Source: Methylobacterium sp. 17Sr1-1
GTDB taxonomy: Bacteria > Pseudomonadota > Alphaproteobacteria > Rhizobiales > Beijerinckiaceae
Assembly: GCF_003173775.1 (NCBI RefSeq)
Contig: NZ_CP029552.1
Span: 1,220,001 to 1,284,000, forward strand
Length of the DNA: 64,000 bases
Reading direction: 5' to 3'
The notes below the pieces were generated by a model that was given only the letters and a program-made list of their open reading frames with translations, searched no databases and was not told where the DNA came from. Shown here in pieces: positions 1-64,000 of the stretch; the stretch's first letter is position 1; every line of letters starts with the position of its first letter. The position numbers were made by a program, and so were the translations under genes.

Positions 1-51
1 GTCAGGCTCATAACCTGAAGGTCACAGGTTCAAATCCTGTCCCCGCAACCA
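1..51 (+). tRNA. tRNA-Met (CAT anticodon), 3' part only
   Basis: The window opens inside a tRNA. The anticodon arm has loop CTCATAA with CAT at 9-11, closed by CAGG/CCTG. The T arm with the GGTTCAAATCC core lies at about 24-40, and the acceptor 3' strand ends in an encoded CCA at 49-51. The 5' half (acceptor 5' strand and D arm) lies outside the window, so elongator Met, initiator Met and a lysidine-modified Ile tRNA cannot be fully separated. Elongator Met is the most likely. Confidence 0.85.
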
Positions 52-58
52 AACAATA

Positions 59-91
59 AACCCCGCGTGGCGCGAGCCCCGCGGGGTTTTT
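59..91 (+). terminator. Intrinsic terminator after the tRNA
   Basis: The stem AACCCCGC (59-66) pairs with GCGGGGTT (81-88) and is followed by a T run (87-91). It lies 8 nt after the tRNA CCA end, as expected for its Rho-independent terminator. Confidence 0.8.
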
Positions 92-269
92 CGCGTTCGG
101 ATCCCTGCGCGACGCGTCGGGAAAGACCAGGCCAGTGCCGGTCGCGAACTGGACCAGCGCGAACGCACGGAACTGGCCGTAGGGGCCGGACCGGATCGCC
201 GGTATGGGCTCCGCTTGCCCGACACATCGGTGCCCGCGGGGCGGCACCTCGCTTCCGTCCGAGACCTCC

Positions 270-917
270 ATGCCCGATCCGACCTCCCTCGCCCTTTTCG
301 TCGCGGCGGCTCTCGTGCTGGCCGTCACGCCCGGCCCGGGGCTGTTCTACGTCGCGGCGCGAAGCCTCGCCGGGGGCCGGGCCGAAGGCGTGGCGTCCAG
401 CCTCGGCACGGGGCTCGGCGGCATGGTCCACGTCGTGGCGGGTGGGCTCGGCGTCTCCGCCCTGGTGCTCGCCAGCGCGGAGCTGTTCGCCGCCCTGAAG
501 CTCGTGGGGGCGGCCTACCTGATCTGGATCGGCTACCGCACGCTGCGCGCGGCCCGCCGGGAGGGAGAAGCCGCAATGCCGGCCGAAGCCGCGCTTGCCC
601 GTGGCTCCGCACGCGCCTTTCGCGAGGGCGTGCTGGTGGAAGCCCTGAACCCCAAGACGGCAGCGTTCTTCCTGGCCTTCCTGCCGCAATTCATCGACCC
701 GTCCGCCGGGCCGATCGTGCTGCAATTCGTGGTCCTGGGCTCGGTGTCGGTCGCCCTCAACACCCTGGCCGACCTCGCGGTCGCCGTCGCGGCCGGCCGC
801 CTGCGCCGAGGGGCCGCGTCCCGCCCCGGGCTGGTCCGCCGCCTGCGCGAAGCCTCCGGTGCCGCGATGATCGCGCTCGGCCTCGGCCTCGCCCTGGCGC
901 GGCGGCCCGCTGCCTGA
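270..917 (+). CDS. LysE/RhtB family translocator
   Basis: A 215-residue inner-membrane exporter of the LysE/RhtB family, which expels amino acids or related small metabolites. The N-terminus has the family signature PGPGLFYVAARSLAGGR just after the first membrane segment. A second conserved stretch, EALNPKTAAFFLAFLPQF, lies near the middle, and about six hydrophobic segments are visible. The ATG at 270 is chosen because the first membrane helix follows directly; an in-frame ATG at 204 would add a Cys/Pro-rich leader of no family character. It is followed 25 nt later by a DapA-like gene in the same direction. The substrate cannot be told from sequence. Confidence 0.9.
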   Translation: MPDPTSLALFVAAALVLAVTPGPGLFYVAARSLAGGRAEGVASSLGTGLGGMVHVVAGGLGVSALVLASAELFAALKLVGAAYLIWIGYRTLRAARREGEAAMPAEAALARGSARAFREGVLVEALNPKTAAFFLAFLPQFIDPSAGPIVLQFVVLGSVSVALNTLADLAVAVAAGRLRRGAASRPGLVRRLREASGAAMIALGLGLALARRPAA

Positions 918-942
918 CCCCGACCTCGAAAGGACCGATCCC

Positions 943-1833
943 ATGCGCTTCACCGGCCTCTCCGCCTTTCCGATCACGCCCGCCGCGCCCGAGGGCCGCG
1001 TCGACCTCCCGGCCCTGCGCCGGCTCGTCGCCCGCCTGTGCGGGGCGGGCGTCGATTCGATCGGTCTTCTCGGCAGCACCGGCTCCTACCCCTACCTCAC
1101 GCGCGAGGAGCGTCGCCGGGCGCTCGATGCGGCGCTCGACGAGGCCGGGGGACGGGTGCCGGTCATGGTCGGCGTCGGCGCGCTGCGGACGGACGAGGCC
1201 GTGCGGCTGGCGCAGGACGCGAGGTCGGCGGGCGCCGCGGCCGGGCTGCTGGCGGCGGTGTCCTACACGCCGCTCACCGACGACGAGGTGTTCGAGCATT
1301 TTTCGGCGGTGGCGCGGCAGAGCGGATTGCCGCTCTGCCTCTACGACAATCCCTCGACCACGCATTTCCGGTTCGGCACCGAGCTGATCGGCCGCGTGAG
1401 CCGGCTGCCCGGCATCGTCGCGGTGAAGAGCCCGGGCCAGGAGCCGCAGGCGGTGGCCGGGCATCTGGCGGGGCTTCGGGCCGTCGTCGCGCCGGACGTC
1501 TCCCTCGGCTATAGCGGCGACTGGACCACCACCGAGGCGCTCATCGCCGGCGCGGATGCCTGGTACAGCGTCGTCGCCGGGCTGTTTCCCCAGGCAGCCC
1601 TCGGCATCGTCCGCGCCGCGCAGCGCGGCGATGCGGCGGAGGCGCGGCGGCTCGATGCCCGGCTCGCGCCCCTCTGGACCCTGTTCCGGGAGTATTCGAG
1701 CCTGCGGGTGATGTTCGCCTGCGCCGATCTCCTCGACCTCTGTCACGCCGCGCCGCCGCGGCCGATCCTGCCGCTCGGCGAGGCGGCGCGGCGGCGCGTG
1801 GCCGAGGTGATCCGCGCACTCGATCTCGGGTAG
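943..1833 (+). CDS. Dihydrodipicolinate synthase/N-acetylneuraminate lyase family protein (DapA-like)
   Basis: A 296-residue class I aldolase/lyase of the DapA-NanA superfamily. A TIM barrel is indicated by the N-terminal LLGSTGSYPYLTREER motif (2-oxoacid carboxylate-binding loop), the Tyr of CLYDNPSTT and the Schiff-base Lys in GIVAVKSPG. The canonical DapA version of the Lys region is KDSSGD-like, so this is probably a paralogue acting on another 2-oxoacid adduct rather than the lysine-pathway enzyme. It sits 25 nt after a LysE exporter and may be co-transcribed. Exact substrate unknown. Confidence 0.85.
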   Translation: MRFTGLSAFPITPAAPEGRVDLPALRRLVARLCGAGVDSIGLLGSTGSYPYLTREERRRALDAALDEAGGRVPVMVGVGALRTDEAVRLAQDARSAGAAAGLLAAVSYTPLTDDEVFEHFSAVARQSGLPLCLYDNPSTTHFRFGTELIGRVSRLPGIVAVKSPGQEPQAVAGHLAGLRAVVAPDVSLGYSGDWTTTEALIAGADAWYSVVAGLFPQAALGIVRAAQRGDAAEARRLDARLAPLWTLFREYSSLRVMFACADLLDLCHAAPPRPILPLGEAARRRVAEVIRALDLG

Positions 1834-2028
1834 GCCGGGCGCGCGCAGCACCCTCCCCAGGTCGATTAAGGTGCCCTGCGTCGGAAGGCGCCGCCGTCGC
1901 GACTGGCCCGGCCGTTGCTTTCCCTGACGGCCGGTGGCTGATACCGGCGGGATCGACCCCTTTCCGAAGGAACGCGCGTGCGCCATGGCATCGACAGGCT
2001 CGCCTCACGCGACCGGCGGGTCTGAGCG

Positions 2029-3387
2029 GTGAATACCCGCCCGCAAGCCCCGCTCGATCCGCGTGTCGGCACCCTCCTCGCCGAGATCGCGGCGGGGAAC
2101 GGCGCGGCCCTGGACCGGGACGGCCGGCCCCTCGACCTGCGCGCCGCGGATCTGAGCCGCCAGCACCTCGCGCCGCTCGCCGGGGAGGCGGCGTGGTGGG
2201 ATGCGGACCGCCAGGGCCTGAACCTCGCAGGCGCCGCGATGCCCGGCAGCGACCTGGAGCAGGCCGACCTCACCGGTGCCACCCTGAAGCGCGCCCGGCT
2301 CGGCGGGGCGCTGGCCCGCTCGGCGAATTTTTCGGGAGCGCTGATCGAGGAGGCGGATTTCGGCAAGGCCGACCTCAGCGGCGCCCGCTTCACCGGCGTG
2401 GCGGGCGGGCAGGCGGACTTCACCGAGGCGATGCTGGAGGATGCGAGCTTCCGGGACGCCTCCTTGCGCTTCGCACGCCTGCCGCGCAGCCTGCTCGATG
2501 GCGCGGATTTCTCCGGCGCCGACCTGTGGGGGGCCGACTTCACGGGGGCCGACGCCGACTACACCCGGTTTCGCGGCGCGCGCCTCGACGAGGTGAACCT
2601 CTCCGACACCAACCTGACCCACGCCGATTTCGAGGGCGCGAGCCTGACCAAGGCGCGGCTCGTCGGCTCGCGCCTGCGCAGCGCCAAGCTGAGCGGCGCC
2701 AAGCTCGACGGAGCGGATCTCTCGGGCGCCGACCTGTCGGCCGCGATGCTGGTGCGGCTCGATCTCTCCTCCTGCGCCCTGCGCCACGCGCGCTTCGCCG
2801 GCGCCTGGCTCAACGGCACCCGGTTTCGCGCCGCGCAGATCGGCGAGGCGGTGGGCGAGGAGGTCGCCGGCGAGTACGAGGCGGCGAAGGCGAGCTACCT
2901 GGCGCTGGAGCAGAATTTCGAGAGCATCGGCAGCCGCGACGAGGCCGGCTGGGCCTATCGCCGGCGCCGGCGCATGGGCCGGTTGCATGCCGGAGCGCTG
3001 TTCCGGGCCGCGTGGCGGGAGCGCGAGCGCAACGGCCTCCTGCGCCACGGCTACCGCTGGCTCGCCGACCGCTTCGTCGAGTGGCTGTGCGATTACGGCG
3101 AGAGCCTGTCGCGGCTGTTTCGCGCCTTCGCGGTGCTGATCGTGGTCTTCGCCGGGCTGTTCGGCCTCACCGGCGGCCTGATCCCGGAGGGCAGCGGCGC
3201 GCCGACCTACAACGCCCTCGATCTCCTGAGCTACAGCGCCCTGAACATGATGACGGCGAACCCGCCGGAGATCGGCATCAAGCCGGTCGGACGGGTCACC
3301 AACCTGCTGGTCGGGGTGCAGGGCGGGACCGGCATCGTGCTGATGGGGCTGTTCGGCTTCGTGCTGGGGAACCGGCTGCGGCGGTGA
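2029..3387 (+). CDS. Pentapeptide-repeat protein with C-terminal membrane (ion-channel-like) domain
   Basis: A 452-residue protein starting at GTG 2029. Residues about 60-265 are a long run of A(D/N)LXX-type pentapeptide repeats (for example ADLSGADLSAAML), which fold as a right-handed beta helix. A charged linker (about 285-350) follows, with many Arg/Tyr residues. The C-terminus (about 360-452) has two hydrophobic helices around a loop (ALDLLSYSALNMMTANPPE), resembling the two-helix pore of Ion_trans_2 channels seen in other pentapeptide-repeat proteins. No selectivity-filter TVGYG is visible, so a channel function is inference only. It stands alone, about 195 nt after the DapA-like gene. 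Confidence 0.8.
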   Translation: MNTRPQAPLDPRVGTLLAEIAAGNGAALDRDGRPLDLRAADLSRQHLAPLAGEAAWWDADRQGLNLAGAAMPGSDLEQADLTGATLKRARLGGALARSANFSGALIEEADFGKADLSGARFTGVAGGQADFTEAMLEDASFRDASLRFARLPRSLLDGADFSGADLWGADFTGADADYTRFRGARLDEVNLSDTNLTHADFEGASLTKARLVGSRLRSAKLSGAKLDGADLSGADLSAAMLVRLDLSSCALRHARFAGAWLNGTRFRAAQIGEAVGEEVAGEYEAAKASYLALEQNFESIGSRDEAGWAYRRRRRMGRLHAGALFRAAWRERERNGLLRHGYRWLADRFVEWLCDYGESLSRLFRAFAVLIVVFAGLFGLTGGLIPEGSGAPTYNALDLLSYSALNMMTANPPEIGIKPVGRVTNLLVGVQGGTGIVLMGLFGFVLGNRLRR

Positions 3388-3393
3388 TCCCGC

Positions 3394-5283
3394 TCAACCC
3401 GGCGCGACCACCATCGGCAGATCCGCGGGCGGCGCGTAACCTGCGAGATCGAGCACCCACCGTCCCTCCCCGTCCGGCCCGGGCGCGTCGGCCGTGAAGC
3501 CGAGGCGTGGATAGAGATCCGCCACCATCCCGTTGCGCCCGCTCGGGCGGTAGAGGCCGACGAGGCGCCGGGCGCCCCGGCGCGCGGCCTCCGCCGCCAG
3601 GATAGCCAGAATCCCCTCCTCCACCCGCCGCCCGATGACGCGGCAGCTCATCAGCCAGGTCTCGACGACGAGGTCGTCGCCGGCGAACCGGCCGATCGCG
3701 ACGGCGATCACGCCGTTGTCGCCGAGCCGGTCGGTGAGGCGACATTGCAGCGTGAGGGCGGCGGGATCCCCGATCAGCGCGGCGGCCTCGGCCTCGCGCA
3801 GGCGCCGGGTGGTGAGGTTGAACTGATTGGTCTTGTTGACGAGCTGGACGATGCGCGGGAGCCCGATCGCGTCGAACGGGCGCCAGACGAGCCGCATGCC
3901 GAGCCCCGCCAGGGTCGCGGCGAGATCGGTGCCGGCCGGGGCCGGGCGAAGGCGGTCCGGCGCGTAGGCTGTCGCGCGCCCGCGATCCTCCTCGGTCAGG
4001 GTCACGGCCTCGAAGTAGCCCGCATCCGCCAAGCGGCGGGCGACGAGCGCCGGCTCGTCGGGCACCTCCGGCACCGCCACCATCGGCAGATGCGCACGCA
4101 CCAGGGCGCGCTCGAACGGGTTGTCGTCGACGAAGACCAGCGCGTCGAGGCCGAGGCGGAGGTCCTGCGCGATGCGCCGGAGGTTCGTCGCCTTGTCGTC
4201 CCAGTTCGCCACGAAGGCGGCGAAGTCGGGCAGGCGCAGGAGCATGTCGGGATGCTCGGCGAAGGGCCGTCGCGCCAGCGCGGGGTCGTTCTTCGAGCAG
4301 ACGGCCAGCACGACGCCGCGGCGCGTCAGGTCGCGGGCGTAGGATTGGAGAGCGAGGAAGGATTCGCCCAGCGCGCTGCCCTGCCCGACCACGATTCCGT
4401 CGAGGCCGTCCTCACCGACCGTCCCGCCCCAGAGCGTGTCGTCGAGGTCGAGCACCAGGGCCTTCGCCGAGCGGCCGAGCCGGGCCCCGACCAGCCGGGC
4501 GACGAGGTCGCCGTAGAGCGGCCCGGCGGCCGGCGTCACCGCCTGGCGGGCCCGCAGCCACAGGGCCGGATCGTGCCACGAATCGAGGCCGTCGCGCGAG
4601 ACGGCGTCGTCGAGGGCGAGGAGGTCGACGCCCTCCTCCACCGCCGCGTCCCGCAAGGCGGCGTTGAGGCGGGCGGTGCGGGCGGCGAGCGAGCCCGGCA
4701 TCCGGTGCTCGTTGGCGCCCAGCAGGGGGAGCGCCGTCGGCAGCAGCGCCTGCTGGATCACCGTGCAGCCATGCGCGGCCTTCGCCCGCGCCCAGAGGGC
4801 GCGCAGCCGGTCGAGCGCACCGGCGATGCCGGCCGCCTCCGGCCCGGCGGCCGGATCGCCGGGCCCTAGGAGATCGACGGCATCGAGGGCGAGGAGCACG
4901 ATGTCGGGCCGGGCGGCGCGCAGCGATTCGCCGTCGATGTCCCGATGGTACTGGCCGTAGGCGCCCTCCCACACCGTCAGTCGGAGGTCGCGGCGCAACG
5001 CCCCGACCCGGATCCCGGCCGCGAGATGCGACAGCGTCGAGGAACCGAGGAGCGCGAGCCGCACGGCCGGGCCGGCCGGAGATTCTTCGGGCAAGCGCCG
5101 CGGCTCAAGGAAGCGCCGCTGCACGACCCGGTCGAGCCGGTTGGTCCGCGCCGGGTCGAGGCGGGTGCGGGAGAGCGCCGCGAGCGCGTCCCAGGCTTGC
5201 GGGTCGGGCAGCGCCTCCGCCGCGGCGAGGCGGGCGGCGAAATCCCGCGGCGGCTCGGGCAGCCAGGACAGGTCGGCCGTCAC
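3394..5283 (-). CDS. FkbH-like HAD-IIIC phosphatase/acyltransferase (glyceryl-ACP forming type)
   Basis: A 629-residue FkbH-family protein. Residues about 70-260 form an N-terminal SGNH-like region (LGSSTLSHLAAG; WEGAYGQYHRD). The HAD core has motif I DLDDT at 279-283 (LDLDDTLWGG) and VFVDDNPFER at 383-392. NQFNLTTRR (486-494) precedes a GNAT-like C-terminal domain (about 500-600). Family members dephosphorylate 1,3-bisphosphoglycerate and load the glyceryl unit onto an acyl carrier protein. The start is GTG 5283, which overlaps the stop of the upstream ACP gene by 4 nt (GTGA), so the partner ACP is almost certainly the product of that gene. No polyketide synthase is nearby. Confidence 0.9.
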   Translation of the reverse strand: MTADLSWLPEPPRDFAARLAAAEALPDPQAWDALAALSRTRLDPARTNRLDRVVQRRFLEPRRLPEESPAGPAVRLALLGSSTLSHLAAGIRVGALRRDLRLTVWEGAYGQYHRDIDGESLRAARPDIVLLALDAVDLLGPGDPAAGPEAAGIAGALDRLRALWARAKAAHGCTVIQQALLPTALPLLGANEHRMPGSLAARTARLNAALRDAAVEEGVDLLALDDAVSRDGLDSWHDPALWLRARQAVTPAAGPLYGDLVARLVGARLGRSAKALVLDLDDTLWGGTVGEDGLDGIVVGQGSALGESFLALQSYARDLTRRGVVLAVCSKNDPALARRPFAEHPDMLLRLPDFAAFVANWDDKATNLRRIAQDLRLGLDALVFVDDNPFERALVRAHLPMVAVPEVPDEPALVARRLADAGYFEAVTLTEEDRGRATAYAPDRLRPAPAGTDLAATLAGLGMRLVWRPFDAIGLPRIVQLVNKTNQFNLTTRRLREAEAAALIGDPAALTLQCRLTDRLGDNGVIAVAIGRFAGDDLVVETWLMSCRVIGRRVEEGILAILAAEAARRGARRLVGLYRPSGRNGMVADLYPRLGFTADAPGPDGEGRWVLDLAGYAPPADLPMVVAPG

Positions 5284-5522
5284 GCCTGAGCCTTGCGGGC
5301 GACGAGCGCCGCGAGATCGCCGACGCGCGACAGGCCGTCGACCTCCCGGGTCGTGAGCTTGATGCGAAAATGCGCTTCGACCGCAATGACGAGCTCGATC
5401 ATCCGGGTCGAGTCCCAGCCCTCGACATCCTCCGCGGTCAGGTCCGGCGTGAGCCTGACCGGCTCGCCGAAAACCTCCTCGAAGAGCGGGGCGAGGGCCG
5501 CCAGCGCCTCCGCTTCGGTCAC
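5280..5522 (-). CDS. Acyl carrier protein, partner of the FkbH-like protein
   Basis: An 80-residue stand-alone carrier protein from GTG 5522. The phosphopantetheine serine is Ser38 in GWDSTRMIELVIAVE, which matches the D-S-hydrophobic motif of PP-binding proteins. It is translationally coupled on both sides: its start overlaps the LysE gene stop by 4 nt, and its stop overlaps the fkbH-like start by 4 nt. By family and context it should carry a glyceryl-type unit rather than a fatty acid. The start is easily missed because the frame is open well upstream; GTG 5522 gives the length usual for such ACPs. Confidence 0.85.
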   Translation of the reverse strand: MTEAEALAALAPLFEEVFGEPVRLTPDLTAEDVEGWDSTRMIELVIAVEAHFRIKLTTREVDGLSRVGDLAALVARKAQA

Positions 5523-6142
5523 GGCGTCAGCCGCGCGGTAAGGAGCTTCAGGCTCGCGCCAGTGAACAGCACGGCGAAGATGCCGTCGAACCAGCGCCGC
5601 AGGCGCCGGTAGCCGTGGGCGAGGCGCCGGTTCGAGAACGCCCAGGCATAGCCGGTGAAGATCAGCGTGCTCTGCAGGCCGACCGCCGCGATCACCAGCG
5701 CCAGTTCGGCGCGGGAGGTCTCGGCCGAGAGGCCGAGCGTGTAGAGCGAGCCGAAGAACAGGATCGCCTTCGGGTTGGTCAGGTGCAGAGCGAGCCCCTT
5801 GATGTAGTTCCGCGAGGTCGAGGCCCGGCTCAGGGACGCCTCCGGCGGTCCCTCGATCGCGCTGCGGGCGGATTTGAGCGCGAGCAGCATCAGGTAGGCG
5901 CCGCCGGCGTAGCGCAGGAATTCGAGGGCCCAGGCGCTCGAGGCCATCACCGCCGCGAGTCCGAGCGCCGCGGCGATCGACCACATCAGCGATCCGGTCA
6001 CGACGCCGAGCGCCAGGGTCAGGCCGGCGCGGCGCCCGGCCTGCATCGCCGTGTCGGCGATCGCCACCGTCGCGGGGCCGGGACTGGCGGTGGAGACGAA
6101 GGCCGCCGCGAGGATCAGCGGCAGGTTGATCGAGAGGGACAT
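5519..6142 (-). CDS. LysE family translocator
   Basis: A 207-residue six-helix exporter. The start at 6142 gives the usual LysE N-terminus, with STASPGPATVAIADTAMQAGRR after the first helix and HLTNPKAILFFGSLYTLG in the middle. It is the first gene of a three-gene minus-strand unit with the ACP and FkbH-like genes, joined by a 4-nt GTGA overlap. The tight coupling suggests, without proof, that it exports a metabolite derived from the carrier-bound unit. Confidence 0.88.
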   Translation of the reverse strand: MSLSINLPLILAAAFVSTASPGPATVAIADTAMQAGRRAGLTLALGVVTGSLMWSIAAALGLAAVMASSAWALEFLRYAGGAYLMLLALKSARSAIEGPPEASLSRASTSRNYIKGLALHLTNPKAILFFGSLYTLGLSAETSRAELALVIAAVGLQSTLIFTGYAWAFSNRRLAHGYRRLRRWFDGIFAVLFTGASLKLLTARLTP

Positions 6143-6339
6143 CGGGCCGGCCTGTCGGTGATGCGCCGCGGGGTAGCGTCGGCGGGAGGGTGCCGTGCTC
6201 GACCGTCCTTCCGCAAGGGCCGGTTCGCGCCCCTCGCGCGAGCCGTGCCCTGCGCGCCGGGGTGGGCTGTCAGCCCGCGTCTTGCATGACCGGCGCAAGT
6301 TGCTAGCTCACGCTGACAAGAATTCCGGAGAGCCCCGGC

Positions 6340-8697
6340 ATGAACGCCCGTCCCGACGCCCGCGACTTCGCCACTCCGCAGAAATTCGGCATCGGGCAGC
6401 CGGTGCCGCGGGCCGAGGACCCGGTGCTGGTGCGGGGCGAGGGGCGCTACACCGACGACCTCGCCCTCGACGGCCAGGCCTACGGCGTGTTCGTGCGCAG
6501 TCCGATCGCCCACGGCCACCTGCGGGGGATCGACGCCGAGGCGGCGCTCGCCATGCCGGGCGTGCTCGCGGTGATCACCGCCGCCGACCTCGACGGCTAC
6601 GGCACGATCGGCAACGCCCTGCCGTTCAAGAATCAGGACGGCACGCCGATGCGCAAGCCGGCCCACCCGTCCCTCAGCCTCGACCGGGTGCGCTACGTCG
6701 GCGAGCCGGTCGCCCTGGTGGTGGCCGAGACCCTGGCCGAGGCCCGCGACGCCGCGGAGGCCGTGGTGCTCGACATCGAGGACCTGCCCGTCGTGACGAC
6801 GCCCGACGAGGCGGCGGCCGAGGGCGCCCCCCTCCTCCACGACGACGCGCCCGGCAACCTCGCCCTCGACTTCCGCACCGGCGACCAGGCGGCGACCGAG
6901 GCGGCCTTTGCCAAGGCGGCTCACGTCACTTCCCTCGACCTCCTCAACAACCGCCTCGTCATCAACCCGATGGAGCCGCGCTCCGCGATCGGCGTCTACG
7001 AGCCGCAAGACGGGCGCTTCACCCTGCATGTCGGCTCGCAGGGCGTGTTCGGCCTGCGCAACAACCTCGCCGACGGCGTCCTGAAGCAGCCGCGCGACAA
7101 GGTGCGGGTGCTCACCGGCAATGTCGGCGGCTCCTTCGGCATGAAGGCGCCGGTCTATCCGGAATACCTGCCGCTGCTCGAGGCCGCCAAGCGCCTCGGC
7201 CGGCCGGTGAAGTGGACCGACCTGCGCTCCGAGAGCTTCCTATCCGACCACCACGGCCGCGACGTCGCGGTGACGGCCGATCTGGCGCTGGATCCGCAAG
7301 GCAACTTCCTCGCCTTCCGGGTGAAGGGCCGCGCCAATATGGGCGGCTACCTCAACCCGCTGGCGCCGCTGTTCCAGACCGTGAACATCGCCCGCAACAT
7401 GGTCGGCGTGTACCGCACCCCCGTCTTCGACGTGGAGGTCGCCTGCCTGTTCACCAACACCACGCCGATCGGCGCCTACCGCGGCGCCGGGCGGCCGGAG
7501 GGCAACTACTTCATCGAGCGCCTGATCGATACCGCCGCCGCCGAGATGAACCTCGACCGGGTCGAGTTGCGGCGTCGCAACCACATCCGCCCGGCGGACA
7601 TGCCCTACAAGGCCCCGTCCGGCCTCACCTACGACAGCGGCGACTTCCCGGCGGTGCTCGACCGGGCGCTCGCCGCCGCCGACTGGGACGGTTTCGCCGC
7701 GCGGCGCGCCGAGAGCGAGGCGAACGGCAAGCTCCGGGGCATCGGCATCGGCGACTATCTCGAGATCACGGCGCCGCCGCAGAACGAGATGGGCGGTATC
7801 CGCTTCGAGGCCGACGGGACGGTGACGATCGTCACCGGCACCCTCGATTACGGGCAGGGTCACCTGACGCCCTTCGCCCAGGTGCTGCACGACCGCCTCG
7901 GCATCCCCCTCGACCGCATCCGGCTGCTCCAGGGCGACAGCGACCAGCTCATCGCCGGCGGCGGCACCGGCGGCTCGAAATCGCTGATGGCGAGCGGCAC
8001 GGCCCTGGTCGAGGCCGGCGACCTCGTGATCGCCAAGGGCCGCGAGGCCGCGGCGTCCGTGCTCGAGGCCGGCCCCGCCGACATCGAGTTCCGCGAGGGC
8101 CGCTTCACCATCGCCGGGACCGACCGGGGCATCGGCCTGCTCGACCTCGCCGCCAAGGTGCGGGCCGGCCTGCCCGACCCGGCAGCGCCGAAGAGCCTCG
8201 ACGTCGCCCACACCCACAAGGAATCGCCCTCGGCCTTCCCGAACGGCTGCCACGTCGCCGAGGTCGAGGTCGATCCCGAGACCGGCGTGGCGACCGTGGT
8301 CCGCTACACCACCGTCAACGATTTCGGCACGCTGGTGAACCCGATGCTGGTCGAGGGCCAGCTCCATGGCGGCGTGGTCCAGGGCATCGGCCAGGCGCTC
8401 ATGGAGCGCACGGCCTATGACGAGCAGGGCCAGCTCGTGACCGGCTCGTTCATGGATTACTGCCTGCCGCGCGCCTCCGACGCGCCGTTCATGGGCTTCG
8501 AGAGCCATGCCGTGCCCGCCACCACCAACCCGCTCGGGGTGAAGGGTTGCGGCGAGGCGGGCTGCGCCGGCTCGCTGCCGTCGGTGATGAACGCCCTCGT
8601 CGACGCCCTGCGCCCCCGCGGCATCCGCCACATCAACATGCCGGCGACGCCGCAGGCGATCTGGTCGGCGCTGCAGGATGCGGGGAGCGCCGCATGA
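6340..8697 (+). CDS. Xanthine dehydrogenase family protein, molybdopterin-binding (CoxL-like) subunit
   Basis: A 785-residue large subunit of the molybdenum hydroxylase family, with the aldehyde oxidase a/b hammerhead at the N-terminus (RAEDPVLVRGEGRYTDDL) and the molybdopterin-binding domain after it. The active-site loop reads AYRGAGR (379-385). That is the form II motif, not the AYXCSFR loop of true CO dehydrogenase. The catalytic glutamate lies in GCGEAGC (Glu739). Such enzymes hydroxylate aldehydes or N-heterocycles and normally need an iron-sulfur (CoxS) and an FAD (CoxM) subunit; neither is adjacent here. The stop overlaps the DUF2218 start by 4 nt (ATGA). Confidence 0.9.
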   Translation: MNARPDARDFATPQKFGIGQPVPRAEDPVLVRGEGRYTDDLALDGQAYGVFVRSPIAHGHLRGIDAEAALAMPGVLAVITAADLDGYGTIGNALPFKNQDGTPMRKPAHPSLSLDRVRYVGEPVALVVAETLAEARDAAEAVVLDIEDLPVVTTPDEAAAEGAPLLHDDAPGNLALDFRTGDQAATEAAFAKAAHVTSLDLLNNRLVINPMEPRSAIGVYEPQDGRFTLHVGSQGVFGLRNNLADGVLKQPRDKVRVLTGNVGGSFGMKAPVYPEYLPLLEAAKRLGRPVKWTDLRSESFLSDHHGRDVAVTADLALDPQGNFLAFRVKGRANMGGYLNPLAPLFQTVNIARNMVGVYRTPVFDVEVACLFTNTTPIGAYRGAGRPEGNYFIERLIDTAAAEMNLDRVELRRRNHIRPADMPYKAPSGLTYDSGDFPAVLDRALAAADWDGFAARRAESEANGKLRGIGIGDYLEITAPPQNEMGGIRFEADGTVTIVTGTLDYGQGHLTPFAQVLHDRLGIPLDRIRLLQGDSDQLIAGGGTGGSKSLMASGTALVEAGDLVIAKGREAAASVLEAGPADIEFREGRFTIAGTDRGIGLLDLAAKVRAGLPDPAAPKSLDVAHTHKESPSAFPNGCHVAEVEVDPETGVATVVRYTTVNDFGTLVNPMLVEGQLHGGVVQGIGQALMERTAYDEQGQLVTGSFMDYCLPRASDAPFMGFESHAVPATTNPLGVKGCGEAGCAGSLPSVMNALVDALRPRGIRHINMPATPQAIWSALQDAGSAA

Positions 8698-9005
8698 GCG
8701 AGCCCGTCACCCTGGCGGCGCAGGCCCGCGTCGATACGGAGAGCGGGAGCCGCTACCTGACCCAGCTGTGCAAGCACTGGAGCCACAAGTTCCCCGAGAC
8801 CACCTTCACGCCGGAGCGCGGCGTGGTGCCGTTCGGGGAAGGCCGTCGCTTCACGGCCGAAGCCGACCCGGAGGGCCTGACCCTGCGGGTCGAGGCGCCC
8901 GATCTCGACGCGCTGACCCGGATGCAGAGCGTGGTGGCCGAGCACCTCGCCCGCTTCGCCTTCCGGGAGGATCTGGGCGGGATCGCCTGGACGCGGGTGG
9001 GGTAA
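8694..9005 (+). CDS. DUF2218 domain-containing protein
   Basis: A 103-residue protein with the DUF2218 pattern: RYLTQLCKHWSHKFPE near residues 20-35 and HLARFAFREDLGGIAW at the C-terminus. Its molecular function is not known. It is translationally coupled (ATGA overlap at 8694) to the molybdenum hydroxylase large subunit, so the two products are probably made together. The start is fixed by that overlap. Confidence 0.85.
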   Translation: MSEPVTLAAQARVDTESGSRYLTQLCKHWSHKFPETTFTPERGVVPFGEGRRFTAEADPEGLTLRVEAPDLDALTRMQSVVAEHLARFAFREDLGGIAWTRVG

Positions 9006-9046
9006 GACCCCACTATCTGGCCGCGCAAATCGATCCGTCCCACCCG

Positions 9047-9175
9047 CGACCTCATCCTGAGGTGCCGCAGCGAAGCGGAGGCCTCGAAGGAGGGTTCCAG
9101 ACGTCGCTGCGTGTGCTGGAGGCCTCCTTCGAGGCCAGCCGATCGAAGATCGGCCGGCACCTCAGGATGAGGTCG
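9047..9175. repeat. Long intergenic inverted repeat
   Basis: A perfect 21-bp inverted repeat at 9047-9067 and 9155-9175 (core CCTCATCCTGAGGTGCC) encloses a second nested inverted repeat, GGCCTCGAAGGAGG (9080-9093) with CCTCCTTCGAGGCC (9123-9136). The whole could fold into one hairpin in the gap between the DUF2218 and aminopeptidase genes. It looks like a dispersed palindromic element rather than a terminator, having no T run. Confidence 0.75.
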
Positions 9176-9230
9176 TGGATGGGAGGTGGTGCGACAGATC
9201 GCGTCCGTTCCAACCGAAAGTACTCCCACC

Positions 9231-10475
9231 ATGACGAATACCCCCGACTTCGACGCCCGCCTCGACCGGCTCGCCGAGGTCGCCGTGAGGGTCGGGCTCG
9301 GGCTCCGGCCCGGGCAGGAACTGGTGATGACGGCGCCCCTCGACGCGCTGCCGCTCGCCCGCCGCATCACGGCCCAGGCCTACAAGGCCGGCGCCTCGGT
9401 GGTGACGACCCTGCTCGCCGACGACCAGGCGACGCTGGCGCGCTTCGAGCACGGCCACGACGACGCCTTCGACAAGGCGGCCGGCTGGCTCTACGAGGGC
9501 ATGGCGAACGCCTATCGCAGCGGCGCGGCGCGGCTCGCCATCGCGGGCGACGATCCCTCGCTGCTCGCCGGCCAGGACACGGACAAGGTGGCGCGGGCCA
9601 ACCGTGCCCGGTCCAAGGCCTATATGCCGGCGCTCGAACAGATCGCCAATTTCGCCACCAACTGGACCATCGTCTCGGCGGCGACGCCGGCCTGGGCCCG
9701 CACGGTGTTTCCGGAACTGCCCGAGGACGAGGCGGTCGCCCGGCTGTGGGACGCGATCTTCTCCGCCTCGCGGGTCGACGGGCCGGACCCGGTCGGCGCC
9801 TGGGAGGCGCATAACCGGGCGCTCAGCGACCGCACCCACTCCCTCAACGCGCGCCGCTATGCCGCCCTGCACTTCCGCGGCCCCGGCACCGACCTGACCG
9901 TGGGCCTCGCCGACGACCACGAATGGTGCGGCGGCGCCACCACGGCGAAGAGCGGCATCACCTGCAACGCCAACATCCCGACCGAGGAGGTCTTCACCAC
10001 CCCGCACAAGATGCGGGTGCAAGGCCATGTCAGCGCGACGAAGCCCCTCTCCTACCAGGGCACCCTGATCGACGGGATCGCCGTGCGCTTCGAGGAGGGC
10101 CGCATCGTGGAATCGCGCGCCCGCACCGGGGCCGACGTGCTGGCCAAGGTGATCGACACCGACGAGGGCGCGCGCCGCCTCGGCGAGGTCGCGCTGGTGC
10201 CGGCCTCCTCGCCGATCTCGGCCTCGGGGCTCCTGTTCTGCAACACCCTCTACGACGAGAACGCGGCGAGCCACATCGCGCTCGGCCAGGCCTACAGCAA
10301 GTGCTTCCTCAACGGCGGAGCCGGCTTGAGCGAGCAGGACCTGGCCGCCCGCGGGGCCAACCGCAGCCTGATCCACATCGACTGGATGATCGGCTCGGCC
10401 GAGGTCGACGTCGACGGGGTGACGCCCGAAGGCCGGTCCGAGCCGCTGATGCGGCGGGGCGAGTGGGTCGACTGA
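9231..10475 (+). CDS. M29-family aminopeptidase
   Basis: A 414-residue metallopeptidase of the M29 (aminopeptidase T/AmpS) family. The N-terminal domain has RVGLGLRPGQELVMTAPLDA. The C-terminal metal site is visible as Glu in NIPTEEVFTTP, Glu in RRLGEVALVP, His in ASHIALGQAY and His/Asp in IHIDWMIGS. These enzymes are cytosolic and remove N-terminal residues using two divalent metals. ATG 9231 is chosen because the preceding in-frame ATG at 9186 lies close to the repeat and adds residues atypical of the family. Confidence 0.92.
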   Translation: MTNTPDFDARLDRLAEVAVRVGLGLRPGQELVMTAPLDALPLARRITAQAYKAGASVVTTLLADDQATLARFEHGHDDAFDKAAGWLYEGMANAYRSGAARLAIAGDDPSLLAGQDTDKVARANRARSKAYMPALEQIANFATNWTIVSAATPAWARTVFPELPEDEAVARLWDAIFSASRVDGPDPVGAWEAHNRALSDRTHSLNARRYAALHFRGPGTDLTVGLADDHEWCGGATTAKSGITCNANIPTEEVFTTPHKMRVQGHVSATKPLSYQGTLIDGIAVRFEEGRIVESRARTGADVLAKVIDTDEGARRLGEVALVPASSPISASGLLFCNTLYDENAASHIALGQAYSKCFLNGGAGLSEQDLAARGANRSLIHIDWMIGSAEVDVDGVTPEGRSEPLMRRGEWVD

Positions 10476-10482
10476 CCCTCCT

Positions 10483-10506
10483 GGCCGGAGCCGTCGCGCT
10501 CCGGCC
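10483..10506. terminator. Hairpin between convergent genes
   Basis: GGCCGGAGC (10483-10491) pairs with GCTCCGGCC (10498-10506) around a 6-nt loop. It lies between the stop of the aminopeptidase (10475) and the stop of the minus-strand regulator (10517). The T tract is weak, so terminator function is likely but not certain. Confidence 0.55.
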
Positions 10507-10516
10507 TTCGCGCGGA

Positions 10517-11560
10517 TCAGAACCGGGCGACCGCGAGGGTGCCGTCGTCCAGCGAGAGGAAGCGGATGCCGGCGCCGCGCAGGGCCGCGACCGCCTTGTG
10601 GCGCGACCGGTCCGCCTGAGCCTCGGCATCCTCCTCGAGACGCCGGACGGTGGAGAGGGACAGGCCGCTCGCTTCCGCGAGCGCCGACATCGACCAGTCG
10701 AGCAGGCCGCGCGCGGCGCGCAGGTGACGGCCCCGCACCATCTGCTCGAGCCCCTGCCGCACGCCGTCCGACACCGCCTGGCCGGAAGACTGGCCGGCGG
10801 GGCCCGTGACGCCGGCCCACTCGACGATCTCGCCCGCGAGATTGCGGACCGGGACGATCACGCTCCGGAACGGCTCCCGGATGCCCCCGGCCATCCGGAA
10901 CTGCGTCGTGCCCTGGTGCACCAGCCCATGCGCCAAGGCGTGCAGGCGGATCTCCCGCGTCGTCTCGCGCTGCTCCTTCACGATGGCCGCGAGGTTGTCG
11001 GCGGCCAGCTCCTCGTCGTCGGGCGCCAGCAGCGCGCTGAAGCTCGGATAAGCCTGCGTCTCCCAGCCGATGCGGTGGGAGAAGACGAGTGTCCGTGACT
11101 GCTCGACGAGTGCGAGGTACTGGCGCTGCCGAGCCGTCTGCGTCAGTCGCAGGCTCTCGCGATCCGTGACGTCAAGGAACGTCCCCATCGCCGAACGGGG
11201 GCGCCCGTCCGGCGCGTAGCGGACCTCGCTGTTGGCGGACAGGATCCGCATCGTGCCGTCCGGCCGGATGACCCGGACGACGCGTTCGCGGCGCAGATCG
11301 CCCTGCAATACCTGCGCGGCGGTCTCGATCATGTCCCTGTCCTCGGGATGCAGCATCCCGCGCAGCAGGTCGTAGCCCGGCGAGGACAGGTGCGGCTGCA
11401 ATCCGAGCAGGTGGAACAGCCCGGGCGACCAGACTTGGGTGTTCGTCGCGAACACCCAGCACCAGGAGCCGGTCAGGCCTCGCGCGTCGAGGAGGCGCAG
11501 GAAATCGCTGGATGTGAAGGTGAGATCGCTGGCGTTCATGGGGGCCGGTGACCGGGACAT
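10517..11560 (-). CDS. PAS-domain regulator with C-terminal XRE-like HTH
   Basis: About 347 residues. The N-terminal half is a PAS/PAC fold (WSPGLFHLLGLQP, LHPEDRDMIETA, RVIRPDGTMRILSANSEVRY, GTFLDVTDRE). A second, weaker sensor-like region spans roughly residues 150-250. The C-terminal 70 residues carry a helix-turn-helix (LRAARGLLDWSMSALAEASGLSLSTVRRLE), of the short XRE type common in alphaproteobacteria. The order sensor then HTH fits a one-component transcription factor. The start is uncertain: GTG/ATG options exist at 11611, 11560 and 11539, and none has a strong Shine-Dalgarno sequence. Confidence 0.75.
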   Translation of the reverse strand: MSRSPAPMNASDLTFTSSDFLRLLDARGLTGSWCWVFATNTQVWSPGLFHLLGLQPHLSSPGYDLLRGMLHPEDRDMIETAAQVLQGDLRRERVVRVIRPDGTMRILSANSEVRYAPDGRPRSAMGTFLDVTDRESLRLTQTARQRQYLALVEQSRTLVFSHRIGWETQAYPSFSALLAPDDEELAADNLAAIVKEQRETTREIRLHALAHGLVHQGTTQFRMAGGIREPFRSVIVPVRNLAGEIVEWAGVTGPAGQSSGQAVSDGVRQGLEQMVRGRHLRAARGLLDWSMSALAEASGLSLSTVRRLEEDAEAQADRSRHKAVAALRGAGIRFLSLDDGTLAVARF

Positions 11561-12039
11561 CGAAATCAGTCTTGATCGCGCGCATCTGCACGCGTCCCCA
11601 GGGCGCGTCAATCTCGCGAACTGTTCCCGCCGCCGGATAAGGTATCGATTCGGTACTTAGGACTATATTCAGTCATTCGTCGTAAATTGCGCCCCACCGG
11701 CGGCCTGCAAATCTGCGTCTGCTTCTCGGTCGACCACGACGCGCGAGACGCCCCGCCAGCATTGATGCGGCGGACCTTCGTGGCGGACCTGCGTGGCGGA
11801 CCTGGAGCGATCAGGGTGATCCGGCGGGCGAGCGGGTTGCGTGCCGCGGGACGGACGATTGGGCATCCGGCGCTCACGGCCTCGCGCTCCTGGCGCCAGC
11901 CGTGCAGCGCTGGCGTAGAACTCGGAGGGGACGGGCAGGCGCTGCGGCCTGGCAGGCCCGCTCCCAACGAGCTTCGTCCAGGCCCGCGGATCGCGTATGC
12001 GACCAAAGCTGCGCCAAGGGGAAACGACGAACCCGGCGT
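11561..12039. other. Intergenic stretch without a supported gene
   Basis: Open frames occur on both strands (for example 11687-12085 plus, 11608-12006 minus) but their translations are Arg/Pro-rich, out of frame with each other and resemble no family I recognise. A short AT-richer stretch at about 11635-11695 may hold the promoter of the minus-strand PAS regulator. A 10-bp direct repeat (TGGCGGACCT) occurs near 11779-11801. Nothing else seen. Confidence 0.5.
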
Positions 12040-13077
12040 CTATCCGACGAAGATGAGCTTCTTGCCGCGGTTCTCGCCGCGGTAGAGCGCGGCGATCGCA
12101 CCGGGGGCGGCTTCGATACCCTCGGAGACGTCCTCGTCGAGGACGATACGGCCCTCCGCGTGCCAGCCCGCCAGCGCGGCCACCGCCTCCTCGAACCGGG
12201 CCTTGTGGTCGAGCACCACGAAGCCGCTCCAGACCAGGCGCCGGGTCAGGATCTCGCGCTCGACCCGGGGACCGGTCGGCGTCTCGGTCCAGCTCGCGAC
12301 CGAGGCGGTGCCGCACTGGACGATCCGCCCGCCGACCGCCATCCGGCGCAAGGCCGCGTCGAGGATCGGCCCGCCGACATTGTCGAAATACACGTTCACC
12401 CCATCCGGCGCCTCGCGCGCCAGCGCGGTGGCCCAGTCCTCGCTGCGGTAGTTGTAGGCGGCCGCATACCCGAACGCCTCGCGGCAGCGGGCGACCTTGG
12501 CATCGTCGCCGGTGAGCCCGATCGGGCGGCAGCCGAGATTGCGGGCGATCTGGCCGACGAGCGAGCCGACGGCACCGGCAGCCGTCGAGACCAGCACCGT
12601 CTCGCCCGGCTGCGGCCGGCCGAGCGCGATCAGCCCGAGATAGGCGGTGAGCCCGTTCAGGCCGAGCAGGCCCGCATGGGCCGAGAGCGGCACCGCCTCG
12701 GCGCAGCGCCGGAAGATCGCCGAGACCGGCACGGCAGCGTAATCCTGCCAGCCGAACCAGCCGTACAGGAACTCGCCCTCGGCGACGTCGGGGCTGTTGG
12801 AGCGCACCACCACACCGACCGCCAGCGCCCGCATCGGCCCGCCGAGGGGCACGGGCTGCGAGTAGTTGGCCTCGGCGCTGGCCCAGCCGCGCTGCGCCGG
12901 ATCGACCGAGAGGTAGAGGTTGCGCACCAGGATCTCGCCCGGGCCCGGCTCGGGCACCGGGACGACGTCGAGGCTGAAATCCCCGGCTTGCGGGATCCCG
13001 GCCGGCCGGCGGGCGAGCAGCACCCGGCGGTTGCGCTCGGGCAGGGTGTGGGCGGGAATGTCGGTCGGACCGGTCAC
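12040..13077 (-). CDS. NADP-dependent oxidoreductase (medium-chain, CurA/leukotriene B4 dehydrogenase type)
   Basis: A 345-residue zinc-independent medium-chain dehydrogenase/reductase. It has the N-terminal RRVLLARRPAGIPQAGDF and VRNLYLSVDPAQRGW motif of the CurA/PTGR branch. The Rossmann nucleotide-binding motif is STAAGAVGSLVGQIARNLG, with NVYFDNVGG further on. Members reduce the C=C double bond of enones or 2-alkenals with NADPH. It lacks zinc-binding cysteines, as usual for the branch. Upstream is an unlinked DUF1223 gene, so it is probably a single-gene unit. Confidence 0.9.
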   Translation of the reverse strand: MTGPTDIPAHTLPERNRRVLLARRPAGIPQAGDFSLDVVPVPEPGPGEILVRNLYLSVDPAQRGWASAEANYSQPVPLGGPMRALAVGVVVRSNSPDVAEGEFLYGWFGWQDYAAVPVSAIFRRCAEAVPLSAHAGLLGLNGLTAYLGLIALGRPQPGETVLVSTAAGAVGSLVGQIARNLGCRPIGLTGDDAKVARCREAFGYAAAYNYRSEDWATALAREAPDGVNVYFDNVGGPILDAALRRMAVGGRIVQCGTASVASWTETPTGPRVEREILTRRLVWSGFVVLDHKARFEEAVAALAGWHAEGRIVLDEDVSEGIEAAPGAIAALYRGENRGKKLIFVG

Positions 13078-13185
13078 GGGCGTCTCCTCCTGTCGACGCG
13101 TTCTCTCGGCGCCGCACTCGTCCCCTTCACGACCTCACGATGAGGCGATGGACGGACCCTGGGTCTGTCATTGTCGAACAGGCTC

Positions 13186-13932
13186 TCACAAGCCCGGCCC
13201 CTTGGCAGCCCCCAGGATCCGCCCCGGCCCGTTATTCTCGGCCTGGAGCACCACGACGTAGGAATCGGCATCGGCCACCGCCACGGCGGTGCGGGGCACC
13301 TCGTAATGGGCCGGCGTCCCGCGCCACGAGCCGACATGGTGCATGCCCCGCACCACGTTGCGGTAGGTGACGGTGCGCCCCCTATTCTCGCCGCGCCCGA
13401 TCGCGACCTCGCGGGCGCGGGCGACCGGCAGCAGCCACACTTCCGCGCTGCGGCCGGGCTCCCGAGCCGGACCGACATCGATCACGATGCGGTCGGGGGC
13501 GGCCTCGCTGTGAACCGGCACCGGCAGGCTCGCACTGGTGCCGGGATCGCGGATGCTGCGCTCCAACGCCGCCCGGTCGGAGCCGACCACCGTGGCGGCG
13601 CCGTTCACCACCGCCTGCGGGGTGAAGACCTGCCGGTCGCCGCGCATCCCCGCATAAGCGCGCTGGCGCGCGGTGAACGAGGTGCTGGCGAGCGTGTCCT
13701 TCCAGCCGAGATAGTCCCAGTAGGTCACCGGCAGGGTGAGGGCGATCACGCCGGGATCGCGCGCCAGCTCGCTCACCAGCCGGTCCGCCGGCGGGCAGGC
13801 CGAGCAGCCCTGGCTCGTGAACAGCTCGACCACCGCCCGCGGGACCGCGTCCTCGGCGCGCGCCGGACCGAGGAGGCCGAGGCAGGCCGGGATCAGGCCG
13901 GCGAGCAGGCGGTGGAGGGGGGCACGCATCAT
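13186..13932 (-). CDS. DUF1223 domain-containing exported thioredoxin-like protein
   Basis: 248 residues. A hydrophobic signal peptide (about residues 1-27, ending near ARAEDA) is followed by VELFTSQGCSACPPADRLVSEL. This thioredoxin-like CxxC (CSAC) segment is characteristic of DUF1223 proteins. The export signal and redox-type motif point to a periplasmic role. No function is established for the family. The nearest genes on the same strand are separated by gaps, so no operon is evident. Confidence 0.85.
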   Translation of the reverse strand: MMRAPLHRLLAGLIPACLGLLGPARAEDAVPRAVVELFTSQGCSACPPADRLVSELARDPGVIALTLPVTYWDYLGWKDTLASTSFTARQRAYAGMRGDRQVFTPQAVVNGAATVVGSDRAALERSIRDPGTSASLPVPVHSEAAPDRIVIDVGPAREPGRSAEVWLLPVARAREVAIGRGENRGRTVTYRNVVRGMHHVGSWRGTPAHYEVPRTAVAVADADSYVVVLQAENNGPGRILGAAKGPGL

Positions 13933-13973
13933 GCGTCAATCAACACCCGGGCGGCGGGCGGAGAGAAGTCACG

Positions 13974-15032
13974 TTAGCTTGAGGCTTGAGACTGAGTGAC
14001 GGGAGAGGCCGGCCCCGGAGCGCTCGCCCGGGGCAGCATCGCCGGGCGCCAGCGCCGATGCATCCACAGCCATTGCTCGGGGTACTCGCGCACCCAGGCG
14101 GCGATCACGTCGGTCATCGCCTGCATGGCGCCCTGCACGTCGACCGCGCCGCTCGCGTCCCGCGGCAGGGTCAGCGCCGGGGTCAGCTCCAGGCGGAACC
14201 GGTCGCCCGGCATCCGGATCACCCGCACCCCGTGGACCGGGCAGTCGTAGTGCCGGGCGAGCTTGGCCAGGAGCGGGTTCACCAGGGCCGGGTGCCCGAG
14301 GAAATCCACCACCACGCCGCGGGTGAAGTGCTGGTCGACCAGCATGCCGAGATGGCCGCCGCGCTCGATCACGCCTTGCATCTTGAAGGCGGCGCCGGGC
14401 CCGGCCGCCGTCAGGCCGCCCATCGTGGCGCGGCGCACCTCCTGCACCAGCTGCGCCGCCGCCGGGCTGTTCGGCGGGCGAAAGACCGCGCTCGCCTCCA
14501 GGCCGAAGCGGGCGGCGCAGATCGCCGGCAGCTCCCAGTTGCCCAGATGGGCCGAGAAGATCAGCCCCGGCTTGCCGTCGTCGCGCAAGCTGAAGAAGTG
14601 CTCGATGCCCTCGACCTCGATCCGCCCCGGCTCTGCTGCGTCCGGGTCGTAGTCGAAGATCTCGGCGAGGTGGGCGTACTCGGCCCCGGTGCGGCCGAGA
14701 TTGTCCCAGGAGCCCAGCGCGATCGCGGCGATCGCGGCCTCGGTCTTCCCCGGGAAGGACTGGCGCAGGTTCTTGAGCGCGGTGCGGTGCGAGGGCAGCC
14801 GCGGCCCGATCGCCCGGGCGATCGCCGCCCCGGCGGCCGCGGCGCGGGCGGGGCCGAGCCGGCGGGCGAGCGCGAAGAGGGCGCGGATCACGAAGACCAT
14901 CGGCAGGCCGGCGAGGCGGGACAGGGCGCGGTAGAGCCTCAGCTTCAGGCGCAGCACGATGATCTCACGAAGCAATCCGGTCAGGACAACGGGCAAACGG
15001 GCGGGATCGCGCAGGATTGTCACGCCCTGCAC
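13974..15032 (-). CDS. lpxXL: Lipid A acyltransferase of the very-long-chain type (LpxXL-like)
   Basis: A 352-residue lysophospholipid/lipid A acyltransferase of the LpxL/HtrB family. It has an N-terminal membrane segment (PMVFVIRALFALARRLG), the catalytic HX4E motif in SAHLGNWELPAI, and PEQWLWMHRRWRP at the C-terminus. In alphaproteobacteria LpxXL transfers a 27-hydroxyoctacosanoate-type chain from AcpXL to lipid A. The assignment as LpxXL rather than a generic late acyltransferase comes from its place as last gene of the acpXL-fab-adh locus, as in rhizobia. It acts at the inner face of the inner membrane. The start at 15032 gives a short cytosolic leader before the hydrophobic segment. Confidence 0.88.
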   Translation of the reverse strand: MQGVTILRDPARLPVVLTGLLREIIVLRLKLRLYRALSRLAGLPMVFVIRALFALARRLGPARAAAAGAAIARAIGPRLPSHRTALKNLRQSFPGKTEAAIAAIALGSWDNLGRTGAEYAHLAEIFDYDPDAAEPGRIEVEGIEHFFSLRDDGKPGLIFSAHLGNWELPAICAARFGLEASAVFRPPNSPAAAQLVQEVRRATMGGLTAAGPGAAFKMQGVIERGGHLGMLVDQHFTRGVVVDFLGHPALVNPLLAKLARHYDCPVHGVRVIRMPGDRFRLELTPALTLPRDASGAVDVQGAMQAMTDVIAAWVREYPEQWLWMHRRWRPAMLPRASAPGPASPVTQSQASS

Positions 15033-15111
15033 GTCGCCTCTTCTCCCGCCCGACCGGTTTGCGCAAGGGTGTGCGGGTGGTCCCCGCGCACTTCCTGCGC
15101 GACCGTGGCCT

Positions 15112-16134
15112 TCAGAGCGTGACGAGGATCTTGCCGAACACCTTGCGCGACTCGAGCCGCTCCAGCCCTTGCGCGAAGTCGGCGAGGGGCAGCACGGTAT
15201 CGATCACCGGATTCATCCCGTCCGCCATCTTGGCGAGCGCGTCGCGGATGTTGGCGATGCGGCAGCCGAAGGAGCCGGTGATGCGGTATTGCTGCTGGAA
15301 CAGCTGCATCAGGTTCATGGTGGTGGAGACGCCCGACGTCGACCCGCAGGTGACGAGCCGCCCGCCGCGCTTCAGGCAGAGCAGCGAGCCGTTCCAGGTC
15401 TCCGGCCCGACATGCTCGAACACCACGTCGACGCCCTTGCGCCTGGTCGCCTTGCGCACCTCGCCCTCGAAGCGCTCGGTGCGGTAGTTGATGACGTGGT
15501 CGGCGCCGAGCGCCCGCGCTTTCTCGCCCTTGGCGTCGTCGCCGACGGTGGTGAACACCGTGCAGCCGATCGCCTTCGCCATCTTGATCGCCGTCGTGCC
15601 GATCCCCGATCCGCCGGCATGGACCAGGATCGTCTCGCCGGGCTCCAACCTGGCATTGTCGAACAGCATGTGCTGCACCGTGCCGAAGGCGATCGGCGCG
15701 CAGGCGGCATCGGTGAAGCTCACGGTGTCCGGCACCCGCACGACGAGGCGGGCCGGCAGGTTGACGAGTTCGCGGGCGAAGCCGTCGACGTGGAAGCCGA
15801 GCACGCCGCCGACATCCTCGCAGAGGTTGTCGCGGCCCTCGCGGCAGGCGCGGCATTGCCCGCAGGTGAGCGCGCCGTAGGGCGCGACCTTGTCGCCGAC
15901 CTCGAGCCCCTCGACCCCCTCGCCGAGCGCCGCGACCTCGCCGGCGGCCTCGGCGCCCACGGTGAGCGGCAGCTTGCGCTTGGCGAAGGCCATGCCGCGG
16001 AAGCCCCACACGTCGATGAAGTTGAGGCCGACGGCGCGGACCCGGATCTGCACCTCGCCGGGGCCGGGAGCATCCGGGTCGGAGACCTCGGTCAGGCGCA
16101 GGTCGCGGTCGCCGAAGAGCTGGAGGGCTTTCAT
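15112..16134 (-). CDS. Zinc-binding dehydrogenase of the VLCFA-lipid A locus
   Basis: A 340-residue medium-chain dehydrogenase. The structural zinc site is CGQCRACREGRDNLC, the NAD(P)-binding region is ILVHAGGSGIGTTAIKMAKA and VVFEHVGPETW follows. The catalytic-zinc region is atypical for alcohol dehydrogenase (FIDVWGFRGMAF). The gene equals the adh-type gene found between fabF and lpxXL in rhizobial lipid A loci. An enoyl-ACP reductase-like role in chain elongation has been suggested for that position; here it is inference. It is 79 nt upstream of lpxXL on the same strand. Confidence 0.87.
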   Translation of the reverse strand: MKALQLFGDRDLRLTEVSDPDAPGPGEVQIRVRAVGLNFIDVWGFRGMAFAKRKLPLTVGAEAAGEVAALGEGVEGLEVGDKVAPYGALTCGQCRACREGRDNLCEDVGGVLGFHVDGFARELVNLPARLVVRVPDTVSFTDAACAPIAFGTVQHMLFDNARLEPGETILVHAGGSGIGTTAIKMAKAIGCTVFTTVGDDAKGEKARALGADHVINYRTERFEGEVRKATRRKGVDVVFEHVGPETWNGSLLCLKRGGRLVTCGSTSGVSTTMNLMQLFQQQYRITGSFGCRIANIRDALAKMADGMNPVIDTVLPLADFAQGLERLESRKVFGKILVTL

Positions 16135-16162
16135 CAGGGTCCTATCGTGTCTCGAACGCGCC

Positions 16163-16465
16163 TCACTCCGGCGTCAGATACCGCCGCCGCGCCCACCCCA
16201 CGATCGGCCCGAGCTTCACCCGGCACCAGGTCAGGCCGCTCGGGGTGTCGTTGGTGCAACCGAAGCCGCGCAGGCGGCCCCGGGGCGGGGCCTGGCCGAT
16301 GGCCGGGGAATCGGCGTCGGGGGCCTCGCGGATGCTGAGCGTGTCGCCGGGCGGCAGTCCCTCGACCCGAAAGAAGTCCAGCCGGCCGAAATCCTGCGCC
16401 TGGGCGCAGGCCGGACCAAGAAGGAAGGCCGCCACGGCGGCGGCGCGCGCGAGAGGGTGCCGCAT
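16163..16465 (-). CDS. Small exported SH3-like protein
   Basis: 100 residues. A signal peptide (residues 1-23, ending ACAQAQ) is followed by a bacterial SH3-type pattern: LSIREAPDADSPAIGQAP, then CTNDTPSGLTWCRV and GWARRRYLTP. Two cysteines may form a disulfide. The gene lies between the FabG-like and zinc dehydrogenase genes of the lipid A locus, on the same strand and 11 nt from the reductase stop, so it is probably in that operon. SH3-like domains of this type often bind cell-wall material; its role here is unknown. Confidence 0.75.
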   Translation of the reverse strand: MRHPLARAAAVAAFLLGPACAQAQDFGRLDFFRVEGLPPGDTLSIREAPDADSPAIGQAPPRGRLRGFGCTNDTPSGLTWCRVKLGPIVGWARRRYLTPE

Positions 16466-16476
16466 GGTCCGTTTCG

Positions 16477-17244
16477 TCAGCTGCGGTGGATGCCCATCAT
16501 CGCGGTGAGCCCGCCATCCACCGGCAGCACCGCACCGGTGATGTAGCCCGCCCCCGGGCTCAGCAGGAATGCGACGAGATCGGCCACCTCCGCCGGTGCG
16601 GCGAAGCGCCCGGCCGGAATCTGCTTCTCCATCCCGGCGCGATGGGCGGCATAGGGCGCCATCATGTCGGTGTCGATGAAGCCCGGTGCCACCACGTTGA
16701 CGGTGACGCCTCGGCGTGCCGACTCGATCGCGAGCGTCCGGCAATAGGCGATCAGCGCGCCCTTGCTCGCCGCGTAGGCCGCGTTGCCCGGATTGGCCTG
16801 CAAGGCCGCCACCGAGCCGATGGCGACGATGCGCCCGGCACGCGCCCGGGTCATCGGCCGCACCAGCGCCTTGGCGAGGCGGGTGAGCGACCAGAAATTG
16901 ACCTGCATCGCCGCCTCGGCGCGGTCCTGGTCGAGCACCGCCGCGAGGCTGTCGCAGGGCTGGCCGGCATTGTGGACGAAGCCGAAGATCGCCTCGCCCT
17001 CCATCACGCCGCAGAAATCCTCGAGGGCCGCCTTGTCCGACAGGTCGAGGGGGTGGGGCCGCATCCGCTGCGCGGGGTGGAGCGCGGTGAGCTCCAGCGC
17101 CAGCGCCTCAGCCGAGTCCTTCGAGCCGCGATAGGTGAAGTCGACGTCGTGGCCGGAGGCCGCCAGAGCCCGCACGATCTCGGCGCCGAGGCCCCGCCCG
17201 CCCCCGGTGACGAGGACGCGCCTGTTGTGGATCGGTGTGCTCAT
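16477..17244 (-). CDS. 3-oxoacyl-ACP reductase, SDR (FabG-type)
   Basis: A 255-residue short-chain dehydrogenase. The TGGGRGLG cofactor motif is near residue 13, followed by VHNAGQ, the catalytic Ser ([13 protein letters not shown]) and Tyr-x-x-x-Lys (YAASKGA). Its position between FabF1 and the dehydrogenase, with an ATGA overlap with the FabF1 stop at 17241-17244, makes it the ketoreductase of the very-long-chain elongation cycle. The start at 17244 is fixed by that overlap. Confidence 0.9.
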
Positions 17245-18527
17245 CGCGTGGAGCTTCCTGCGGGCTCCGCCCCAAACACCAGGCAGGTGTTCTGCCCGCC
17301 GAAGCCGAAGGAGTTCGACAGGACCGTCGTCACCGGCACGTCCCGCGCCGTCGTGACGACGTCGAGGGGGATGGCCGGATCGGGCACGGCGTAGTTCAGG
17401 GTCGGGGGCACCCGGCCGTGGGCGATGGTGAGGAGCGAGAACGCCGCCTCGACCGCGCCGGCGGCGGTCAGCGTGTGGCCGATCATCGACTTGTTCGACG
17501 AGATCGGCACCGAGCGCATGCGCTCGCCGAACACCGCGAGGCAGCCCATCGCCTCCATCTTGTCGTTCTCCGGCGTGCCGGTGCCGTGGGCGTTCACCGT
17601 GTCGATCCGGTCCGGGTGCAGGCCGGCATCGTCGAGGGCCGCGCGGATCGCCGCCACGACCGGCGCGCCGTCGGGGCTCGAGCGGGTGCGGTGGAAGCCG
17701 TCGCCCTTCTCGCCGCAGCCGAGGACATAGCCGAGGATGCGGGCGCCGCGGGCCCGCGCCCGGGCGGCGTCCTCCAGCACCAGGGCGGCGGCGCCCTCGC
17801 CCATCACGAAGCCGTCGCGGTTCTTGGCGAAGGGCTTCGAGGCCGCCTCCGGCGGGTCGTTCAGGGTCGAGAGGGCGGAGAGCAGCGAGAACCGGATCAG
17901 CGATTCCGGGTTCACCGAGCCGTCGGTGCCGATGCAGAGCGCCGCCTCGACCTCGCCGCGTCGGATCGCCTCGACGCCGAGCTGGATCGCGGTCGCGCCC
18001 GACGAGCAGGCGGTCGAGAGCGAGATCGGCGAACCCCTGGTGCCGAAGCGGTCGGCGATGCGGTCGGCGACGGTGCCGAAGATGAACAGGTCGTGCCAGT
18101 CGTCGAAGCGCCGGCTGCCCGCCGCCCGCAGCAGGTCGGCATAGGTGACGTCGCCGGTCGTCCCCGATGCCGCGGCGAGCGCCTGGCGCTGCGGCCACTC
18201 GATCTCGACCGGCGGCACCGCCATGAACAGCGCGCCCGGGAAGTCGCCAGACAGGCCTGCCTGCGCCACCGCCTCGTCGGCGGCCGCTTCGGCGAAACGC
18301 TGGGAGAGCATCGGCGCCACCATCGGATCGGCGGCGATGAAATCGACCGTGCCGGCGATGCGGGTGCGCAGGCCCTCCGTGGGGAAGCGGGTGATGGCGT
18401 GGATGCCCGAGCGCCCCGCGGTGAGGGCGGCCCAGTTGTCGGCAGTGCCCTGGCCGAGGGAGGTCACCACGCCGATGCCGGTGACCGCCACCAGTGGGCG
18501 GCCCATCGCGTCGCGGTCGCGGCTCAT
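17241..18527 (-). CDS. Beta-ketoacyl-ACP synthase (FabF1 of VLCFA locus)
   Basis: A 428-residue thiolase-fold condensing enzyme. All three catalytic residues are visible: Cys in [11 protein letters not shown], His in [11 protein letters not shown] and His in [15 protein letters not shown]. The C-terminal [10 protein letters not shown] motif is also present. It should catalyse the Claisen condensations that build the very long chain on AcpXL. It is overlapped by 4 nt with the neighbouring FabF2 gene, suggesting equimolar synthesis and possibly a heterodimer. Confidence 0.92.
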
Positions 18528-19663
18528 GCGGTCTCCCCTGTGCTGGTGAGGCGCAGCACGCCCTCGCCCCGGCGATGGCCGACCGCCGTGACGGCGACCT
18601 CGCGCGCCTCGCCCCCCGCCACCAGGGCGGCGGCGAGAGCGGCGCCGAAGGGCGCGGCGGCCTCCAGCGTGTGGCCGGTGAGGTCGCCGAGCGCCCGGAC
18701 CGGCGCCTGCGGCGCGAGGGTTGTCAGGGCGGCCTGCTCCTCGCCCGTGATGCCGGCGCAGCCGGTGGCGGCCGAGATCACGGCGTCCGGCGAGGCCAAG
18801 CCGGCCTGGCCCCAGAGATGCGTCAGGCTCTCACTGATGCTGCCGTCGCGACGCCGGGTGCGGTCGCTCGCCACCGCGTCGAGCCGGGCGAGCGCCCGTG
18901 CGCCGCGGCTTCTCGCGTGCTCCTCGGCCTCCAGCACCAGGAAGGCGGCGCCGGAGCCGAGGATGAAGCCGGGCGCGTCGCCGCGCGCGAAGACCGGGCG
19001 GTAATCGGGTTTGCGCAAGTAGCCGCCCATCTCGTGGATCAGCAGCACGTCGGCCCGCTCGGCATTGTACGAGCCGCCGACCAGCACGATGTCGAGCTGG
19101 CCCGCCGCGATGCGGCTCTGCGCGATGCGCAGGGCATCGACGCCGCTCGATTCCTCACCCATGAAGGTGCGCGAGGCGCCCGTGACCCCGTGCACGATGG
19201 CGATGTTGCCGGCGAGCAGGTTCGAGAGCTGGGCGAGGAACAGCGTCGGCCGCAGGTCGTTCTGCAGGCGCTCGTTGAGGTAGGGGCCGGGATCGGCCGC
19301 ACTGCGAAGCCCGGTCAGGATCTGGCCGTCGACCGCGTAGTCGCGCTCGCCGCCGCCCGCCGCCACGACGAGGTGCATGGCGTTCTTGAGCGCCGCATCC
19401 GCCTTGACGCCGGCGGAATCGAGCGCAAGGCCGGCCGCGTAGACGCCGAGGCGCTGCCACGGCTCCATCTGCCGCTGGTCGGATTTTTTGGGGATCTGCC
19501 CGTCGAGGGTCAGAGGCGCGACCGGATGCACCGGGTACGGCGCGAAGGTCTCGGCATCGGTGCGCGGCGCGTGTCCGGCCCGGTAGGCCGAAAGGTGCGC
19601 CTCGACGCCCTCGCCGGCGCAGGACACGAGCCCCAGGCCCGTGACGACGACTGGTCGTGTCAC
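18524..19663 (-). CDS. Beta-ketoacyl synthase homologue without the active-site Cys (FabF2 of VLCFA locus)
   Basis: A 379-residue thiolase-fold protein with the family N-terminus [20 protein letters not shown]. At the place of the nucleophilic elbow it reads [15 protein letters not shown], so Cys is replaced by Glu. The NAHGTGT histidine block is replaced by [13 protein letters not shown]; only the last His ([16 protein letters not shown]) remains. It therefore cannot work as a normal condensing enzyme and looks like a chain-length-factor-type partner of FabF1. It is overlapped by 4 nt with fabF1 and lies 3 nt from the fabZ-like gene. Confidence 0.85.
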
Positions 19664-19666
19664 GAC

Positions 19667-20125
19667 TCACACTCCGTCGAGGAGGCCGATGCGGGCGGCG
19701 CGCTCGCGCATCGGCGCGTCGAGCCCGTCCGGGAACGGCATGGTCTTGAACCGCAGATCGGCGCTGCAGAGCGGCTTGCCCTCCGCCCGGATCGCCGCCT
19801 TGGTCACGGCATAGCCCGAACCGTCATGCTCCAGGCTCGCCTCGACCTCCAGCACGGCCCCGGGGCCGACGAAGGAGCGGAAGCGCGCCTTGTCGACGCC
19901 CATCAGGAACGGCATGTGGCTGAACGAGGCCCGGGCGAGCAGCAGGTAGCCGGAGGCCTGCGCCATCGTCTCGGTAAGGAGCACGCCCGGCACCAGGGGG
20001 TGGCCGGGGAAATGCCCCTCGAAGACCGGGCTTTCCATCGGCACCGTGGCGAGCGCCGCGAGGCGCCCGCCCTCGCGGTCGAAGCTCACGACCCGGTCGA
20101 TCATGTCGAAGTATTCGAGGCGCAT
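19667..20125 (-). CDS. 3-hydroxyacyl-ACP dehydratase (FabZ/FabA-like hotdog fold)
   Basis: A 152-residue hotdog-fold dehydratase. The FabZ core FEGHFPGHPLVPGVLLTETMAQA contains the catalytic His and is followed at the expected distance by the helix with Glu. FLMGVDKARFRSFVGPGAVL is the usual strand region. It is second in the locus, between acpXL and fabF2, as in rhizobial VLCFA clusters, and should dehydrate 3-hydroxyacyl-AcpXL in each elongation round. Confidence 0.88.
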   Translation of the reverse strand: MRLEYFDMIDRVVSFDREGGRLAALATVPMESPVFEGHFPGHPLVPGVLLTETMAQASGYLLLARASFSHMPFLMGVDKARFRSFVGPGAVLEVEASLEHDGSGYAVTKAAIRAEGKPLCSADLRFKTMPFPDGLDAPMRERAARIGLLDGV

Positions 20126-20148
20126 CCCCGCGACCGCCTAAAGCCGGA

Positions 20149-20436
20149 TCAGACCTTGGCGGCCTTCTCGGCCACCAGGCCGTCGATGCGCTCGCAGAGG
20201 TTCTTCAGCACGAAGTACTGCTCGGCCGGCACCTTGCCCTCGTTGACTTCCTGGGTCCACTGCTCGAGCGGCAGCTTGATGCCGAAGGTCTTGTCGATCT
20301 CGAACGCGATGTCGAGGAAGGCCAGGCTGTCGATGCCGAGATCGTCGATGGCGTGGCTCTCCGGCGTGATCTTCTCGCGCGGGATGTCGGCAACGTCGGC
20401 GATGATGGTGGCGACGCGGTCGAAAGTGTCGGACAT
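20149..20436 (-). CDS. acpXL: Acyl carrier protein AcpXL
   Basis: A 95-residue carrier protein, the length typical of AcpXL and longer than the ordinary AcpP. The phosphopantetheine Ser37 sits in [18 protein letters not shown]. The C-terminal extension, rich in charged residues ([16 protein letters not shown]), is AcpXL-like. It holds the growing C26-C30 hydroxy chain destined for lipid A. It is the first gene of the minus-strand locus. The start at 20436 is chosen on homology; the frame is open further upstream but runs across a hairpin. Confidence 0.92.
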
Positions 20437-20523
20437 GGACGTGCAGCCGTCTTCCTGCTGAGGTCTGGCTCGAACGGCGCGACCTTCGGGCGCCGCCCGC
20501 GCCCCGGCCACGAAACCACCGAC

Positions 20524-20555
20524 CCAAAAAAAGAGCCCGCCGGGTCGCACCCGGC
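20524..20555 (-). terminator. Terminator-like hairpin in the acpXL leader
   Basis: On the minus strand GCCGGGT and ACCCGGC flank a 3-nt loop, and the stem extends by GCCC/GGGC across a small bulge. A run of seven T (20525-20531 as A on the plus strand) follows. No gene ends here on this strand: the nearest upstream gene is divergent and acpXL starts about 90 nt downstream. It may be an attenuator of the lipid A locus or the 3' end of a small RNA. Confidence 0.6.
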
Positions 20556-20693
20556 CGAGGGGCCCGCATACACGAGGGGGGCCGGGCCGGCAACCGCGCG
20601 GCGTTTCCCAGGCGTGACCTGCACCAAGGCGCGCCCTGCCCTAGGTCAGGTCGGATGACGCGTCCGCAGAGCGGCGGCGAGGATTAGTCCGGC

Positions 20694-21821
20694 ATGGAAC
20701 ACGTGAAGCCCCCGACCGGCCCGAGGCCCGGACCCACGCCGCCGCCGGCGCCCCCCGCGACCGGCACCTCCGCTTTCGCGCGCGCGGCCCTGGTCATCGC
20801 GCTCGGCGCCCTCGGGATCTGGGTGCTGCATCCGTTCCTGCCGGCGCTGGTCTGGGCGGTGATCCTGGCGATCGCCCTGTGGCCGCTGCGCGAGCGGCTG
20901 GTGCGGATCAAGCCGCCGGGCAAGCACAACATCCTGTGGCCGGCGCTCCTCACGCTCGCGGTCGCCCTGGTGATCCTGGTGCCGCTGATCGTCGTCGCGA
21001 TCCAGGCGGCGCGGGAGGCGCACGACGCGGTGGCGTTCTGGCGCCAGATCGAGGAGCAGGGCTGGCCGGTGCCGGACTTCGTCGCCCGCCTGCCCTTCGG
21101 CGCCGCGCAGGCGTCGGCCTGGTGGCAGGAGAACCTGAGCCACCCGCAGGGCTCGTCCGAGGTGTTGAAGCGCGTCGACCAGTCGATCAACCACTCGTCG
21201 CTCGTCGGCTTCGGGCGCACCTTCGGCAGCCAGATCGTCCACCGGGCGATGCTGTTCGGGTTCACCCTGCTGACCCTGTTCTTCCTCTTTCGCGACGGCC
21301 CAGGGCTCGCCGCGCAGGGGCTCTCGGCGGCCCGTCGCCTGTTCGGTCCGCGCGGCGAGCGGGTGGCGCGCCAGATGGCCGCTTCGGTCCACGGCACCGT
21401 CGACGGTCTGGTGCTGGTCGGTCTCGGCGAGGGTTTTCTGCTCGGCGTGGTCTACTTCTTCGCCGGCGTGCCGCATCCGGTGCTGCTCGGCGCCTTCACG
21501 GCGCTCGCCGCGATGATTCCGTTCGGGGCGCCCGTCGCCTTCGGCCTCGCCGCCCTGCTCGCCGCCGCACAAGGAGGCGTCACGGCGGCGATCGTCGTGG
21601 CCGTCGCCGGCCTCGTCGTCACCTTCGTGGCCGACCACTTCGTGCGACCGGTCCTGATCGGCGGCGCCACCCGCCTGCCCTTCCTGTGGGTGCTGCTCGG
21701 CATCCTCGGCGGGGTCGAGAGCTTCGGGCTGCTCGGCCTGTTTCTGGGGCCGGCGGTGATGGCGGCCCTGGTGCTGCTGTGGCGCGAATATACGGCGGGC
21801 GACGACCAGCCCGTCGCCTGA
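20694..21821 (+). CDS. AI-2E family transporter (PerM/TqsA family membrane protein)
   Basis: A 375-residue inner-membrane protein. The N-terminus is Pro-rich and cytosolic (PPTGPRPGPTPPPAPP). About eight hydrophobic segments follow, with the family features FLFRDGPGLA, VYFFAGVPHPVLLGAFTALAA and the C-terminal GVESFGLLGLFLGPAV. Family members export autoinducer-2 or act in ion or pH homeostasis; the substrate here is unknown. It is divergent from acpXL. Confidence 0.9.
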   Translation: MEHVKPPTGPRPGPTPPPAPPATGTSAFARAALVIALGALGIWVLHPFLPALVWAVILAIALWPLRERLVRIKPPGKHNILWPALLTLAVALVILVPLIVVAIQAAREAHDAVAFWRQIEEQGWPVPDFVARLPFGAAQASAWWQENLSHPQGSSEVLKRVDQSINHSSLVGFGRTFGSQIVHRAMLFGFTLLTLFFLFRDGPGLAAQGLSAARRLFGPRGERVARQMAASVHGTVDGLVLVGLGEGFLLGVVYFFAGVPHPVLLGAFTALAAMIPFGAPVAFGLAALLAAAQGGVTAAIVVAVAGLVVTFVADHFVRPVLIGGATRLPFLWVLLGILGGVESFGLLGLFLGPAVMAALVLLWREYTAGDDQPVA

Positions 21822-21853
21822 TTCGCCTTCTTCCAAAGGACGGCTCCTTCCCG

Positions 21854-22261
21854 ATGAGATTCGTGCTCGCCGCGACCCTGCTCGCCGGCTTCCTCGCCTC
21901 TCCCGCCGCGGCGCAGTGGGACCGCGGCGGTTCCCCGCGCGACGCGGACGGCCCGCGCTTCAGCGCCGACGACGATGACGGCCCGCGCGACCGCGACCGG
22001 CGGGTTTTCGGCGGCCGCGATCCGGACGAGATCATGCCCCGGCGCCGCGACCGGGATCGCGATGTCGATCGCCGCCGCGACTGGGACGACCGCGGCCGCC
22101 GCGACGCGGACCGCGGTTGGGACGACCGCTCCCGGGCGGACCGTTACGACCGCTATGATCGCTACGGCCCCCCACCCTACGGGCCGGGTATCGCACCGCC
22201 TGCCGCCCCCGGCGGCGTCTTCGTCGTCCCGCCGCCGATTCCGGGGGCACGGAGCTACTGA
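21854..22261 (+). CDS. Exported low-complexity Arg/Asp-rich protein
   Basis: 135 residues. A clear signal peptide (MRFVLAATLLAGFLASPAAA, then Q) precedes a low-complexity body of Arg, Asp, Gly and Trp (RDRDRD-, RRRDWDDRG- and YDRYDRY-type runs). The tail is Pro/Gly-rich with GGVFVVPPP. No family is recognised. The body resembles the intrinsically disordered secreted proteins often found in Methylobacterium-type genomes. It begins 32 nt after the AI-2E family transporter and may be co-transcribed. Confidence 0.7.
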   Translation: MRFVLAATLLAGFLASPAAAQWDRGGSPRDADGPRFSADDDDGPRDRDRRVFGGRDPDEIMPRRRDRDRDVDRRRDWDDRGRRDADRGWDDRSRADRYDRYDRYGPPPYGPGIAPPAAPGGVFVVPPPIPGARSY

Positions 22262-22308
22262 TCCGGTCTCCGCTTGATCGACGTCGATAAAGGTAAGCGC
22301 GGGATCCG

Positions 22309-22450
22309 CTCTCCCGTGTGGGAGAGGGATAGGGGTGAGGGCGCTACGGCCCTGAGTCGAACTCAGACTTTTCCGCTGCCAGCACCACGGTCACAGCTTA
22401 GCACTGAAGCGTGTCACCCTCACCCCCAACCCTTCTCCCACACGGGAGAG
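22309..22450. repeat. Intergenic inverted repeat
   Basis: The arms 22309-22341 (CTCTCCCGTGTGGGAGAGGG and following) and 22417-22450 are near-perfect inverted complements, with a shorter hairpin inside each arm. It resembles other palindromes of this window (51213-51410, 62160-62185), which share the CTCTCCC/GGGAGAGGG core, so it is likely a dispersed element. Confidence 0.75.
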
Positions 22451-22521
22451 GGGAGATGTGCTTCACCTTGCTAGGACTGATTATACGGAAACCAGAAATC
22501 CCAACATTCCTACGAGGCTCC

Positions 22522-22998
22522 ATGTCCCAAGGCCCCACCCTGCGCGGCGAGCCCGCCCGCCGCCTCGCCGCCCTCGGCCTCGCGCTGCCGCGCGTGCCCG
22601 CGCCCCGCGGCGCCTTCCTGCCGTTCTCGCGCATCGGCGCGACCCTGTGGCTCGCCGGCCAGATCTGCGAGTGGGAGGGCGAGGTGCGCTTCACCGGGCC
22701 GGTGACCGACATCGCGACGGGTCAGGAGGCGGCGCGGATCTGCGCGCTGAACCTGCTGGCGTCGTTGAGCCTCGCCCTCGACGGCGACCTCGACCGGGTG
22801 GTGCGCTGCCACCGCCTCGGCGGCTTCGTGCAGGTGGAGCAGGGCTGGCCCGACGTACCGAAGGCGGTCAACGGCGCCTCGGACCTGATGGCGGAGCTGT
22901 TCGGCGAGGCCGGGCGCCACGCCCGCACGGCGATCGGCGTCGCCAGCCTGCCGGCCAATGCCAGCGTCGAGGTCGACGGGATCTTCGAGGTGCGGTGA
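22522..22998 (+). CDS. RidA family protein (YjgF/YER057c/UK114)
   Basis: A 158-residue protein of the divergent RidA subgroup with an N-terminal extension (RRLAALGLALPRVPAPRGAF). The core has WLAGQICEWEG, the central helix (ARICALNLLASLSLALDGDLDRVVR) and the C-terminal RTAIGVASLPANASVEVDGIF, including the Arg and Glu-type positions used for 2-iminoacid hydrolysis. It is a cytosolic trimer by family. It stands alone between a repeat and a convergent receiver gene. Confidence 0.88.
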   Translation: MSQGPTLRGEPARRLAALGLALPRVPAPRGAFLPFSRIGATLWLAGQICEWEGEVRFTGPVTDIATGQEAARICALNLLASLSLALDGDLDRVVRCHRLGGFVQVEQGWPDVPKAVNGASDLMAELFGEAGRHARTAIGVASLPANASVEVDGIFEVR

Positions 22999-23005
22999 TC
23001 GACGC

Positions 23006-23416
23006 TCAGTGCGCGTCGCCGCCGGAGTGGTAGCCGGCGGCCTGCTCGACCAGGGTCAGGATGTCGAGGGCGCGCCAGGGCTTGGGGATGAAGGTCGCCG
23101 ACATCCGCAGGTCGCTCGGCTGGTCGCCGGCATCGCCCGAGGTGAGCAGCACGTGGACCCGCGGCCAGGTGACGCCGATGATCCGCGCCAGCTCGAAGCC
23201 GCCGATCTGGCCCGGGGTCCGCACGTCCGAGAACACGACGTTCACCTCGTCGCCGCGCTCGCGCAGGATCGCGAGCGCCTTCTCGGCGGTCTCTGCCTCG
23301 ATGACGCGGAAGCCCGTTTCCTCCAGCAGCGTGGCCGCGAGGAAACGCTCCTCCGGTTCGTCCTCGACGACCAGGATCACGGGCTGGGTCTTCGCGGCGG
23401 CGCTGGACTCGGTCAT
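23006..23416 (-). CDS. Single-domain response regulator (CheY-like receiver)
   Basis: A 136-residue protein consisting of one receiver domain: the acidic pocket VVEDEPEE, the phospho-acceptor Asp in VVFSDVRTPG, Ser/Thr in LLTSGDAG and Lys in FIPKPWR. There is no output domain. No histidine kinase is adjacent, so its partner is elsewhere. The C-terminal YHSGGDAH is a short disordered tail. Confidence 0.9.
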   Translation of the reverse strand: MTESSAAAKTQPVILVVEDEPEERFLAATLLEETGFRVIEAETAEKALAILRERGDEVNVVFSDVRTPGQIGGFELARIIGVTWPRVHVLLTSGDAGDQPSDLRMSATFIPKPWRALDILTLVEQAAGYHSGGDAH

Positions 23417-23527
23417 GTGCAGGGAACGAGCTTGCGGCCCACTGGTTGCATAGCTCCCGGGACCCTGCGCGCATCCTTCCCGAGGTGTTGCGGCAATGCA
23501 AGACCGAGTCCCGCGCCGGGACGGGAA

Positions 23528-24418
23528 TCAGGCGACGCCGTGGTCGCGGAACCACGCCAGCATCCGCCCCCAGCCCTCCTCCGCCGGCCCCTTGCGGTAG
23601 CTCGGGCGATAATCGGCGTGGAAGCCGTGCGGCGCGTCCGGGAAGATCACGATGTCGACGGTCTTGGCAGCGGCCTTCGCGGCTTCGCGCGCCTTCTCGA
23701 CGTCGGCGACCGGGATGCCGGTGTCGGCGGCGCCGTAGAGGCCGAGGATCGGCGCGCGGATGTCCGGGATCACGTCGGCGGCGGTCTTCGGCTGGATGCC
23801 GGTGCGGTTGCCGCCGAAATTGCCGTACCAGGCGACGCCGGCCTTCAGGTTGGCGCTGTGGGCGGCATAGAGCCACACCGTGCGCCCGCCGCGGCACCAG
23901 CCGGTGATGCCGAGCTTGGCCTGGTCGCCCTTGGCCTCGGCGGCGGCCCAGGCGGCGGTGGCGTCGAGGTCGCCCATCACCTGCGCGTCGGGGGTCTTCG
24001 AGACCACCTCGCGGACGATCTCCTGCACGTCGGTCATCTTCGAGACGTCGCCCTGGCGGGCGAAGAGCTCCGGCGCCACCGCGGTGTAGCCGGCCTTGGC
24101 CAGCCGCCGGCAGATATCCTTGATGTAGTCGTGAACCCCGAAGATCTCCTCGACCACGAGCACGATCGGGAACGGCCCGGCTCCTTCAGGCATCGCCCGG
24201 TAGGCCGGCATCGGCCCGTCGCCGACCGGGATCCGCACCTCGCCGGCGACGATGCCGGCCTCGTCGGTGCGGATGGCCTGCGCCTCGACCCGGGTTGTGG
24301 CGAGCGTCAGCCCGGTCATCAGGCTCGTCATCACGAAGCCGCGCCGGGAGAAGGGCGGGATCACCAGACCGTCGAGCTGCTCGAGGTCGTTCGTCCGCGC
24401 GTCGTCGCTCGTCGCCAT
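23528..24418 (-). CDS. Dienelactone hydrolase family protein, Tat-type leader
   Basis: A 296-residue alpha/beta hydrolase of the DLH family. Residues 24-50 contain SRRGFVMTSLMTG, a twin-arginine-type signal. The catalytic triad is visible: Cys in GWCRGGR, Asp in YGAADTGIP and His in DAPHGFHADYRPSY. Classical substrates are dienelactones from aromatic degradation, but exported Tat-type members are of unknown substrate. It is flanked by gaps on both sides, so probably a single-gene unit. Confidence 0.9.
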   Translation of the reverse strand: MATSDDARTNDLEQLDGLVIPPFSRRGFVMTSLMTGLTLATTRVEAQAIRTDEAGIVAGEVRIPVGDGPMPAYRAMPEGAGPFPIVLVVEEIFGVHDYIKDICRRLAKAGYTAVAPELFARQGDVSKMTDVQEIVREVVSKTPDAQVMGDLDATAAWAAAEAKGDQAKLGITGWCRGGRTVWLYAAHSANLKAGVAWYGNFGGNRTGIQPKTAADVIPDIRAPILGLYGAADTGIPVADVEKAREAAKAAAKTVDIVIFPDAPHGFHADYRPSYRKGPAEEGWGRMLAWFRDHGVA

Positions 24419-24540
24419 CCGGTATCCTCCCGTCCCAGGCGCCCGTTCGCGCCGGCGCGCGATCTTGCGTACGGGGGCCGCGGGGGCAAGCGCGAACGCG
24501 GGTCGTCCGCGGTCACGATCCGGTCAGGAGCGCGGTCGAC

Positions 24541-24574
24541 GAGAGAAAGGGCCGCCCGCGCGAGCGGACGGCCC
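24541..24574 (-). terminator. Intrinsic terminator after the Rad52/ERF-like gene
   Basis: On the minus strand GGGCCG (24574-24569) and CGGCCC (24554-24549), with an inner CCGC/GCGG extension, form a strong stem followed by TTTCTCTC. It lies about 27 nt after the stop of the minus-strand gene ending at 24601, which closes that gene as its own transcription unit. Confidence 0.7.
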
Positions 24575-24600
24575 CTGCAGGATCAACACCGGTCCGGCGA

Positions 24601-25368
24601 TCACGCCACCGCGGCCTTGCGCGACTTGGCGTTGCTGCGGGCCGGCCAGCCGAGTGCGACGAGCCGGGCCTTGGCATGCTCGCGCACCTCGTCGCGCACG
24701 CCCGGCGGCATCGCGGCGAGCGCGGCTTGCGTCTCGGGAGCGAGCATCAGGTCGGTCACCGCGTTGATCGACTGCGCCTGGTCGATGCGGGCGGTGAGAT
24801 CCGCCTCCGACGAACCGGCCTCGGTCCGGCCCGTCTCCTCGCCGGCGCGGAGGTCGGCGTCGTTCGCGGCCCCGCTCTCCCGGTCGCTCTCTTCCGCCTC
24901 CTGCGGCTCGCGCGCAGGCTCAGGCCGGCGCGACTGGTTCGCGGCGACAAGATCGGGCCGGCTCGCCTTGAACTCGTCGGCCTCGTCCTCGGAATAGAGC
25001 AGGCCGTGCAGGCCGGCGAGCTTGAGGATCACCCGGTCCTTGGCCCGCTTCTCCGCCATGGCGAAGACGTAGGCCGCCTGCTTGCCGGAGACGCGGTAGT
25101 TCACGCCGATCAACGCTTCGCCGATCGACCACTCGGTGCGGTCGCCGTTCGGGCCCGGCATGTGCCCGGTCACCAGGATCACCGCCTCGTCCCGCTCGGC
25201 CCGCACGATCACCGGGGCGTCGAAGCGGATGCGGGCCTGCACGGCGATCCGCTCCAGGGCCTTGTGGTAGATCACGGCGGTGCCCTGCACGCGCCAGACG
25301 TTGCCGGCCAGGGGCTCGCCGTAGGTGGCGAGGATGTCCGCGATCTGCTTGTCCGTGGTTGCGCTCAT
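24601..25368 (-). CDS. Putative Rad52/ERF-like recombination (single-strand annealing) protein
   Basis: 255 residues. The N-terminal 140 residues look like phage-type annealing/ERF proteins: WRVQGTAVIYHKALERIA, a basic-acidic core (VIVRAERDEAVILVTGHMPG), and the helix AAYVFAMAEKRAKDRVILKL with LYSEDEADEF after it. This resembles the AETRA-type helix of ERF/Rad52 families. The C-terminal 110 residues are Glu/Ala/Arg-rich and probably disordered, ending in a helical tail. The family call is by eye and unproven. A LexA-type box (25423-25437) lies 55 nt before the ATG, as expected for an SOS repair gene. The start at 25368 is preferred over the in-frame GTG at 25647, which would put the box inside the coding region. 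Confidence 0.5.
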   Translation of the reverse strand: MSATTDKQIADILATYGEPLAGNVWRVQGTAVIYHKALERIAVQARIRFDAPVIVRAERDEAVILVTGHMPGPNGDRTEWSIGEALIGVNYRVSGKQAAYVFAMAEKRAKDRVILKLAGLHGLLYSEDEADEFKASRPDLVAANQSRRPEPAREPQEAEESDRESGAANDADLRAGEETGRTEAGSSEADLTARIDQAQSINAVTDLMLAPETQAALAAMPPGVRDEVREHAKARLVALGWPARSNAKSRKAAVA

Positions 25369-25422
25369 CTCGATCGATCTCACCTGCTGACAGCGGCTCC
25401 GGACGGGCGGGGGAAGCGGCCG

Positions 25423-25437
25423 GTTCCACATTTGTTC
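25423..25437. promoter_or_regulatory. LexA (SOS) box, GTTC-N7-GTTC
   Basis: GTTCCACATTTGTTC is an exact match to the direct-repeat LexA box of alphaproteobacteria, with an AT-rich spacer. It lies 55 nt upstream of the Rad52/ERF-like gene (minus strand, start 25368), a good place for repression. Confidence 0.75.
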
Positions 25438-25620
25438 TCTACCATGGCATATGGTGATGCGCGAGCGTTTTCGCGATCCCGATGCCAGAAGAAATGCCGT
25501 CGGCGGACGATGTTTTGTCGCGCCCTCGCGCGGCCGCTTCGCCCATCGCAGACGATCCTCCGCATGGAACGGCTGCGCTGTCACGGCGACGATTGCGGCG
25601 GCGTTGCCCGTGGCAGGCAT

Positions 25621-25635
25621 GTTCGCTAAATGTTC
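25621..25635. promoter_or_regulatory. LexA (SOS) box, GTTC-N7-GTTC, overlapping a possible promoter
   Basis: GTTCGCTAAATGTTC is a second exact match. A plausible plus-strand promoter overlaps it: TTGCCC at 25604-25609, a 17-nt spacer and TAAATG at 25627-25632. The next plus-strand gene starts at 25707, 72 nt downstream. Confidence 0.65.
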
Positions 25636-25706
25636 CTGAAGAGTCACGCCCCTAGAACTTCGGCAGGACGGCGGATCGGCGCCGGTCCCGGCCCCCGGAG
25701 CCCCGC

Positions 25707-26387
25707 ATGAGCACCCCCGCCCTCCTCGACTCCTCGACCCTGCTCGACCGCCCGGGCCAGCGCCGCAGCGCCGTGCGCGGCACGGCTCCCCGTCGCGGGA
25801 CCGCGCTGGCGCCGGCGGTGCCGCGTCCCGCCCTCGTCGCGGATTTCCTCGCCATTGCGGCGCTCGATCCGGTGGTGGAGCGGCTGCGCGCCGCGCCCAA
25901 TCCGGTCCGCCTGACGCTCGGCGACACGGTGGTCGAGCACGCCGCCGATTTCGAGCAGGTGCGCACCGACGAGCCGGGCCTGCTCGTCGACGTGGTGGCG
26001 GAGGGCGATCTCGGGCGGCACCCCTTCCGCACCGCCTACGTGGCGGGGGAGCCGGTGGTGGCCGAGGACGGCCGCCGCTTCGTCATCGAGAGCGCCGCGA
26101 CCCTGCGGGCCGAGCCGCGGATCTCCACCGTGCGCCTGATCATGGCCTGCCGCCGCACCTACGTCTCGGCCGGCGACCGGGTGCGGATCCTGCACCACCT
26201 CGACGAGTGCGGCACCGGCCGCCTCGTCGAATGCGCCGCCATGGCGATCAACGCCCAGGACGGCGTCGCGGCGGTGCTGGCGCTCGCGGTCGAGGGGCTG
26301 GTGGCAGTGGATATCAGCCGCCCGATCCTGCCGGAGACGCCGGTGCGGCGGCGGGCGCTGCCGTATCCGGATCCGTTCGGTTTCTGA
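25707..26387 (+). CDS. Uncharacterised protein with degenerate PDDEXK/TnsA-like pattern
   Basis: 226 residues; no family firmly recognised. A basic, disordered N-terminus (1-40) precedes PALVADFLAIAALDPVVERL, then VRLTLGDTVVEHAADF (Asp81) and GLLVDVVAEG (94-96). The layout matches the PDF...(D/E)xK core of TnsA-type nucleases, but Val stands where the catalytic Lys should be, so activity is doubtful. The C-terminus (VLALAVEGLVAVDISRPI) also resembles TnsA-like proteins. A LexA-type box and possible promoter lie 72 nt upstream. GGAG 8-9 nt before ATG 25707 serves as ribosome binding site. Confidence 0.55.
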   Translation: MSTPALLDSSTLLDRPGQRRSAVRGTAPRRGTALAPAVPRPALVADFLAIAALDPVVERLRAAPNPVRLTLGDTVVEHAADFEQVRTDEPGLLVDVVAEGDLGRHPFRTAYVAGEPVVAEDGRRFVIESAATLRAEPRISTVRLIMACRRTYVSAGDRVRILHHLDECGTGRLVECAAMAINAQDGVAAVLALAVEGLVAVDISRPILPETPVRRRALPYPDPFGF

Positions 26388-26583
26388 GATCCCGTCTTGA
26401 CGCTGCGGCCCGACTCGCCGTTTCATCGCCGTCGGGCCGATGCTGCCCGCCGCCTGCGCCCCGTCCGGGGTTCGGTGAATGCATCGTTCGCGAGGCGCAC
26501 CCGTTCTTACCCGTCCGTCGGGCGAACCGGTCAGCAAGGCAGGCACTGATCCCGCTGGTTCGCCCGCGAGCAGGGATTGGATC

Positions 26584-27315
26584 ATGCGCACCTATCGCGA
26601 CGCCAAGGCGATGGCGAAAGCCCTTCGCGAGGAACTGGGCCGGCGGGGCACGGCCCTGTCCCACGGCGAGTGCCTGGAGATCGTCGCCCGGCTTTTCGGC
26701 CTCGACAACTGGAACATCCTGTCGGCCCGCCTGACCGCGCCAGCCGAGGCGGCACGGGAGGCCGCTCTGGTGCCGCCGGTGGGCTGGCTCGTCTCCGGGT
26801 CGAAGCCGCATCTCTACGAGGTCGGCGTCGATCCCACCACGTCCTACGGCGACGGCCGGGCGGCCCTGATCCGCTGCCGCTACGCCGAGGACGATCCCGC
26901 CTACGCGGCGATGGAGAAGGGGTTCGCCACGCTGATGCAGAGCGTCGCCGCCGCGCCGTTCCGCGGCCGCCGGGTCTGCCTCAGCGCCGAGTTGCGGGTG
27001 CAGGACGTCGTCGGCGCCGCCACCCTGTGGCTGCGGGCCGACGCCGCCATCGGCCGCAGCGTCGCCTTCGACAACATGGAGGAGCGGGCGGTCAACGGGC
27101 CGCTCGCCGGCACGCAGGGCTGGACCGCCCGGCGCATCGTGCTCGACGTGCCGGAGGAGGCCGAGACCCTGCATTTCGGCTTCTACCTCCGGGGCAGCGG
27201 CCGGGCCTGGGCCGGCGGCTTCGCGCTCCGCGAGGCTTCTCCGGAGGATGAGGCCACGCTGCTCGCCCGCGTCCGTCCGGAGCCGACCAACCTCGATTTC
27301 GCCATGCCGGCGTAG
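26584..27315 (+). CDS. Protein with N-terminal glyoxalase-associated helical domain and C-terminal beta-sandwich domain
   Basis: 243 residues. The N-terminus (MRTYRDAKAMAKALREELG, HGECLEIVARLFGLDNWNIL) is the short helical module often annotated with glyoxalase-superfamily proteins. The C-terminus (residues about 120-230; VCLSAELRVQDVVGAATLWLR, SVAFDNMEERAVNG, LHFGFYLRGSGRAW) is a jelly-roll-type domain also found appended to AraC-type regulators and peptidases. Function unknown. The start at 26584 is favoured over 26479, whose extra residues have no family character. Confidence 0.65.
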   Translation: MRTYRDAKAMAKALREELGRRGTALSHGECLEIVARLFGLDNWNILSARLTAPAEAAREAALVPPVGWLVSGSKPHLYEVGVDPTTSYGDGRAALIRCRYAEDDPAYAAMEKGFATLMQSVAAAPFRGRRVCLSAELRVQDVVGAATLWLRADAAIGRSVAFDNMEERAVNGPLAGTQGWTARRIVLDVPEEAETLHFGFYLRGSGRAWAGGFALREASPEDEATLLARVRPEPTNLDFAMPA

Positions 27316-27359
27316 GCGATGGCGGGCTGAACCGGTTCCTCTCCATTCGTCATCTGGAA

Positions 27360-27394
27360 GGCAGGCCCGGTCGCCGAAGTCGGCCGGGCCTGCC
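27360..27394. terminator. Bidirectional hairpin between convergent genes
   Basis: GGCAGGCCCGG (27360-27370) pairs perfectly with CCGGGCCTGCC (27384-27394). It lies between the stop at 27315 (plus) and the SbcD-like stop at 27402 (minus). No strong T run, but position and stem strength fit transcription end for both sides. Confidence 0.6.
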
Positions 27395-27401
27395 CACGCT
27401 C

Positions 27402-28403
27402 TCAAGTGCCCCGCTTCGCCACCGCCGCCTCGACCAGCGAGCGGATCGCCGCCCGCACCGGCTCCGGGGTCTCATCGCGAGAGAATTTCGCCTCGATCTC
27501 CTCGCGGATCAGGGCGCCGTCGTCGCTGCGCGCGAGGTCGGTGGTGGTCTCGGCCTGGAGGAGGGAGACGAACGCGCTCTCGACCCGGCCGATCGCCTCC
27601 GGCGAGGCGTCGGCCGCGACCTGGCGGCCGGTGAGGTCGAACACGTCCGCCGCGAAGGGCAGCCGCTCCTCGCGGAGCGACAGGTCGCCCGAGAGCACGA
27701 AGACGGCCGGGACGTGGGCGATCAGGTCGATCGAGCCGCGGGTGATGTTGCCCGGGTTGAACCACAGCGTGTCGCCGATCCGCACCGGGGCGTGGCGCTT
27801 GTGGACGTGGCCGTTGAGCGCCAGCGCACAGCCCCGGATCGCCTCCGGCGGCACCGCACCCGGATAGCCCGCCCCGAAGGCGAGGTCGTGATGGGTGAGC
27901 CAGACGACCGCGTCGGCCCCTGGGAAGAGCCCGCGCGCGTCCGACGGGATCGCCTGCCCGAAGGGCGTGGCGCCGAGGCCGATCAGGCGTTCCCCCACCC
28001 GGTACTGCGCCGCCGGACCGGATTCCGGCACCGCGTCGAGGACGTCGCTCACCGCCAGCATCGCCAGGCTGTCGCCGTCCGACAGGCGGGTGTGGCGGAT
28101 GTCGTGGTTGCCGACATTGGCGAGCGGGCGATGGCGGAACCCCTTGAGGACCCGGATCAGGCGCGACTTCAGGCTCTCGTCCGGCTCGACCGGCCGCTCG
28201 AACAGGTCGCCGAGGAGCACGGGCGCGAGGTCGCGGTCGTTGGCGAGCGCCACGCAATGCTCGAGCTTGGCCAGGACCGGCGCCGGCCAGTCCGGATCCT
28301 TGCGCCGGCCCGGCCGGCGCGACGAGACGTGCGGGTCGCCGACGACGAGGAGGCCGGCGCACGCGACCGGCGCGGCGTCGAGCCGCTCGCGGCCGAGGAT
28401 CAT
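27402..28403 (-). CDS. SbcD/Mre11-type metallophosphoesterase nuclease
   Basis: 333 residues with all calcineurin-type nuclease motifs: GDPH (22-25), LLGDLFE (63-69), NVGNHD (96-101), LTHHD (169-173) and NGHVHKRH (197-204). The C-terminal 100 residues are helical and could dock on the ATPase, as the capping and ATPase-binding regions of Mre11 do. It is the last gene of a three-gene minus-strand unit, and its ATG overlaps the stop of the SbcC-like gene by 4 nt. By family it should cut and resect DNA ends with Mn2+ under control of its ATPase partner. Confidence 0.88.
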   Translation of the reverse strand: MILGRERLDAAPVACAGLLVVGDPHVSSRRPGRRKDPDWPAPVLAKLEHCVALANDRDLAPVLLGDLFERPVEPDESLKSRLIRVLKGFRHRPLANVGNHDIRHTRLSDGDSLAMLAVSDVLDAVPESGPAAQYRVGERLIGLGATPFGQAIPSDARGLFPGADAVVWLTHHDLAFGAGYPGAVPPEAIRGCALALNGHVHKRHAPVRIGDTLWFNPGNITRGSIDLIAHVPAVFVLSGDLSLREERLPFAADVFDLTGRQVAADASPEAIGRVESAFVSLLQAETTTDLARSDDGALIREEIEAKFSRDETPEPVRAAIRSLVEAAVAKRGT

Positions 28404-30340
28404 GCCGCCTCCCCCGCCGGGGCGTGGCGGTGGCCGGCGAGGAGAGACGCGGGCGCGGCCGGCGTGCCGCAGGCCGGGCAGCGCCCGCCGGTCGAGGCCA
28501 GAACCTCCGCCATCTCGGCCTCCGCCGCCGCGAGCCCGTCGCGGGAGGCCGCCTCCCGGCCCTGCGCCTCGGCGAGGCGGCGGCCGATCTCGGCGAGGCG
28601 CCGGGCGGTCGCCGCGGCGTCCGGCCGGAGCACCGGCACGGGCGGCGCCGGAAGATCGTGCAGAGCCCGAACCCGCGCTTCCGCGTCGGCGAGGCCCGCC
28701 CGCAGCCGGCGCAGCCGGGCGGCGTGCGCCGCGGCCTGGGCGGTGTCGCGCGGCAGCGGCGCCTCCGGCGGCAGGTCCGCCAGGGCCGCGACCCTGCCCT
28801 GCGCCCCCGCGAGATCGGCGGCGGCGGCGAGGACGCGGCGGCCGAGCGCCTCGCGGTTGCGCGCCTCGGCCAGCGCCCGGCCGAGTTCCGCCCCGACCTC
28901 CGGACCCGGCAGGCCGGCGAGCGCCCGCGCCCGGGCGGCGGCGCCCGTCGCCAGGCGCTCGGCGCGGGCGAGGCGCTCGGCCAGGTCCGCGCGGGCGCGC
29001 AGGCGCGCGGCGGCTGCCGCCAGGGCGCCGGCGTCGTCGTGCAGCCCGTGCAGCGTCTCCGCCAGGGCGTCGAGCCCGTCGAGGGCCGCGAGGCGCTCGT
29101 GCAGGCGGGTGATCTCGCGCTCGCCCTCGCGGATCGTGCGCTGGTCCTCGGTGACGCGCTCGCGCTGGAGCGCCTGCATGTCGCGGATCAGCCCGGCCTC
29201 GCGACCGATCGACAGCACCGCCGAGCGCCGGGCCGGCTTCTCGCCGAGCAGGAAGACCGGGAATTTCTGGTGCGCGACGTGCACGTCGAGCTCCTCGACC
29301 CGGGTGATGCCGTAGAGCCGCTCGACCCAAGGGGGCACGTCGCGCCCGCCGGTCTCGAAGGTGGTGCCGGCCTCCTGCACCAGCGATCCGTCGGCCTCGT
29401 GCAGCGACCACAGGTTGACCGGGGTGCGCTTCGGCTGGCGGACGTAGCGGAGCACGCGGCCCCCGGCGACGCCGATCTCGACCCACGCCGCGCTGCGGCC
29501 GGCCCGCACCAGGCTGTCGCGCACCTCGCCGTAGAACACTGCCCGCAGGGCCCGGATCACCGTCGACTTGCCGTGGTTGTTGGGCCCGACGAGGGCGTTG
29601 ACGCCGGGCGAGAGCGGCAGGGTCGCATCGCAGAAGCCCTGGACGTCGATCAGGCGGATGAACCGGAAGCCCGGCCTGTCGGGCGTCCATTGCGCCGCGC
29701 AAAGACCGGCCGGGCCTTCGATCGCGACCCCGGTCTCGGGCCGCCCGGCGATGCGGCTGACGGTGAGGCCGGCCTCGAACCCCGCGACGTCGTGGTGCGA
29801 GATCGCCAGGCATTGCACCCCGAGCCGGGCGGCGCCGTCGTCGAGCACGCGGTAGAAGGCCGGCACCCGCTCGGGCGCGATCCAGCAATCGGCCTCGTCG
29901 AGGGCGAGGAAGCGGCCGACGCCGGCCTTGACCACCGCGATCAGGCGCAGCGCCATGCCGACGACGTTGGTCATCGCGCCGCCATTGTCCTCCAGCACGT
30001 CCTCGCGCCCGCCATCCGGGCGCTCGACCCCGATATCGAGGGCAGGCAGGCCGCGCTCGGTGGTCAGGTCCAGGCGCACCGGCTTCTCGCCGGGCAGGAC
30101 CTCCTGGACGAGCGCGGTGAGCAGGGTCTCGAAGGTCGCGACGCTGCGCCGGTTGGCGTCCTGCTGCAGCTCGCGCAGGTAGGTGTCGACGGCGTCGCGC
30201 TGCGCCAGCCGGCCTTTGGCGGCGGCGACGAGCCGCGTGCGCTCGGCGAGGGTTTTCTGGTCGCCGTCGCGGGCCGCCTCCAGGCGGGCGAGCAGGCGGC
30301 CGGCGCGGGTCAGCGCGTCCTGGATGTCGGCAGGCGTCAC
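28400..30340 (-). CDS. Circularly permuted SbcC/Rad50-type ATPase
   Basis: 646 residues from GTG 30340. Motifs occur in swapped order. A short N-terminal coil (1-75) leads into the usual C-terminal head lobe: signature-like EDNGGAMTNVVG (117-128), Walker B RFLALDEAD (143-151) and His-loop ISHHD (180-184). Only then comes the usual N-terminal lobe: FRFIRLIDVQGF (225-236), Walker A GPNNHGKST (252-260) and Q-loop AHQKFPVFLL (356-365). A roughly 240-residue helical coil follows, with the zinc-hook-like CPAC at 621-624, only about 20 residues from the end. In normal SbcC/Rad50 the order is Walker A, coil, hook, coil, Walker B. Upstream is a small coiled-coil gene 23 nt away; downstream is the nuclease gene, overlapped by ATGA. 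An SOS box precedes the unit. Confidence 0.85.
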   Translation of the reverse strand: MTPADIQDALTRAGRLLARLEAARDGDQKTLAERTRLVAAAKGRLAQRDAVDTYLRELQQDANRRSVATFETLLTALVQEVLPGEKPVRLDLTTERGLPALDIGVERPDGGREDVLEDNGGAMTNVVGMALRLIAVVKAGVGRFLALDEADCWIAPERVPAFYRVLDDGAARLGVQCLAISHHDVAGFEAGLTVSRIAGRPETGVAIEGPAGLCAAQWTPDRPGFRFIRLIDVQGFCDATLPLSPGVNALVGPNNHGKSTVIRALRAVFYGEVRDSLVRAGRSAAWVEIGVAGGRVLRYVRQPKRTPVNLWSLHEADGSLVQEAGTTFETGGRDVPPWVERLYGITRVEELDVHVAHQKFPVFLLGEKPARRSAVLSIGREAGLIRDMQALQRERVTEDQRTIREGEREITRLHERLAALDGLDALAETLHGLHDDAGALAAAAARLRARADLAERLARAERLATGAAARARALAGLPGPEVGAELGRALAEARNREALGRRVLAAAADLAGAQGRVAALADLPPEAPLPRDTAQAAAHAARLRRLRAGLADAEARVRALHDLPAPPVPVLRPDAAATARRLAEIGRRLAEAQGREAASRDGLAAAEAEMAEVLASTGGRCPACGTPAAPASLLAGHRHAPAGEAA

Positions 30341-30363
30341 GGGTGTCTCACGTCGCGGGCGCC

Positions 30364-30705
30364 TCAGCGGCCCTGGTCGAGGGCGTCGAGGCGGTCCTGG
30401 ACCGCGCGCAGGGACTGGGCGAAGGCCTCGACCCGGCGGGCATTCTCGGCCCTGGCCTCCTCGATCATGCGGCGGATCTCGGCCTCGTCGTCGGTGCCCA
30501 GCTCCTCGCGGGCCTGGGTCCGGGCTGCGGCGAGCTCGGCGGTCAGGCGCTCGACGTCGCTCTCCGCCCGGATCCGGTCGGCGCGCAGGCGCTCGTAGGC
30601 CGGCTGCAGCGCCTCGAGGCGACGCAGGGCCTCGACGTCGGGACCCGGTTCCCGCCCACCCGGCTCTCGCATACCGGATTCGTGGCCCTTGCGGCTGCGC
30701 TCCAT
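30364..30705 (-). CDS. Small coiled-coil protein of the SbcC/SbcD-like unit
   Basis: 113 residues. After a basic/Gly-rich N-terminus (1-22), almost the whole chain is a charged, heptad-like helix (LEALQPAYERLRADRIRAES, AEIRRMIEEARAENARRVEA, LRAVQDRLDALD). No family recognised. The ATG at 30705 is chosen because GAGGAG lies 6-7 nt before it; ATG 30723 lacks a Shine-Dalgarno sequence. It is 23 nt ahead of the permuted ATPase, whose N-terminal coil is short, so it might supply coil mass to that protein. That last point is speculation. Confidence 0.65.
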   Translation of the reverse strand: MERSRKGHESGMREPGGREPGPDVEALRRLEALQPAYERLRADRIRAESDVERLTAELAAARTQAREELGTDDEAEIRRMIEEARAENARRVEAFAQSLRAVQDRLDALDQGR

Positions 30706-30821
30706 CTGGCTCCTCGTGTTCATCGGCAGGAGGTGGCATCCGGGCCGGGCTTTGGCAACGGCGCCGGCCCTCGAGAAATGTCCGTCGATCCCTGTTGACG
30801 ACCTGTGCAAATCAGCCCAGT

Positions 30822-30836
30822 GTTCCGGAAATGTTC
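30822..30836. promoter_or_regulatory. LexA (SOS) box, GTTC-N7-GTTC
   Basis: GTTCCGGAAATGTTC is an exact match. It lies in the divergent gap, 117 nt before the coiled-coil/SbcC/SbcD-like unit (minus) and 75 nt before the plus-strand gene at 30911, so it could serve either or both. Confidence 0.7.
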
Positions 30837-30910
30837 CACACGACGAGCCGGTCCGGGAGGCGGCGCGGCGTCGCGGCGGAACCTCCGCAGTGGAAGCTTG
30901 GGAGACCCGC

Positions 30911-31315
30911 ATGGAGACCACCCGCCTGGACGACGAAGCGGCCGAGGCTGCCCCGCTGTTCGAGAACCGGGACTGGCGCCTCCACGCGGACGGGCTGGAG
31001 CACCGGGATACCGGCTACTTCATCGACCGCGACACGGTGGGCGCCAAACGGCCGGACGGCCACTGGGAATGGCCGCTGCATCTCTCGGAGAAGAGCTGGT
31101 GCGGCGTGCGCAGCTTCCGCGAGGCCTTCACCGCCGCCCTCGACGCCTTCGGCATCGCGCCCGACCGCAAGCTCACTTTGTCCTTCGCGCTCGGCTTCGG
31201 CACCCGGGTCGGAGGGGCCGCGCCGGACGCCTTCGTGCCCCTCGCCGATCTGGTGCGCATGCGGGCGCCGGCGCCGCGCGTGACGGCCCGCCCGCTGGTG
31301 GCCGCGAGCGCCTGA
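30911..31315 (+). CDS. Uncharacterised protein
   Basis: 134 residues; no family recognised. The centre (RDWRLHADGLEHRDTGYFID, DGHWEWPLHLSEKSWCGVRSFREAFTAAL) is Trp- and His-rich and well ordered in appearance, suggesting a small soluble cytosolic domain. The C-terminus is an Arg/Pro/Val-rich tail. A GGAG precedes ATG 30911. It is divergent from the SbcC-like unit and shares its SOS-box-containing intergenic region. Codon use is like its neighbours. Confidence 0.65.
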   Translation: METTRLDDEAAEAAPLFENRDWRLHADGLEHRDTGYFIDRDTVGAKRPDGHWEWPLHLSEKSWCGVRSFREAFTAALDAFGIAPDRKLTLSFALGFGTRVGGAAPDAFVPLADLVRMRAPAPRVTARPLVAASA

Positions 31316-31405
31316 GCGCTCTCCTTTGCACCCGAACACCCTCCCCCGGCGCCGGGAAATGCTCTAGAGCCCACCGCAGCGACAACGTGCGGGGAGTGGG
31401 CGGGC

Positions 31406-31717
31406 GTGAGCGGGCACCGCAGCGTGGAGATCATCGTCCGGGGCCGTGTCCAGGGCGTCGGCTACCGGGCCTGGACCAAGGGCGTCGCGGAGGCGCGCGG
31501 CCTCGCCGGCACCGTGCGCAACCGGCACGACGGCAGCGTCGAGGCCCGCCTCGCCGGGCCGGCGGAGGCCGTCGCGGCGATGATCGAGGCCTGCCGCCAG
31601 GGCCCGCCCGGGGCGCGGGTCCAGGACCTCTCCGTCACCGATCTCTCGATCGAGGACCTCGCCGGGAGCGAGACGCAGGCCGCCCCGCGCGGCGTGCAGA
31701 TCCTGCCGACCGCCTGA
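31406..31717 (+). CDS. acyP: Acylphosphatase
   Basis: A 103-residue acylphosphatase from GTG 31406. The active site is visible as VRGRVQGVGYRAW, with the catalytic Arg, and GLAGTVRNRHDGSVEARLAG, with the Asn of the second motif. It hydrolyses acyl phosphates such as 1,3-bisphosphoglycerate and is cytosolic. It is 10 nt upstream of a DUF599 gene on the same strand, so the two are probably co-transcribed. Confidence 0.93.
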   Translation: MSGHRSVEIIVRGRVQGVGYRAWTKGVAEARGLAGTVRNRHDGSVEARLAGPAEAVAAMIEACRQGPPGARVQDLSVTDLSIEDLAGSETQAAPRGVQILPTA

Positions 31718-31727
31718 CGGGGCCGGC

Positions 31728-32432
31728 ATGAATCCGGATCTCGGGAGCAGCTTCTCGCTCCTCGACCTCGCGGCCCTCCTCTGCTTCCTCACGGCGTGGT
31801 GGGGCTATTCCTACGCGGTCGAGCACCTGTCCGGGGGCAAGCGCAGCCTCAACGGCATGATGAACCGCTACCGCCACGCCTGGGCCGACCAGCAGATCGT
31901 GCGCGAGAACCGGGTGGTCGACACCACCATCAACGCCTCGCTGCAGAACGGCACCGCCTTCTTCGCCTCGACGGCGCTGATCGCGCTCGGGAGCGCGCTC
32001 ACCCTGTCGCGCTCGTCCGACGACGCCCTGACGCTGTTCTCCACCCTGCCCTTCGGCGCGCCGATGACCCGGGCGGTATGGGAGATCAAGGTGGCGGGCC
32101 TCGCGCTGATCTTCGTCTACGCCTTCTTCAAGTTCGCCTGGGCCTACCGGCTGTTCAATTACGGCGCGATCCTCATCGGCGCCGTGCCGCCGCGCGACGG
32201 CGACCGGGCCCTGATCGAGCGGGCGGCGCGGCGGGCCGCCGCCATGAACGTGGTGGCGGGCGGCCACTTCAACCGCGGGCAGCGTGCGTTCTTCTTCGCG
32301 CTGGCCTATCTCGGATGGTTCGTCAGCGCTTACGTGCTGTTCGCCACCACCGCGATGGTGCTCACCGTGATGTGGCAGCGCCAGTTCGCCTCCGACGCCC
32401 GTCGGGCCTTGCAGGAATACGATGATCCCTGA
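31728..32432 (+). CDS. DUF599 family membrane protein
   Basis: A 234-residue inner-membrane protein with about four hydrophobic segments. The DUF599 pattern is seen in RYRHAWADQQIVRENRVVDTTINASLQNGTAFFAST and FFALAYLGWFVSAYVLFAT. Function unknown. It overlaps the DUF3253 gene by 11 nt and follows acylphosphatase closely. Confidence 0.87.
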   Translation: MNPDLGSSFSLLDLAALLCFLTAWWGYSYAVEHLSGGKRSLNGMMNRYRHAWADQQIVRENRVVDTTINASLQNGTAFFASTALIALGSALTLSRSSDDALTLFSTLPFGAPMTRAVWEIKVAGLALIFVYAFFKFAWAYRLFNYGAILIGAVPPRDGDRALIERAARRAAAMNVVAGGHFNRGQRAFFFALAYLGWFVSAYVLFATTAMVLTVMWQRQFASDARRALQEYDDP

Positions 32433-32685
32433 CGATTACGAGATCGAACTCACCCTGGTGCGCCTCGTCACCGATCGCGGGGCCGACAAGACCGTCTGCC
32501 CCTCCGAGGTCGCCCGCGCGCTCGGCGGGCCCCACCCGGACGGCTGGGGCCCCCTGATGCAGCCGGTCCGCCGCCAGGCGGTGCGGCTGATGAAGGCGGG
32601 GCGGATCGCCATCCTGCGCAAGGGCAAGGTGGTGGCGGATCCGGACCATTTTCGCGGGATCTACCGGTTGTCGCTGCCGCGGTAG
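32422..32685 (+). CDS. DUF3253 domain-containing protein
   Basis: An 87-residue winged-helix-like protein: CPSEVARALGG, then MQPVRRQAVRLMKAGRIAILRKGKVVADPD, matching the DUF3253 pattern. It might bind nucleic acid, but no role is established. Its start lies inside the end of the DUF599 gene (11-nt overlap), so it is the third gene of the acylphosphatase unit. Confidence 0.85.
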   Translation: MIPDDYEIELTLVRLVTDRGADKTVCPSEVARALGGPHPDGWGPLMQPVRRQAVRLMKAGRIAILRKGKVVADPDHFRGIYRLSLPR

Positions 32686-32689
32686 CGGA

Positions 32690-33193
32690 TCAACGGTGGC
32701 TGCGGGCTCCGCGAATATCCTTGACCAGCAGGAAGAGGTGCCGCGGATCCGTCGGCGACGGCACGAAGCCGAAATGTCGATAGAAGGATGCCGCCGCTTC
32801 GTCCTTCGCGTGAACGGCCAATGCCCGGGCACCAATCAGGTCGATAGCCTGTAGAGCGCGGTCGAGAGCATCTCGCAGCAAGCTCGCGCCGAGCCCCTTG
32901 CCTTGCAGCCGGGTATGAACGGCCAACCGGGCCAGGATCAGCAGCGGGATCGGATGCCGCGGCATGCCTTTCACGATACGGTCCGGCGCGTTCGCGTGCT
33001 GAACCTCGCCGGCGATCAGTGTGTGGAAGCCGACCACCTCCGCACTCTCCAGCGCGACATAGGTCCGCGCGGAGTTCGCCGCCTGCGCTTGAAGAGCATG
33101 CCGTATCAGGAAACGGTCCAGGGCTGGATGACCGCAGGTGAAGCCGTCGACGATGTGGTCACGTCGCAACGGTTCTATCCGGAAGCCCGTCAC
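32690..33193 (-). CDS. GNAT toxin of TacT type (type II toxin-antitoxin)
   Basis: A 167-residue GNAT acetyltransferase with the TacT-like layout: FTCGHPALDRFLIRHA at the N-terminus, RTYVALESAEVVGFHTL, LLILARLAVHTRLQGKGLGASLL (acetyl-CoA-binding Q/RxxGxG/A as QGKGLG) and a C-terminal AASFYRHFGF. TacT-type toxins acetylate charged tRNAs and stop translation. The start overlaps the antitoxin stop by 4 nt, the usual order of antitoxin first. Confidence 0.88.
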   Translation of the reverse strand: MTGFRIEPLRRDHIVDGFTCGHPALDRFLIRHALQAQAANSARTYVALESAEVVGFHTLIAGEVQHANAPDRIVKGMPRHPIPLLILARLAVHTRLQGKGLGASLLRDALDRALQAIDLIGARALAVHAKDEAAASFYRHFGFVPSPTDPRHLFLLVKDIRGARSHR

Positions 33194-33486
33194 GGTTCGT
33201 CGTCAGTGCCGCGATCGAACATCGTGGGCTCGCGAAACAGGCGCTGAAGCCGTTCGAGCGTGCGGGGCGGCGCATCGAGAGCTTCCACGAAACGGTGCCA
33301 ATCCGCGTCTTCGAGCGTGAAAACGCGGCGATCGGCCAAACGCTCCTCTGCCTCCCGCAAAGCCGAGTCTAGAACGAACTCGCTCACGCTTTTATGTGCA
33401 GCCTCGGCCGCGGCCTGAAGCGTCCGCTTCGCGGCCGACGTCAGACGAAGGTCAAGCTTCTCACTCTGAGCAGCTCTTTGGGCCAT
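33190..33486 (-). CDS. DUF1778 antitoxin (TacA type)
   Basis: A 98-residue ribbon-helix-helix antitoxin. KLDLRLTSAAKRTLQAAAEAAHKSVSEFVLDSAL is the DUF1778 RHH DNA-binding domain. The acidic C-terminal tail (LEDADWHRFVEALDAPP) should wrap the toxin. RHH antitoxins normally repress their own operon. An in-frame ATG at 33504 would add six residues; 33486 is used as MAQRAAQ fits the family better. Confidence 0.87.
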   Translation of the reverse strand: MAQRAAQSEKLDLRLTSAAKRTLQAAAEAAHKSVSEFVLDSALREAEERLADRRVFTLEDADWHRFVEALDAPPRTLERLQRLFREPTMFDRGTDDEP

Positions 33487-33549
33487 CGCGCACTCCTGAT
33501 TCAAGGATATCGCGCGATGCCCGACATTGTCACGACAATCTTACGAGCG

Positions 33550-34338
33550 TCACGGCGCCGGGAACACCGCCTCCGTATACCCGGACGCCCAGTACGCCAC
33601 GAGGCCGAGCCACTCGCGCACCGCGATGTCGACCTCGAACAGGCCGTCCCCCGCCGTGGCGTGGATCGAGTTCCTTCGGGGTGCGGTCCGATAATCGACC
33701 GGATAGGCCGTGACCGTGTAGCCGGCGCGGCGGAAGCAGCCCATCGCCCGCGGCATGTGCCAGGCCGAGGTGACGAGGAGCCAGCGCTCGCCGGGCTTGG
33801 GCTTCGCCAGTTCGGCGCTGAAAACGGCGTTCTCGTGGGTGTTGCGGGACTTCTCGTCGTAGGTGATCCGCTCCGGCGCCACGCCGAGGGAGGCGGCGTG
33901 ACGGCGCAGGATCCGCGATTCGGACACGCCGCCGTCGCCGGTGAGGCGGCCGGACCCGCCGGCGAAGACGAGCGTGGCCTGCGGGTAGCGCCGGGCGAGG
34001 TCGCCGAGCGCGACCAGGCGCTCGCCGGCCTCGTTGAGCAGCATCTGGCCGCGGGTCGCCGACAGCCCGGTCTCGATGCCGCCGCCGAGCACCACGATGC
34101 CGGCGACCGGCGCGCCGTCGTCGCGGAACGCCGGGAACCGCTCCTCGAGCGGCCGGAAGGCGAAGGAGCCCAGCGGGGAGAGGCCGCCGACCAGGAGGGC
34201 GAGGCCGGCGGCGGCCACGAGGCAAAGGCCGAGGCGCCGCCAGCGCAGGGCCAAGCCTGCCCCGGCCAGAACCAGGAGCAGGAGCAGGTTCGAAGGCGCC
34301 GTGAGGAACCACAGCACCTTCGAGAGCACGAAGAACAC
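33550..34338 (-). CDS. YdcF/DUF218 family protein
   Basis: A 262-residue protein with two N-terminal membrane helices (NLLLLLVLAGAGLAL and LGLCLVAAAGLALLVGG) and a DUF218 domain: GIVVLGGGIETG, TLVFAGGSG, DEKSRNTHENAVF and VTSAWHMPRAMGCF. The domain faces the periplasm. Relatives such as ElyC/SanA affect cell-envelope integrity; the precise reaction is unclear. Confidence 0.88.
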   Translation of the reverse strand: MFFVLSKVLWFLTAPSNLLLLLVLAGAGLALRWRRLGLCLVAAAGLALLVGGLSPLGSFAFRPLEERFPAFRDDGAPVAGIVVLGGGIETGLSATRGQMLLNEAGERLVALGDLARRYPQATLVFAGGSGRLTGDGGVSESRILRRHAASLGVAPERITYDEKSRNTHENAVFSAELAKPKPGERWLLVTSAWHMPRAMGCFRRAGYTVTAYPVDYRTAPRRNSIHATAGDGLFEVDIAVREWLGLVAYWASGYTEAVFPAP

Positions 34339-34366
34339 CGGCGAGATCCGGTCGTCTGTGTCGGGA

Positions 34367-35071
34367 TCAGGCCTTGCCGGTCTCCGCCTCGTAGCGGGCC
34401 TTGGTCTCGGCGTTCGGCGGGTAGAGGCCCGGCAGGGCCAGGCCCTTGTCGACCTCGCGCATGATCCAGAGCTCGAGGCGCTCCTGCTCGACGGCGGCGA
34501 GCGCCACCTCCTCGGCGAGCGCCGCCGGGATCAGCACCGCGCCGTCGCCGTCCGCCACCACGATATCGTCGGGATAGACCGCGACACCGCCGCAGCCGAC
34601 CGGCTCGCCCCAGCCGACGAAGGTCAGGCCGGCCACCGAGGCCGGGGCCGCGACGCCGGAGCACCAGACCGGCAGGCCGGTGCCCTCGACGCCCTCGCCG
34701 TCGCGCACGACGCCGTCGGTGATCAGCGCCGCGACGCCGCGCTTCTTCATCCGGGCGCACAGGATGTCGCCGAAGATGCCGGCATCCTGCACCCCCATCG
34801 CGTCGACCACCGCGATGCAGCCCTCGGGCATCGCCTCGATCGCCGCGCGGGTCGAGGTCGGGCTAGACCAGGATTCGGGGGTCGCCAGGTCCTCGCGGGC
34901 CGGCACGAAGCGGAGCGTGAAGGCCGGGCCGACCACCCGCTGCCCGGCGGCGAAGCGCGGCATCGGTCCGCGCATGTAGCAGCGGCGGATGCCCTTCTTC
35001 AGGAGCACCGTGGTGAGGGTGGCGGTGGTGACGGCCTGCAGGGCGTCGAGGAGCGTCTTGTCGAGCGGCAT
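34367..35071 (-). CDS. RraA family protein (4-hydroxy-4-methyl-2-oxoglutarate aldolase-like)
   Basis: A 234-residue protein of the RraA/HMG aldolase fold, with QRVVGPAFTLRFVPAREDL, VVDAMGVQDAGIFGDILCARMKKRGVAALITDGVVRD and VYPDDIVVADGDGAVLIPAAL. The GDILC, R-D and DGDGA positions match the metal/pyruvate-binding site of class II aldolases in this family. It could be an aldolase or oxaloacetate decarboxylase; the RNase E inhibitor role of E. coli RraA is less likely for a chain this long. Confidence 0.85.
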   Translation of the reverse strand: MPLDKTLLDALQAVTTATLTTVLLKKGIRRCYMRGPMPRFAAGQRVVGPAFTLRFVPAREDLATPESWSSPTSTRAAIEAMPEGCIAVVDAMGVQDAGIFGDILCARMKKRGVAALITDGVVRDGEGVEGTGLPVWCSGVAAPASVAGLTFVGWGEPVGCGGVAVYPDDIVVADGDGAVLIPAALAEEVALAAVEQERLELWIMREVDKGLALPGLYPPNAETKARYEAETGKA

Positions 35072-35177
35072 CGGGCCTTCGGGAGCGTGAAGTGTCGGAC
35101 GGATCGAGACCTAGCCGATCCGGGGCGAGGCGGCCACGCCGTCAGCGCATGGCCCGAACTGCGCCAAGCTTACCGGC

Positions 35178-35795
35178 TCAGCTCAACGGCGGCAGCGCCG
35201 CCGCCGCGGCGGGCCGGACGCGGATGCGCTCGTACCAGGACCGCAGCGCCGGCCGCTCGACGCGCGGCACGTCGAGATGGAGCCAGCGATGGGTGGCTGC
35301 GCCGAGCGCGATGTCGGCCGCGGTGAACCGGTCCCCGACCGCGTAAGGACGGCCCATCAGGTGCGCGTCGAGGATCGCCGCGCATTCCTCGGAGGCCGCG
35401 ACCGAGCGGTCGATGACCGACTGGTCGCGCTGCTCCGGCGGGGTGCGCACGGTCTGCCAGAACGCGTCCCGGGTCGAGGGCGTGAAGCGCGTCGCCTGCC
35501 AGTCGAGCCATTGGTCGGCGAGGGCGGCCGCCCGCGGATCCTCCGGCCACAGGGTGCCGAGACCCTGCGTGCTGGCGAGATAGCGCAGGATCGCGTTCGA
35601 TTCCCACAGGACGAAGCCGTCCTCCTCCATCACCGGCACGAGGCCGTTGGGGTTGAGCGCCAGATAGTCCGGCTCGCGCACCCGCCCGAAGGCGCCGCCG
35701 GCCTCGACCCGCTCGTAGGGGAGCCCCAGCTCCTCCAGTCCCCACACCGCCTTCTGCACGTTGACGGAGCTCAACCGTCCCCAGAGCCTGCGCAT
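35178..35795 (-). CDS. Glutathione S-transferase family protein
   Basis: A 205-residue GST. The N-terminal thioredoxin-like domain has SVNVQKAVWGLEELGLPYE and NPNGLVPVMEEDGFVLWESNAILRYL, with the glutathione-binding ES motif. The C-terminal helical domain has GDRFTAADIALGAATHRW. It is cytosolic; the substrate is unknown. Its start overlaps the end of epmB by 25 nt on the same strand, so it is in the epmA-epmB unit. Confidence 0.92.
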   Translation of the reverse strand: MRRLWGRLSSVNVQKAVWGLEELGLPYERVEAGGAFGRVREPDYLALNPNGLVPVMEEDGFVLWESNAILRYLASTQGLGTLWPEDPRAAALADQWLDWQATRFTPSTRDAFWQTVRTPPEQRDQSVIDRSVAASEECAAILDAHLMGRPYAVGDRFTAADIALGAATHRWLHLDVPRVERPALRSWYERIRVRPAAAAALPPLS

Positions 35796-36841
35796 GGCGT
35801 GTCCTCCTCCTTGGGTGGGTAGGCGTGTGTTCCGCCCTCCGGGTCCGTGACGGTCCAGCCCGCGGGTCCCCCCGCCAGGTAGCCCGGGCCCACCGGCACC
35901 TTGCCGTATCCGCCCGGGATGTCGAGGACGTAGGTCGGCTGCGCCAGCCCCGAGACCCGGCCGCGCAACGAGCGCATCAGGTCCTGGCCGTGATCGAGGG
36001 TGGTGCGCAGGTGGCCGGTGCCCGGGGCGAGGTCGCCGTGATGCAGGTAGTAGGGCTTGATCCGGTTCTCGACGAAGGCCCGCATCAAGGCCGCCAGCGT
36101 CTCGGGGTCGTCGTTGATCCCGGCCAGCAGCACCGACTGGCTCACCATCGGGATCCCGGCATCGACGAGCCGCGCGATGGCGGCCCGGGCGGCCTCGGAG
36201 AATTCGCGCGGGTGGTTGGCGTGGAGCGCCACGAACACCGCGCCCTCGAAGCGCTTCAGCGCCGCGACCAGATCCGCGTCGACCCTGGCCGGATCGACCA
36301 CCGGCACGCGGGTGTGCAGGCGCAGCACCCGCACGTGCGGGATTTTCTGCAAGGCGGCGGCGATGCGGCCGAGACGCCGGGGCGAGAGCACCAGCGGATC
36401 GCCCCCGGTGACCACCACCTCCCAGATCTCCGGGTGGCCGGCGATGTAGGCCAGAGCGGCGTCGAGCTCGGATTCCGTGAGGCTGCCCTGCCCTTCCGGT
36501 CCCACCACCTCGCGGCGGAAGCAGAAGCGGCAATAGACCGGGCAGACATGGAGCGGCTTCAGGAGCACCCGGTCGGGATAGCGGTGGACGATGCCGGGGA
36601 CGGGCGCATGGGCCTCGTCGCCGATCGGGTCCGCCCGCTCCTCGGGAGCGGTGACCAGCTCCTCCTCCCGCGGGACGAACTGGCGGCCGATGCCGTCCTC
36701 CGCGTCGGCGATCAGCTCGGCCACCTCCGGGGTGATCGAGACCGCGTAGCGCGCCGCCACCCGTTCGAGGACCGGCAGCCGCTGCGCCGGCACCAGGCCG
36801 CGGCTTACGAGATCGCCCGCGGTGCGGATCGGCCGGCTCAC
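35771..36841 (-). CDS. epmB: EF-P beta-lysylation protein EpmB (lysine 2,3-aminomutase family)
   Basis: A 356-residue radical SAM enzyme from GTG 36841. The iron-sulfur cluster motif is in HVCPVYCRFCFRREVVG (CxxxCxxC). TGGDPLVLSPRRLGRI, VRVLRLHTRVPVV and YLHHGDLAPGTGH are lysine 2,3-aminomutase motifs for SAM, PLP and substrate. It isomerises (S)-alpha-lysine to (R)-beta-lysine for EF-P. Its start overlaps the epmA stop by 4 nt (GTGA), giving a tightly coupled pair. Confidence 0.93.
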   Translation of the reverse strand: MSRPIRTAGDLVSRGLVPAQRLPVLERVAARYAVSITPEVAELIADAEDGIGRQFVPREEELVTAPEERADPIGDEAHAPVPGIVHRYPDRVLLKPLHVCPVYCRFCFRREVVGPEGQGSLTESELDAALAYIAGHPEIWEVVVTGGDPLVLSPRRLGRIAAALQKIPHVRVLRLHTRVPVVDPARVDADLVAALKRFEGAVFVALHANHPREFSEAARAAIARLVDAGIPMVSQSVLLAGINDDPETLAALMRAFVENRIKPYYLHHGDLAPGTGHLRTTLDHGQDLMRSLRGRVSGLAQPTYVLDIPGGYGKVPVGPGYLAGGPAGWTVTDPEGGTHAYPPKEEDTPCAGSGDG

Positions 36842-37890
36842 CGGGAATACTCGGCAACGGGAGTCCAGAGCACATCCTCGATCCGCCGCGCCCCGGTCGC
36901 CAGCATGACGAGCCGGTCGAAGCCGAGCGCGATGCCGCTCGCCTCCGGCATCTGCGCGAGGGCGCTCAAGAAGTCCTCGTCGAGGGGATAGCGCTCGCCG
37001 TAGACGCGCTCCTTCTCGTCCATCTCGGCGGCGAAGCGCCGGCGCTGCTCGTCGGCGTCCGTCAACTCGCCGAAGGCGTTGGCGAGCTCGACGCCGCAGC
37101 AATAGAGCTCGAACCGCTCCGCCACCCGCGGATCGGCGGGGCTCGGCCGGGCGAGGGCCGCCTCGGGGATCGGGTATTCGCACAGGATCGTCGCCCGGCC
37201 GCGGCCGAGGGCCGGCTCGACCCGCTCGACCATGACCCGGCTGAACAGGTCGGCCCAGGTGTCGTCGGGCGCGGTGCGGATGCCGGCCCCGGCCAGGGCG
37301 GCGGCGAACCCGGCCCGGTCGGTGCCCGCATCCGGGGCCACCGTCGCCAGGAGGTCGATGCCGGCAAAGCGCCGGAAGGCCTCCGCCACGGTGAGCCGCT
37401 CCGGCTCGGCGAACGGGTCGGCCTCGATCCCGCGCCACGTGAAGACGTTTGCCCCGGCCGTCTCGGCGGCGAGGCTCAGGGCGGCGGCGCAGTCGCGCAT
37501 CAGGCTGTCGTAGGTCTCCCCGGCCCGGTACCATTCGAGCATGGTGAATTCCGGGTGGTGCAGCGCGCCGCGCTCGCGGTTGCGGTAGACGGGCCCCAGG
37601 CTGAACAGCCGCGCCTCGCCCGCCGCCAGCAGCTTCTTGCAGGCGAATTCCGGCGAGGTGTGGAGATAGAGCGGGTGCGTCGCCCCGTCCGGCCCGATCG
37701 CCGTGGTGGCGAAGGCCGAGAGATGCGCCTCGTTGCCGGGCGAGACCTGGAGGATCGCGGCGTCGACCTCGACGAAGTCCCGGGCCGAGAACCACGCCCG
37801 CAAGGACGCGGCGATGCGGTTGCGGGCGAGGAGCCGCGGCCGGCGGTCGGCATGGACGTGGGGGGCCCACCAGGGCGAGGCGGAGGTCAT
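36838..37890 (-). CDS. epmA: EF-P lysine aminoacylase EpmA (PoxA/GenX)
   Basis: A 350-residue class II aminoacyl-tRNA-synthetase-like enzyme without an anticodon-binding domain. Class II motif 2 is seen in LGPVYRNRERGALHHPEFTM and motif 3 in EASGIALGFDRLVML. It attaches beta-lysine to the EF-P lysine. It is divergent from efp (start 38045), and together with epmB completes the modification system, except for the EpmC hydroxylase, which is not seen. Confidence 0.94.
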   Translation of the reverse strand: MTSASPWWAPHVHADRRPRLLARNRIAASLRAWFSARDFVEVDAAILQVSPGNEAHLSAFATTAIGPDGATHPLYLHTSPEFACKKLLAAGEARLFSLGPVYRNRERGALHHPEFTMLEWYRAGETYDSLMRDCAAALSLAAETAGANVFTWRGIEADPFAEPERLTVAEAFRRFAGIDLLATVAPDAGTDRAGFAAALAGAGIRTAPDDTWADLFSRVMVERVEPALGRGRATILCEYPIPEAALARPSPADPRVAERFELYCCGVELANAFGELTDADEQRRRFAAEMDEKERVYGERYPLDEDFLSALAQMPEASGIALGFDRLVMLATGARRIEDVLWTPVAEYSR

Positions 37891-38044
37891 CGGGTCGGTA
37901 TCATCGGGTGGCGGGCGACTGGCGGTCGCGCCTGAGATGCGATAGGGCGGGCCGAAGGCATCCTCTGCCGGCGCGGCGCGCGACGCCCGCGGCTTGGCGG
38001 ACGCCGCCGCTCTCTGTCAACGCTTCCAGTCCAGGATTCGCCCC

Positions 38045-38614
38045 GTGCCGAAGGTCATCGCCAGCTCTCTCCGCAAAGGCAACGTCGTCGACAAGGACGG
38101 CCGGCTCTACGTGATTCTCTCCGCCGAGAACATCCATCCCGGCAAGGGCACCCCGGTCACCCAGCTCGACATGCGCCGGATCACCGACGGCGTGAAGGTC
38201 TCGGAGCGCTACCGCACCACCGAGCAGGTCGAGCGCGCCTATGTCGAGGACCGGGAGCACACCTTCCTGTACAGCGACGGCGAGGGGTTCCACTTCATGA
38301 ACCCGGAATCCTACGAGCAGCTCGCCGTGCCGGAGGACGTGATCGGCGACATGGCCCCCTATCTGCAGGAGGGCATGGCGGTGATGCTCTCGACCCATAA
38401 CGGCGTGCCGCTGGCGCTCGAGCTGCCCCAGCGCGTCACCCTCGAGGTGACGGATACCGAGCCGGTGACCAAGGGCCAGACCGCCTCCTCGTCCTACAAG
38501 CCCGCCACGCTCTCGAACGGCGTGCGCACCCTGGTGCCGCCGCATATCGGCACCGGCACCCGCATCGTCGTCATGACGGCCGACGGCTCCTACGTCGAGC
38601 GCGCCAAGGACTGA
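38045..38614 (+). CDS. efp: Elongation factor P
   Basis: A 189-residue EF-P with three domains. The conserved tip loop is [10 protein letters not shown], in which the lysine is Lys34 when translation starts at GTG 38045 ([13 protein letters not shown]). That is the exact canonical position and supports this start over the in-frame ATG at 37994. EF-P relieves ribosome stalling at polyproline. The neighbouring EpmA and EpmB should beta-lysylate Lys34. Confidence 0.96.
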
Positions 38615-38622
38615 TGGACGCG

Positions 38623-38641
38623 GCGGGGGCTCAACCCCCGC
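38623..38641. terminator. Hairpin between convergent efp and DUF1624 genes
   Basis: GCGGGGG (38623-38629) pairs with CCCCCGC (38635-38641) around CTCAA. It lies just after the efp stop and overlaps the stop of the minus-strand gene. There is no T run, so it is a likely but weak terminator. Confidence 0.5.
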
Positions 38642-39533
38642 CCGCCTCCCGGAAGCAGGCCCGCGACACCGCGATCGCCCGGGCCTGCTCCTCGCCCGTG
38701 TACTCGCCGCCGGCCCGCCACAGGCCCTCAGCCCGCAGGCGCACCAGCACGCAGCGCGCCGCCACCCGACAGGACGCCCCGCTGCCGCCGGCCTCGGCGC
38801 AGTTCGCCCGGTACTCGCGCAGGAACTGCGCCTCTCCCGCCCGCGGATGCGGCCCGGTCAGCGCCGCGACCCCGTAGAGCAGCCCGAGCAGCACGGGCTG
38901 GTGCACGAGGTAGACGGCGAGGCTGTGCCGCCCGGCGAAGGCGGCGAGCCGCCCGACCCGGCCCCGCGGTTCGCAAGCGCCGATGCGCGAGGCAGCAAGG
39001 CGCGGCAGGACCAGACGGCCGAGCCCGACGCCCGCCAGCACGAAGCCGAACCACGGAAACAACGGCACGTAGTCGTTCGTCGTCGGCACGGTGTCGCCGA
39101 GCCCGAGAAAATAAAGCGCTGGCGCGTCGAGGGGCGGCGGAGACCCCGCGAGCGCCGCCAGCGCGGGTCCGGCGACGACGAGGGCGGCGGCGAGCCCGAC
39201 GACGGGCAGCGGCGCGCGCAGCGCCGGCAGCGCCAGCACGCTCGACAGGGCGATGCAGTGCAGGATGCCGAAGAAGATCCACGCCCCGGGAAACAGGACG
39301 AAGGTGGCGAGCGAGATCGCGGCCGCCGCCAGGGCGATGCGCCCGAGCCGCGCCAGGTAGGGACGCCACCAGCCTGCCTTTCGGCCCCGCGCCAGGACGA
39401 GGCTCACCCCGACGAGGACCAGGAAGCTGCCGGCGATGCCGTGCGCCGCCGCCCGCCCGGGCGGCGACAGGGCGGCGTTCTCGGGCGTCAGCCGCAGGAA
39501 GCCGAGGTCCCAGGTCAGGTGGTAGAGCGCCAT
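38631..39533 (-). CDS. DUF1624 (heparan-alpha-glucosaminide N-acetyltransferase-like) membrane protein; true start probably upstream
   Basis: At least 300 residues with many hydrophobic segments. MALYHLTWDLGFLRL, IFFGILHCIALSSVL, VPLFPWFGFVLAGVGLGR and LAVYLVHQPVLLGLLYG are DUF1624 motifs. The frame continues upstream with family-like residues (RRLAVIDLARGTALLA) before an in-frame stop, but no ATG, GTG or TTG is present there. An ATT at 39614 preceded by GGAG could be a rare start. The listed start is the first canonical codon and probably cuts the first helix. Function unknown; acyltransferase to a surface sugar is possible. Confidence 0.75.
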   Translation of the reverse strand: MALYHLTWDLGFLRLTPENAALSPPGRAAAHGIAGSFLVLVGVSLVLARGRKAGWWRPYLARLGRIALAAAAISLATFVLFPGAWIFFGILHCIALSSVLALPALRAPLPVVGLAAALVVAGPALAALAGSPPPLDAPALYFLGLGDTVPTTNDYVPLFPWFGFVLAGVGLGRLVLPRLAASRIGACEPRGRVGRLAAFAGRHSLAVYLVHQPVLLGLLYGVAALTGPHPRAGEAQFLREYRANCAEAGGSGASCRVAARCVLVRLRAEGLWRAGGEYTGEEQARAIAVSRACFREAGGG

Positions 39534-39910
39534 CGCCAGGAGCGCGGTGCCGCGGGCGAGATCGATGACGGCGAGGCGCCGGGGCGGCGCGGCGGAAGGA
39601 GGTGGGGTCTGAATCGCGGCGATCTCCGGGGCGGCGGACGGATGCCCTCATAGCCGAGCCCGACGCTCCTGCCCGTCCCTGCGGCCAAAACGCGCAGGAT
39701 CTGGGACGGCGCCGTCTTTCGAGACGCAATCCGCGCGCGCGTCCCCGGATGCCTGCCTCCCGGGATTGCAGAATGGACACGCCCGAGGCGAATCCGGCGA
39801 GGACATCACCCCTCCGGCGTCTCAACTCGGCCGATTTGGGCTTCCCCGAAGTCATGACTTTGTTAATCTGCCGGTGAAGCGCGCGACGCGATTCGAGTGG
39901 GTTGCTTACG

Positions 39911-40549
39911 ATGTCGGACGAGTTCGGTTCAGGCCCCGCCTGGGAACGGCCGGTGGGCGCGTTCGGAGAGGGCGCGCGCGACACCCGGCCTGGGCTCGAC
40001 GCGGCGGTGGAACGGCCGACCGAACTCGTCGAGGTCAGCGGCCGCATCAAGTGGTTCGACGTCGCGAAGGGCTTCGGCTTCATCGTGCCGGATAGCGGCG
40101 CGCCCGACGTGCTGCTCCACGTCACCTGCCTGCGCCGCGACGGCCACCAGAGCGCCAGCGAGGGCGCCCGGATCGTGGTCGAGGCGGTGGAGCGCCCGCG
40201 CGGCTGGCAGGCCTTCCGGGTGGTGTCCCTCGACCAGTCGACCGCGACCCACCCGGCCGAGCTGCCGATGCCGCGCACCCACGTCACGGTGGTGCCGACC
40301 AGCGGGCTCGAGACCGCGGTGGTGAAGTGGTTCAACCGCCTGCGCGGCTTCGGCTTCCTCAGCCGCGGCGACGGCACGCCGGACATCTTCGTCCACATGG
40401 AGACCCTGCGGCGCTACGGCATCGCCGAGCTCAAGCCCGGCGAGCACGTCATGGTCCGCTACGGCGACGGCTCGAAGGGTTTGATGGCCGCCGAGGTGCG
40501 CCTCCTGTCCGAGGCGAGCGCGGGATCGGGACCGCCCTCCTCCCACTGA
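39911..40549 (+). CDS. Tandem cold-shock-domain protein
   Basis: 212 residues from ATG 39911 (a TTG at 39902 is also possible). A disordered, acidic N-terminus (1-40) precedes CSD 1 ([28 protein letters not shown]) and, after a linker with Pro/Val ([14 protein letters not shown]), CSD 2 ([31 protein letters not shown]). Both have RNP1-like FGF and RNP2-like (L/F)(L/V)H motifs for single-stranded nucleic acid binding. Two-CSD proteins of this size are common in rhizobia and relatives. It is convergent to none and 90 nt before a DUF192 gene. Confidence 0.9.
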
Positions 40550-40641
40550 GGCGAGCGGGCGCGCCGCAGATTTTCGATTCGCCCGCGTTTCCGGCGGCGA
40601 CGACCCATCCCCTTTGCCGCAGACTACGCTAGCTCAGCCTC

Positions 40642-41136
40642 ATGTCGCTCCGCTTCGCACGGCCCAGAGCCGCCCGTCTCCTGGCCATCCCGCCGCGCCG
40701 GCTCCTCGCCGCGCTCGTCTTCCTGCTCCTGCCCACGGCGGTCCTCGCCGACGGCCCGTTCGAGCCGCTGACCATCGCCTCGCGCTCCGGTCGCCACACC
40801 TTCCAGGTCGAGGTGATGCGCGACGATGCCGGGCGGGCTCAGGGGCTGATGTTCCGCCGCGCCATGGCGCCGGATCGCGGCATGCTGTTCGATTTCGAGC
40901 GCACCGAGCCGGTCGCGATGTGGATGAAGAACACCTACCTGCCGCTCGACATGCTGTTCATCCGCGCCGACGGCACGGTGGCGCGCATCGCCGCCGACAC
41001 CGAGCCGCTCTCGACCCGCACCATCCCGTCCGGCGAGCCGGTGCTCGGCGTGCTCGAGCTCAATGCCGGCACCGCCGCGCGCCTCGGCCTTCACCCGGGC
41101 GACAGGGTCGAGCACCCGCTGTTCCGCGGGCGCTAG
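40642..41136 (+). CDS. DUF192 domain-containing exported protein
   Basis: 164 residues. A signal peptide with a hydrophobic core (LLAALVFLLLPTAVLA) precedes the DUF192 core: EVMRDDAGRAQGLMFRRAM, MLFDFERTEPVAMWMKNTYLPLDMLFI and VLELNAGTAARLGL. Probably periplasmic; molecular role unknown. The next 45 nt hold a repeat (41138-41180). Confidence 0.88.
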   Translation: MSLRFARPRAARLLAIPPRRLLAALVFLLLPTAVLADGPFEPLTIASRSGRHTFQVEVMRDDAGRAQGLMFRRAMAPDRGMLFDFERTEPVAMWMKNTYLPLDMLFIRADGTVARIAADTEPLSTRTIPSGEPVLGVLELNAGTAARLGLHPGDRVEHPLFRGR

Positions 41137-41137
41137 A

Positions 41138-41180
41138 GCATTTTCCGACGAAGTGGACACCGGTTCGTCGAAGAAAATGC
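41138..41180. repeat. Short intergenic palindrome
   Basis: GCATTTTC (41138-41145) and GAAAATGC (41173-41180), with an inner GACGAA/TTCGTC pair, form an inverted repeat directly after the DUF192 stop. I recall similar sequences scattered in Methylobacterium and Bradyrhizobium intergenic DNA, so it is probably a dispersed small repeat that may also act as a transcript end. Confidence 0.6.
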
Positions 41181-41265
41181 GCCAAAAAATCTTGGAGCAC
41201 CATTCGATTGCAACGCGATCGGATGGCGCTCTGAACGGATCCGGCGGCGCGCCGCCGGAGGTCGC

Positions 41266-41481
41266 TTAGAAGCCGCGGTTCGAGATGCTGGGGATCGACG
41301 GCTGGGTGAACATGCGGTTCACGTCGGGCCGGCGCTGGGTCCCGTTGGTGTCGTTCGAGCGCACGTAGTTCTTGCTGTCGAAGCTCTCGGACAGGCCGGT
41401 GCCGCGCGAATCGCCGGCGCTGGTGCAGGCGGCGGCGAGGCCGACGAGGGCGAGCGAAGCGGCGACGCGAAGGAGACGCAT
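41266..41481 (-). CDS. Small putative lipoprotein
   Basis: 71 residues from 41481. The leader MRLLRVAASLALVGLAAAC ends in the lipobox LAAAC, followed by a short polar mature part (TSAGDSRGTGLSESFDSKNY, then NRMFTQPSIPSISNRGF). No family recognised. An upstream in-frame ATG (41532) would place charged residues before the signal and is less likely. Confidence 0.7.
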   Translation of the reverse strand: MRLLRVAASLALVGLAAACTSAGDSRGTGLSESFDSKNYVRSNDTNGTQRRPDVNRMFTQPSIPSISNRGF

Positions 41482-41697
41482 GAGGGGTCCTGATGTCCGG
41501 GCCGCTCGAATCGGGGGATTCTCGGCACTCACGTCCCGCCGGGGTGCCCGGCTCCCGCCCGCCCGTCAAGGCGCCGACGGTCCCCGCGGCGGCAAACCCC
41601 CTCGCCTGTGCCCCCCGGGCCGCGCTCCGCGGAATGTGTGGAGGGCTGCGATTCTCCGGCTGGCGGAGTCCCGGGCTTTGCGCGAGAGTCCGGGCCG

Positions 41698-41946
41698 ATG
41701 AGCAACGTCGTTCCCCTGCTGCGCCCGCGCCCGGCGCCCGATGCCGCCGCCCGCGCCACCGCGTCGGTCGTCTCCGACCTGGTGACGATCGCCGAGCAGC
41801 TGCACGATATCGGCGCCCGCGCCGCCGCCCTCGGCCGGCCGCGCGGTGAAGCCGAGCGCACGGTGCAGATGGTGCTGGACGCCGTCACGTCGATCGAGCG
41901 GGCGCTCGACACGATCACGGATGGCGGGGATTACGTGCCGTTCTGA
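41698..41946 (+). CDS. Small uncharacterised helical protein
   Basis: 82 residues: MSNVVPLLRPRPAPDA, then two helices (SVVSDLVTIAEQLHDIGARAA and AERTVQMVLDAVTSIERALDTI) and GGDYVPF. Cytosolic, no family recognised. Codon use and amphipathic helices support a real gene; function unknown. Confidence 0.6.
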   Translation: MSNVVPLLRPRPAPDAAARATASVVSDLVTIAEQLHDIGARAAALGRPRGEAERTVQMVLDAVTSIERALDTITDGGDYVPF

Positions 41947-41992
41947 AGGGATTTTCCCTCGTCATCGACAGACCGTTGTACACCCTCTTCGT

Positions 41993-42128
41993 CGTCCCGG
42001 GGCGAGGCTTGCCGAGAACCCGGGATCCATAACCGCTGACGTTGAAGGGAGAGGCGGTCATCGCTCCGCTTCATCCTGAACGGTCAGCGGTCATGGATCC
42101 CGGGTTCCGCGGCGCGGCCCCGGGATGA
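41993..42128. repeat. Intergenic inverted repeat with CCCGGGATCCAT core
   Basis: The left arm (41993-42040: cccggggcgaggc...ACCCGGGATCCAT, then CGCTGAC) and the right arm (42081-42128: GTCAGCGGTCATGGATCCCGGG and following) are inverted complements. The core CCGGGATCCA also occurs in the palindromes at 58119-58293 and 60411-60550, so these three look like one repeat family. Confidence 0.7.
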
Positions 42129-42191
42129 CGCGGAGGGCGCTATTGGCGTGTGCGGCTCGGATCAGACGTAGCCTGCTCGACGTGACGGCTC

Positions 42192-42914
42192 CTACGCCCC
42201 CACGTCGAGCACGCTGCGGAACACCGCGCCGTAATGGCAGGCCGCCGCCGCCAGCACGAAGCCGTGCCAGATCGCGTTCTGGAACGGCAATTGCCGCCAG
42301 ACGTGGAAGATCACCCCGAGCGAGTAGAGCAGGCCGCCGGCGGCGAGCAGCCACAGGGCGCCCGGAGACAGGGCGGCGATGACCGATTCGTACGCCATCA
42401 GCCCGCTCCAGCCGAGCGCCAGGTAGAGGGCGATCGCCAGGCGGTCGAAGCGGCCGGGCAGGGTCAGCTTCACCACGGCGCCCGCCGCCGCCACGAGCCA
42501 GATCCCGGCGAGCAGCCCGAAGGCGAAGCCGTCCGTGCCGACGAGCGTCACGAGCGGCGTGTAGGTGCCGGCGATCATCAGGAAGATGGTGGCATGGTCG
42601 GCCCGGCGCAGGCGCCATTTCAGCCGGCCGACCGGGCACATGTTGTAGGCGGCCGAGGTGCCGAGCATCGCCACGAGGCCGGCGGCGTAGACCGCGACCG
42701 CGACCTTCTCGGAGGGCGCGAGGCTCGTGAGCGCGGCGCTGATGGTCAGCGCCAGGGCGCCGATCACGCCGAGGCTCACCCCGACCACGTGGACCACGCC
42801 GTCCGCCAGCAATTCCCGCGGCGTGTAGGTCCAGACAAGACTCAACGGCCGGCCGTCCGGGGCGAAGCGGGCGGTGCTTGAGGAAGCGTCCAGTGAAGAC
42901 TCCTGCACAGACAT
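42192..42914 (-). CDS. Hemolysin III family (PAQR-like) membrane protein
   Basis: A 240-residue seven-helix protein of the hemolysin III/YqfA group. Features are LADGVVHVVGVSLGVIGALAL (with the conserved His near the start), SAAYNMCPVGRLKWRLRRADHATIFLMIAGTYTPL, and a C-terminal SLGVIFHVWRQLPFQNAIWHGFVLAAAACHYGAV with HxxxH-type metal ligands. Relatives may be zinc-dependent hydrolases; the haemolysin name is historical. A single-gene unit. Confidence 0.9.
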   Translation of the reverse strand: MSVQESSLDASSSTARFAPDGRPLSLVWTYTPRELLADGVVHVVGVSLGVIGALALTISAALTSLAPSEKVAVAVYAAGLVAMLGTSAAYNMCPVGRLKWRLRRADHATIFLMIAGTYTPLVTLVGTDGFAFGLLAGIWLVAAAGAVVKLTLPGRFDRLAIALYLALGWSGLMAYESVIAALSPGALWLLAAGGLLYSLGVIFHVWRQLPFQNAIWHGFVLAAAACHYGAVFRSVLDVGA

Positions 42915-43005
42915 CGGGCCTCCGTGCCTCGGGTCCGGGAGAGAGCCCCCGGTTGATCGAGGTTAAAGCGGAAGCATGAACGTGGGACGAACGTTCCCGC
43001 GACAC

Positions 43006-44106
43006 TCAGACCGCGCGCGCGACGGCGGGAGCGGGCGCAGGCGCGCGGCAGAGCCGGGCATGCGCGCTCGCCATCCCCAGCACCAGCATGGCGGCGACCT
43101 GGTGGGCGAGCGCCGCCCAGAGCGGCACCACCAGGAGCAGCGTGACGATGCCGAGCGTCGCCTGCGCGGCGACGAGGCCGGCGAGGGCCGTCGCCCGCCG
43201 CGCCGCGCCGGTGCCGGGCATCAGGCGCCGCGCGTCGAGGGCATGGAGCAAGGCGAGGATCAGCAACGCGTAGGCGGTCAACCGGTGGTTGAACTGCACC
43301 AGCGCGACGTTATCCACGAAATTCTCGATCCAGGGCGTGCCGGCAAACAGACCCCCGGGGGTGAGCCCGCCATCCATCAGCGGCCAGGTGTTGTAGGTCA
43401 GCCCCGCCTTCGAGCCGGCGACGAGGCCGCCGAGCGCGATCTGCACCAGCACTAGGATCATCAACGCGAGCGCGGTGCGGGAGAGCCGGGCCGGCACCGC
43501 CTCGTCGCGGCGGCGGTCGAGACCGGAGGCGATCCAGACGAGGCCGGCATAGATCGCGCTCGCCAGCGTCAGGTGCAGGGCGAGCTTGACCGGCGCCACG
43601 GCCGTCATGCCCGGCTGGAGACCCGACGCGACCATGATCCAGCCCACCGCCCCCTGCAGCCCGCCGAACACGCCGAGGCCGAGGAGGCTGGCGCCCAAGC
43701 GCCGGTCGATCTGCCCGCGCCACCAGAAGACGAGCAGCGGCAGGAAGAAGGCGAGGCCGATGACGCGGCCGAGCAGCCGGTGGCCCCATTCCCAACCATA
43801 GATGAACTGGAACTCGGACAGGCTCATGCCCTGGTTCAGCAGCTTGTATTGCGGCGTCGCCTGGTACTTGGCGAATTCCTGGGCCCAGGCCTCGGCCGAG
43901 AGCGGCGGGATGGCGCCGGTGACCGGCTTCCACTCGGTGATCGACAGGCCGGAGCCGGTGAGCCGCGTCGCGCCCCCGACCGCCACCATCGCCACCACCA
44001 GGGCGGCCATGACGAAGAGCCAGGTCCGCACGGCGCGGCGGGACCGGGGCGCCGCGGCGACGGGTGCCGCGGACGGGGCGAGGCTGATCGAGGAGGTGCT
44101 GCTCAT
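43006..44106 (-). CDS. ctaA: Heme A synthase, COX15 type
   Basis: A 366-residue inner-membrane protein with eight hydrophobic helices. Motifs are VGGATRLTGSGLSITEWKPVTGAIPP, YGWEWGHRLLGRVIG (with His), a central KLALHLTLASAIY, VQFNHRLTAYALL and a C-terminal LAHQVAAMLVLG. The four His needed for haem binding are placed as in the type 2 COX15 branch of alphaproteobacteria. It converts haem O to haem A for aa3-type oxidase. The start at 44106 (MSSTSS) is preferred over 44127. Confidence 0.92.
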   Translation of the reverse strand: MSSTSSISLAPSAAPVAAAPRSRRAVRTWLFVMAALVVAMVAVGGATRLTGSGLSITEWKPVTGAIPPLSAEAWAQEFAKYQATPQYKLLNQGMSLSEFQFIYGWEWGHRLLGRVIGLAFFLPLLVFWWRGQIDRRLGASLLGLGVFGGLQGAVGWIMVASGLQPGMTAVAPVKLALHLTLASAIYAGLVWIASGLDRRRDEAVPARLSRTALALMILVLVQIALGGLVAGSKAGLTYNTWPLMDGGLTPGGLFAGTPWIENFVDNVALVQFNHRLTAYALLILALLHALDARRLMPGTGAARRATALAGLVAAQATLGIVTLLLVVPLWAALAHQVAAMLVLGMASAHARLCRAPAPAPAVARAV

Positions 44107-44254
44107 ACGCGCCCGATTAACGGGCACCGGCGCTCCCGCGCAACGTCCTGCGGTGCCGCACCGGGCCTTGGGAATCCTACAAGCGCCGGCACGGCCCGGT
44201 CCCCTCTCCGCCGGGGACGCAAAAATTCCTGTACCGGCACACCACCTGTCCCAA

Positions 44255-44292
44255 TTGACAGACAGCTACCTGTCTTCATAATCGGACAGGTA
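44255..44292 (+). promoter_or_regulatory. Sigma70-type promoter with overlapping inverted-repeat operator for the GntR cluster
   Basis: TTGACA (44255-44260), a 16-nt spacer and CATAAT (44277-44282) form a good -35/-10 pair. A perfect 8-bp inverted repeat, TACCTGTC (44267-44274) and GACAGGTA (44285-44292), flanks the -10 element. A further ACCTGTC half-site lies at 44244-44250. The placement fits autorepression by the GntR protein encoded 70 nt downstream. Confidence 0.7.
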
Positions 44293-44362
44293 AGCGCTGA
44301 CAGACTCCTCGGGGGTCGCCGTCGGCCCTACGCCTAGCAAGCCACGAGCCAGGGCTGGCCCC

Positions 44363-45181
44363 GTGACCTCCGCGATCGAACCGCACAAGGCGCGCCGGCT
44401 CTACCTGCTGCTGCGCGACCAGATCACCAGCGGCCGTCTGCCCCCCGGGGCGCGGCTGCCCGGCGAGCCGGCGCTCGCCGCCGAGCATGGCCTGGCCCGG
44501 GTGACCGTCCGGCGCGCCCTCGATCTCCTCGCCGGCGAGGGGCTGGTGCGGCGCAGGCCCGGGTCCGGGACCTTCGTGCAGGGGCCCGAGGGCCCCCGGC
44601 CGGTGGTCGGCGACCTGCCGAACCTGCTCTCCGGCCTGATCGCCATGGGGCGCGCCACCGGCGTGCGCCTCCTGTCCTTCGAGTACGTCGCGGCGCCCGC
44701 CGCCATCGCCGAGGCGCTGCTGCTGGAACCCGGCGAGCGGGTGCAGCGCTCGGTGCGCGTGCGGCTGATCGACGGCCAGCCCTTCTCCTACCTCACCACC
44801 CACGTCCCCGAGCGGGTCGGCCTGTCCTACTCGGAGGCCGACCTCGCGGCGACGCCGCTCCTCGAACTGATGGAGCGCTCCGGCGTCACCGCCGACCGGG
44901 CGACGCAGGCGATCGGCGCGACGCTCGCCGGCCCGGAGGTGGCGCAGGCCCTCGACCTCGAGGTCGGCTCGGCGCTGATCGACCTGACCCGGGTGGTGTT
45001 CGACCCCTCCGGCCGCGGCGTCGAGCACCTCCACGCGCTCTACCGGCCGGACCGCTACGCCTTCCAGATGGACCTCCTGCGCACGGGTGATGCCGGCGAG
45101 CGCCGCTGGACACCCGCCGCGCCGCGTCCGGTCAAGCCCGAGACCCGTCCCCGCCCCGCCCACAGGAGGCCCGCCCCGTGA
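44363..45181 (+). CDS. GntR family transcriptional regulator (HutC/UTRA subfamily)
   Basis: 272 residues from GTG 44363. The N-terminal winged helix has RLYLLLRDQITSGRLPPGARLPGE, HGLARVTVRRALDLLAGEGLVRRRPGSGTF. The C-terminal UTRA effector domain spans about 95-240 (ERVQRSVRVRLIDGQPFSYLTTHVPE; ATPLLELMERSGV; GRGVEHLHALYRPDRY). It is first in the cluster, its stop overlapping the binding-protein start by 4 nt (GTGA), so it is most likely the local regulator responding to the imported compound or a breakdown product. Confidence 0.92.
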   Translation: MTSAIEPHKARRLYLLLRDQITSGRLPPGARLPGEPALAAEHGLARVTVRRALDLLAGEGLVRRRPGSGTFVQGPEGPRPVVGDLPNLLSGLIAMGRATGVRLLSFEYVAAPAAIAEALLLEPGERVQRSVRVRLIDGQPFSYLTTHVPERVGLSYSEADLAATPLLELMERSGVTADRATQAIGATLAGPEVAQALDLEVGSALIDLTRVVFDPSGRGVEHLHALYRPDRYAFQMDLLRTGDAGERRWTPAAPRPVKPETRPRPAHRRPAP

Positions 45182-46395
45182 CCTCGATCTTCGTTCCGTC
45201 CCGCCGCGCTGTCCTGCGCACCGGCCTCGCGGCGACCTCGCTCATGGCGATGCCGGCGATCCTGCGGGCGCAAGGGTCGTCCGTGAAGCTCGGTATCATC
45301 CAGCCGGTGACCGGTGCGCTCGCCAATGACGGCGACCTCGGCAAGCTCGGCGCCGAACTCGCGGTGCAGGACATCAACGCCGCCGGCGGCCTGAAAGCAC
45401 TCGGCGGCGCCAAGCTCGAGATCGTCTTCGCCGACAGCCGCTCGAACCCCGAGACGGCGGCCCAGGAGACCGAGCGCCTGAACGGCGAGGGCGTCGCGGC
45501 GATCGTCGGCGGCTTCGGCAGCGGGCTCTGCGCGACCGCGAGCCAGGCCGCCTCGCGCTACGACCTGCCCTACCTGATCGATGTCGGCGTCGCCGACCAG
45601 CTGACCCAGCGCGGGCTGAAGAACACCTTCCGGTTCTCGCCGAGCTTCGGCATGGTGACGAAGAGCGCGCTGGAGCGCCTCGTCGCGCTCAACGACGCCG
45701 CCGGCAAGCCGGCCCGCACGGTGGTGATCGTGCACGAGGACGGGCTGTTCGGCTCCGGCCTCGCGAAGCTCCTTCAGGCGGAACTGCCGAAGCTCGGCTT
45801 CCAGATCCTCGAGACCGTGTCGCATCCGAGCCCGGCCCGCGACATGGCGAACGTGGTGCTGCGCATCCGCTCGCTCCAGCCGGACCTCGTCATCCCGTCG
45901 AACTACTATGGTGAGTTCGTGCTGCTGGCCCGCACGATGCAGCAGCAGCGCGTCCGTCCGAAGGGCATCTACGCGATCCTCGGCGGCGGCGCCTCCTCGT
46001 TGCGCTTCGTGAAGGAATTCCCGCAGGCGGCCGAGGGCGTGATGGATTGCAACCACTGGCCCGATCCGAAGAATCCGCTGACGGCGGAGCTGCGCAAGCG
46101 CACCGAGGCCGCGGGCCGCGCCTTCGCCTACAACGTGCCGATGAACTACTCCGCCGTGCGGCTGATGGCCGAGGCGATCGAGAAGGCCGGCGCGCCCGAC
46201 CGGCTCAAGATCATCGAGGCCCTGTCGACCCAGAGTTTTTCCAGCGGCGTGATGCCCTACGGCCAGTCGAAATTCGCGAACGGCCAGAACACCGGCGCGC
46301 TCCCGCTCAACACCCAGGTCCAGGGCGGCGACGTCAAGGTGATCGCGCCCGACGCCTTCGCCGAGGCGAAGGCCAACTTCCCGCTCAAGGCGTGA
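45178..46395 (+). CDS. ABC transporter substrate-binding protein (LivK-type)
   Basis: A 405-residue periplasmic binding protein with a twin-arginine-type leader (SRRAVLRTGLAATSLMAMPAILRAQG). The mature part has the Peripla_BP_6 pattern: VKLGIIQPVTGALANDGDLGKLGAELAVQDINAAGG and ADSRSNPETAAQETERL. It starts at GTG 45178, overlapping the regulator stop. Two permease and two ATPase genes follow, so it belongs to a complete Liv-type importer. The substrate is unknown and is probably not a simple branched-chain amino acid, given the catabolic genes behind it. Confidence 0.92.
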   Translation: MTSIFVPSRRAVLRTGLAATSLMAMPAILRAQGSSVKLGIIQPVTGALANDGDLGKLGAELAVQDINAAGGLKALGGAKLEIVFADSRSNPETAAQETERLNGEGVAAIVGGFGSGLCATASQAASRYDLPYLIDVGVADQLTQRGLKNTFRFSPSFGMVTKSALERLVALNDAAGKPARTVVIVHEDGLFGSGLAKLLQAELPKLGFQILETVSHPSPARDMANVVLRIRSLQPDLVIPSNYYGEFVLLARTMQQQRVRPKGIYAILGGGASSLRFVKEFPQAAEGVMDCNHWPDPKNPLTAELRKRTEAAGRAFAYNVPMNYSAVRLMAEAIEKAGAPDRLKIIEALSTQSFSSGVMPYGQSKFANGQNTGALPLNTQVQGGDVKVIAPDAFAEAKANFPLKA

Positions 46396-46397
46396 CG

Positions 46398-47270
46398 ATG
46401 TACGCGCCCCAGATCCTGATCGAGGCGGCCCTCAACGGCCTGATGACGGGGGCGGTCTACGCCCTCATCGCCCTCGGGCTGACCCTGGTCTACGGGGTGC
46501 TGCACATCATCAACTTCGCGCATGGCGCGCTCCTCACGGTCGCGATGTTCGCGGTGTGGGGCGCCTTCGCGCTGTTCCACCTCGATCCGTATCTCGCGAT
46601 GATCGGGATCGTGCCGCTGATGTTCGGGCTCGGCTATGGCTTGCAGCGCTTCGTCATCGGCCCGGCAAGCCACGGCAGCGACAACAACGTGCTGCTCGTC
46701 ACCCTCGGGCTGTCGATCGTGCTGGAGAACGCGCTGCTCGCGCTCTTCCGCTCGGACACCCGGGCACTCGATTCCGACGCCGCGCTCCAGGTGATCGAGC
46801 TCGGGCCCCTCCTCCTCTCGACGCCGCGACTGATCGGCTTCGCCGCCTCGCTCGCCGTCACCGGCCTGCTCTGGCTCGTCCTCAACCGCACCGACACCGG
46901 CCGGGCCATTCGGGCGGTGGCGCGGGAGAAGCTGGGGGCCCGCCTCGTCGGCATCGAGGTCGACCATGTCTACGCCGTCACCTTCGGGATCGGCTGCGCC
47001 TGCCTCGCCGTCGCCGCCTGCCTCCTGATGCCGACCTACTACGTCAACCCGCGCTCGGGCGCCGCCTTCGTGCTCGTCGCCTTCACCATCGTGGTGCTCG
47101 GCGGCATGGGGTCGATCGCCGGGGCCCTCGTCGGCGGCCTGATCATCGGCGTGGTCGAGAGCTTTTCCGGTCTGCTGCTCGGCGACAGCCTCGGGCAGAT
47201 CGGCATCTTCCTGATCTTCATCCTGGTGCTGCTGGTGCGCCCGACCGGCCTGTTCGGAGCCCGCGCATGA
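46398..47270 (+). CDS. Branched-chain amino acid type ABC permease (LivH-type)
   Basis: A 290-residue permease with about eight hydrophobic helices. LivH motifs are NGLMTGAVYALIALGLTLVYGVLHIINFAHGAL at the N-terminus and FVLVAFTIVVLGGMGSIAGALVGGLIIGVVES near the end. The EAA-like loop is RAIRAVAREKLGARLVGIE. It starts 3 nt after the binding-protein stop and overlaps the LivM-type gene by 4 nt. Confidence 0.93.
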   Translation: MYAPQILIEAALNGLMTGAVYALIALGLTLVYGVLHIINFAHGALLTVAMFAVWGAFALFHLDPYLAMIGIVPLMFGLGYGLQRFVIGPASHGSDNNVLLVTLGLSIVLENALLALFRSDTRALDSDAALQVIELGPLLLSTPRLIGFAASLAVTGLLWLVLNRTDTGRAIRAVAREKLGARLVGIEVDHVYAVTFGIGCACLAVAACLLMPTYYVNPRSGAAFVLVAFTIVVLGGMGSIAGALVGGLIIGVVESFSGLLLGDSLGQIGIFLIFILVLLVRPTGLFGARA

Positions 47271-48238
47271 GCGCCCGCGACCTCCTGCCCGTGATCCTCG
47301 CCCTCGCGGTCCTGGCCGCCCTGCCCTTCCTCGGCCTGTCGGGCAGCGTGCTCAACTTCCTGGTCACCACGCTCATCATCGCGCTCGCGGGCCTCGGCTG
47401 GAACGTGCTCGGCGGCTTCGGCGGCCAGTACTCCTTCGGCCACGCCGCCTTCTTCGGCACCGGCGCCTACGCCACCGCGATCCTCCAGATGAAGCTCGGC
47501 TTCAACGCCTGGGCCGCGCTCGGCGCCGGGATCGGGCTTGGGGCGCTGACCGGCCTCGCCATCGGCTACCTGAGCTTCCGGGCGGGCCTGCGCGGCTCCT
47601 ACTTCGCCCTGGTGACGCTCGCCTTCGCCGAGGTCTTCCGCATCCTGGCGAATTCCGCCGACTTCACCGGCGGCGCCGCCGGCCTGCTGCTGCCGCTGCG
47701 GCCGGGCCTCGCGACCCTGCAATTCGCCGATCGCCGCTTCTTCTATCTCCTCGTCCTCGCCTTCGTCGGCCTGGCGCTGCTGGCGTCGCGCTGGCTCGAG
47801 CGCTCGCGCTTCGGTGCCCACCTGATCGCCGTGCGCGAGAACGAGGAGGCGGCCCGCGCGCTCGGGGTCGACGCCCTCGCGGTGAAGCTGCGCGCCATCG
47901 CCCTCTCGGCGGCGATCACCGCGGCGGCCGGCGGGCTCTACGTGCAGTCCTTCCTCTATCTCGATGCCGGCGTCGCCTACGGCACCTGGATCTCGGTCGA
48001 AGCGCTGCTCGCGCCGATCGTCGGCGGCATCGGCACCGCCTTCGGGCCGCTCGTCGGAGCGCTCGCGCTCCAGGGCCTCGGCGAGGTCACCAAGCACCTC
48101 GCCGGCGGCATCCCGGGGGTCGACCTCGTGGTGTTCGGCGCCTGCCTGATCGCCGTCATCGCCTTCGCGCCGCAAGGGCTGCTCGGCCTGCGCCGCCGCC
48201 GGGCTCGTGCCGAGCGCGCGGTCACGGTGGGGGCCTGA
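47267..48238 (+). CDS. Branched-chain amino acid type ABC permease (LivM-type)
   Basis: A 323-residue permease with LivM motifs: WNVLGGFGGQYSFGHAAFFGTGAYA, RGSYFALVTLAFAEVFRILANS, HLIAVRENEEAARALGVD (cytosolic loop) and ALLAPIVGGIGTAFGPLVGAL. The start at 47267 overlaps the LivH-type stop (ATGA). It pairs with the upstream permease as a heterodimer. Confidence 0.93.
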   Translation: MSARDLLPVILALAVLAALPFLGLSGSVLNFLVTTLIIALAGLGWNVLGGFGGQYSFGHAAFFGTGAYATAILQMKLGFNAWAALGAGIGLGALTGLAIGYLSFRAGLRGSYFALVTLAFAEVFRILANSADFTGGAAGLLLPLRPGLATLQFADRRFFYLLVLAFVGLALLASRWLERSRFGAHLIAVRENEEAARALGVDALAVKLRAIALSAAITAAAGGLYVQSFLYLDAGVAYGTWISVEALLAPIVGGIGTAFGPLVGALALQGLGEVTKHLAGGIPGVDLVVFGACLIAVIAFAPQGLLGLRRRRARAERAVTVGA

Positions 48239-48242
48239 TCCG

Positions 48243-49004
48243 ATGCTCGCCGTCGCTTCCCTCACCAAGCGCTTCCAGGGCCTCGTCGCGGTCGACCACG
48301 CATCGCTCAGCGTGCCGGCGGGCTCGATCACCGGGCTCATCGGCCCGAACGGCGCCGGCAAGACCACGCTGTTCGGGATGATCTCGGGCTTCCTTCCCCC
48401 CAGCGAGGGGAAGGTGCTTTTCGACGGCACGGACGTGACCGCCGAGGCGCCGCACCTGCGGGCGCGCCGCGGCATCGCCCGCACCTTCCAGATCGTCCAG
48501 CCCTTCGCCGGGCTCACCGTCGCCGAGAACATCGCGGTCGGCGCCTACCTGCGCCATCCGCGCCGGGCTGATGCGGTGGCGAAGGCCCGCGAGGTCGGGA
48601 CCCGGGTCGGTCTCGGCGACCAGCTCGACAAGCCGGCCGCCGACCTCACCGTGGCCGGGCGCAAGCGCCTGGAGGTGGCCCGCGCGCTCGCCACCGAGCC
48701 GCGGCTCCTCCTCCTCGACGAGGTGCTGGCGGGCCTCAACCCCTCCGAGATCCGCGACATCCTGCCGGTGGTACGGTCGATCCGCGACGGCGGCGTCACC
48801 ATCCTGATGATCGAGCACATCATGCAGGCGGTGATGACGCTGTGCGAGGAGGTGTTCGTCCTGGCGCAGGGGAAGATGATCGCGTCCGGTCCGCCCCGCC
48901 AGGTCTGCGCCGATCCGGGGGTGATCGAGGCCTATCTCGGCAAGGGCGCGGCCGCCCGCATGAAGGCCCAGGAATCCCTCAACGGTGAGGCGGTCGATGC
49001 TTGA
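48243..49004 (+). CDS. ABC transporter ATP-binding protein (LivG-type)
   Basis: A 253-residue ATPase. Walker A is GPNGAGKT, the Q-loop lies in ARTFQIVQPFAGLTVAEN, the signature position reads LTVAGRKRLEVARAL (the usual LSGGQ replaced by TVAGR), Walker B is LLLLDEVLAGLNPSE and the H-loop is IEHIMQ. The weak signature LTVAG is unusual but occurs in some LivG-like proteins. It overlaps the LivF-type start by 8 nt. Confidence 0.92.
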   Translation: MLAVASLTKRFQGLVAVDHASLSVPAGSITGLIGPNGAGKTTLFGMISGFLPPSEGKVLFDGTDVTAEAPHLRARRGIARTFQIVQPFAGLTVAENIAVGAYLRHPRRADAVAKAREVGTRVGLGDQLDKPAADLTVAGRKRLEVARALATEPRLLLLDEVLAGLNPSEIRDILPVVRSIRDGGVTILMIEHIMQAVMTLCEEVFVLAQGKMIASGPPRQVCADPGVIEAYLGKGAAARMKAQESLNGEAVDA

Positions 49005-49698
49005 GGTCGAAAGCCTTCGCGCCGGCTACGGCGCCACCGAGGTCCTGCGCGGCCTCGATCTCTCGGTGCAACCGGGCGAGATCGTCGCGGTGCTCGGCGC
49101 CAACGGCGTCGGCAAGACGACGCTGAACAAGGTCCTGTCCGGCGTCGTCTCGGCGCGCGCCGGCACGATCCGCTTCGACGGGAAGTCCATCACCGCGGCC
49201 TCGGCCTCCGCAATCGTCGAGGCCGGGCTGATCCACGTGCCGGAAGGCCGCAAGATCTTCCCGAACCTGAGCGTGCGCGAGAACCTGGTGCTCGGCAGCT
49301 ACCGCCGCGGCCGGGCGCGGCGATCCGACAACATCGAGCGGGTCTTCTCGACCTTCCCGCGCCTGCGCGAGCGGGCGGGGCAGGCCGCCGGCACCTTGTC
49401 CGGCGGCGAGCAGCAGATGCTCGCCATCGGCCGCGGCCTGATGGCCGAGCCGCGCCTGCTGATCCTCGACGAACCCTCGCTCGGGCTCTCGCCGCTCCTC
49501 GTCGAGGAGATGTTCGCCCTCGTGCGCAACCTCAATAGCGAAGGACTGCCGATCATGCTGGTGGAGCAGAACGTGGTGCAGTCGCTGGATCTCGCGACCC
49601 GCGCCTACATCCTGGAGAACGGCACCGTCGCGCTGTCGGGCGACGCCGCGACCCTCGCCGCCGACCCGGCCCTGCGCCGGGCCTATCTGGGGCTGTAG
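48997..49698 (+). CDS. ABC transporter ATP-binding protein (LivF-type)
   Basis: A 233-residue ATPase with Walker A GANGVGKT, signature LSGGEQQMLAIGRGL, Walker B LLILDEPSLGLSP and H-loop VEQN. PEGRKIFPNLSVRENL is the LivF-type Q-loop region. Start at 48997, 8 nt inside the LivG-type gene. It completes the importer. Confidence 0.93.
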   Translation: MLEVESLRAGYGATEVLRGLDLSVQPGEIVAVLGANGVGKTTLNKVLSGVVSARAGTIRFDGKSITAASASAIVEAGLIHVPEGRKIFPNLSVRENLVLGSYRRGRARRSDNIERVFSTFPRLRERAGQAAGTLSGGEQQMLAIGRGLMAEPRLLILDEPSLGLSPLLVEEMFALVRNLNSEGLPIMLVEQNVVQSLDLATRAYILENGTVALSGDAATLAADPALRRAYLGL

Positions 49699-49702
49699 GG
49701 CG

Positions 49703-51097
49703 ATGGGCATCGTCACCCCCGGCATCGTCCCGGCGACCACGCTCCTCGCCGAGCCCGTTCCCGCCTGGCTCGACCGCTGGACCGCCTTCGCGGCGGAGCT
49801 GTCGTTCTCCGACCTGCCCGAGGCGGCGATCGACCGCGCCCGCCTCGTCCTGCTCGATTCCCTCGGGGTCATCGCCGCCGGGATGCGCGAGCCGGAATGC
49901 CGGGCGCTGGCGGAACGCCTCGCCGCCCGCCGCCGGGGCGAGGCGCCGGCGATCGGCAGCGGCCTGTCGCTCGATCCCCGCGACGCCGCCCTCGTCAACG
50001 GCGCGGCCGGCACGACGCTGGAGCTCGACGAGGGCAACCAATACGCCCGCGGCCATCCGGCGATCCACGTCGTCCCCGCGATCCTGGCCGTCGCGCAGGA
50101 GACGGGCGCCTCCGGCGCCGACCTGATCGCGGCGCTGGTCCTCGGCTACGAGATCGGCGCGCGCATCGGCATCGCCTCGAAACTGCGGGTGACGATGCAC
50201 CCGCACGGCACCTGGGGCACGGTCGGGGCGGCGCTCGCCGTCGCCAGGCTCCACGGCGCCGACGCCGGGATGATCGGCCGGGCGATCGGTCTCGCCTCGT
50301 CCTTCGGCCTGAGCACCAGCCGGCGCACGATGCTGGAGGGGGCGACGGTCCGCAACACCTATGCGGGCCTCTCCAACCAGCTCGGGCTGACCGCCTGGGA
50401 CCTCGCTGCGAGCGGCTTCCTGCCGGAGCGCGACGGGATCGGCGTGGTCTATGGCGGCATCCTGGCCGACGATTTTTCAGCCGAAGCGATGGTCGAGGAC
50501 TTAGGCACCCGCTGGGAGATCGCCCGCAACTACTTCAAGCGCCACGCCGCCTGCCGCTACACCCACGGCGCCCTCGACGCCCTGGCGCAGATCCGCCGTG
50601 AGGCCGGCCCGCTCGACCCCGATTCGGTGCGCTCGGTCGAGGTCGCGACCTATGTCTGGGCGGCGCAGCTCGACCATCCGGCGCCCGAGACGATGCTGGC
50701 GGCGAAGTTCTCCCTGCCCTTCGCCCTCGCGGCGGCGCTCGTACGGGGCGAGGCGAACACCGACGCGTTCCGCGACGAGGCGCGGGCCGACCGCCGCATC
50801 CTGTCCCTCGCCCGCCGGGTGATGGTGCAGGAGGATCCCGCCATGACCGCGCAGCTGCCGGGTCTGCGGCCCGCGAAGGTCACGCTGACGCTGGCCGACG
50901 GCCGCAAGCTCTCCGCCCAGGCGCTCACCAACCGCGGCGACACCGAGGACCCGTACTCGGCCGACGACGTACGGGAGAAGTTCCGGGCGCTCGCCGGGCC
51001 GGTCTGGGGGGCGGAGCGGAGCGAGGCGATCGTCGCGGCGGTGGCGGGGATCGATCAGGCGGAGGGGGTTGGGGCGTTACTGGCTCTCGTATCGTGA
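49703..51097 (+). CDS. MmgE/PrpD family protein
   Basis: A 464-residue protein of the MmgE/PrpD fold (2-methylcitrate dehydratase, cis-aconitate decarboxylase and iminodisuccinate epimerase relatives). Seen are RARLVLLDSLGVIAAGM, AGTTLELDEGNQYARGHPAIHVVPAILAVAQ, TMHPHGTWGTVGAALAVARL and FKRHAACRYTHGALDAL. The HPA and HPHG stretches are family active-site landmarks. It starts 4 nt after the LivF-type gene. The substrate is likely a (substituted) tricarboxylate or dicarboxylate, by family and neighbours. Confidence 0.9.
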   Translation: MGIVTPGIVPATTLLAEPVPAWLDRWTAFAAELSFSDLPEAAIDRARLVLLDSLGVIAAGMREPECRALAERLAARRRGEAPAIGSGLSLDPRDAALVNGAAGTTLELDEGNQYARGHPAIHVVPAILAVAQETGASGADLIAALVLGYEIGARIGIASKLRVTMHPHGTWGTVGAALAVARLHGADAGMIGRAIGLASSFGLSTSRRTMLEGATVRNTYAGLSNQLGLTAWDLAASGFLPERDGIGVVYGGILADDFSAEAMVEDLGTRWEIARNYFKRHAACRYTHGALDALAQIRREAGPLDPDSVRSVEVATYVWAAQLDHPAPETMLAAKFSLPFALAAALVRGEANTDAFRDEARADRRILSLARRVMVQEDPAMTAQLPGLRPAKVTLTLADGRKLSAQALTNRGDTEDPYSADDVREKFRALAGPVWGAERSEAIVAAVAGIDQAEGVGALLALVS

Positions 51098-51212
51098 GAT
51101 CTGCCCCGACGACATCTTCCGATGAACGCTGATGATGCAAGATCGGACGCTTAGAGCAGAGTCCGTCAACACGAAGATCGAGCTCAGGCATTCAATAAAA
51201 AGGCACAGGATT

Positions 51213-51410
51213 CCTCCTCTCCCCCGTGGGCGGGGAGAGGGTCACGATCCCCTTGTCGGGGTCGTGACAAGCGCAGGCGCAGCCGGAGCGAGGGTGAGGG
51301 GGTCTCGACGAGTGAGACTCTTCCGGCACCACCCCTCACCCTCGGCTGCCGCCTCGCTGCGTCCCCTGAACGGGGACACAGCCCTCTCCCCGCCCGCGAG
51401 GAGAGGAGAG
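51213..51410. repeat. Intergenic inverted repeats
   Basis: The gap 51098-51460 holds a large palindrome. CCTCTCCCCCGTGGGCGGGG at the left pairs with CCCTCTCCCCGCCC at the right. Nested arms are GCAGCCGGAGCGAGGGTGAG with CTCACCCTCGGCTGCC. A short inner repeat GTCACGATCCCC...GGGGTCGTGAC (51241-51267) adds another hairpin. It resembles the 22309-22450 element. No gene seen in the gap. Confidence 0.65.
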
Positions 51411-51460
51411 ATGCGCACCAAAGCCAATGCGATGAAACCGAACGAGGAACACCCCGCGTC

Positions 51461-52327
51461 ATGTCCCTGAAGTCCCGTCTCGCCGAGGACCGCGTCCTCG
51501 TCGCTCCGGGCGTCTACGACGCCCTCACGGCCTCGATCGCCACGGATGCGGGCTTCGAGGCCCTGTACCTCTCCGGCGCGGCGATCGCCTATACGCGCCT
51601 GGGCCGGCCGGATATCGGCCTCGTCTCGATGAGCGAGGTCGCCGAGACCGTGGCGCTGGTGCGCGACCGGGTGGCGACGCCCCTCGTGGTCGATGCCGAT
51701 AACGGCTACGGCAACGCGCTGAACGTCGAGCGCACCGTGCGGCTGTTCGAGCGCGCCGGCGCCAGCGCGATCCAGCTCGAGGACCAGAGCTACCCGAAGC
51801 GCTGCGGCCACCTCCAGGACAAGACGCTGATCGGCCAGACCGACATGGTCGGCAAGATCCGCGCCGCGCTCGATGCACGGGCGAACGCCGAGACCCTGAT
51901 CGTCGCCCGCACCGACGCGGTGGCGGTCGAGGGCTTCGAGCGGGCGATCGAGCGGGCCCAGGCCTATGCGGAGGCCGGCGCCGACGTGCTGTTCGTCGAG
52001 GCGCCGCGCTCGGCCAACCAGCTCGCCGCGGTGACGAAGGCGCTCGGCACGCAGCGCCCGCTCGTCGCCAACATGGTCGAGGGCGGCGACACCCCGCTCG
52101 CCTCGGCGGCCGATCTCGGCGCTCTGGGCTTTCGCCTGGTGATCTTCCCCGGCGGCATCGTGCGGGCGCTCGCCCGCACCGCGAAGGAGTATTACGGCTC
52201 GCTCGCCAAGGCCGGCACCAACGCCCCCTTCTCCGAGCGGATGTTCGATTTCGGCGAGCTGAACGCCCTGATCGGCACCCCCGAGATGCTGGCCCGCGGC
52301 CGGGCCTACGAGGGGAGCGCCCGATGA
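51461..52327 (+). CDS. Isocitrate lyase/PEP mutase superfamily lyase (methylisocitrate/2,3-dimethylmalate lyase-like)
   Basis: A 288-residue TIM-barrel enzyme. LVAPGVYDALTASIATDAGFEALYLSGAAIAYTRLGRPD and VVDADNGYGNALNVERTV (Mg-binding Asp) are family motifs. AIQLEDQSYPKRCGHL is the catalytic-loop region with a Cys as in C-C lyases of the family, and IVARTDAVAVEG follows. Such lyases cleave 2-methylisocitrate, 2,3-dimethylmalate or related compounds into pyruvate or glyoxylate plus acid. It overlaps the hydantoinase B gene by 4 nt. Confidence 0.9.
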   Translation: MSLKSRLAEDRVLVAPGVYDALTASIATDAGFEALYLSGAAIAYTRLGRPDIGLVSMSEVAETVALVRDRVATPLVVDADNGYGNALNVERTVRLFERAGASAIQLEDQSYPKRCGHLQDKTLIGQTDMVGKIRAALDARANAETLIVARTDAVAVEGFERAIERAQAYAEAGADVLFVEAPRSANQLAAVTKALGTQRPLVANMVEGGDTPLASAADLGALGFRLVIFPGGIVRALARTAKEYYGSLAKAGTNAPFSERMFDFGELNALIGTPEMLARGRAYEGSAR

Positions 52328-54018
52328 CCGCGATCGATCCCGTCACCCTGGCGGTGCTGAAGGGCCGCCTGGAGCAGATCGCCGACGAGATGGACGCGAC
52401 GCTCTACCGCTCGGCCTTCAACCCGATCATCGCCGAGGCCCGCGACGCCTGCCACGGCCTCTACCACGCCACCACCGGCGACACCCTGGTCCAGGGCACC
52501 AAGGGCCTGCCGATCTTCGTCGGCGCCATGGCCTTCGCGGTGAAGGCGGTGATCGCCAAGGTCGAGCGCGAGGGGAGCCTGGAGCCCGGCGACACGTTCC
52601 TGTTCAACGATCCCTATAGCGGCGGCACCCACCTCAACGATTTCCGGCTGGTCCGCCCGGTCTTTCGCGACGGAAGGCTGTTCTGCTGGCTCGCCTCGGT
52701 CGGCCACTGGCTCGACATCGGCGGCAATGTGCCGGGCGGCTACAACCCGAAGGCGACCGAGAGCTTCCAGGAGGGCGTGCGCTTCCCGCCGGTGAAGCTC
52801 TTCTCCGCCGGGCGCCTGAACCAGGACATCGTCGACATCCTGGCTGCCAACACCCGCGTGCCGACCTCGAACTGGGGCGACCTCAACGGCCAGCTCAACG
52901 CCCTCGACCTCGGCGAGCGCCGCTTCACCGCGCTCCTCGACGAGTACGGCGACCGCACCGTGGATGCCGCCTTCGCGGCCTTCTCCGACCGGGCCGAGGC
53001 GCTGATGCGCGCCGCGATCCGCGCCCTGCCGGACGGCCGCTACAGCTTCTCGGACGTGCTCGACAATGACGGCATCACCGACGAGCCGCTGACCATCGCC
53101 CTCGACCTGACGATCGACGGCGATCGGATGGTCCTCGACTTCTCGCGCTCCTCGGCGCCGGCACAGGGGCCGATCAACATCTCGCACGCCACCACCGTGG
53201 CCGCCTGCTACGTCGCCCTGAAGCACGTCTTCACCGAGGTCCCGGCCAATGCCGGCTGCCTGCGGCCGATCACCTTCACGGTGCCGGAGACGACGTTGCT
53301 CGGCGCCGGCGCACCCAAACCCATGGCGGGCTACACCGAGACGATCCTGCGGCTGATCGGCGTGGTGCTGGGCGCCCTGGCCGAGGCCGACCCGGAGCGG
53401 GCGACCGCCGCGCCCTTCGGCACCATCAACGCGCTCTCGCTCGCCGGCCACCGGCCGGACGGCTCGCGCTGGGTGATGTTCTCGTTCTTCGGCGGCGGCC
53501 TCGGCGGCAACCCCGAGACCGACGGCCTCAGCCACGCCAACAACCCGATCTCGACCGCGACGATCCCGCCGGTGGAGATTCTGGAGGCCGCCTACCCGGT
53601 CGTCTTCACCCAGTGGTCCCTGAGGCCCGACAGCGCCGGGGCCGGCGCGCATCGCGGCGGTTTGGGCGCCGTCTACGAGATCGAGACCCTGACCGACGCC
53701 GACGTGTTCCTCCTCGGCGAGCGCGGCAAGGTGGCGCCGTTCGGCGTCGAGGGCGGGCAGCCGGCGGCGCTCAACCGCTTCGCCTGGCAAACGCCGGAGG
53801 GCTGGGCGAGCCCGCCGATGGTGTCGAAGGTCACCGATGTGCGGATCAGGGCCGGCGAGCGGGTCCGGCTCGAGACCCCCGGCGGCGGCGGCTTCGGCCA
53901 CCCGGCCGAGCGCAACCGCGACGCCCTCAACCGCGACCTGCGCCTCGGCTACGTGACGCCGGAGGCCGCCGCCCGCGACTACGATCTGCAAGAGACCGGT
54001 TTGGGAGAGACCCGATGA
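52324..54018 (+). CDS. Hydantoinase B/oxoprolinase family protein
   Basis: A 564-residue HyuB-type subunit. LAVLKGRLEQIADEMDATLYRSAFNPIIAEARDACHGLYH at the N-terminus, DTFLFNDPYSGGTHLNDF (metal-site His and Asp), NWGDLNGQLNAL and the C-terminal LETPGGGGFGHPAERN are family landmarks. With HyuA it forms ATP-dependent 5-oxoproline/hydantoin-type ring-opening enzymes, or acetone/acetophenone carboxylase relatives. Translationally coupled at both ends (ATGA overlaps). Confidence 0.92.
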   Translation: MTAIDPVTLAVLKGRLEQIADEMDATLYRSAFNPIIAEARDACHGLYHATTGDTLVQGTKGLPIFVGAMAFAVKAVIAKVEREGSLEPGDTFLFNDPYSGGTHLNDFRLVRPVFRDGRLFCWLASVGHWLDIGGNVPGGYNPKATESFQEGVRFPPVKLFSAGRLNQDIVDILAANTRVPTSNWGDLNGQLNALDLGERRFTALLDEYGDRTVDAAFAAFSDRAEALMRAAIRALPDGRYSFSDVLDNDGITDEPLTIALDLTIDGDRMVLDFSRSSAPAQGPINISHATTVAACYVALKHVFTEVPANAGCLRPITFTVPETTLLGAGAPKPMAGYTETILRLIGVVLGALAEADPERATAAPFGTINALSLAGHRPDGSRWVMFSFFGGGLGGNPETDGLSHANNPISTATIPPVEILEAAYPVVFTQWSLRPDSAGAGAHRGGLGAVYEIETLTDADVFLLGERGKVAPFGVEGGQPAALNRFAWQTPEGWASPPMVSKVTDVRIRAGERVRLETPGGGGFGHPAERNRDALNRDLRLGYVTPEAAARDYDLQETGLGETR

Positions 54019-56081
54019 CCCCCCGCGCCATCGTCGGCGTCGATGTCGGCGGCACCTTCACCGACCTCTTCTACTACGACGAGGCCGCCGGCCGCTTCCA
54101 GACCGGCAAGGTCCCGTCGAACCGCGGCGACGAGGCGGTGGGCTTCCTCGCCGGCCTCAAGGGGTTCGGCCCGGTCGCGACCCTCGCCTCGATCGTCCAC
54201 GGCACGACCGTGGGCACCAACGCGCTGCTGGAGCGGAAAGGGGCCCGGATCGGCCTCATCACCACACGCGGATTCCGCGACGTGCTGGAGATGCGCCGGC
54301 GCGACCGGCGCCACACCTGGGGCCTGTGGGGCGACTTCGTCCCCGTCGTCGACCGCGACCTGAGACTGGAAGTGGACGAGCGGACGCTCGCCGACGGCAC
54401 GATCCGGCAGAGCGTCGATCCGGAGCAGGTGGCCGAGGCCGCCCGCGCGCTGCTGGCGAACGGCGCCGAGGCCCTGGCGATCTGCTTCGTCAACGCCTAC
54501 GCCAACCCGGAGAACGAGCGGGTGGCGCTGGACGCCGCGAGCGCCGTGTGGCCCAACGCCAATGTCGAGCGCTCGTCGGGCATCCTGCCGGAGATCCGCG
54601 AGTTCGAGCGCACCTCGACCACGGTGCTCAACGCCTACCTCCAGCCGGTCGTCGGCAGCTATCTCGGCAAGCTCGACCGGGCACTCGACTCGGAAGGGTT
54701 TTCGGGCCGCTTCCACATCGTGCAGTCGAATGGCGGCGTGATGTCCACCGCCACCGCCCGGCGGCTCCCCGTCCGCACCGCCCTGTCTGGGCCGGCGGCC
54801 GGTGTCATCGCGGCCGCCGCCATCGCCAAGGAGGCCGGCTTCCCGAACGTGATCACGGGCGATCTCGGCGGCACCTCCTTCGACGTCTCGCTGGTGGTCG
54901 AGGGCGAGACGGCGCTCGCGGCCCAGACGACGATCGATTTCGGTCTCGTGATCCGCACGCCGATGATCGAGATCAGCACGATCGGAGCCGGCGGCGGCTC
55001 GATCGCCCATGTCGATGCCGGCGGGCTGCTCCAGGTCGGGCCGGAGAGCGCCGGGTCGCGGCCGGGCCCGGTCTGCTACGGCCAGGGCAACACCCGCCCG
55101 ACGCTCACCGACGCCAACGTCGTGCTCGGCCGCATCAACGCCGAGCGGCCGATCGGCGGGGCCTTGAAGCGCCTCGACGTCGAGGCGGCGAAGGCCGCCA
55201 TCGCCGAGCACGTCGCCGCGCCGCTCGGCCTCGACGTGATGACGGCGGCGGAAGCGATCGTCCGCGTCGCCGACGGCAAGATGGCGGGCGCGATCCGCCT
55301 CGTCTCGATCGAGCGCGGCCACGACCCGCAAAAGTTCGCCGCGGTGCCGTTCGGCGGCGGCGGGGCGTTGCATGTCGGGGCGCTGATCAAGGATGTGGGC
55401 CTGCGCGGCGCCCTGGTGCCGCGCTATCCGGGCGTGACCTCGGCGCTCGGCTGCGTCATCGCCGACATCCGGCACGACCAGGTCCAGACCCTGAACCTGT
55501 CGCTCGCCGGCCTCGACGCCGCCGCCCTCGACCGGCGGATGGTGGCGGAAGCCGAGGCCGCCCGGCAGGTCGTCGAGGCCGCCGGCCTCACCGTCTCGCG
55601 CATCGACACGGTGTTCGAGCTCGACATGCACTATGTCGGGCAGACCCACACCGTCGCGGTGGCGCTCCCCGTGACGGTCCGGAACGGCACCACCGGCGTC
55701 ACCATCGAGGTGATCCAGGCGGCGTTCGAGGCGGCCTACCGCACCTCGTTCAGCCGGCTGCTGCCGGGCCTCGGCACCCGGATCGTCAACCTGCGCACCG
55801 CCGCGATCGGACGACGGCCGCATTTCGACCTCGCCGCCCTGGCGCCGGGACCGGACACGTCGCTCGAGGCCGCCCGCCTCGGCAGCCGGTCGGTCTGGTT
55901 CGCCGGAGCCTGGCACGAGGCCACGGTCTATGCCCGGCTGGCGCTCCCGGTCGGGGCCGAGATCCCCGGACCGGCGATCCTGGAGCAGCCGGACGCCACG
56001 ACCGTGGTCGATCCCGACCTGACGGCCCGGGTCGACCGGCTCGGCAACGTCGTGGTCACCCGCACGGGAGAGCCCGCATGA
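54015..56081 (+). CDS. Hydantoinase A/oxoprolinase family protein
   Basis: A 688-residue HyuA-type ATPase of the actin-like fold. The phosphate-binding motif VGVDVGGTFTDLFYYD starts at residue 5. HGTTVGTNALLERKGARIGL, ITGDLGGTSFDVSLV and GAGGGSIAHVDAGGLLQVGP are family nucleotide-binding and linker motifs. Start 54015 overlaps the HyuB stop by 4 nt, and its own stop overlaps the isochorismatase-like start. Substrate expected to be a five-membered cyclic amide, imide or ketone; undetermined. Confidence 0.93.
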   Translation: MTPRAIVGVDVGGTFTDLFYYDEAAGRFQTGKVPSNRGDEAVGFLAGLKGFGPVATLASIVHGTTVGTNALLERKGARIGLITTRGFRDVLEMRRRDRRHTWGLWGDFVPVVDRDLRLEVDERTLADGTIRQSVDPEQVAEAARALLANGAEALAICFVNAYANPENERVALDAASAVWPNANVERSSGILPEIREFERTSTTVLNAYLQPVVGSYLGKLDRALDSEGFSGRFHIVQSNGGVMSTATARRLPVRTALSGPAAGVIAAAAIAKEAGFPNVITGDLGGTSFDVSLVVEGETALAAQTTIDFGLVIRTPMIEISTIGAGGGSIAHVDAGGLLQVGPESAGSRPGPVCYGQGNTRPTLTDANVVLGRINAERPIGGALKRLDVEAAKAAIAEHVAAPLGLDVMTAAEAIVRVADGKMAGAIRLVSIERGHDPQKFAAVPFGGGGALHVGALIKDVGLRGALVPRYPGVTSALGCVIADIRHDQVQTLNLSLAGLDAAALDRRMVAEAEAARQVVEAAGLTVSRIDTVFELDMHYVGQTHTVAVALPVTVRNGTTGVTIEVIQAAFEAAYRTSFSRLLPGLGTRIVNLRTAAIGRRPHFDLAALAPGPDTSLEAARLGSRSVWFAGAWHEATVYARLALPVGAEIPGPAILEQPDATTVVDPDLTARVDRLGNVVVTRTGEPA

Positions 56082-56689
56082 GCCATGCCCCGGTTCCGAT
56101 GGAGCGCACCGCGCTCCTGATCTGCGACCTCCAGAACGACTTCCTGCACCCGGACGGCGCCTATGGCCGCGCCGGCCAGTCCGCGCCCGAGATCGCCGCC
56201 GTGCCGGCGCGGGTGCGGCCCCTCGCCGAGCTGATCCGGGCGCGTGGCGGGTTCATCGTCTCGACCCACTTCACGCTGGTGCCGGGCAAGGGCGGCGAGC
56301 CCTTGATCTCGCCCCACCTGCGCGAGTTGCGCCCGTTCCTGCGGAAGGGCGACTTCCTGCCCGGCGCCTGGGGCCACGGCCTGGTGGACGAACTGCAACC
56401 CGCCGACCTCTCGGTCGAGAAGGTCGCCTACTCGGCCTTCTACATGACCCGGCTCGAATGGGTGTTGCGCAAGGCGGGCATCGAGCGGCTGATCGTGTCG
56501 GGCATCGTCACCAATGGCGGCGTCGCCTCGACGGTGCGGGACGCCCATGTGCGGGACTTCTCGGTCACCGTCCTGTCGGATGGCTGCGCGGCCTTCTCGC
56601 TTAGCGTGCACCAGACCGCGATCGAGGCGCTCAAGCCCGTCTGCCGGGTGGCGGACGTCGCCGAGATCGTCCGGGAGCTGTCGGCATGA
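56078..56689 (+). CDS. Isochorismatase-fold hydrolase lacking the usual nucleophilic Cys
   Basis: A 203-residue isochorismatase-like protein: LLICDLQNDFLHPDGAYGR (catalytic Asp in the N-terminal motif), Lys in LSVEKVAYSAFYMTRLEWVL, and IVSGIVTNGGVASTVRDAHV. In cysteine hydrolases such as maleamate amidase the third motif is TxxCV; here Gly stands at the Cys position (TNGGV). PhzD/EntB-type isochorismatases also lack this Cys. It follows HyuA with an ATGA overlap. An amidase role cannot be assumed. Confidence 0.85.
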   Translation: MSHAPVPMERTALLICDLQNDFLHPDGAYGRAGQSAPEIAAVPARVRPLAELIRARGGFIVSTHFTLVPGKGGEPLISPHLRELRPFLRKGDFLPGAWGHGLVDELQPADLSVEKVAYSAFYMTRLEWVLRKAGIERLIVSGIVTNGGVASTVRDAHVRDFSVTVLSDGCAAFSLSVHQTAIEALKPVCRVADVAEIVRELSA

Positions 56690-58074
56690 AGGTCGAACCC
56701 GCCGCCTCGTTCGACATCGAGGTGCCGGTCGCGGTGATCGGCGCCGGGGCCGCCGGGCTGGTGGCGGCGCTCGCCGCCGCTGAGGCCGGGGCCGAGGTGC
56801 TGGTGGTCGAGCGCGATCCCGTCCCGCGCGGCTCGACCGCCCTCTCGGCCGGGCTGGTCCCGGCCCCCGGCACCCGCTGGCAGCGCGAGGCCCGGATCGA
56901 GGACAGCCCCGAGCTGTTCTCTGCCGACATCATGGCGAAGGCGAAGAACGAGCCCGATCCGGCCCTCGTCGCCCGCCTCGCCGGCGCCGTCGGTCCTACC
57001 CTCGAATGGCTCGCTGATCGCCACGGCCTGCCCTTCTCGGTCATCACCGATTTCCGCTATCCGGGCCATTCGGCGAACCGCATGCACGGCTTGCCCAGCC
57101 GGTCGGGCGAGGAGCTGGTCGACCGCCTGGCCCGCGCCGTCGAGGAGGCCGGCGTCCCGGTCCTCTGCGAGGCGACCGTCGACACGCTCTACACCGAGTC
57201 CGGCGCGATCCGCGGCATCGGCCTCAACCGCCCCGACGGCTCGCGCGAGCGCGTCGGCTGCCGGGCGCTGGTGCTGGCCTGCAACGGCTACGGCGGCAAC
57301 AAGGCCTTGGTGGCGCGGCACGTGCCGGAGCTGTCGGGCGCGCTCTATTTCGGCCACGAGGGCAACCAGGGCGACGCGCTGCTCTGGGGCGAGGCGCTCG
57401 GCGCCGCGACCCGCCACCTCTCGGGTCACCAGGGCCACGGCTCGGTGGCGCATCCGCACGGCATCCTGATCACCTGGGCCACGGTCACCGAGGGCGGGTT
57501 CCAGGTGAACACCGAGGGGCGGCGCTTCTCCGACGAGAGCAAGGGCTATTCCGAGCAGGCGGCCGAGGTGCTGCGCCAGCCGGGCGGCACCGCCGTGACG
57601 GTGTTCGATGAGCGCATCGCCGGCATCGCGCGACAGTTCGAAGATTTTCGGAAGGCCGAGAGCGCCGGGGCGATCGCCGCGGCCGACACGGTGGCGGAAC
57701 TGGCGGCGCGGCTGCACCTGCCGGAGGATGCTCTCGCCGCCACCCTCGCCGAGGTGGAGGCGCTGAAGCGCGACGGCGGCCGGGACGGGTTCGGGCGCTC
57801 CTTCGCCGGCGTGCCGGCGCTCACCGCACCTTACCGGGCGGTGCGGGTGACCGGCGCCTTGTTCCACACCCAGGGCGGGCTCGTGGTCGGCGACGACGCC
57901 CGGGTGCTGACGGTGGACGGGGCGGCGATCCCGAACCTGTTCGCGGCGGGAGGCGCGGCCTGCGGCGTGTCGGGGACCGGACCGGGCGGGTACCTGTCGG
58001 GCAACGGGCTGCTGGCGGCGGTGGCGCTCGGGCGCATCGCGGGCCAAGCGGCGGGGGCGATGGGGATGCGTTAG
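56686..58074 (+). CDS. FAD-dependent oxidoreductase (fumarate reductase/tricarballylate dehydrogenase-like)
   Basis: A 462-residue flavoprotein. The FAD-binding GxGxxG is in VPVAVIGAGAAGLVAALAAAEAGAEVLVVERD. The capping domain and catalytic region have GHQGHGSVAHPHG, TEGGFQVNTEGRRFSDES, and TGALFHTQGGLVVGDDARV with GVSGTGPGGYLSGNGLLAA at the C-terminus. It resembles FAD-binding-2 dehydrogenases of succinate, tricarballylate or 3-ketosteroids. Overlaps the previous gene by 4 nt; last of the tight block. Confidence 0.9.
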   Translation: MKVEPAASFDIEVPVAVIGAGAAGLVAALAAAEAGAEVLVVERDPVPRGSTALSAGLVPAPGTRWQREARIEDSPELFSADIMAKAKNEPDPALVARLAGAVGPTLEWLADRHGLPFSVITDFRYPGHSANRMHGLPSRSGEELVDRLARAVEEAGVPVLCEATVDTLYTESGAIRGIGLNRPDGSRERVGCRALVLACNGYGGNKALVARHVPELSGALYFGHEGNQGDALLWGEALGAATRHLSGHQGHGSVAHPHGILITWATVTEGGFQVNTEGRRFSDESKGYSEQAAEVLRQPGGTAVTVFDERIAGIARQFEDFRKAESAGAIAAADTVAELAARLHLPEDALAATLAEVEALKRDGGRDGFGRSFAGVPALTAPYRAVRVTGALFHTQGGLVVGDDARVLTVDGAAIPNLFAAGGAACGVSGTGPGGYLSGNGLLAAVALGRIAGQAAGAMGMR

Positions 58075-58118
58075 CGCCTGCCGCGCATCATCTATATCAG
58101 GTCATCTCATGATACCCT

Positions 58119-58293
58119 CCCCCTTTCCCGGACAACTGGAGCGTCAGCGAAAGGAGATCCGGGATCCAGCAGAAGGACTCGCCGCGAAGCGGCTCTGGAT
58201 GTTGCACCATCACAGACAAGCAGACGCTTCGCGAATTCTCGTGCTGGATCCCGGATCTCCTTCCGCTTCGCTCCAGTCGTCCGGGAAAGGGGG
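58119..58293. repeat. Intergenic inverted repeat
   Basis: The arms 58119-58170 (CCCCCTTTCCCGGACAACTGG and following, ending GGGATCCAGC) and 58242-58293 (GCTGGATCCCGG and following, ending CCGGGAAAGGGGG) are imperfect inverted complements. The core CCGGGATCCAGC is shared with the palindromes at 41993-42128 and 60411-60550. It fills the gap before the LeuC-like gene. Confidence 0.7.
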
Positions 58294-58338
58294 CGGATGT
58301 CAGTGTTTCGAGTTCGACAACAAGACGGAGGACGCCCC

Positions 58339-59745
58339 ATGACCCCGCCCCCTCGCACCCTCCTCGACAAGGTCTGGGACGCCCACGTCATGGCGACCCG
58401 GCCCGACGGGCAGGCGCTCCTCGCCATCGACCGGCACCTGCTGCACGAGGGCTCGTTCCACGCCTTCGGCATGCTCGACCATGCCGGCCGCCAGATCCGC
58501 CGCCCGGACCTGACCTTCGCGGTCGCCGACCACTACGTGCCGTCCCGCGACCGCGGCGGCCCGATCCCCGACCCCGAGATCGCCAACATGGTCTCGACGC
58601 TCGCCGACAATGCCGGCCGGCACGGCATCCGGCATTTCGGCCTCGACGACCGCGCGCAGGGCATCGTCCACGTGCTGGCGCCGGAACAGGGTCTCACGCT
58701 GCCGGGCCTCACGGTCGTCTGCGGCGATTCCCATACCTCGACCCACGGCGCCTTCGGGGCGCTCGGCTTCGGCATCGGGGCGACGGAAGTCGCGCACGTC
58801 CTGGCGACGCAGGCCCTGTGGCAGCGCCGGCCCAAGACCCTGCGGGTCGGTATCGAGGGTGAGCTCGGCCCCCACGTCACCGCCAAGGACGTGATCCTGG
58901 CGATCATCGCAGGTCTCGGGGCCGGCGGCGCGGTCGGGCACGTGCTCGAATATGCCGGCAGCGCGATCCGCGGCCTGTCGATGGAGGGGCGGCTCACCAT
59001 CTGCAACATGTCGATCGAGGCCGGCGCCCGGGCCGGCATGATCGCGCCCGACGACACCACCTTCGCGTTCCTGGAGGGCCGGTCCTATGCTCCCAAGGGT
59101 GCGCTGTTCGATGTGGCCGTGGCAGCCTGGCGGCAACTCCCGAGCGACGACGGCGCCCGGTTCGACCGCGAGGTGACGCTCGATGCCGCCGCCATCGCCC
59201 CGGCCGTGACCTGGGGCACCAGCCCCGAGACCGCGCTCCCCGTCACCGCGACGGTGCCGGATCCGGGCGCGGAGGCGGACGCCACCAAGGCCGGGCAGAT
59301 GCGGGCGATGCTCGACTATATGGGCCTGACCCCCGGCACCCCGCTCGAAGCGGTCGCGATCGACCGGGTCTTCATCGGCTCCTGCACCAACTCGCGCATC
59401 GAAGACCTGCGCGCCGCAGCCGACGTGCTGCGCGGCCAGAAGGCCGCGGTCCCGGGCCTCGTCGTGCCCGGATCCGGCCCGGTGCGGCGACAGGCCGAGG
59501 CCGAAGGGTTGGATCAGGTGTTTCGCGAAGCCGGCCTCGAATGGGGCGAGCCGGGCTGCTCGATGTGCGTCGGCATCAACGGCGATCTCGTGCCGGCGGG
59601 CGAGCGCTGCGCCTCGACCACCAACCGCAACTTCCCGGGCCGCCAGGGCCCGAACGCCCGCACCCACCTGATGAGCCCGGCGATGGCCGCCGCCGCCGCC
59701 GTCACCGGCCGCCTCACCGACATCCGCCGGCTCGGGAGCCGCTGA
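58339..59745 (+). CDS. leuC: 3-isopropylmalate dehydratase large subunit family (LeuC-like)
   Basis: A 468-residue aconitase-family large subunit. The iron-sulfur cysteines are in IGSCTNSR and [38 protein letters not shown] and [25 protein letters not shown] are the other motifs. The N-terminal motif reads [14 protein letters not shown] where true LeuC has HEVTSPQAF, a hint at another substrate, such as a (dimethyl)maleate or citraconate. It is 1 nt upstream of the LeuD-like gene. The symbol gives the family only; a true leucine gene could lie elsewhere. Confidence 0.85.
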
Positions 59746-59746
59746 C

Positions 59747-60352
59747 ATGCAGCCCTTCACCACGCTTCAAGCCGTCGCGGTGCCCCTCGACGTCGCCAAT
59801 GTCGACACCGACCAGATCCTGCCGGCCCGCTTCCTCAAGAAGCCGCGCAGCGCCGGCTACGGCAACTTCCTGTTCCACGACGAGCGCCGCCGCAGCGAGG
59901 CGGTGCCCCTCGACGCCGCACCTTACGCCGGCGCCGGCATCCTGGTGGCCGACCGCAACTTCGGCTGCGGCTCCTCGCGCGAGGGCGCGGTCTACGCCCT
60001 CGTCGACGGAGGCATCCGCTGCGTGATCGCCCCGAGCTTCGGCGACATCTTCGCGTCGAACGCGGCCAAGAACGGGCTCCTGACCGTGACGCTGCCGGAG
60101 GAGGTCGTGGCGGGTTTGCGCGCGCGCCTCAAGGCGGAGCCGGGCGCCCGCATCACGGTCGACCTGCCGGCCCAGGCGGTGACCGACCCGGACGGGGCCG
60201 CGATCCCGTTCGAGATCGACCCGTTCAAGAAGCGCTGCCTCGTCGAGGGCCTGGACGACGTGGCGCTGACGCTGGAGCATTCTGAGGCCATCGCGGCCTG
60301 GGAGGCGCGGGCGGCGGAGACGGCGCCGTGGCGGGTGCCGGCGGGGGCGTGA
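59747..60352 (+). CDS. leuD: 3-isopropylmalate dehydratase small subunit family (LeuD-like)
   Basis: A 201-residue swivel-domain partner of the LeuC-like protein: VDTDQILPARFLKKPRSAGYG and VADRNFGCGSSREGAVYAL. Typical LeuD has GSSREHAPWAL, so His-Ala-Pro-Trp is changed to Gly-Ala-Val-Tyr in the substrate loop. IAPSFGDIFASNAAKNGLL is the usual central motif. Together with the upstream variant motif, it suggests a hydratase for another dicarboxylate. The symbol is family-level only. Confidence 0.85.
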   Translation: MQPFTTLQAVAVPLDVANVDTDQILPARFLKKPRSAGYGNFLFHDERRRSEAVPLDAAPYAGAGILVADRNFGCGSSREGAVYALVDGGIRCVIAPSFGDIFASNAAKNGLLTVTLPEEVVAGLRARLKAEPGARITVDLPAQAVTDPDGAAIPFEIDPFKKRCLVEGLDDVALTLEHSEAIAAWEARAAETAPWRVPAGA

Positions 60353-60853
60353 CCTCCCGCGGTCCTCGATCTTCCGCACGCGGGGGCTGCGCGCGACCTC
60401 CCCCCACGGGCTCATCCCGGGGCCGCGCATGCGGAGCCCGGGATCCAGACACGCAGATGTAAGAGAAGCGAGCGGTACGCTGTCCGCCTCGTCCCGAACG
60501 AACTGAGGTTCCGGATTCCGAGCTCCGCTGCGCGGCCCCGGAATGACCCGGAGGGCTTCAATCCTCTCGCCGAGATCGAGACAGCGCCGGCGTTCGAGCG
60601 ACCGCTCGCGCGAGCACAGATCTCGGGGCGGTCCTGCCGCTGCTGCCCAGGCAGCGCGCCGTTGAGGAAGCGCCCCGCGTCCCGGCGGGACGCCTCACCC
60701 CCCAGCCATGCACTCACGCGATGGCTCGCGGCTTAATCCCGCCCCTCCGCACGCCCGCGCCGATCAGCATCTTGTGATCGATCCGCCGCCCGCTACACTC
60801 TCCGCCCGAGCCGCGACGCCATCAATCAAACAGCGGCCGGAAGAGGGAACGTC
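60353..60853. other. Intergenic region with a palindrome, no gene
   Basis: No supported coding region. A palindrome (listed separately at 60411-60550) fills the first third. The remaining 300 nt hold no clear frame. The promoter of the second transport unit should lie between about 60720 and 60850, where AT content is a little higher (CAATCAAACAGC near 60823), but no clear -35/-10 pair was found. Confidence 0.5.
60411..60550. repeat. Intergenic inverted repeat
   Basis: CTCATCCCGGGGCCGCGCAT and the following GCCCGGGATCCAG (60411-60448) are an imperfect inverted complement of 60508-60550 (TTCCGGATTCCGAGC and following, ending GCGGCCCCGGAATGA). It shares its core with the 41993-42128 and 58119-58293 elements. 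Confidence 0.7.
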
Positions 60854-62119
60854 ATGCTGGAATGCGCACCCGTCGCCGGGCGGCGGCTCGTCCGCGCGTT
60901 GCTTGGTTCGACCATCCTGTTGGCCGCCAATGCCTCGCTCTCGACCGTTCAGGCCGCGGACCCGATCCGCATCGCGGTGATCGCGGAGGCGCAGGCGATC
61001 GCCGGGGCGGCGATCCCGCAGGCCGCGCAACTCGCCGCCGACGAGATCAACGCCAAGGGCGGGATGGACGGCCGCAAGATCGAGATCGTCACCTACGACA
61101 ACAAGAGCTCGGCCGCCGACTCGGTCCGCGCCTTCCAGCGCGCGGCGAGCGAGGACAAGGCGCACGCGGTCATCGCCAGCTACATCAGCGAGGTGGTGCT
61201 GGCGCTCCAGCCCTGGTCGGCCCGGCTGAAGCTGCCTTTCATCACGCCGGGTGCGGCCTCGAACGAGATCCCGCTCAACGTCCACAAGGACTATGCCCGC
61301 AACAAGTACTCCTTCCACGGCTACCTGACCTCGAAGGCGCAGTCGCAAGCCGTCTGCGACGCCGCCAAGGCGATCCTCGTCGAGGGCCGCCAGATGAAGA
61401 CCGCCGTCATCATGAGCGAGGACGCGGCGTGGACGAAGCCCCTCGACGAAGGCTACAAGGAGTGCCTGCCGAAGGTCGGCCTCAAGGTGCTCGACCACAT
61501 CCGGTTCTCGCCGAGCACCACCGACTTCAACCCGATCTTCAGCCGCATCGAGGGCGCCAAGCCCGACGTGATCGTCACCGGCATCTCGCATGTCGGCGTG
61601 CAGCCGACGGTGCAGTGGCGCAGCCAGCAGGTGCCGATCCCGATGATCGGCATCGCCTCGCAGGCGACCAACGCCACCTTCTGGAAGGAGACGAACGGCG
61701 CGACGGAGGGCGTGCTGTTCGAGATGTTCGCCGCGCCCGGCACCAACGTGACGCCGAAGACCGCGCCCTTCGCCGAAGCCTTCAAGGCCAAGTACGGCAG
61801 CTACCCGGGCTATGCCGGCTACACGGCTTACGACGAGGTCTACTACATCGCCGATGCGGTGAAGCGGGCCGGCTCGACCGATCCCGACAAGCTCGTCGAG
61901 GCGCTGGAGAAGACCGACTGGGAGGGCACCCTCGGGCGCATCCAGTTCTACGGCAAGGACGACGAGTTCACCCACTCGATCAAGTACGGCCCGGGCCTCG
62001 TGTCGGGCATGATGATGCAGTGGCAGGACGGCAAGCAACTGGCGATCTGGCCACAGAACGTGGCCAACGGGAAGATCACCTTCCCGAGCTTCGTCAAGGC
62101 GGGGACGGCGGCGAACTGA
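60854..62119 (+). CDS. ABC transporter substrate-binding protein (second Liv-type importer)
   Basis: A 421-residue periplasmic binding protein with a Sec-type leader (RALLGSTILLAANASLSTVQAAD). The mature part has the Peripla_BP_6 pattern: IRIAVIAEAQAIAGAAIPQAAQLAADEINAKGG, VTYDNKSSAADSVRAFQ and LPFITPGAASNE. It resembles the 45178-46395 protein only at family level. It is the first gene of a second importer with the two permeases that follow. Confidence 0.92.
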   Translation: MLECAPVAGRRLVRALLGSTILLAANASLSTVQAADPIRIAVIAEAQAIAGAAIPQAAQLAADEINAKGGMDGRKIEIVTYDNKSSAADSVRAFQRAASEDKAHAVIASYISEVVLALQPWSARLKLPFITPGAASNEIPLNVHKDYARNKYSFHGYLTSKAQSQAVCDAAKAILVEGRQMKTAVIMSEDAAWTKPLDEGYKECLPKVGLKVLDHIRFSPSTTDFNPIFSRIEGAKPDVIVTGISHVGVQPTVQWRSQQVPIPMIGIASQATNATFWKETNGATEGVLFEMFAAPGTNVTPKTAPFAEAFKAKYGSYPGYAGYTAYDEVYYIADAVKRAGSTDPDKLVEALEKTDWEGTLGRIQFYGKDDEFTHSIKYGPGLVSGMMMQWQDGKQLAIWPQNVANGKITFPSFVKAGTAAN

Positions 62120-62159
62120 TCCCGCTCATCGATCCAACCGTGCTCCAGCCAGCGTGGGA

Positions 62160-62185
62160 TCCCCTCTCCCAAACGGGAGAGGGGA
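62160..62185. repeat. Short palindrome
   Basis: CCCCTCTCCC and GGGAGAGGGG around a 4-nt loop form a perfect hairpin in the 117-nt gap before the permease gene. It matches the core of the 22309-22450 element, so it is likely a small member of that repeat family. It might also dampen read-through. Confidence 0.65.
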
Positions 62186-62236
62186 GTTCGCGCGCGCCGC
62201 CCCCTCATCTTCACCGCGAGCCCCAAGACACGCGAC

Positions 62237-63112
62237 ATGACCGCGATCCAGATCCTCATCGACGGCTTCGCCATCTCGGCGCTCTACGCGCTCGGCGCCA
62301 CCGGCTTCACCCTCATCTTCGGCGTCTCGGGCGTGCTCAACCTCTCGCACGGCGCCCTGATGGTCACCGCCGCGGTGGTGGCCTGGGCGGCGTCGAGCGA
62401 GCTCGGCCTCGGCTCCTATGCGGGCGCCGCCGCCGGCATCGTCGTCTGCACGGCGCTGACGCTCGCCACCTACGGCGTCGTGGTGCGCCCCATCGACAAG
62501 TCCCGGGCGATCCCGCCGGAGGAGAAGGAGATCTTCATCCTCACCGGCACGCTGCTCTGGGGCATCATGATCCAGGAGTTCATCGCCTACCTGTTCACCA
62601 GCAACGCCAAGACGGTGATGCCGATCGTCGAGGGCGTGGTGACCATCGCGGGCGTGCGCACGCCGTGGAACCAGGTGTTCACGGCCGTCGTCTGCTGGGC
62701 TGTGATCGGGCTGCTCTGGCTCCTGGTCAACCGCACCCGCACCGGCAAGGTGCTGCTCGCCGCCTCGATGAACCCTCGCGGCGTGACGCTCCTCGGGTTC
62801 GAGCTGTCGCAGATCTACGTGGCGATCTGGCTCATCTACGGCGTGCTCGCGGGCATCGCCGGCGTCCTGCTCGGGCAGTTCCTCGGCGTGTCGAGCTACA
62901 GCGTCGGTCCGCTCACGGCGAGCGCCTTCTCGATCGTGGTGCTGGGCGGCTTGGGGAGCGTCTCGGGCTCGCTGATCGCCGCCTACGTCGTCGGCTACCT
63001 CGAGACACTCACCGCCTACCTCGTCTCCCCGGCCTACCGGACCATCCCCGCGCTGCTGCTGCTGGTGGCGGTGATGTATGTCCGCCCGCAGGGCCTGCTC
63101 GGGCGCCGCTGA
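62237..63112 (+). CDS. Branched-chain amino acid type ABC permease (LivH-type)
   Basis: A 291-residue permease with LivH motifs: DGFAISALYALGATGFTLIFGVSGVLNLSHGALMV, a loop VLLAASMNPRGVTLLGFE, and SAFSIVVLGGLGSVSGSLIAAYVVGYLE. It has about eight hydrophobic helices. It belongs with the binding protein at 60854-62119 and the LivM-type gene at 63148. Confidence 0.93.
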   Translation: MTAIQILIDGFAISALYALGATGFTLIFGVSGVLNLSHGALMVTAAVVAWAASSELGLGSYAGAAAGIVVCTALTLATYGVVVRPIDKSRAIPPEEKEIFILTGTLLWGIMIQEFIAYLFTSNAKTVMPIVEGVVTIAGVRTPWNQVFTAVVCWAVIGLLWLLVNRTRTGKVLLAASMNPRGVTLLGFELSQIYVAIWLIYGVLAGIAGVLLGQFLGVSSYSVGPLTASAFSIVVLGGLGSVSGSLIAAYVVGYLETLTAYLVSPAYRTIPALLLLVAVMYVRPQGLLGRR

Positions 63113-63147
63113 CCCGCGGCCGCCCCGGATTCCAACAAGAGGCCTGC

Positions 63148-64000
63148 ATGCTTGCCAAGACTCTCCGCAATCCGCTGTTCTGGCTCTGCCTGATCGGCCT
63201 CGCGCTCACCAGCGTGCTGCCGCTCTGGGTCTCGGGCTACATCCTCGGGCTCCTCACCGTCGCGTACTATTTCGGCGTGTTCTCGATGGCCTGGGACCTC
63301 CTGTTCGGCTTCGCCGGCGAGGTCAATTTCGGCCCGACCTTCCTGATCGGGCTCGGGGCCTACACCGCCGGCATCCTCAACGGCCACGGAATCGGCATCC
63401 CGCTCTGCCTCCTGGCCGGCACCGTCGCGGCGGTGATCGGCGGCCTCGTCCTGGCGCTGCCGGCGCTCCGCGTGCGCGGGCCCTATTTCGGCCTCACCAC
63501 CGTCGTGGCGGTGCTGATCCTGCAGAACCTGATCGTCGTCTTCGCCGACACGACCGGGGGTGAGATCGGCCTGACCGTGCCCGACGTCATCAGCATCGAC
63601 GCGGCGACGAACTACTGGATCGCGCTCGGCTTCATGGGGGTGAGCGGGCTCGTCCTCTACGCCATCGCGGTCTCGCCGGTCGGGCTGATCCTGCAGGCGA
63701 GCGGGCAGGACCCGGTCGAGGCCGGCGCGCTCGGCTTCAACGTCGCCAAGCACAAGCTCGCGGCGTTCTGCGTCAGCGCGGTCTTCTCCGGGCTCGCGGG
63801 GGCGTTGTTCGTCTTCTACATGGGCACCGCCTCGGTCGGCACGCTGATCGACGTCTCGGTCGGCGTCCAGGTCATCATCGGGGCGGTGCTGGGCGGCCGG
63901 CGCACCATCGTGGGGGGCGTGCTCGGCGCCGTCTTCCTGATCGCCGCCGGCGAGTTGCTGCGCCCGCTCGGTTCGCTCTCGACCTTCGTCGTCTCGGCCG
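63148..64000 (+). CDS. Branched-chain amino acid type ABC permease (LivM-type), cut by window end
   Basis: Starts at ATG 63148 (MLAKTLRNPLFWLCLIGLAL) and is still open at 64000, giving 284 residues so far. LivM motifs are WDLLFGFAGEVNFGPTFLIGLGAY, RGPYFGLTTVVAVLILQNL, EAGALGFNVAKHKLAAFCVSAVFSGLAGAL and VGVQVIIGAVLGGRRTIVGGVLGA. A complete LivM is about 320-350 residues, so only the last part is missing. ATPase genes are expected to follow outside the window. Confidence 0.92.
   Translation, partial: MLAKTLRNPLFWLCLIGLALTSVLPLWVSGYILGLLTVAYYFGVFSMAWDLLFGFAGEVNFGPTFLIGLGAYTAGILNGHGIGIPLCLLAGTVAAVIGGLVLALPALRVRGPYFGLTTVVAVLILQNLIVVFADTTGGEIGLTVPDVISIDAATNYWIALGFMGVSGLVLYAIAVSPVGLILQASGQDPVEAGALGFNVAKHKLAAFCVSAVFSGLAGALFVFYMGTASVGTLIDVSVGVQVIIGAVLGGRRTIVGGVLGAVFLIAAGELLRPLGSLSTFVVSA

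Follow-up and report, generated by a model that had tools for sequence, protein, structure and literature searches.

The question raised by this locus is whether a protein in which the Walker B lobe precedes the Walker A lobe can belong with the Rad50/SbcC ATPases. The gene lies on the minus strand of the window, the 64,000-nucleotide stretch of Methylobacterium sp. 17Sr1-1 DNA analyzed here, between a small upstream gene (s) and a downstream gene for an SbcD/Mre11-like protein (M). The initial annotation had read it as a circular permutant of SbcC/Rad50, joined at the old termini and opened at the hook. Motif positions and the inverted order were as it had claimed, with signature, Walker B and H-loop followed by Walker A, Q-loop and CPAC (Table 1); the hook, placed by the annotation about 20 residues from the C-terminus, ends 22 residues from it. 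Translation of the frame (28400–30340, minus) ran from a GTG start with no internal stop, and the chain passes from a segment of about 70 residues, helix-like in sequence (residues ~1–70), through the C-lobe, a linker, the N-lobe and the arm to CPAC and His 637. An assembly error, named at the outset as a possible source of this order, is unlikely because the window lies in a one-contig genome (6,542,583 bases, with a single match to the ATPase) and because 58 of the 60 related loci confirmed in a genome scan match both lobes in the same swapped order.

Table 1. Features of the locus, with positions in the window, in the order of transcription.
Feature	Positions	Strand	Basis
Small coiled-coil-like protein (s), 113 amino acids, GTDD motif, start uncertain	30364..30705	-	Homologue upstream in 59/60 loci
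Permuted Rad50/SbcC-like ATPase, 646 amino acids (C-lobe, N-lobe, arm, CxxC)	28400..30340	-	Open reading frame and conserved family
C-lobe including N-terminal segment, residues 1–212	29705..30340	-	hhalign to free-standing C-lobes; SMC/Rad50 C-lobe profile matches
Degenerate ABC signature LEDNGGA, residues 116–122; GG retained, Ser replaced	29975..29995	-	
Walker B FLALDE, residues 144–149	29894..29911	-	
H-loop SH, Ser 181–His 182	29795..29800	-	
N-lobe, residues ~224–420	29081..29671	-	Aligned to SbcC N-lobe; Rad50 structure match
Walker A GPNNHGKS, residues 252–259	29564..29587	-	
Q-loop glutamine, Gln 358	29267..29269	-	47/47 rows; aligned to Q of IYIKQGE in Rad50
Outgoing arm with LP breaks, residues 395–620	28481..29158	-	Helical nature predicted from sequence
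Putative zinc-hook CxxC (CPAC), residues 621–624, C-terminus 22 residues on	28469..28480	-	SbcC/Rad50 hook matches
His 637, past CxxC	28430..28432	-	His in 43/47 in that column
SbcD/Mre11-like metallophosphatase (M), 333 amino acids, downstream, ATGA overlap with ATPase stop	27402..28403	-	Metal motifs; PDB matches

A search for other proteins with Walker B ahead of Walker A and a C-terminal CxxC, which had been proposed from the single sequence, found a conserved family. The protein search returned 346 matches at E ≤ 1e-3 among 8000 scored candidates, and the nearest named relatives, among the best 120 of the 346, were Methylobacterium proteins. The other two genome loci, L074 and L075, matched the C-lobe only. 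Plasmid records from alpha-, beta- and gammaproteobacteria matched both lobes in one piece (21 of 22), the remaining record, from Cetobacterium, matching the N-lobe only; all three exceptions to the permuted order are free-standing lobes. The permuted gene is rare and patchy: within the family sample, 7 of 149 genomes have a full-length copy (E < 1e-200), and within the order sample the gene is present in just 2 of 249. Some match at E ≤ 1e-3 was seen in 138 of the 149 family-sample genomes, those beyond the full-length seven being short or weak. Viral scans with the permuted profiles A1 and A6 confirmed 0 of 15 and 0 of 5 stretches, respectively, so no permuted copy was seen in the viral contigs.

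Conservation was assessed in an alignment of 47 permuted proteins (A4), whose rows are related and not independent. Gly 121, Asn 125, Asp 148, Glu 149, His 182, Gly 252, Gly 257, Lys 258, Gln 358, Cys 621 and Cys 624 are invariant, and Gly 120 is present in 46 of the 47. The residue ahead of the signature GG, which is serine in Rad50, is serine in a single row; since it is replaced in the other 46, the ATP sandwich may differ. Two of the four rows without histidine in the column of His 637 carry a shifted histidine, and two (L065 and L066) have none. Arm length from Glu 381 to Cys 621 is 161, 199–201, 239–242 or 280 residues in 35 of the 47 rows. Autocorrelation of the arm peaked at lag 40 (lags 10–89), and because at least 11 other lags also exceeded all 200 shuffles, the shuffle control for this periodicity is weak.

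Relationship to Rad50/SbcC was examined by aligning the two halves separately, as the initial annotation had suggested. The canonical set comprised SbcC of E. coli and nine of ten alphaproteobacterial SbcC proteins, the tenth having been removed by the motif filter, with or without T4. Profile columns 224–418 of the N-lobe aligned to 6–229 of the SbcC profile with E = 1.1e-12. Another set of alignments placed hook residues 618–630 on E. coli SbcC 503–515 (CPLC) with E = 1.3e-4. The C-lobe fell in the expected place without significance (28–209 on the C-terminal lobe, 1061–1245, E 0.05), and all such comparisons gave E values of 0.03–0.09 and probabilities of 0.6–1.6%, colinear over about 174 columns. 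Free-standing C-lobes provide the connection, with E = 1.6e-22 over 180 columns, and on profile comparison the link of the C-lobe through them is firm; the N-lobe likewise matched free-standing split N-lobes with E = 6.9e-38.

Against structures, the N-lobe profile matched Rad50 5f3w with E = 6.8e-13, and the C-lobe profile gave weaker matches to an SMC C-lobe (6qpw_E, E = 2.7e-5) and a Rad50 C-lobe (3qkr_B, E = 4.2e-4). The end of the N-lobe profile matched the Rad50 hook structures 6zff (E = 9.3e-7) and 1l8d (E = 3.1e-4), and the CxxC end also weakly matched the maturase 6me0_C (E = 0.0028), which shows that such short zinc motifs match other proteins as well. The Rad50 chains 3qku_A and 3qkt_A were matched by the whole-family profile in swapped order; on 3qku_A, columns 228–266 fell on chain residues 5–43 and columns 132–209 on 279–356 (whole-chain E = 1.4e-9, the C-lobe stretch on its own contributing only 12.2 bits). 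These sequence comparisons support the reading of the protein as a circular permutant in which the former termini are linked and the hook is the point of opening. The family has an N-lobe with Walker A and Q-loop, a C-lobe with Walker B and H-loop, and, at the end of the outgoing arm, a CxxC that keeps both cysteines in all 47 rows and forms a putative zinc site. It lacks the serine-bearing signature LSGG(Q/E), and the chain order Walker A, arm, hook, arm, Walker B is swapped, so the protein is treated as a permuted relative and not classed as SbcC. TIGR00618 (SbcC) was absent among the 15 NCBIfam families matched by the ATPase up to E = 1.

Pfam, NCBIfam and PADLOC scans of the ATPase mostly matched the Walker A region. 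The PADLOC defence ATPases GajA and LmuB matched the N-lobe at best with E values of 1.7e-8 to 3.5e-6, and these matches, the occurrence of copies on megaplasmids, the replaced signature serine and the histidine past CxxC would suit an SMC/Rad50-like DNA clamp or defence ATPase without nuclease action, in which the Mre11-like protein is a scaffold and CxxC–His a self-contained zinc finger instead of a dimerizing hook. Set against this are the matches of the CxxC end to Rad50 hook structures and the confinement of the best PADLOC stretches to residues 227–312, around Walker A (best 25 of 53 families). Membership of the GajA, LmuB or PtuA type found no match beyond the Walker A region among the same 25 families.

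The partner gene bears on the same alternative. All eight PDB matches of the M family profile at E ≤ 1 were Mre11, SbcD or Rad32 entries; the M protein itself gave a weak Pfam match (E = 0.077) and no match in NCBIfam. An M homologue lies downstream in 56 of the 60 loci, giving the adjacent Mre11/SbcD-like gene expected of SbcC/Rad50. Of the four loci without it, L024, L026 and L068 stop within or just past the ATPase match, and L075 has a free C-lobe at the contig start followed by other genes. All five metal-motif patterns occur somewhere in the open frame of 48 of the 56 M genes, and five alpha- and betaproteobacterial rows of the partner alignment A2, the window included, retain the metal motifs, which argues against a clamp without nuclease action. 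GNHD and GHxH are absent in all five gammaproteobacterial plasmid partners in A2, which favors that alternative, so nuclease action cannot be general. On balance, we consider the clamp or defence reading improbable.

With about 72 residues, the N-terminal segment falls well short of the outgoing arm (161–280), so that an ordinary arm with both strands from the same chain is not evident; this shortness suggests that the small protein s may complete the arm. The s gene is missing only from L075, a locus that starts inside its C-lobe gene. Comparison of the s proteins between the permuted and the split forms gave a weak match (E = 1.8e-4, probability 48%). Derivation of s from a detached SbcC coil segment found no support in three comparisons (best hhalign E 0.066, 0.3 and 0.095).

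Split relatives were found in which N-lobe, small protein and C-lobe are separate genes. In the Bacillus phage vB_BboS-125, an N-lobe with arm and CPLC (471 amino acids), a 78-amino acid protein and a C-lobe (211 amino acids) are encoded separately, and an AP2 gene lies between those for the N-lobe and the small protein. The free C-lobe has 611 relatives in a search limited to proteins of similar length, and one C-lobe query recovered 27 viral contigs, including vB_BboS-125 itself and several near-copies, all 27 with the gene order N, small, C. A viral search with the Alkaliphilus C-lobe confirmed 0 of 19 candidates, and a search with the vB_BboS-125 N-lobe returned the phage itself only. At L074, a locus in a metagenome-assembled genome, gene order is N-M-s-C. 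Among plasmids of Bacillota, the order is M-N-s-C in Alkaliphilus and N-s-C-x-M in B. velezensis, and a Paenibacillus plasmid carries an annotated metallophosphoesterase gene that ends in an N-lobe, followed by s and C; the Geobacillus counterpart of this gene gave a weak M match (E = 0.041). On the Cetobacterium (Fusobacteriota) plasmid, an N-lobe and a coil ending in CPTC occupy two overlapping frames, followed by s and C; M lies farther along. In the stretch examined, two huge-phage contigs (485 and 266 kb) encode M, s and C and lack an N-lobe, and L117 and phage Magritte (L146, L148) show the C-lobe only.

That the lobes occur as separate genes, and that free C-lobes stand without an N-lobe in the stretch examined at L117, L146 with L148, L149 and L150, could be taken to mean that a chance fusion joined two half-proteins, with no structural meaning in their order and with the lobes acting on separate partners. 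Such a fusion is highly improbable in view of the invariant head motifs in the 47 proteins, the co-occurrence of N, small and C at all 27 viral loci and the retention of a single permuted clade across three proteobacterial classes.

Descent of the permuted form was addressed with two trees. Relative to the C-lobe tree described below, the concatenated-lobe tree (39 rows, 423 columns, rooted on four SbcC) omitted T4, one SbcC, the permuted L003 and L055, L013, L117, L146, L147 and five C-lobes for which no N-lobe is known, and it included L087, L104 and L106 in addition. The 24 permuted rows formed one clade (support 89/88), with the split L074 as its sister (99/98*), and ten split rows from Bacillota and phages fell outside in one group (95/87). 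The C-lobe tree (49 rows) also gave one permuted group (80/85) and placed L013 and L147 with SbcC; T4 gp46, whose branch measured 5.3, grouped at starred support beside L074 and the permuted rows, and the program issued a warning about long branches.

The tree favors a history in which split genes came first and fusion later, rather than one step from intact SbcC. A break at the hook would first have divided an SbcC-like gene into separate genes for N, small and C, whose arrangement parallels that of the lobes in canonical SbcC. Rotating the sister order, N-M-s-C, by two genes gives the permuted s-C·N-M, and a rearrangement of the operon, for example tandem duplication followed by loss of the end genes, could have placed N after C before the two were fused. 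Alternatively, the permuted form might have arisen in one step from intact SbcC, or be ancestral to the split forms with later fission; the moderate support for the permuted clade in both trees and the unusual composition of 13 rows in the concatenated tree leave some room for this. We regard it as unlikely, given that split rows occupy two successive branches outside the permuted clade under the SbcC root, so that an ancestral permuted form would need two fissions, and that the split forms keep the canonical lobe order.

If the system acts as an Mre11–Rad50 complex, it might stand in for the resident SbcCD. In the window's own genome, neither SbcC nor SbcD was found above the curated cut-off (best 21.8 and 28 bits, respectively). 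Across the family sample, the SbcD model matched at E ≤ 1e-3 in one of the seven genomes carrying the permuted gene (G000, 28 bits) versus 89 of 142 others (one-sided Fisher p = 0.016, uncorrected for kinship), and above the cut-off in 0 of 7 versus 17 of 142 (p = 0.42). For a further set of 23 genomes with permuted (22) or split (1) loci, compared with the order sample, the counts were 0/23 versus 30/247 above the cut-off (p = 0.059) and 6/23 versus 118/247 at E ≤ 1e-8 (p = 0.036). These data are suggestive of replacement of SbcCD by the permuted system; exclusion is not strict, since SbcD matches occur in some carriers (1/7 and 6/23).

In Mre11–Rad50 complexes, two heads close on ATP, with Mre11 at the base and the hooks at the tips of the arms. 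Taken together, the sequence evidence indicates that the protein is probably a circularly permuted Rad50/SbcC subunit of an SbcCD-like Mre11–Rad50 complex. C-lobe and N-lobe, linked through the original C- and N-termini, would together make up a single ABC head, and the chain would start and end at the arm, which places the zinc-hook CxxC near the C-terminus. Two heads would dimerize on ATP, the neighboring Mre11-like protein would bind them, and the complex would hold and trim DNA ends; a possible role of the small coiled-coil protein is to provide the stretch that the returning arm lacks, or to bind the arm tip. A broader proposal, to which we give somewhat less than even weight, is that these loci represent a separate class of Mre11–Rad50 machine that phages and megaplasmids have disseminated, its Rad50 chain being interrupted at the hook and its arm relying on a third protein for completion; Proteobacteria would have re-fused the pieces in swapped order, and in genomes of the Methylobacterium/Microvirga type the complex would be resident in place of SbcCD.

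The initial annotation had known of no description of such a form, and in the open-access literature, as far as its available text extends (including PMC7824862, PMC3175470, PMC10853773, PMC3710099 and PMC1885854), no earlier description of a permuted or split Rad50 was found.

Models of Rad50 and SMC proteins assume that a single chain travels along the arm to a closed hook or hinge and then returns. Here the chain seems to have come apart at the hook during evolution, to have persisted in that state in phages and plasmids, and to have been closed again at the head. Such proteins would directly test the need for arm continuity in passing the ATP signal from head to hook; they would also offer natural split and permuted versions for engineering and the steps (split, rotate, fuse) by which a large ABC ATPase may be permuted.

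Among known systems, SbcC of SbcCD (E. coli, TIGR00618) and Rad50 share with the permuted ATPase both ABC lobes, Walker A and B, Q- and H-loops, arm, CxxC hook and a neighboring SbcD/Mre11-like gene. The permuted protein differs in its swapped lobes, a hook near the C-terminus, the replaced signature serine and a short segment ahead of the C-lobe, and the system in an extra small gene. The T4 pair gp46/gp47, annotated as SbcC-like and SbcD-like, is a phage system of the Rad50/Mre11 type in which the ATPase is one intact gene, which we take to have the normal motif order. The N-lobe matches phrog_16465 (exonuclease, E = 1.6e-18) and the C-lobe phrog_15167 (ATPase, E = 2.4e-5); in vB_BboS-125, genes of these two types are separate and ordered N, small, C, whereas here they form one protein in reverse order. 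The Mre11/Rad50 fusions of Yoshida et al. (2011, PMC3175470) are likewise rearranged Mre11–Rad50 genes on viruses and plasmids; in them Mre11 is fused to Rad50, and permutation was not found in the available text of that paper. The same text states that one P-loop segment was not observed in the fusions of Bacillus phage 0305phi8-36 and Anaerostipes, and the split form, by analogy, offers a possible explanation for the missing segment.

Arm length in the permuted ATPase proteins was stepped: in 35 of the 47 related proteins aligned, the outgoing arm measured 161, approximately 200, approximately 240 or 280 residues, as if 40-residue modules had been added or dropped whole.

In all five gammaproteobacterial plasmid clusters aligned (L006, L007, L008, L009 and L010), the Mre11-like partner lacks both GNHD and GHxH; it is possibly a dead nuclease retained as a scaffold. 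In phage vB_BboS-125, an Mre11-like open frame is located after the C-lobe gene (signature/Walker B/H-loop half), in a stretch for which the gene table shown has no gene.

Mre11-like, small coiled-coil-like and C-lobe genes were also present on huge-phage contigs (L147, L149 and L150), and in L147 they are accompanied by frames that, on reading their translations, seem to encode a nuclease of the Cas4 type and a sliding clamp.

In two Bacillota plasmids (L114 and L115), the small protein and the C-lobe each have a gene of their own; these come after a long gene with an N-lobe (Walker A/Q-loop half) at its end, which in L114 is annotated as a metallophosphoesterase. A Prevotella record carries matches to both lobe profiles within a single frame, and their positions place the lobes in the normal order, N-lobe then C-lobe.

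Coordinates of the arm and of the two frames
Feature	Record	Position	Residues
Outgoing arm, permuted ATPase	Window	28481-29158	395-620
Mre11-like open frame	L002 (phage vB_BboS-125)	7184-8299	
Single frame matching both lobe profiles	L118 (Prevotella)	2882-4618	21-87 (N-lobe profile match); 318-535 (C-lobe profile match)
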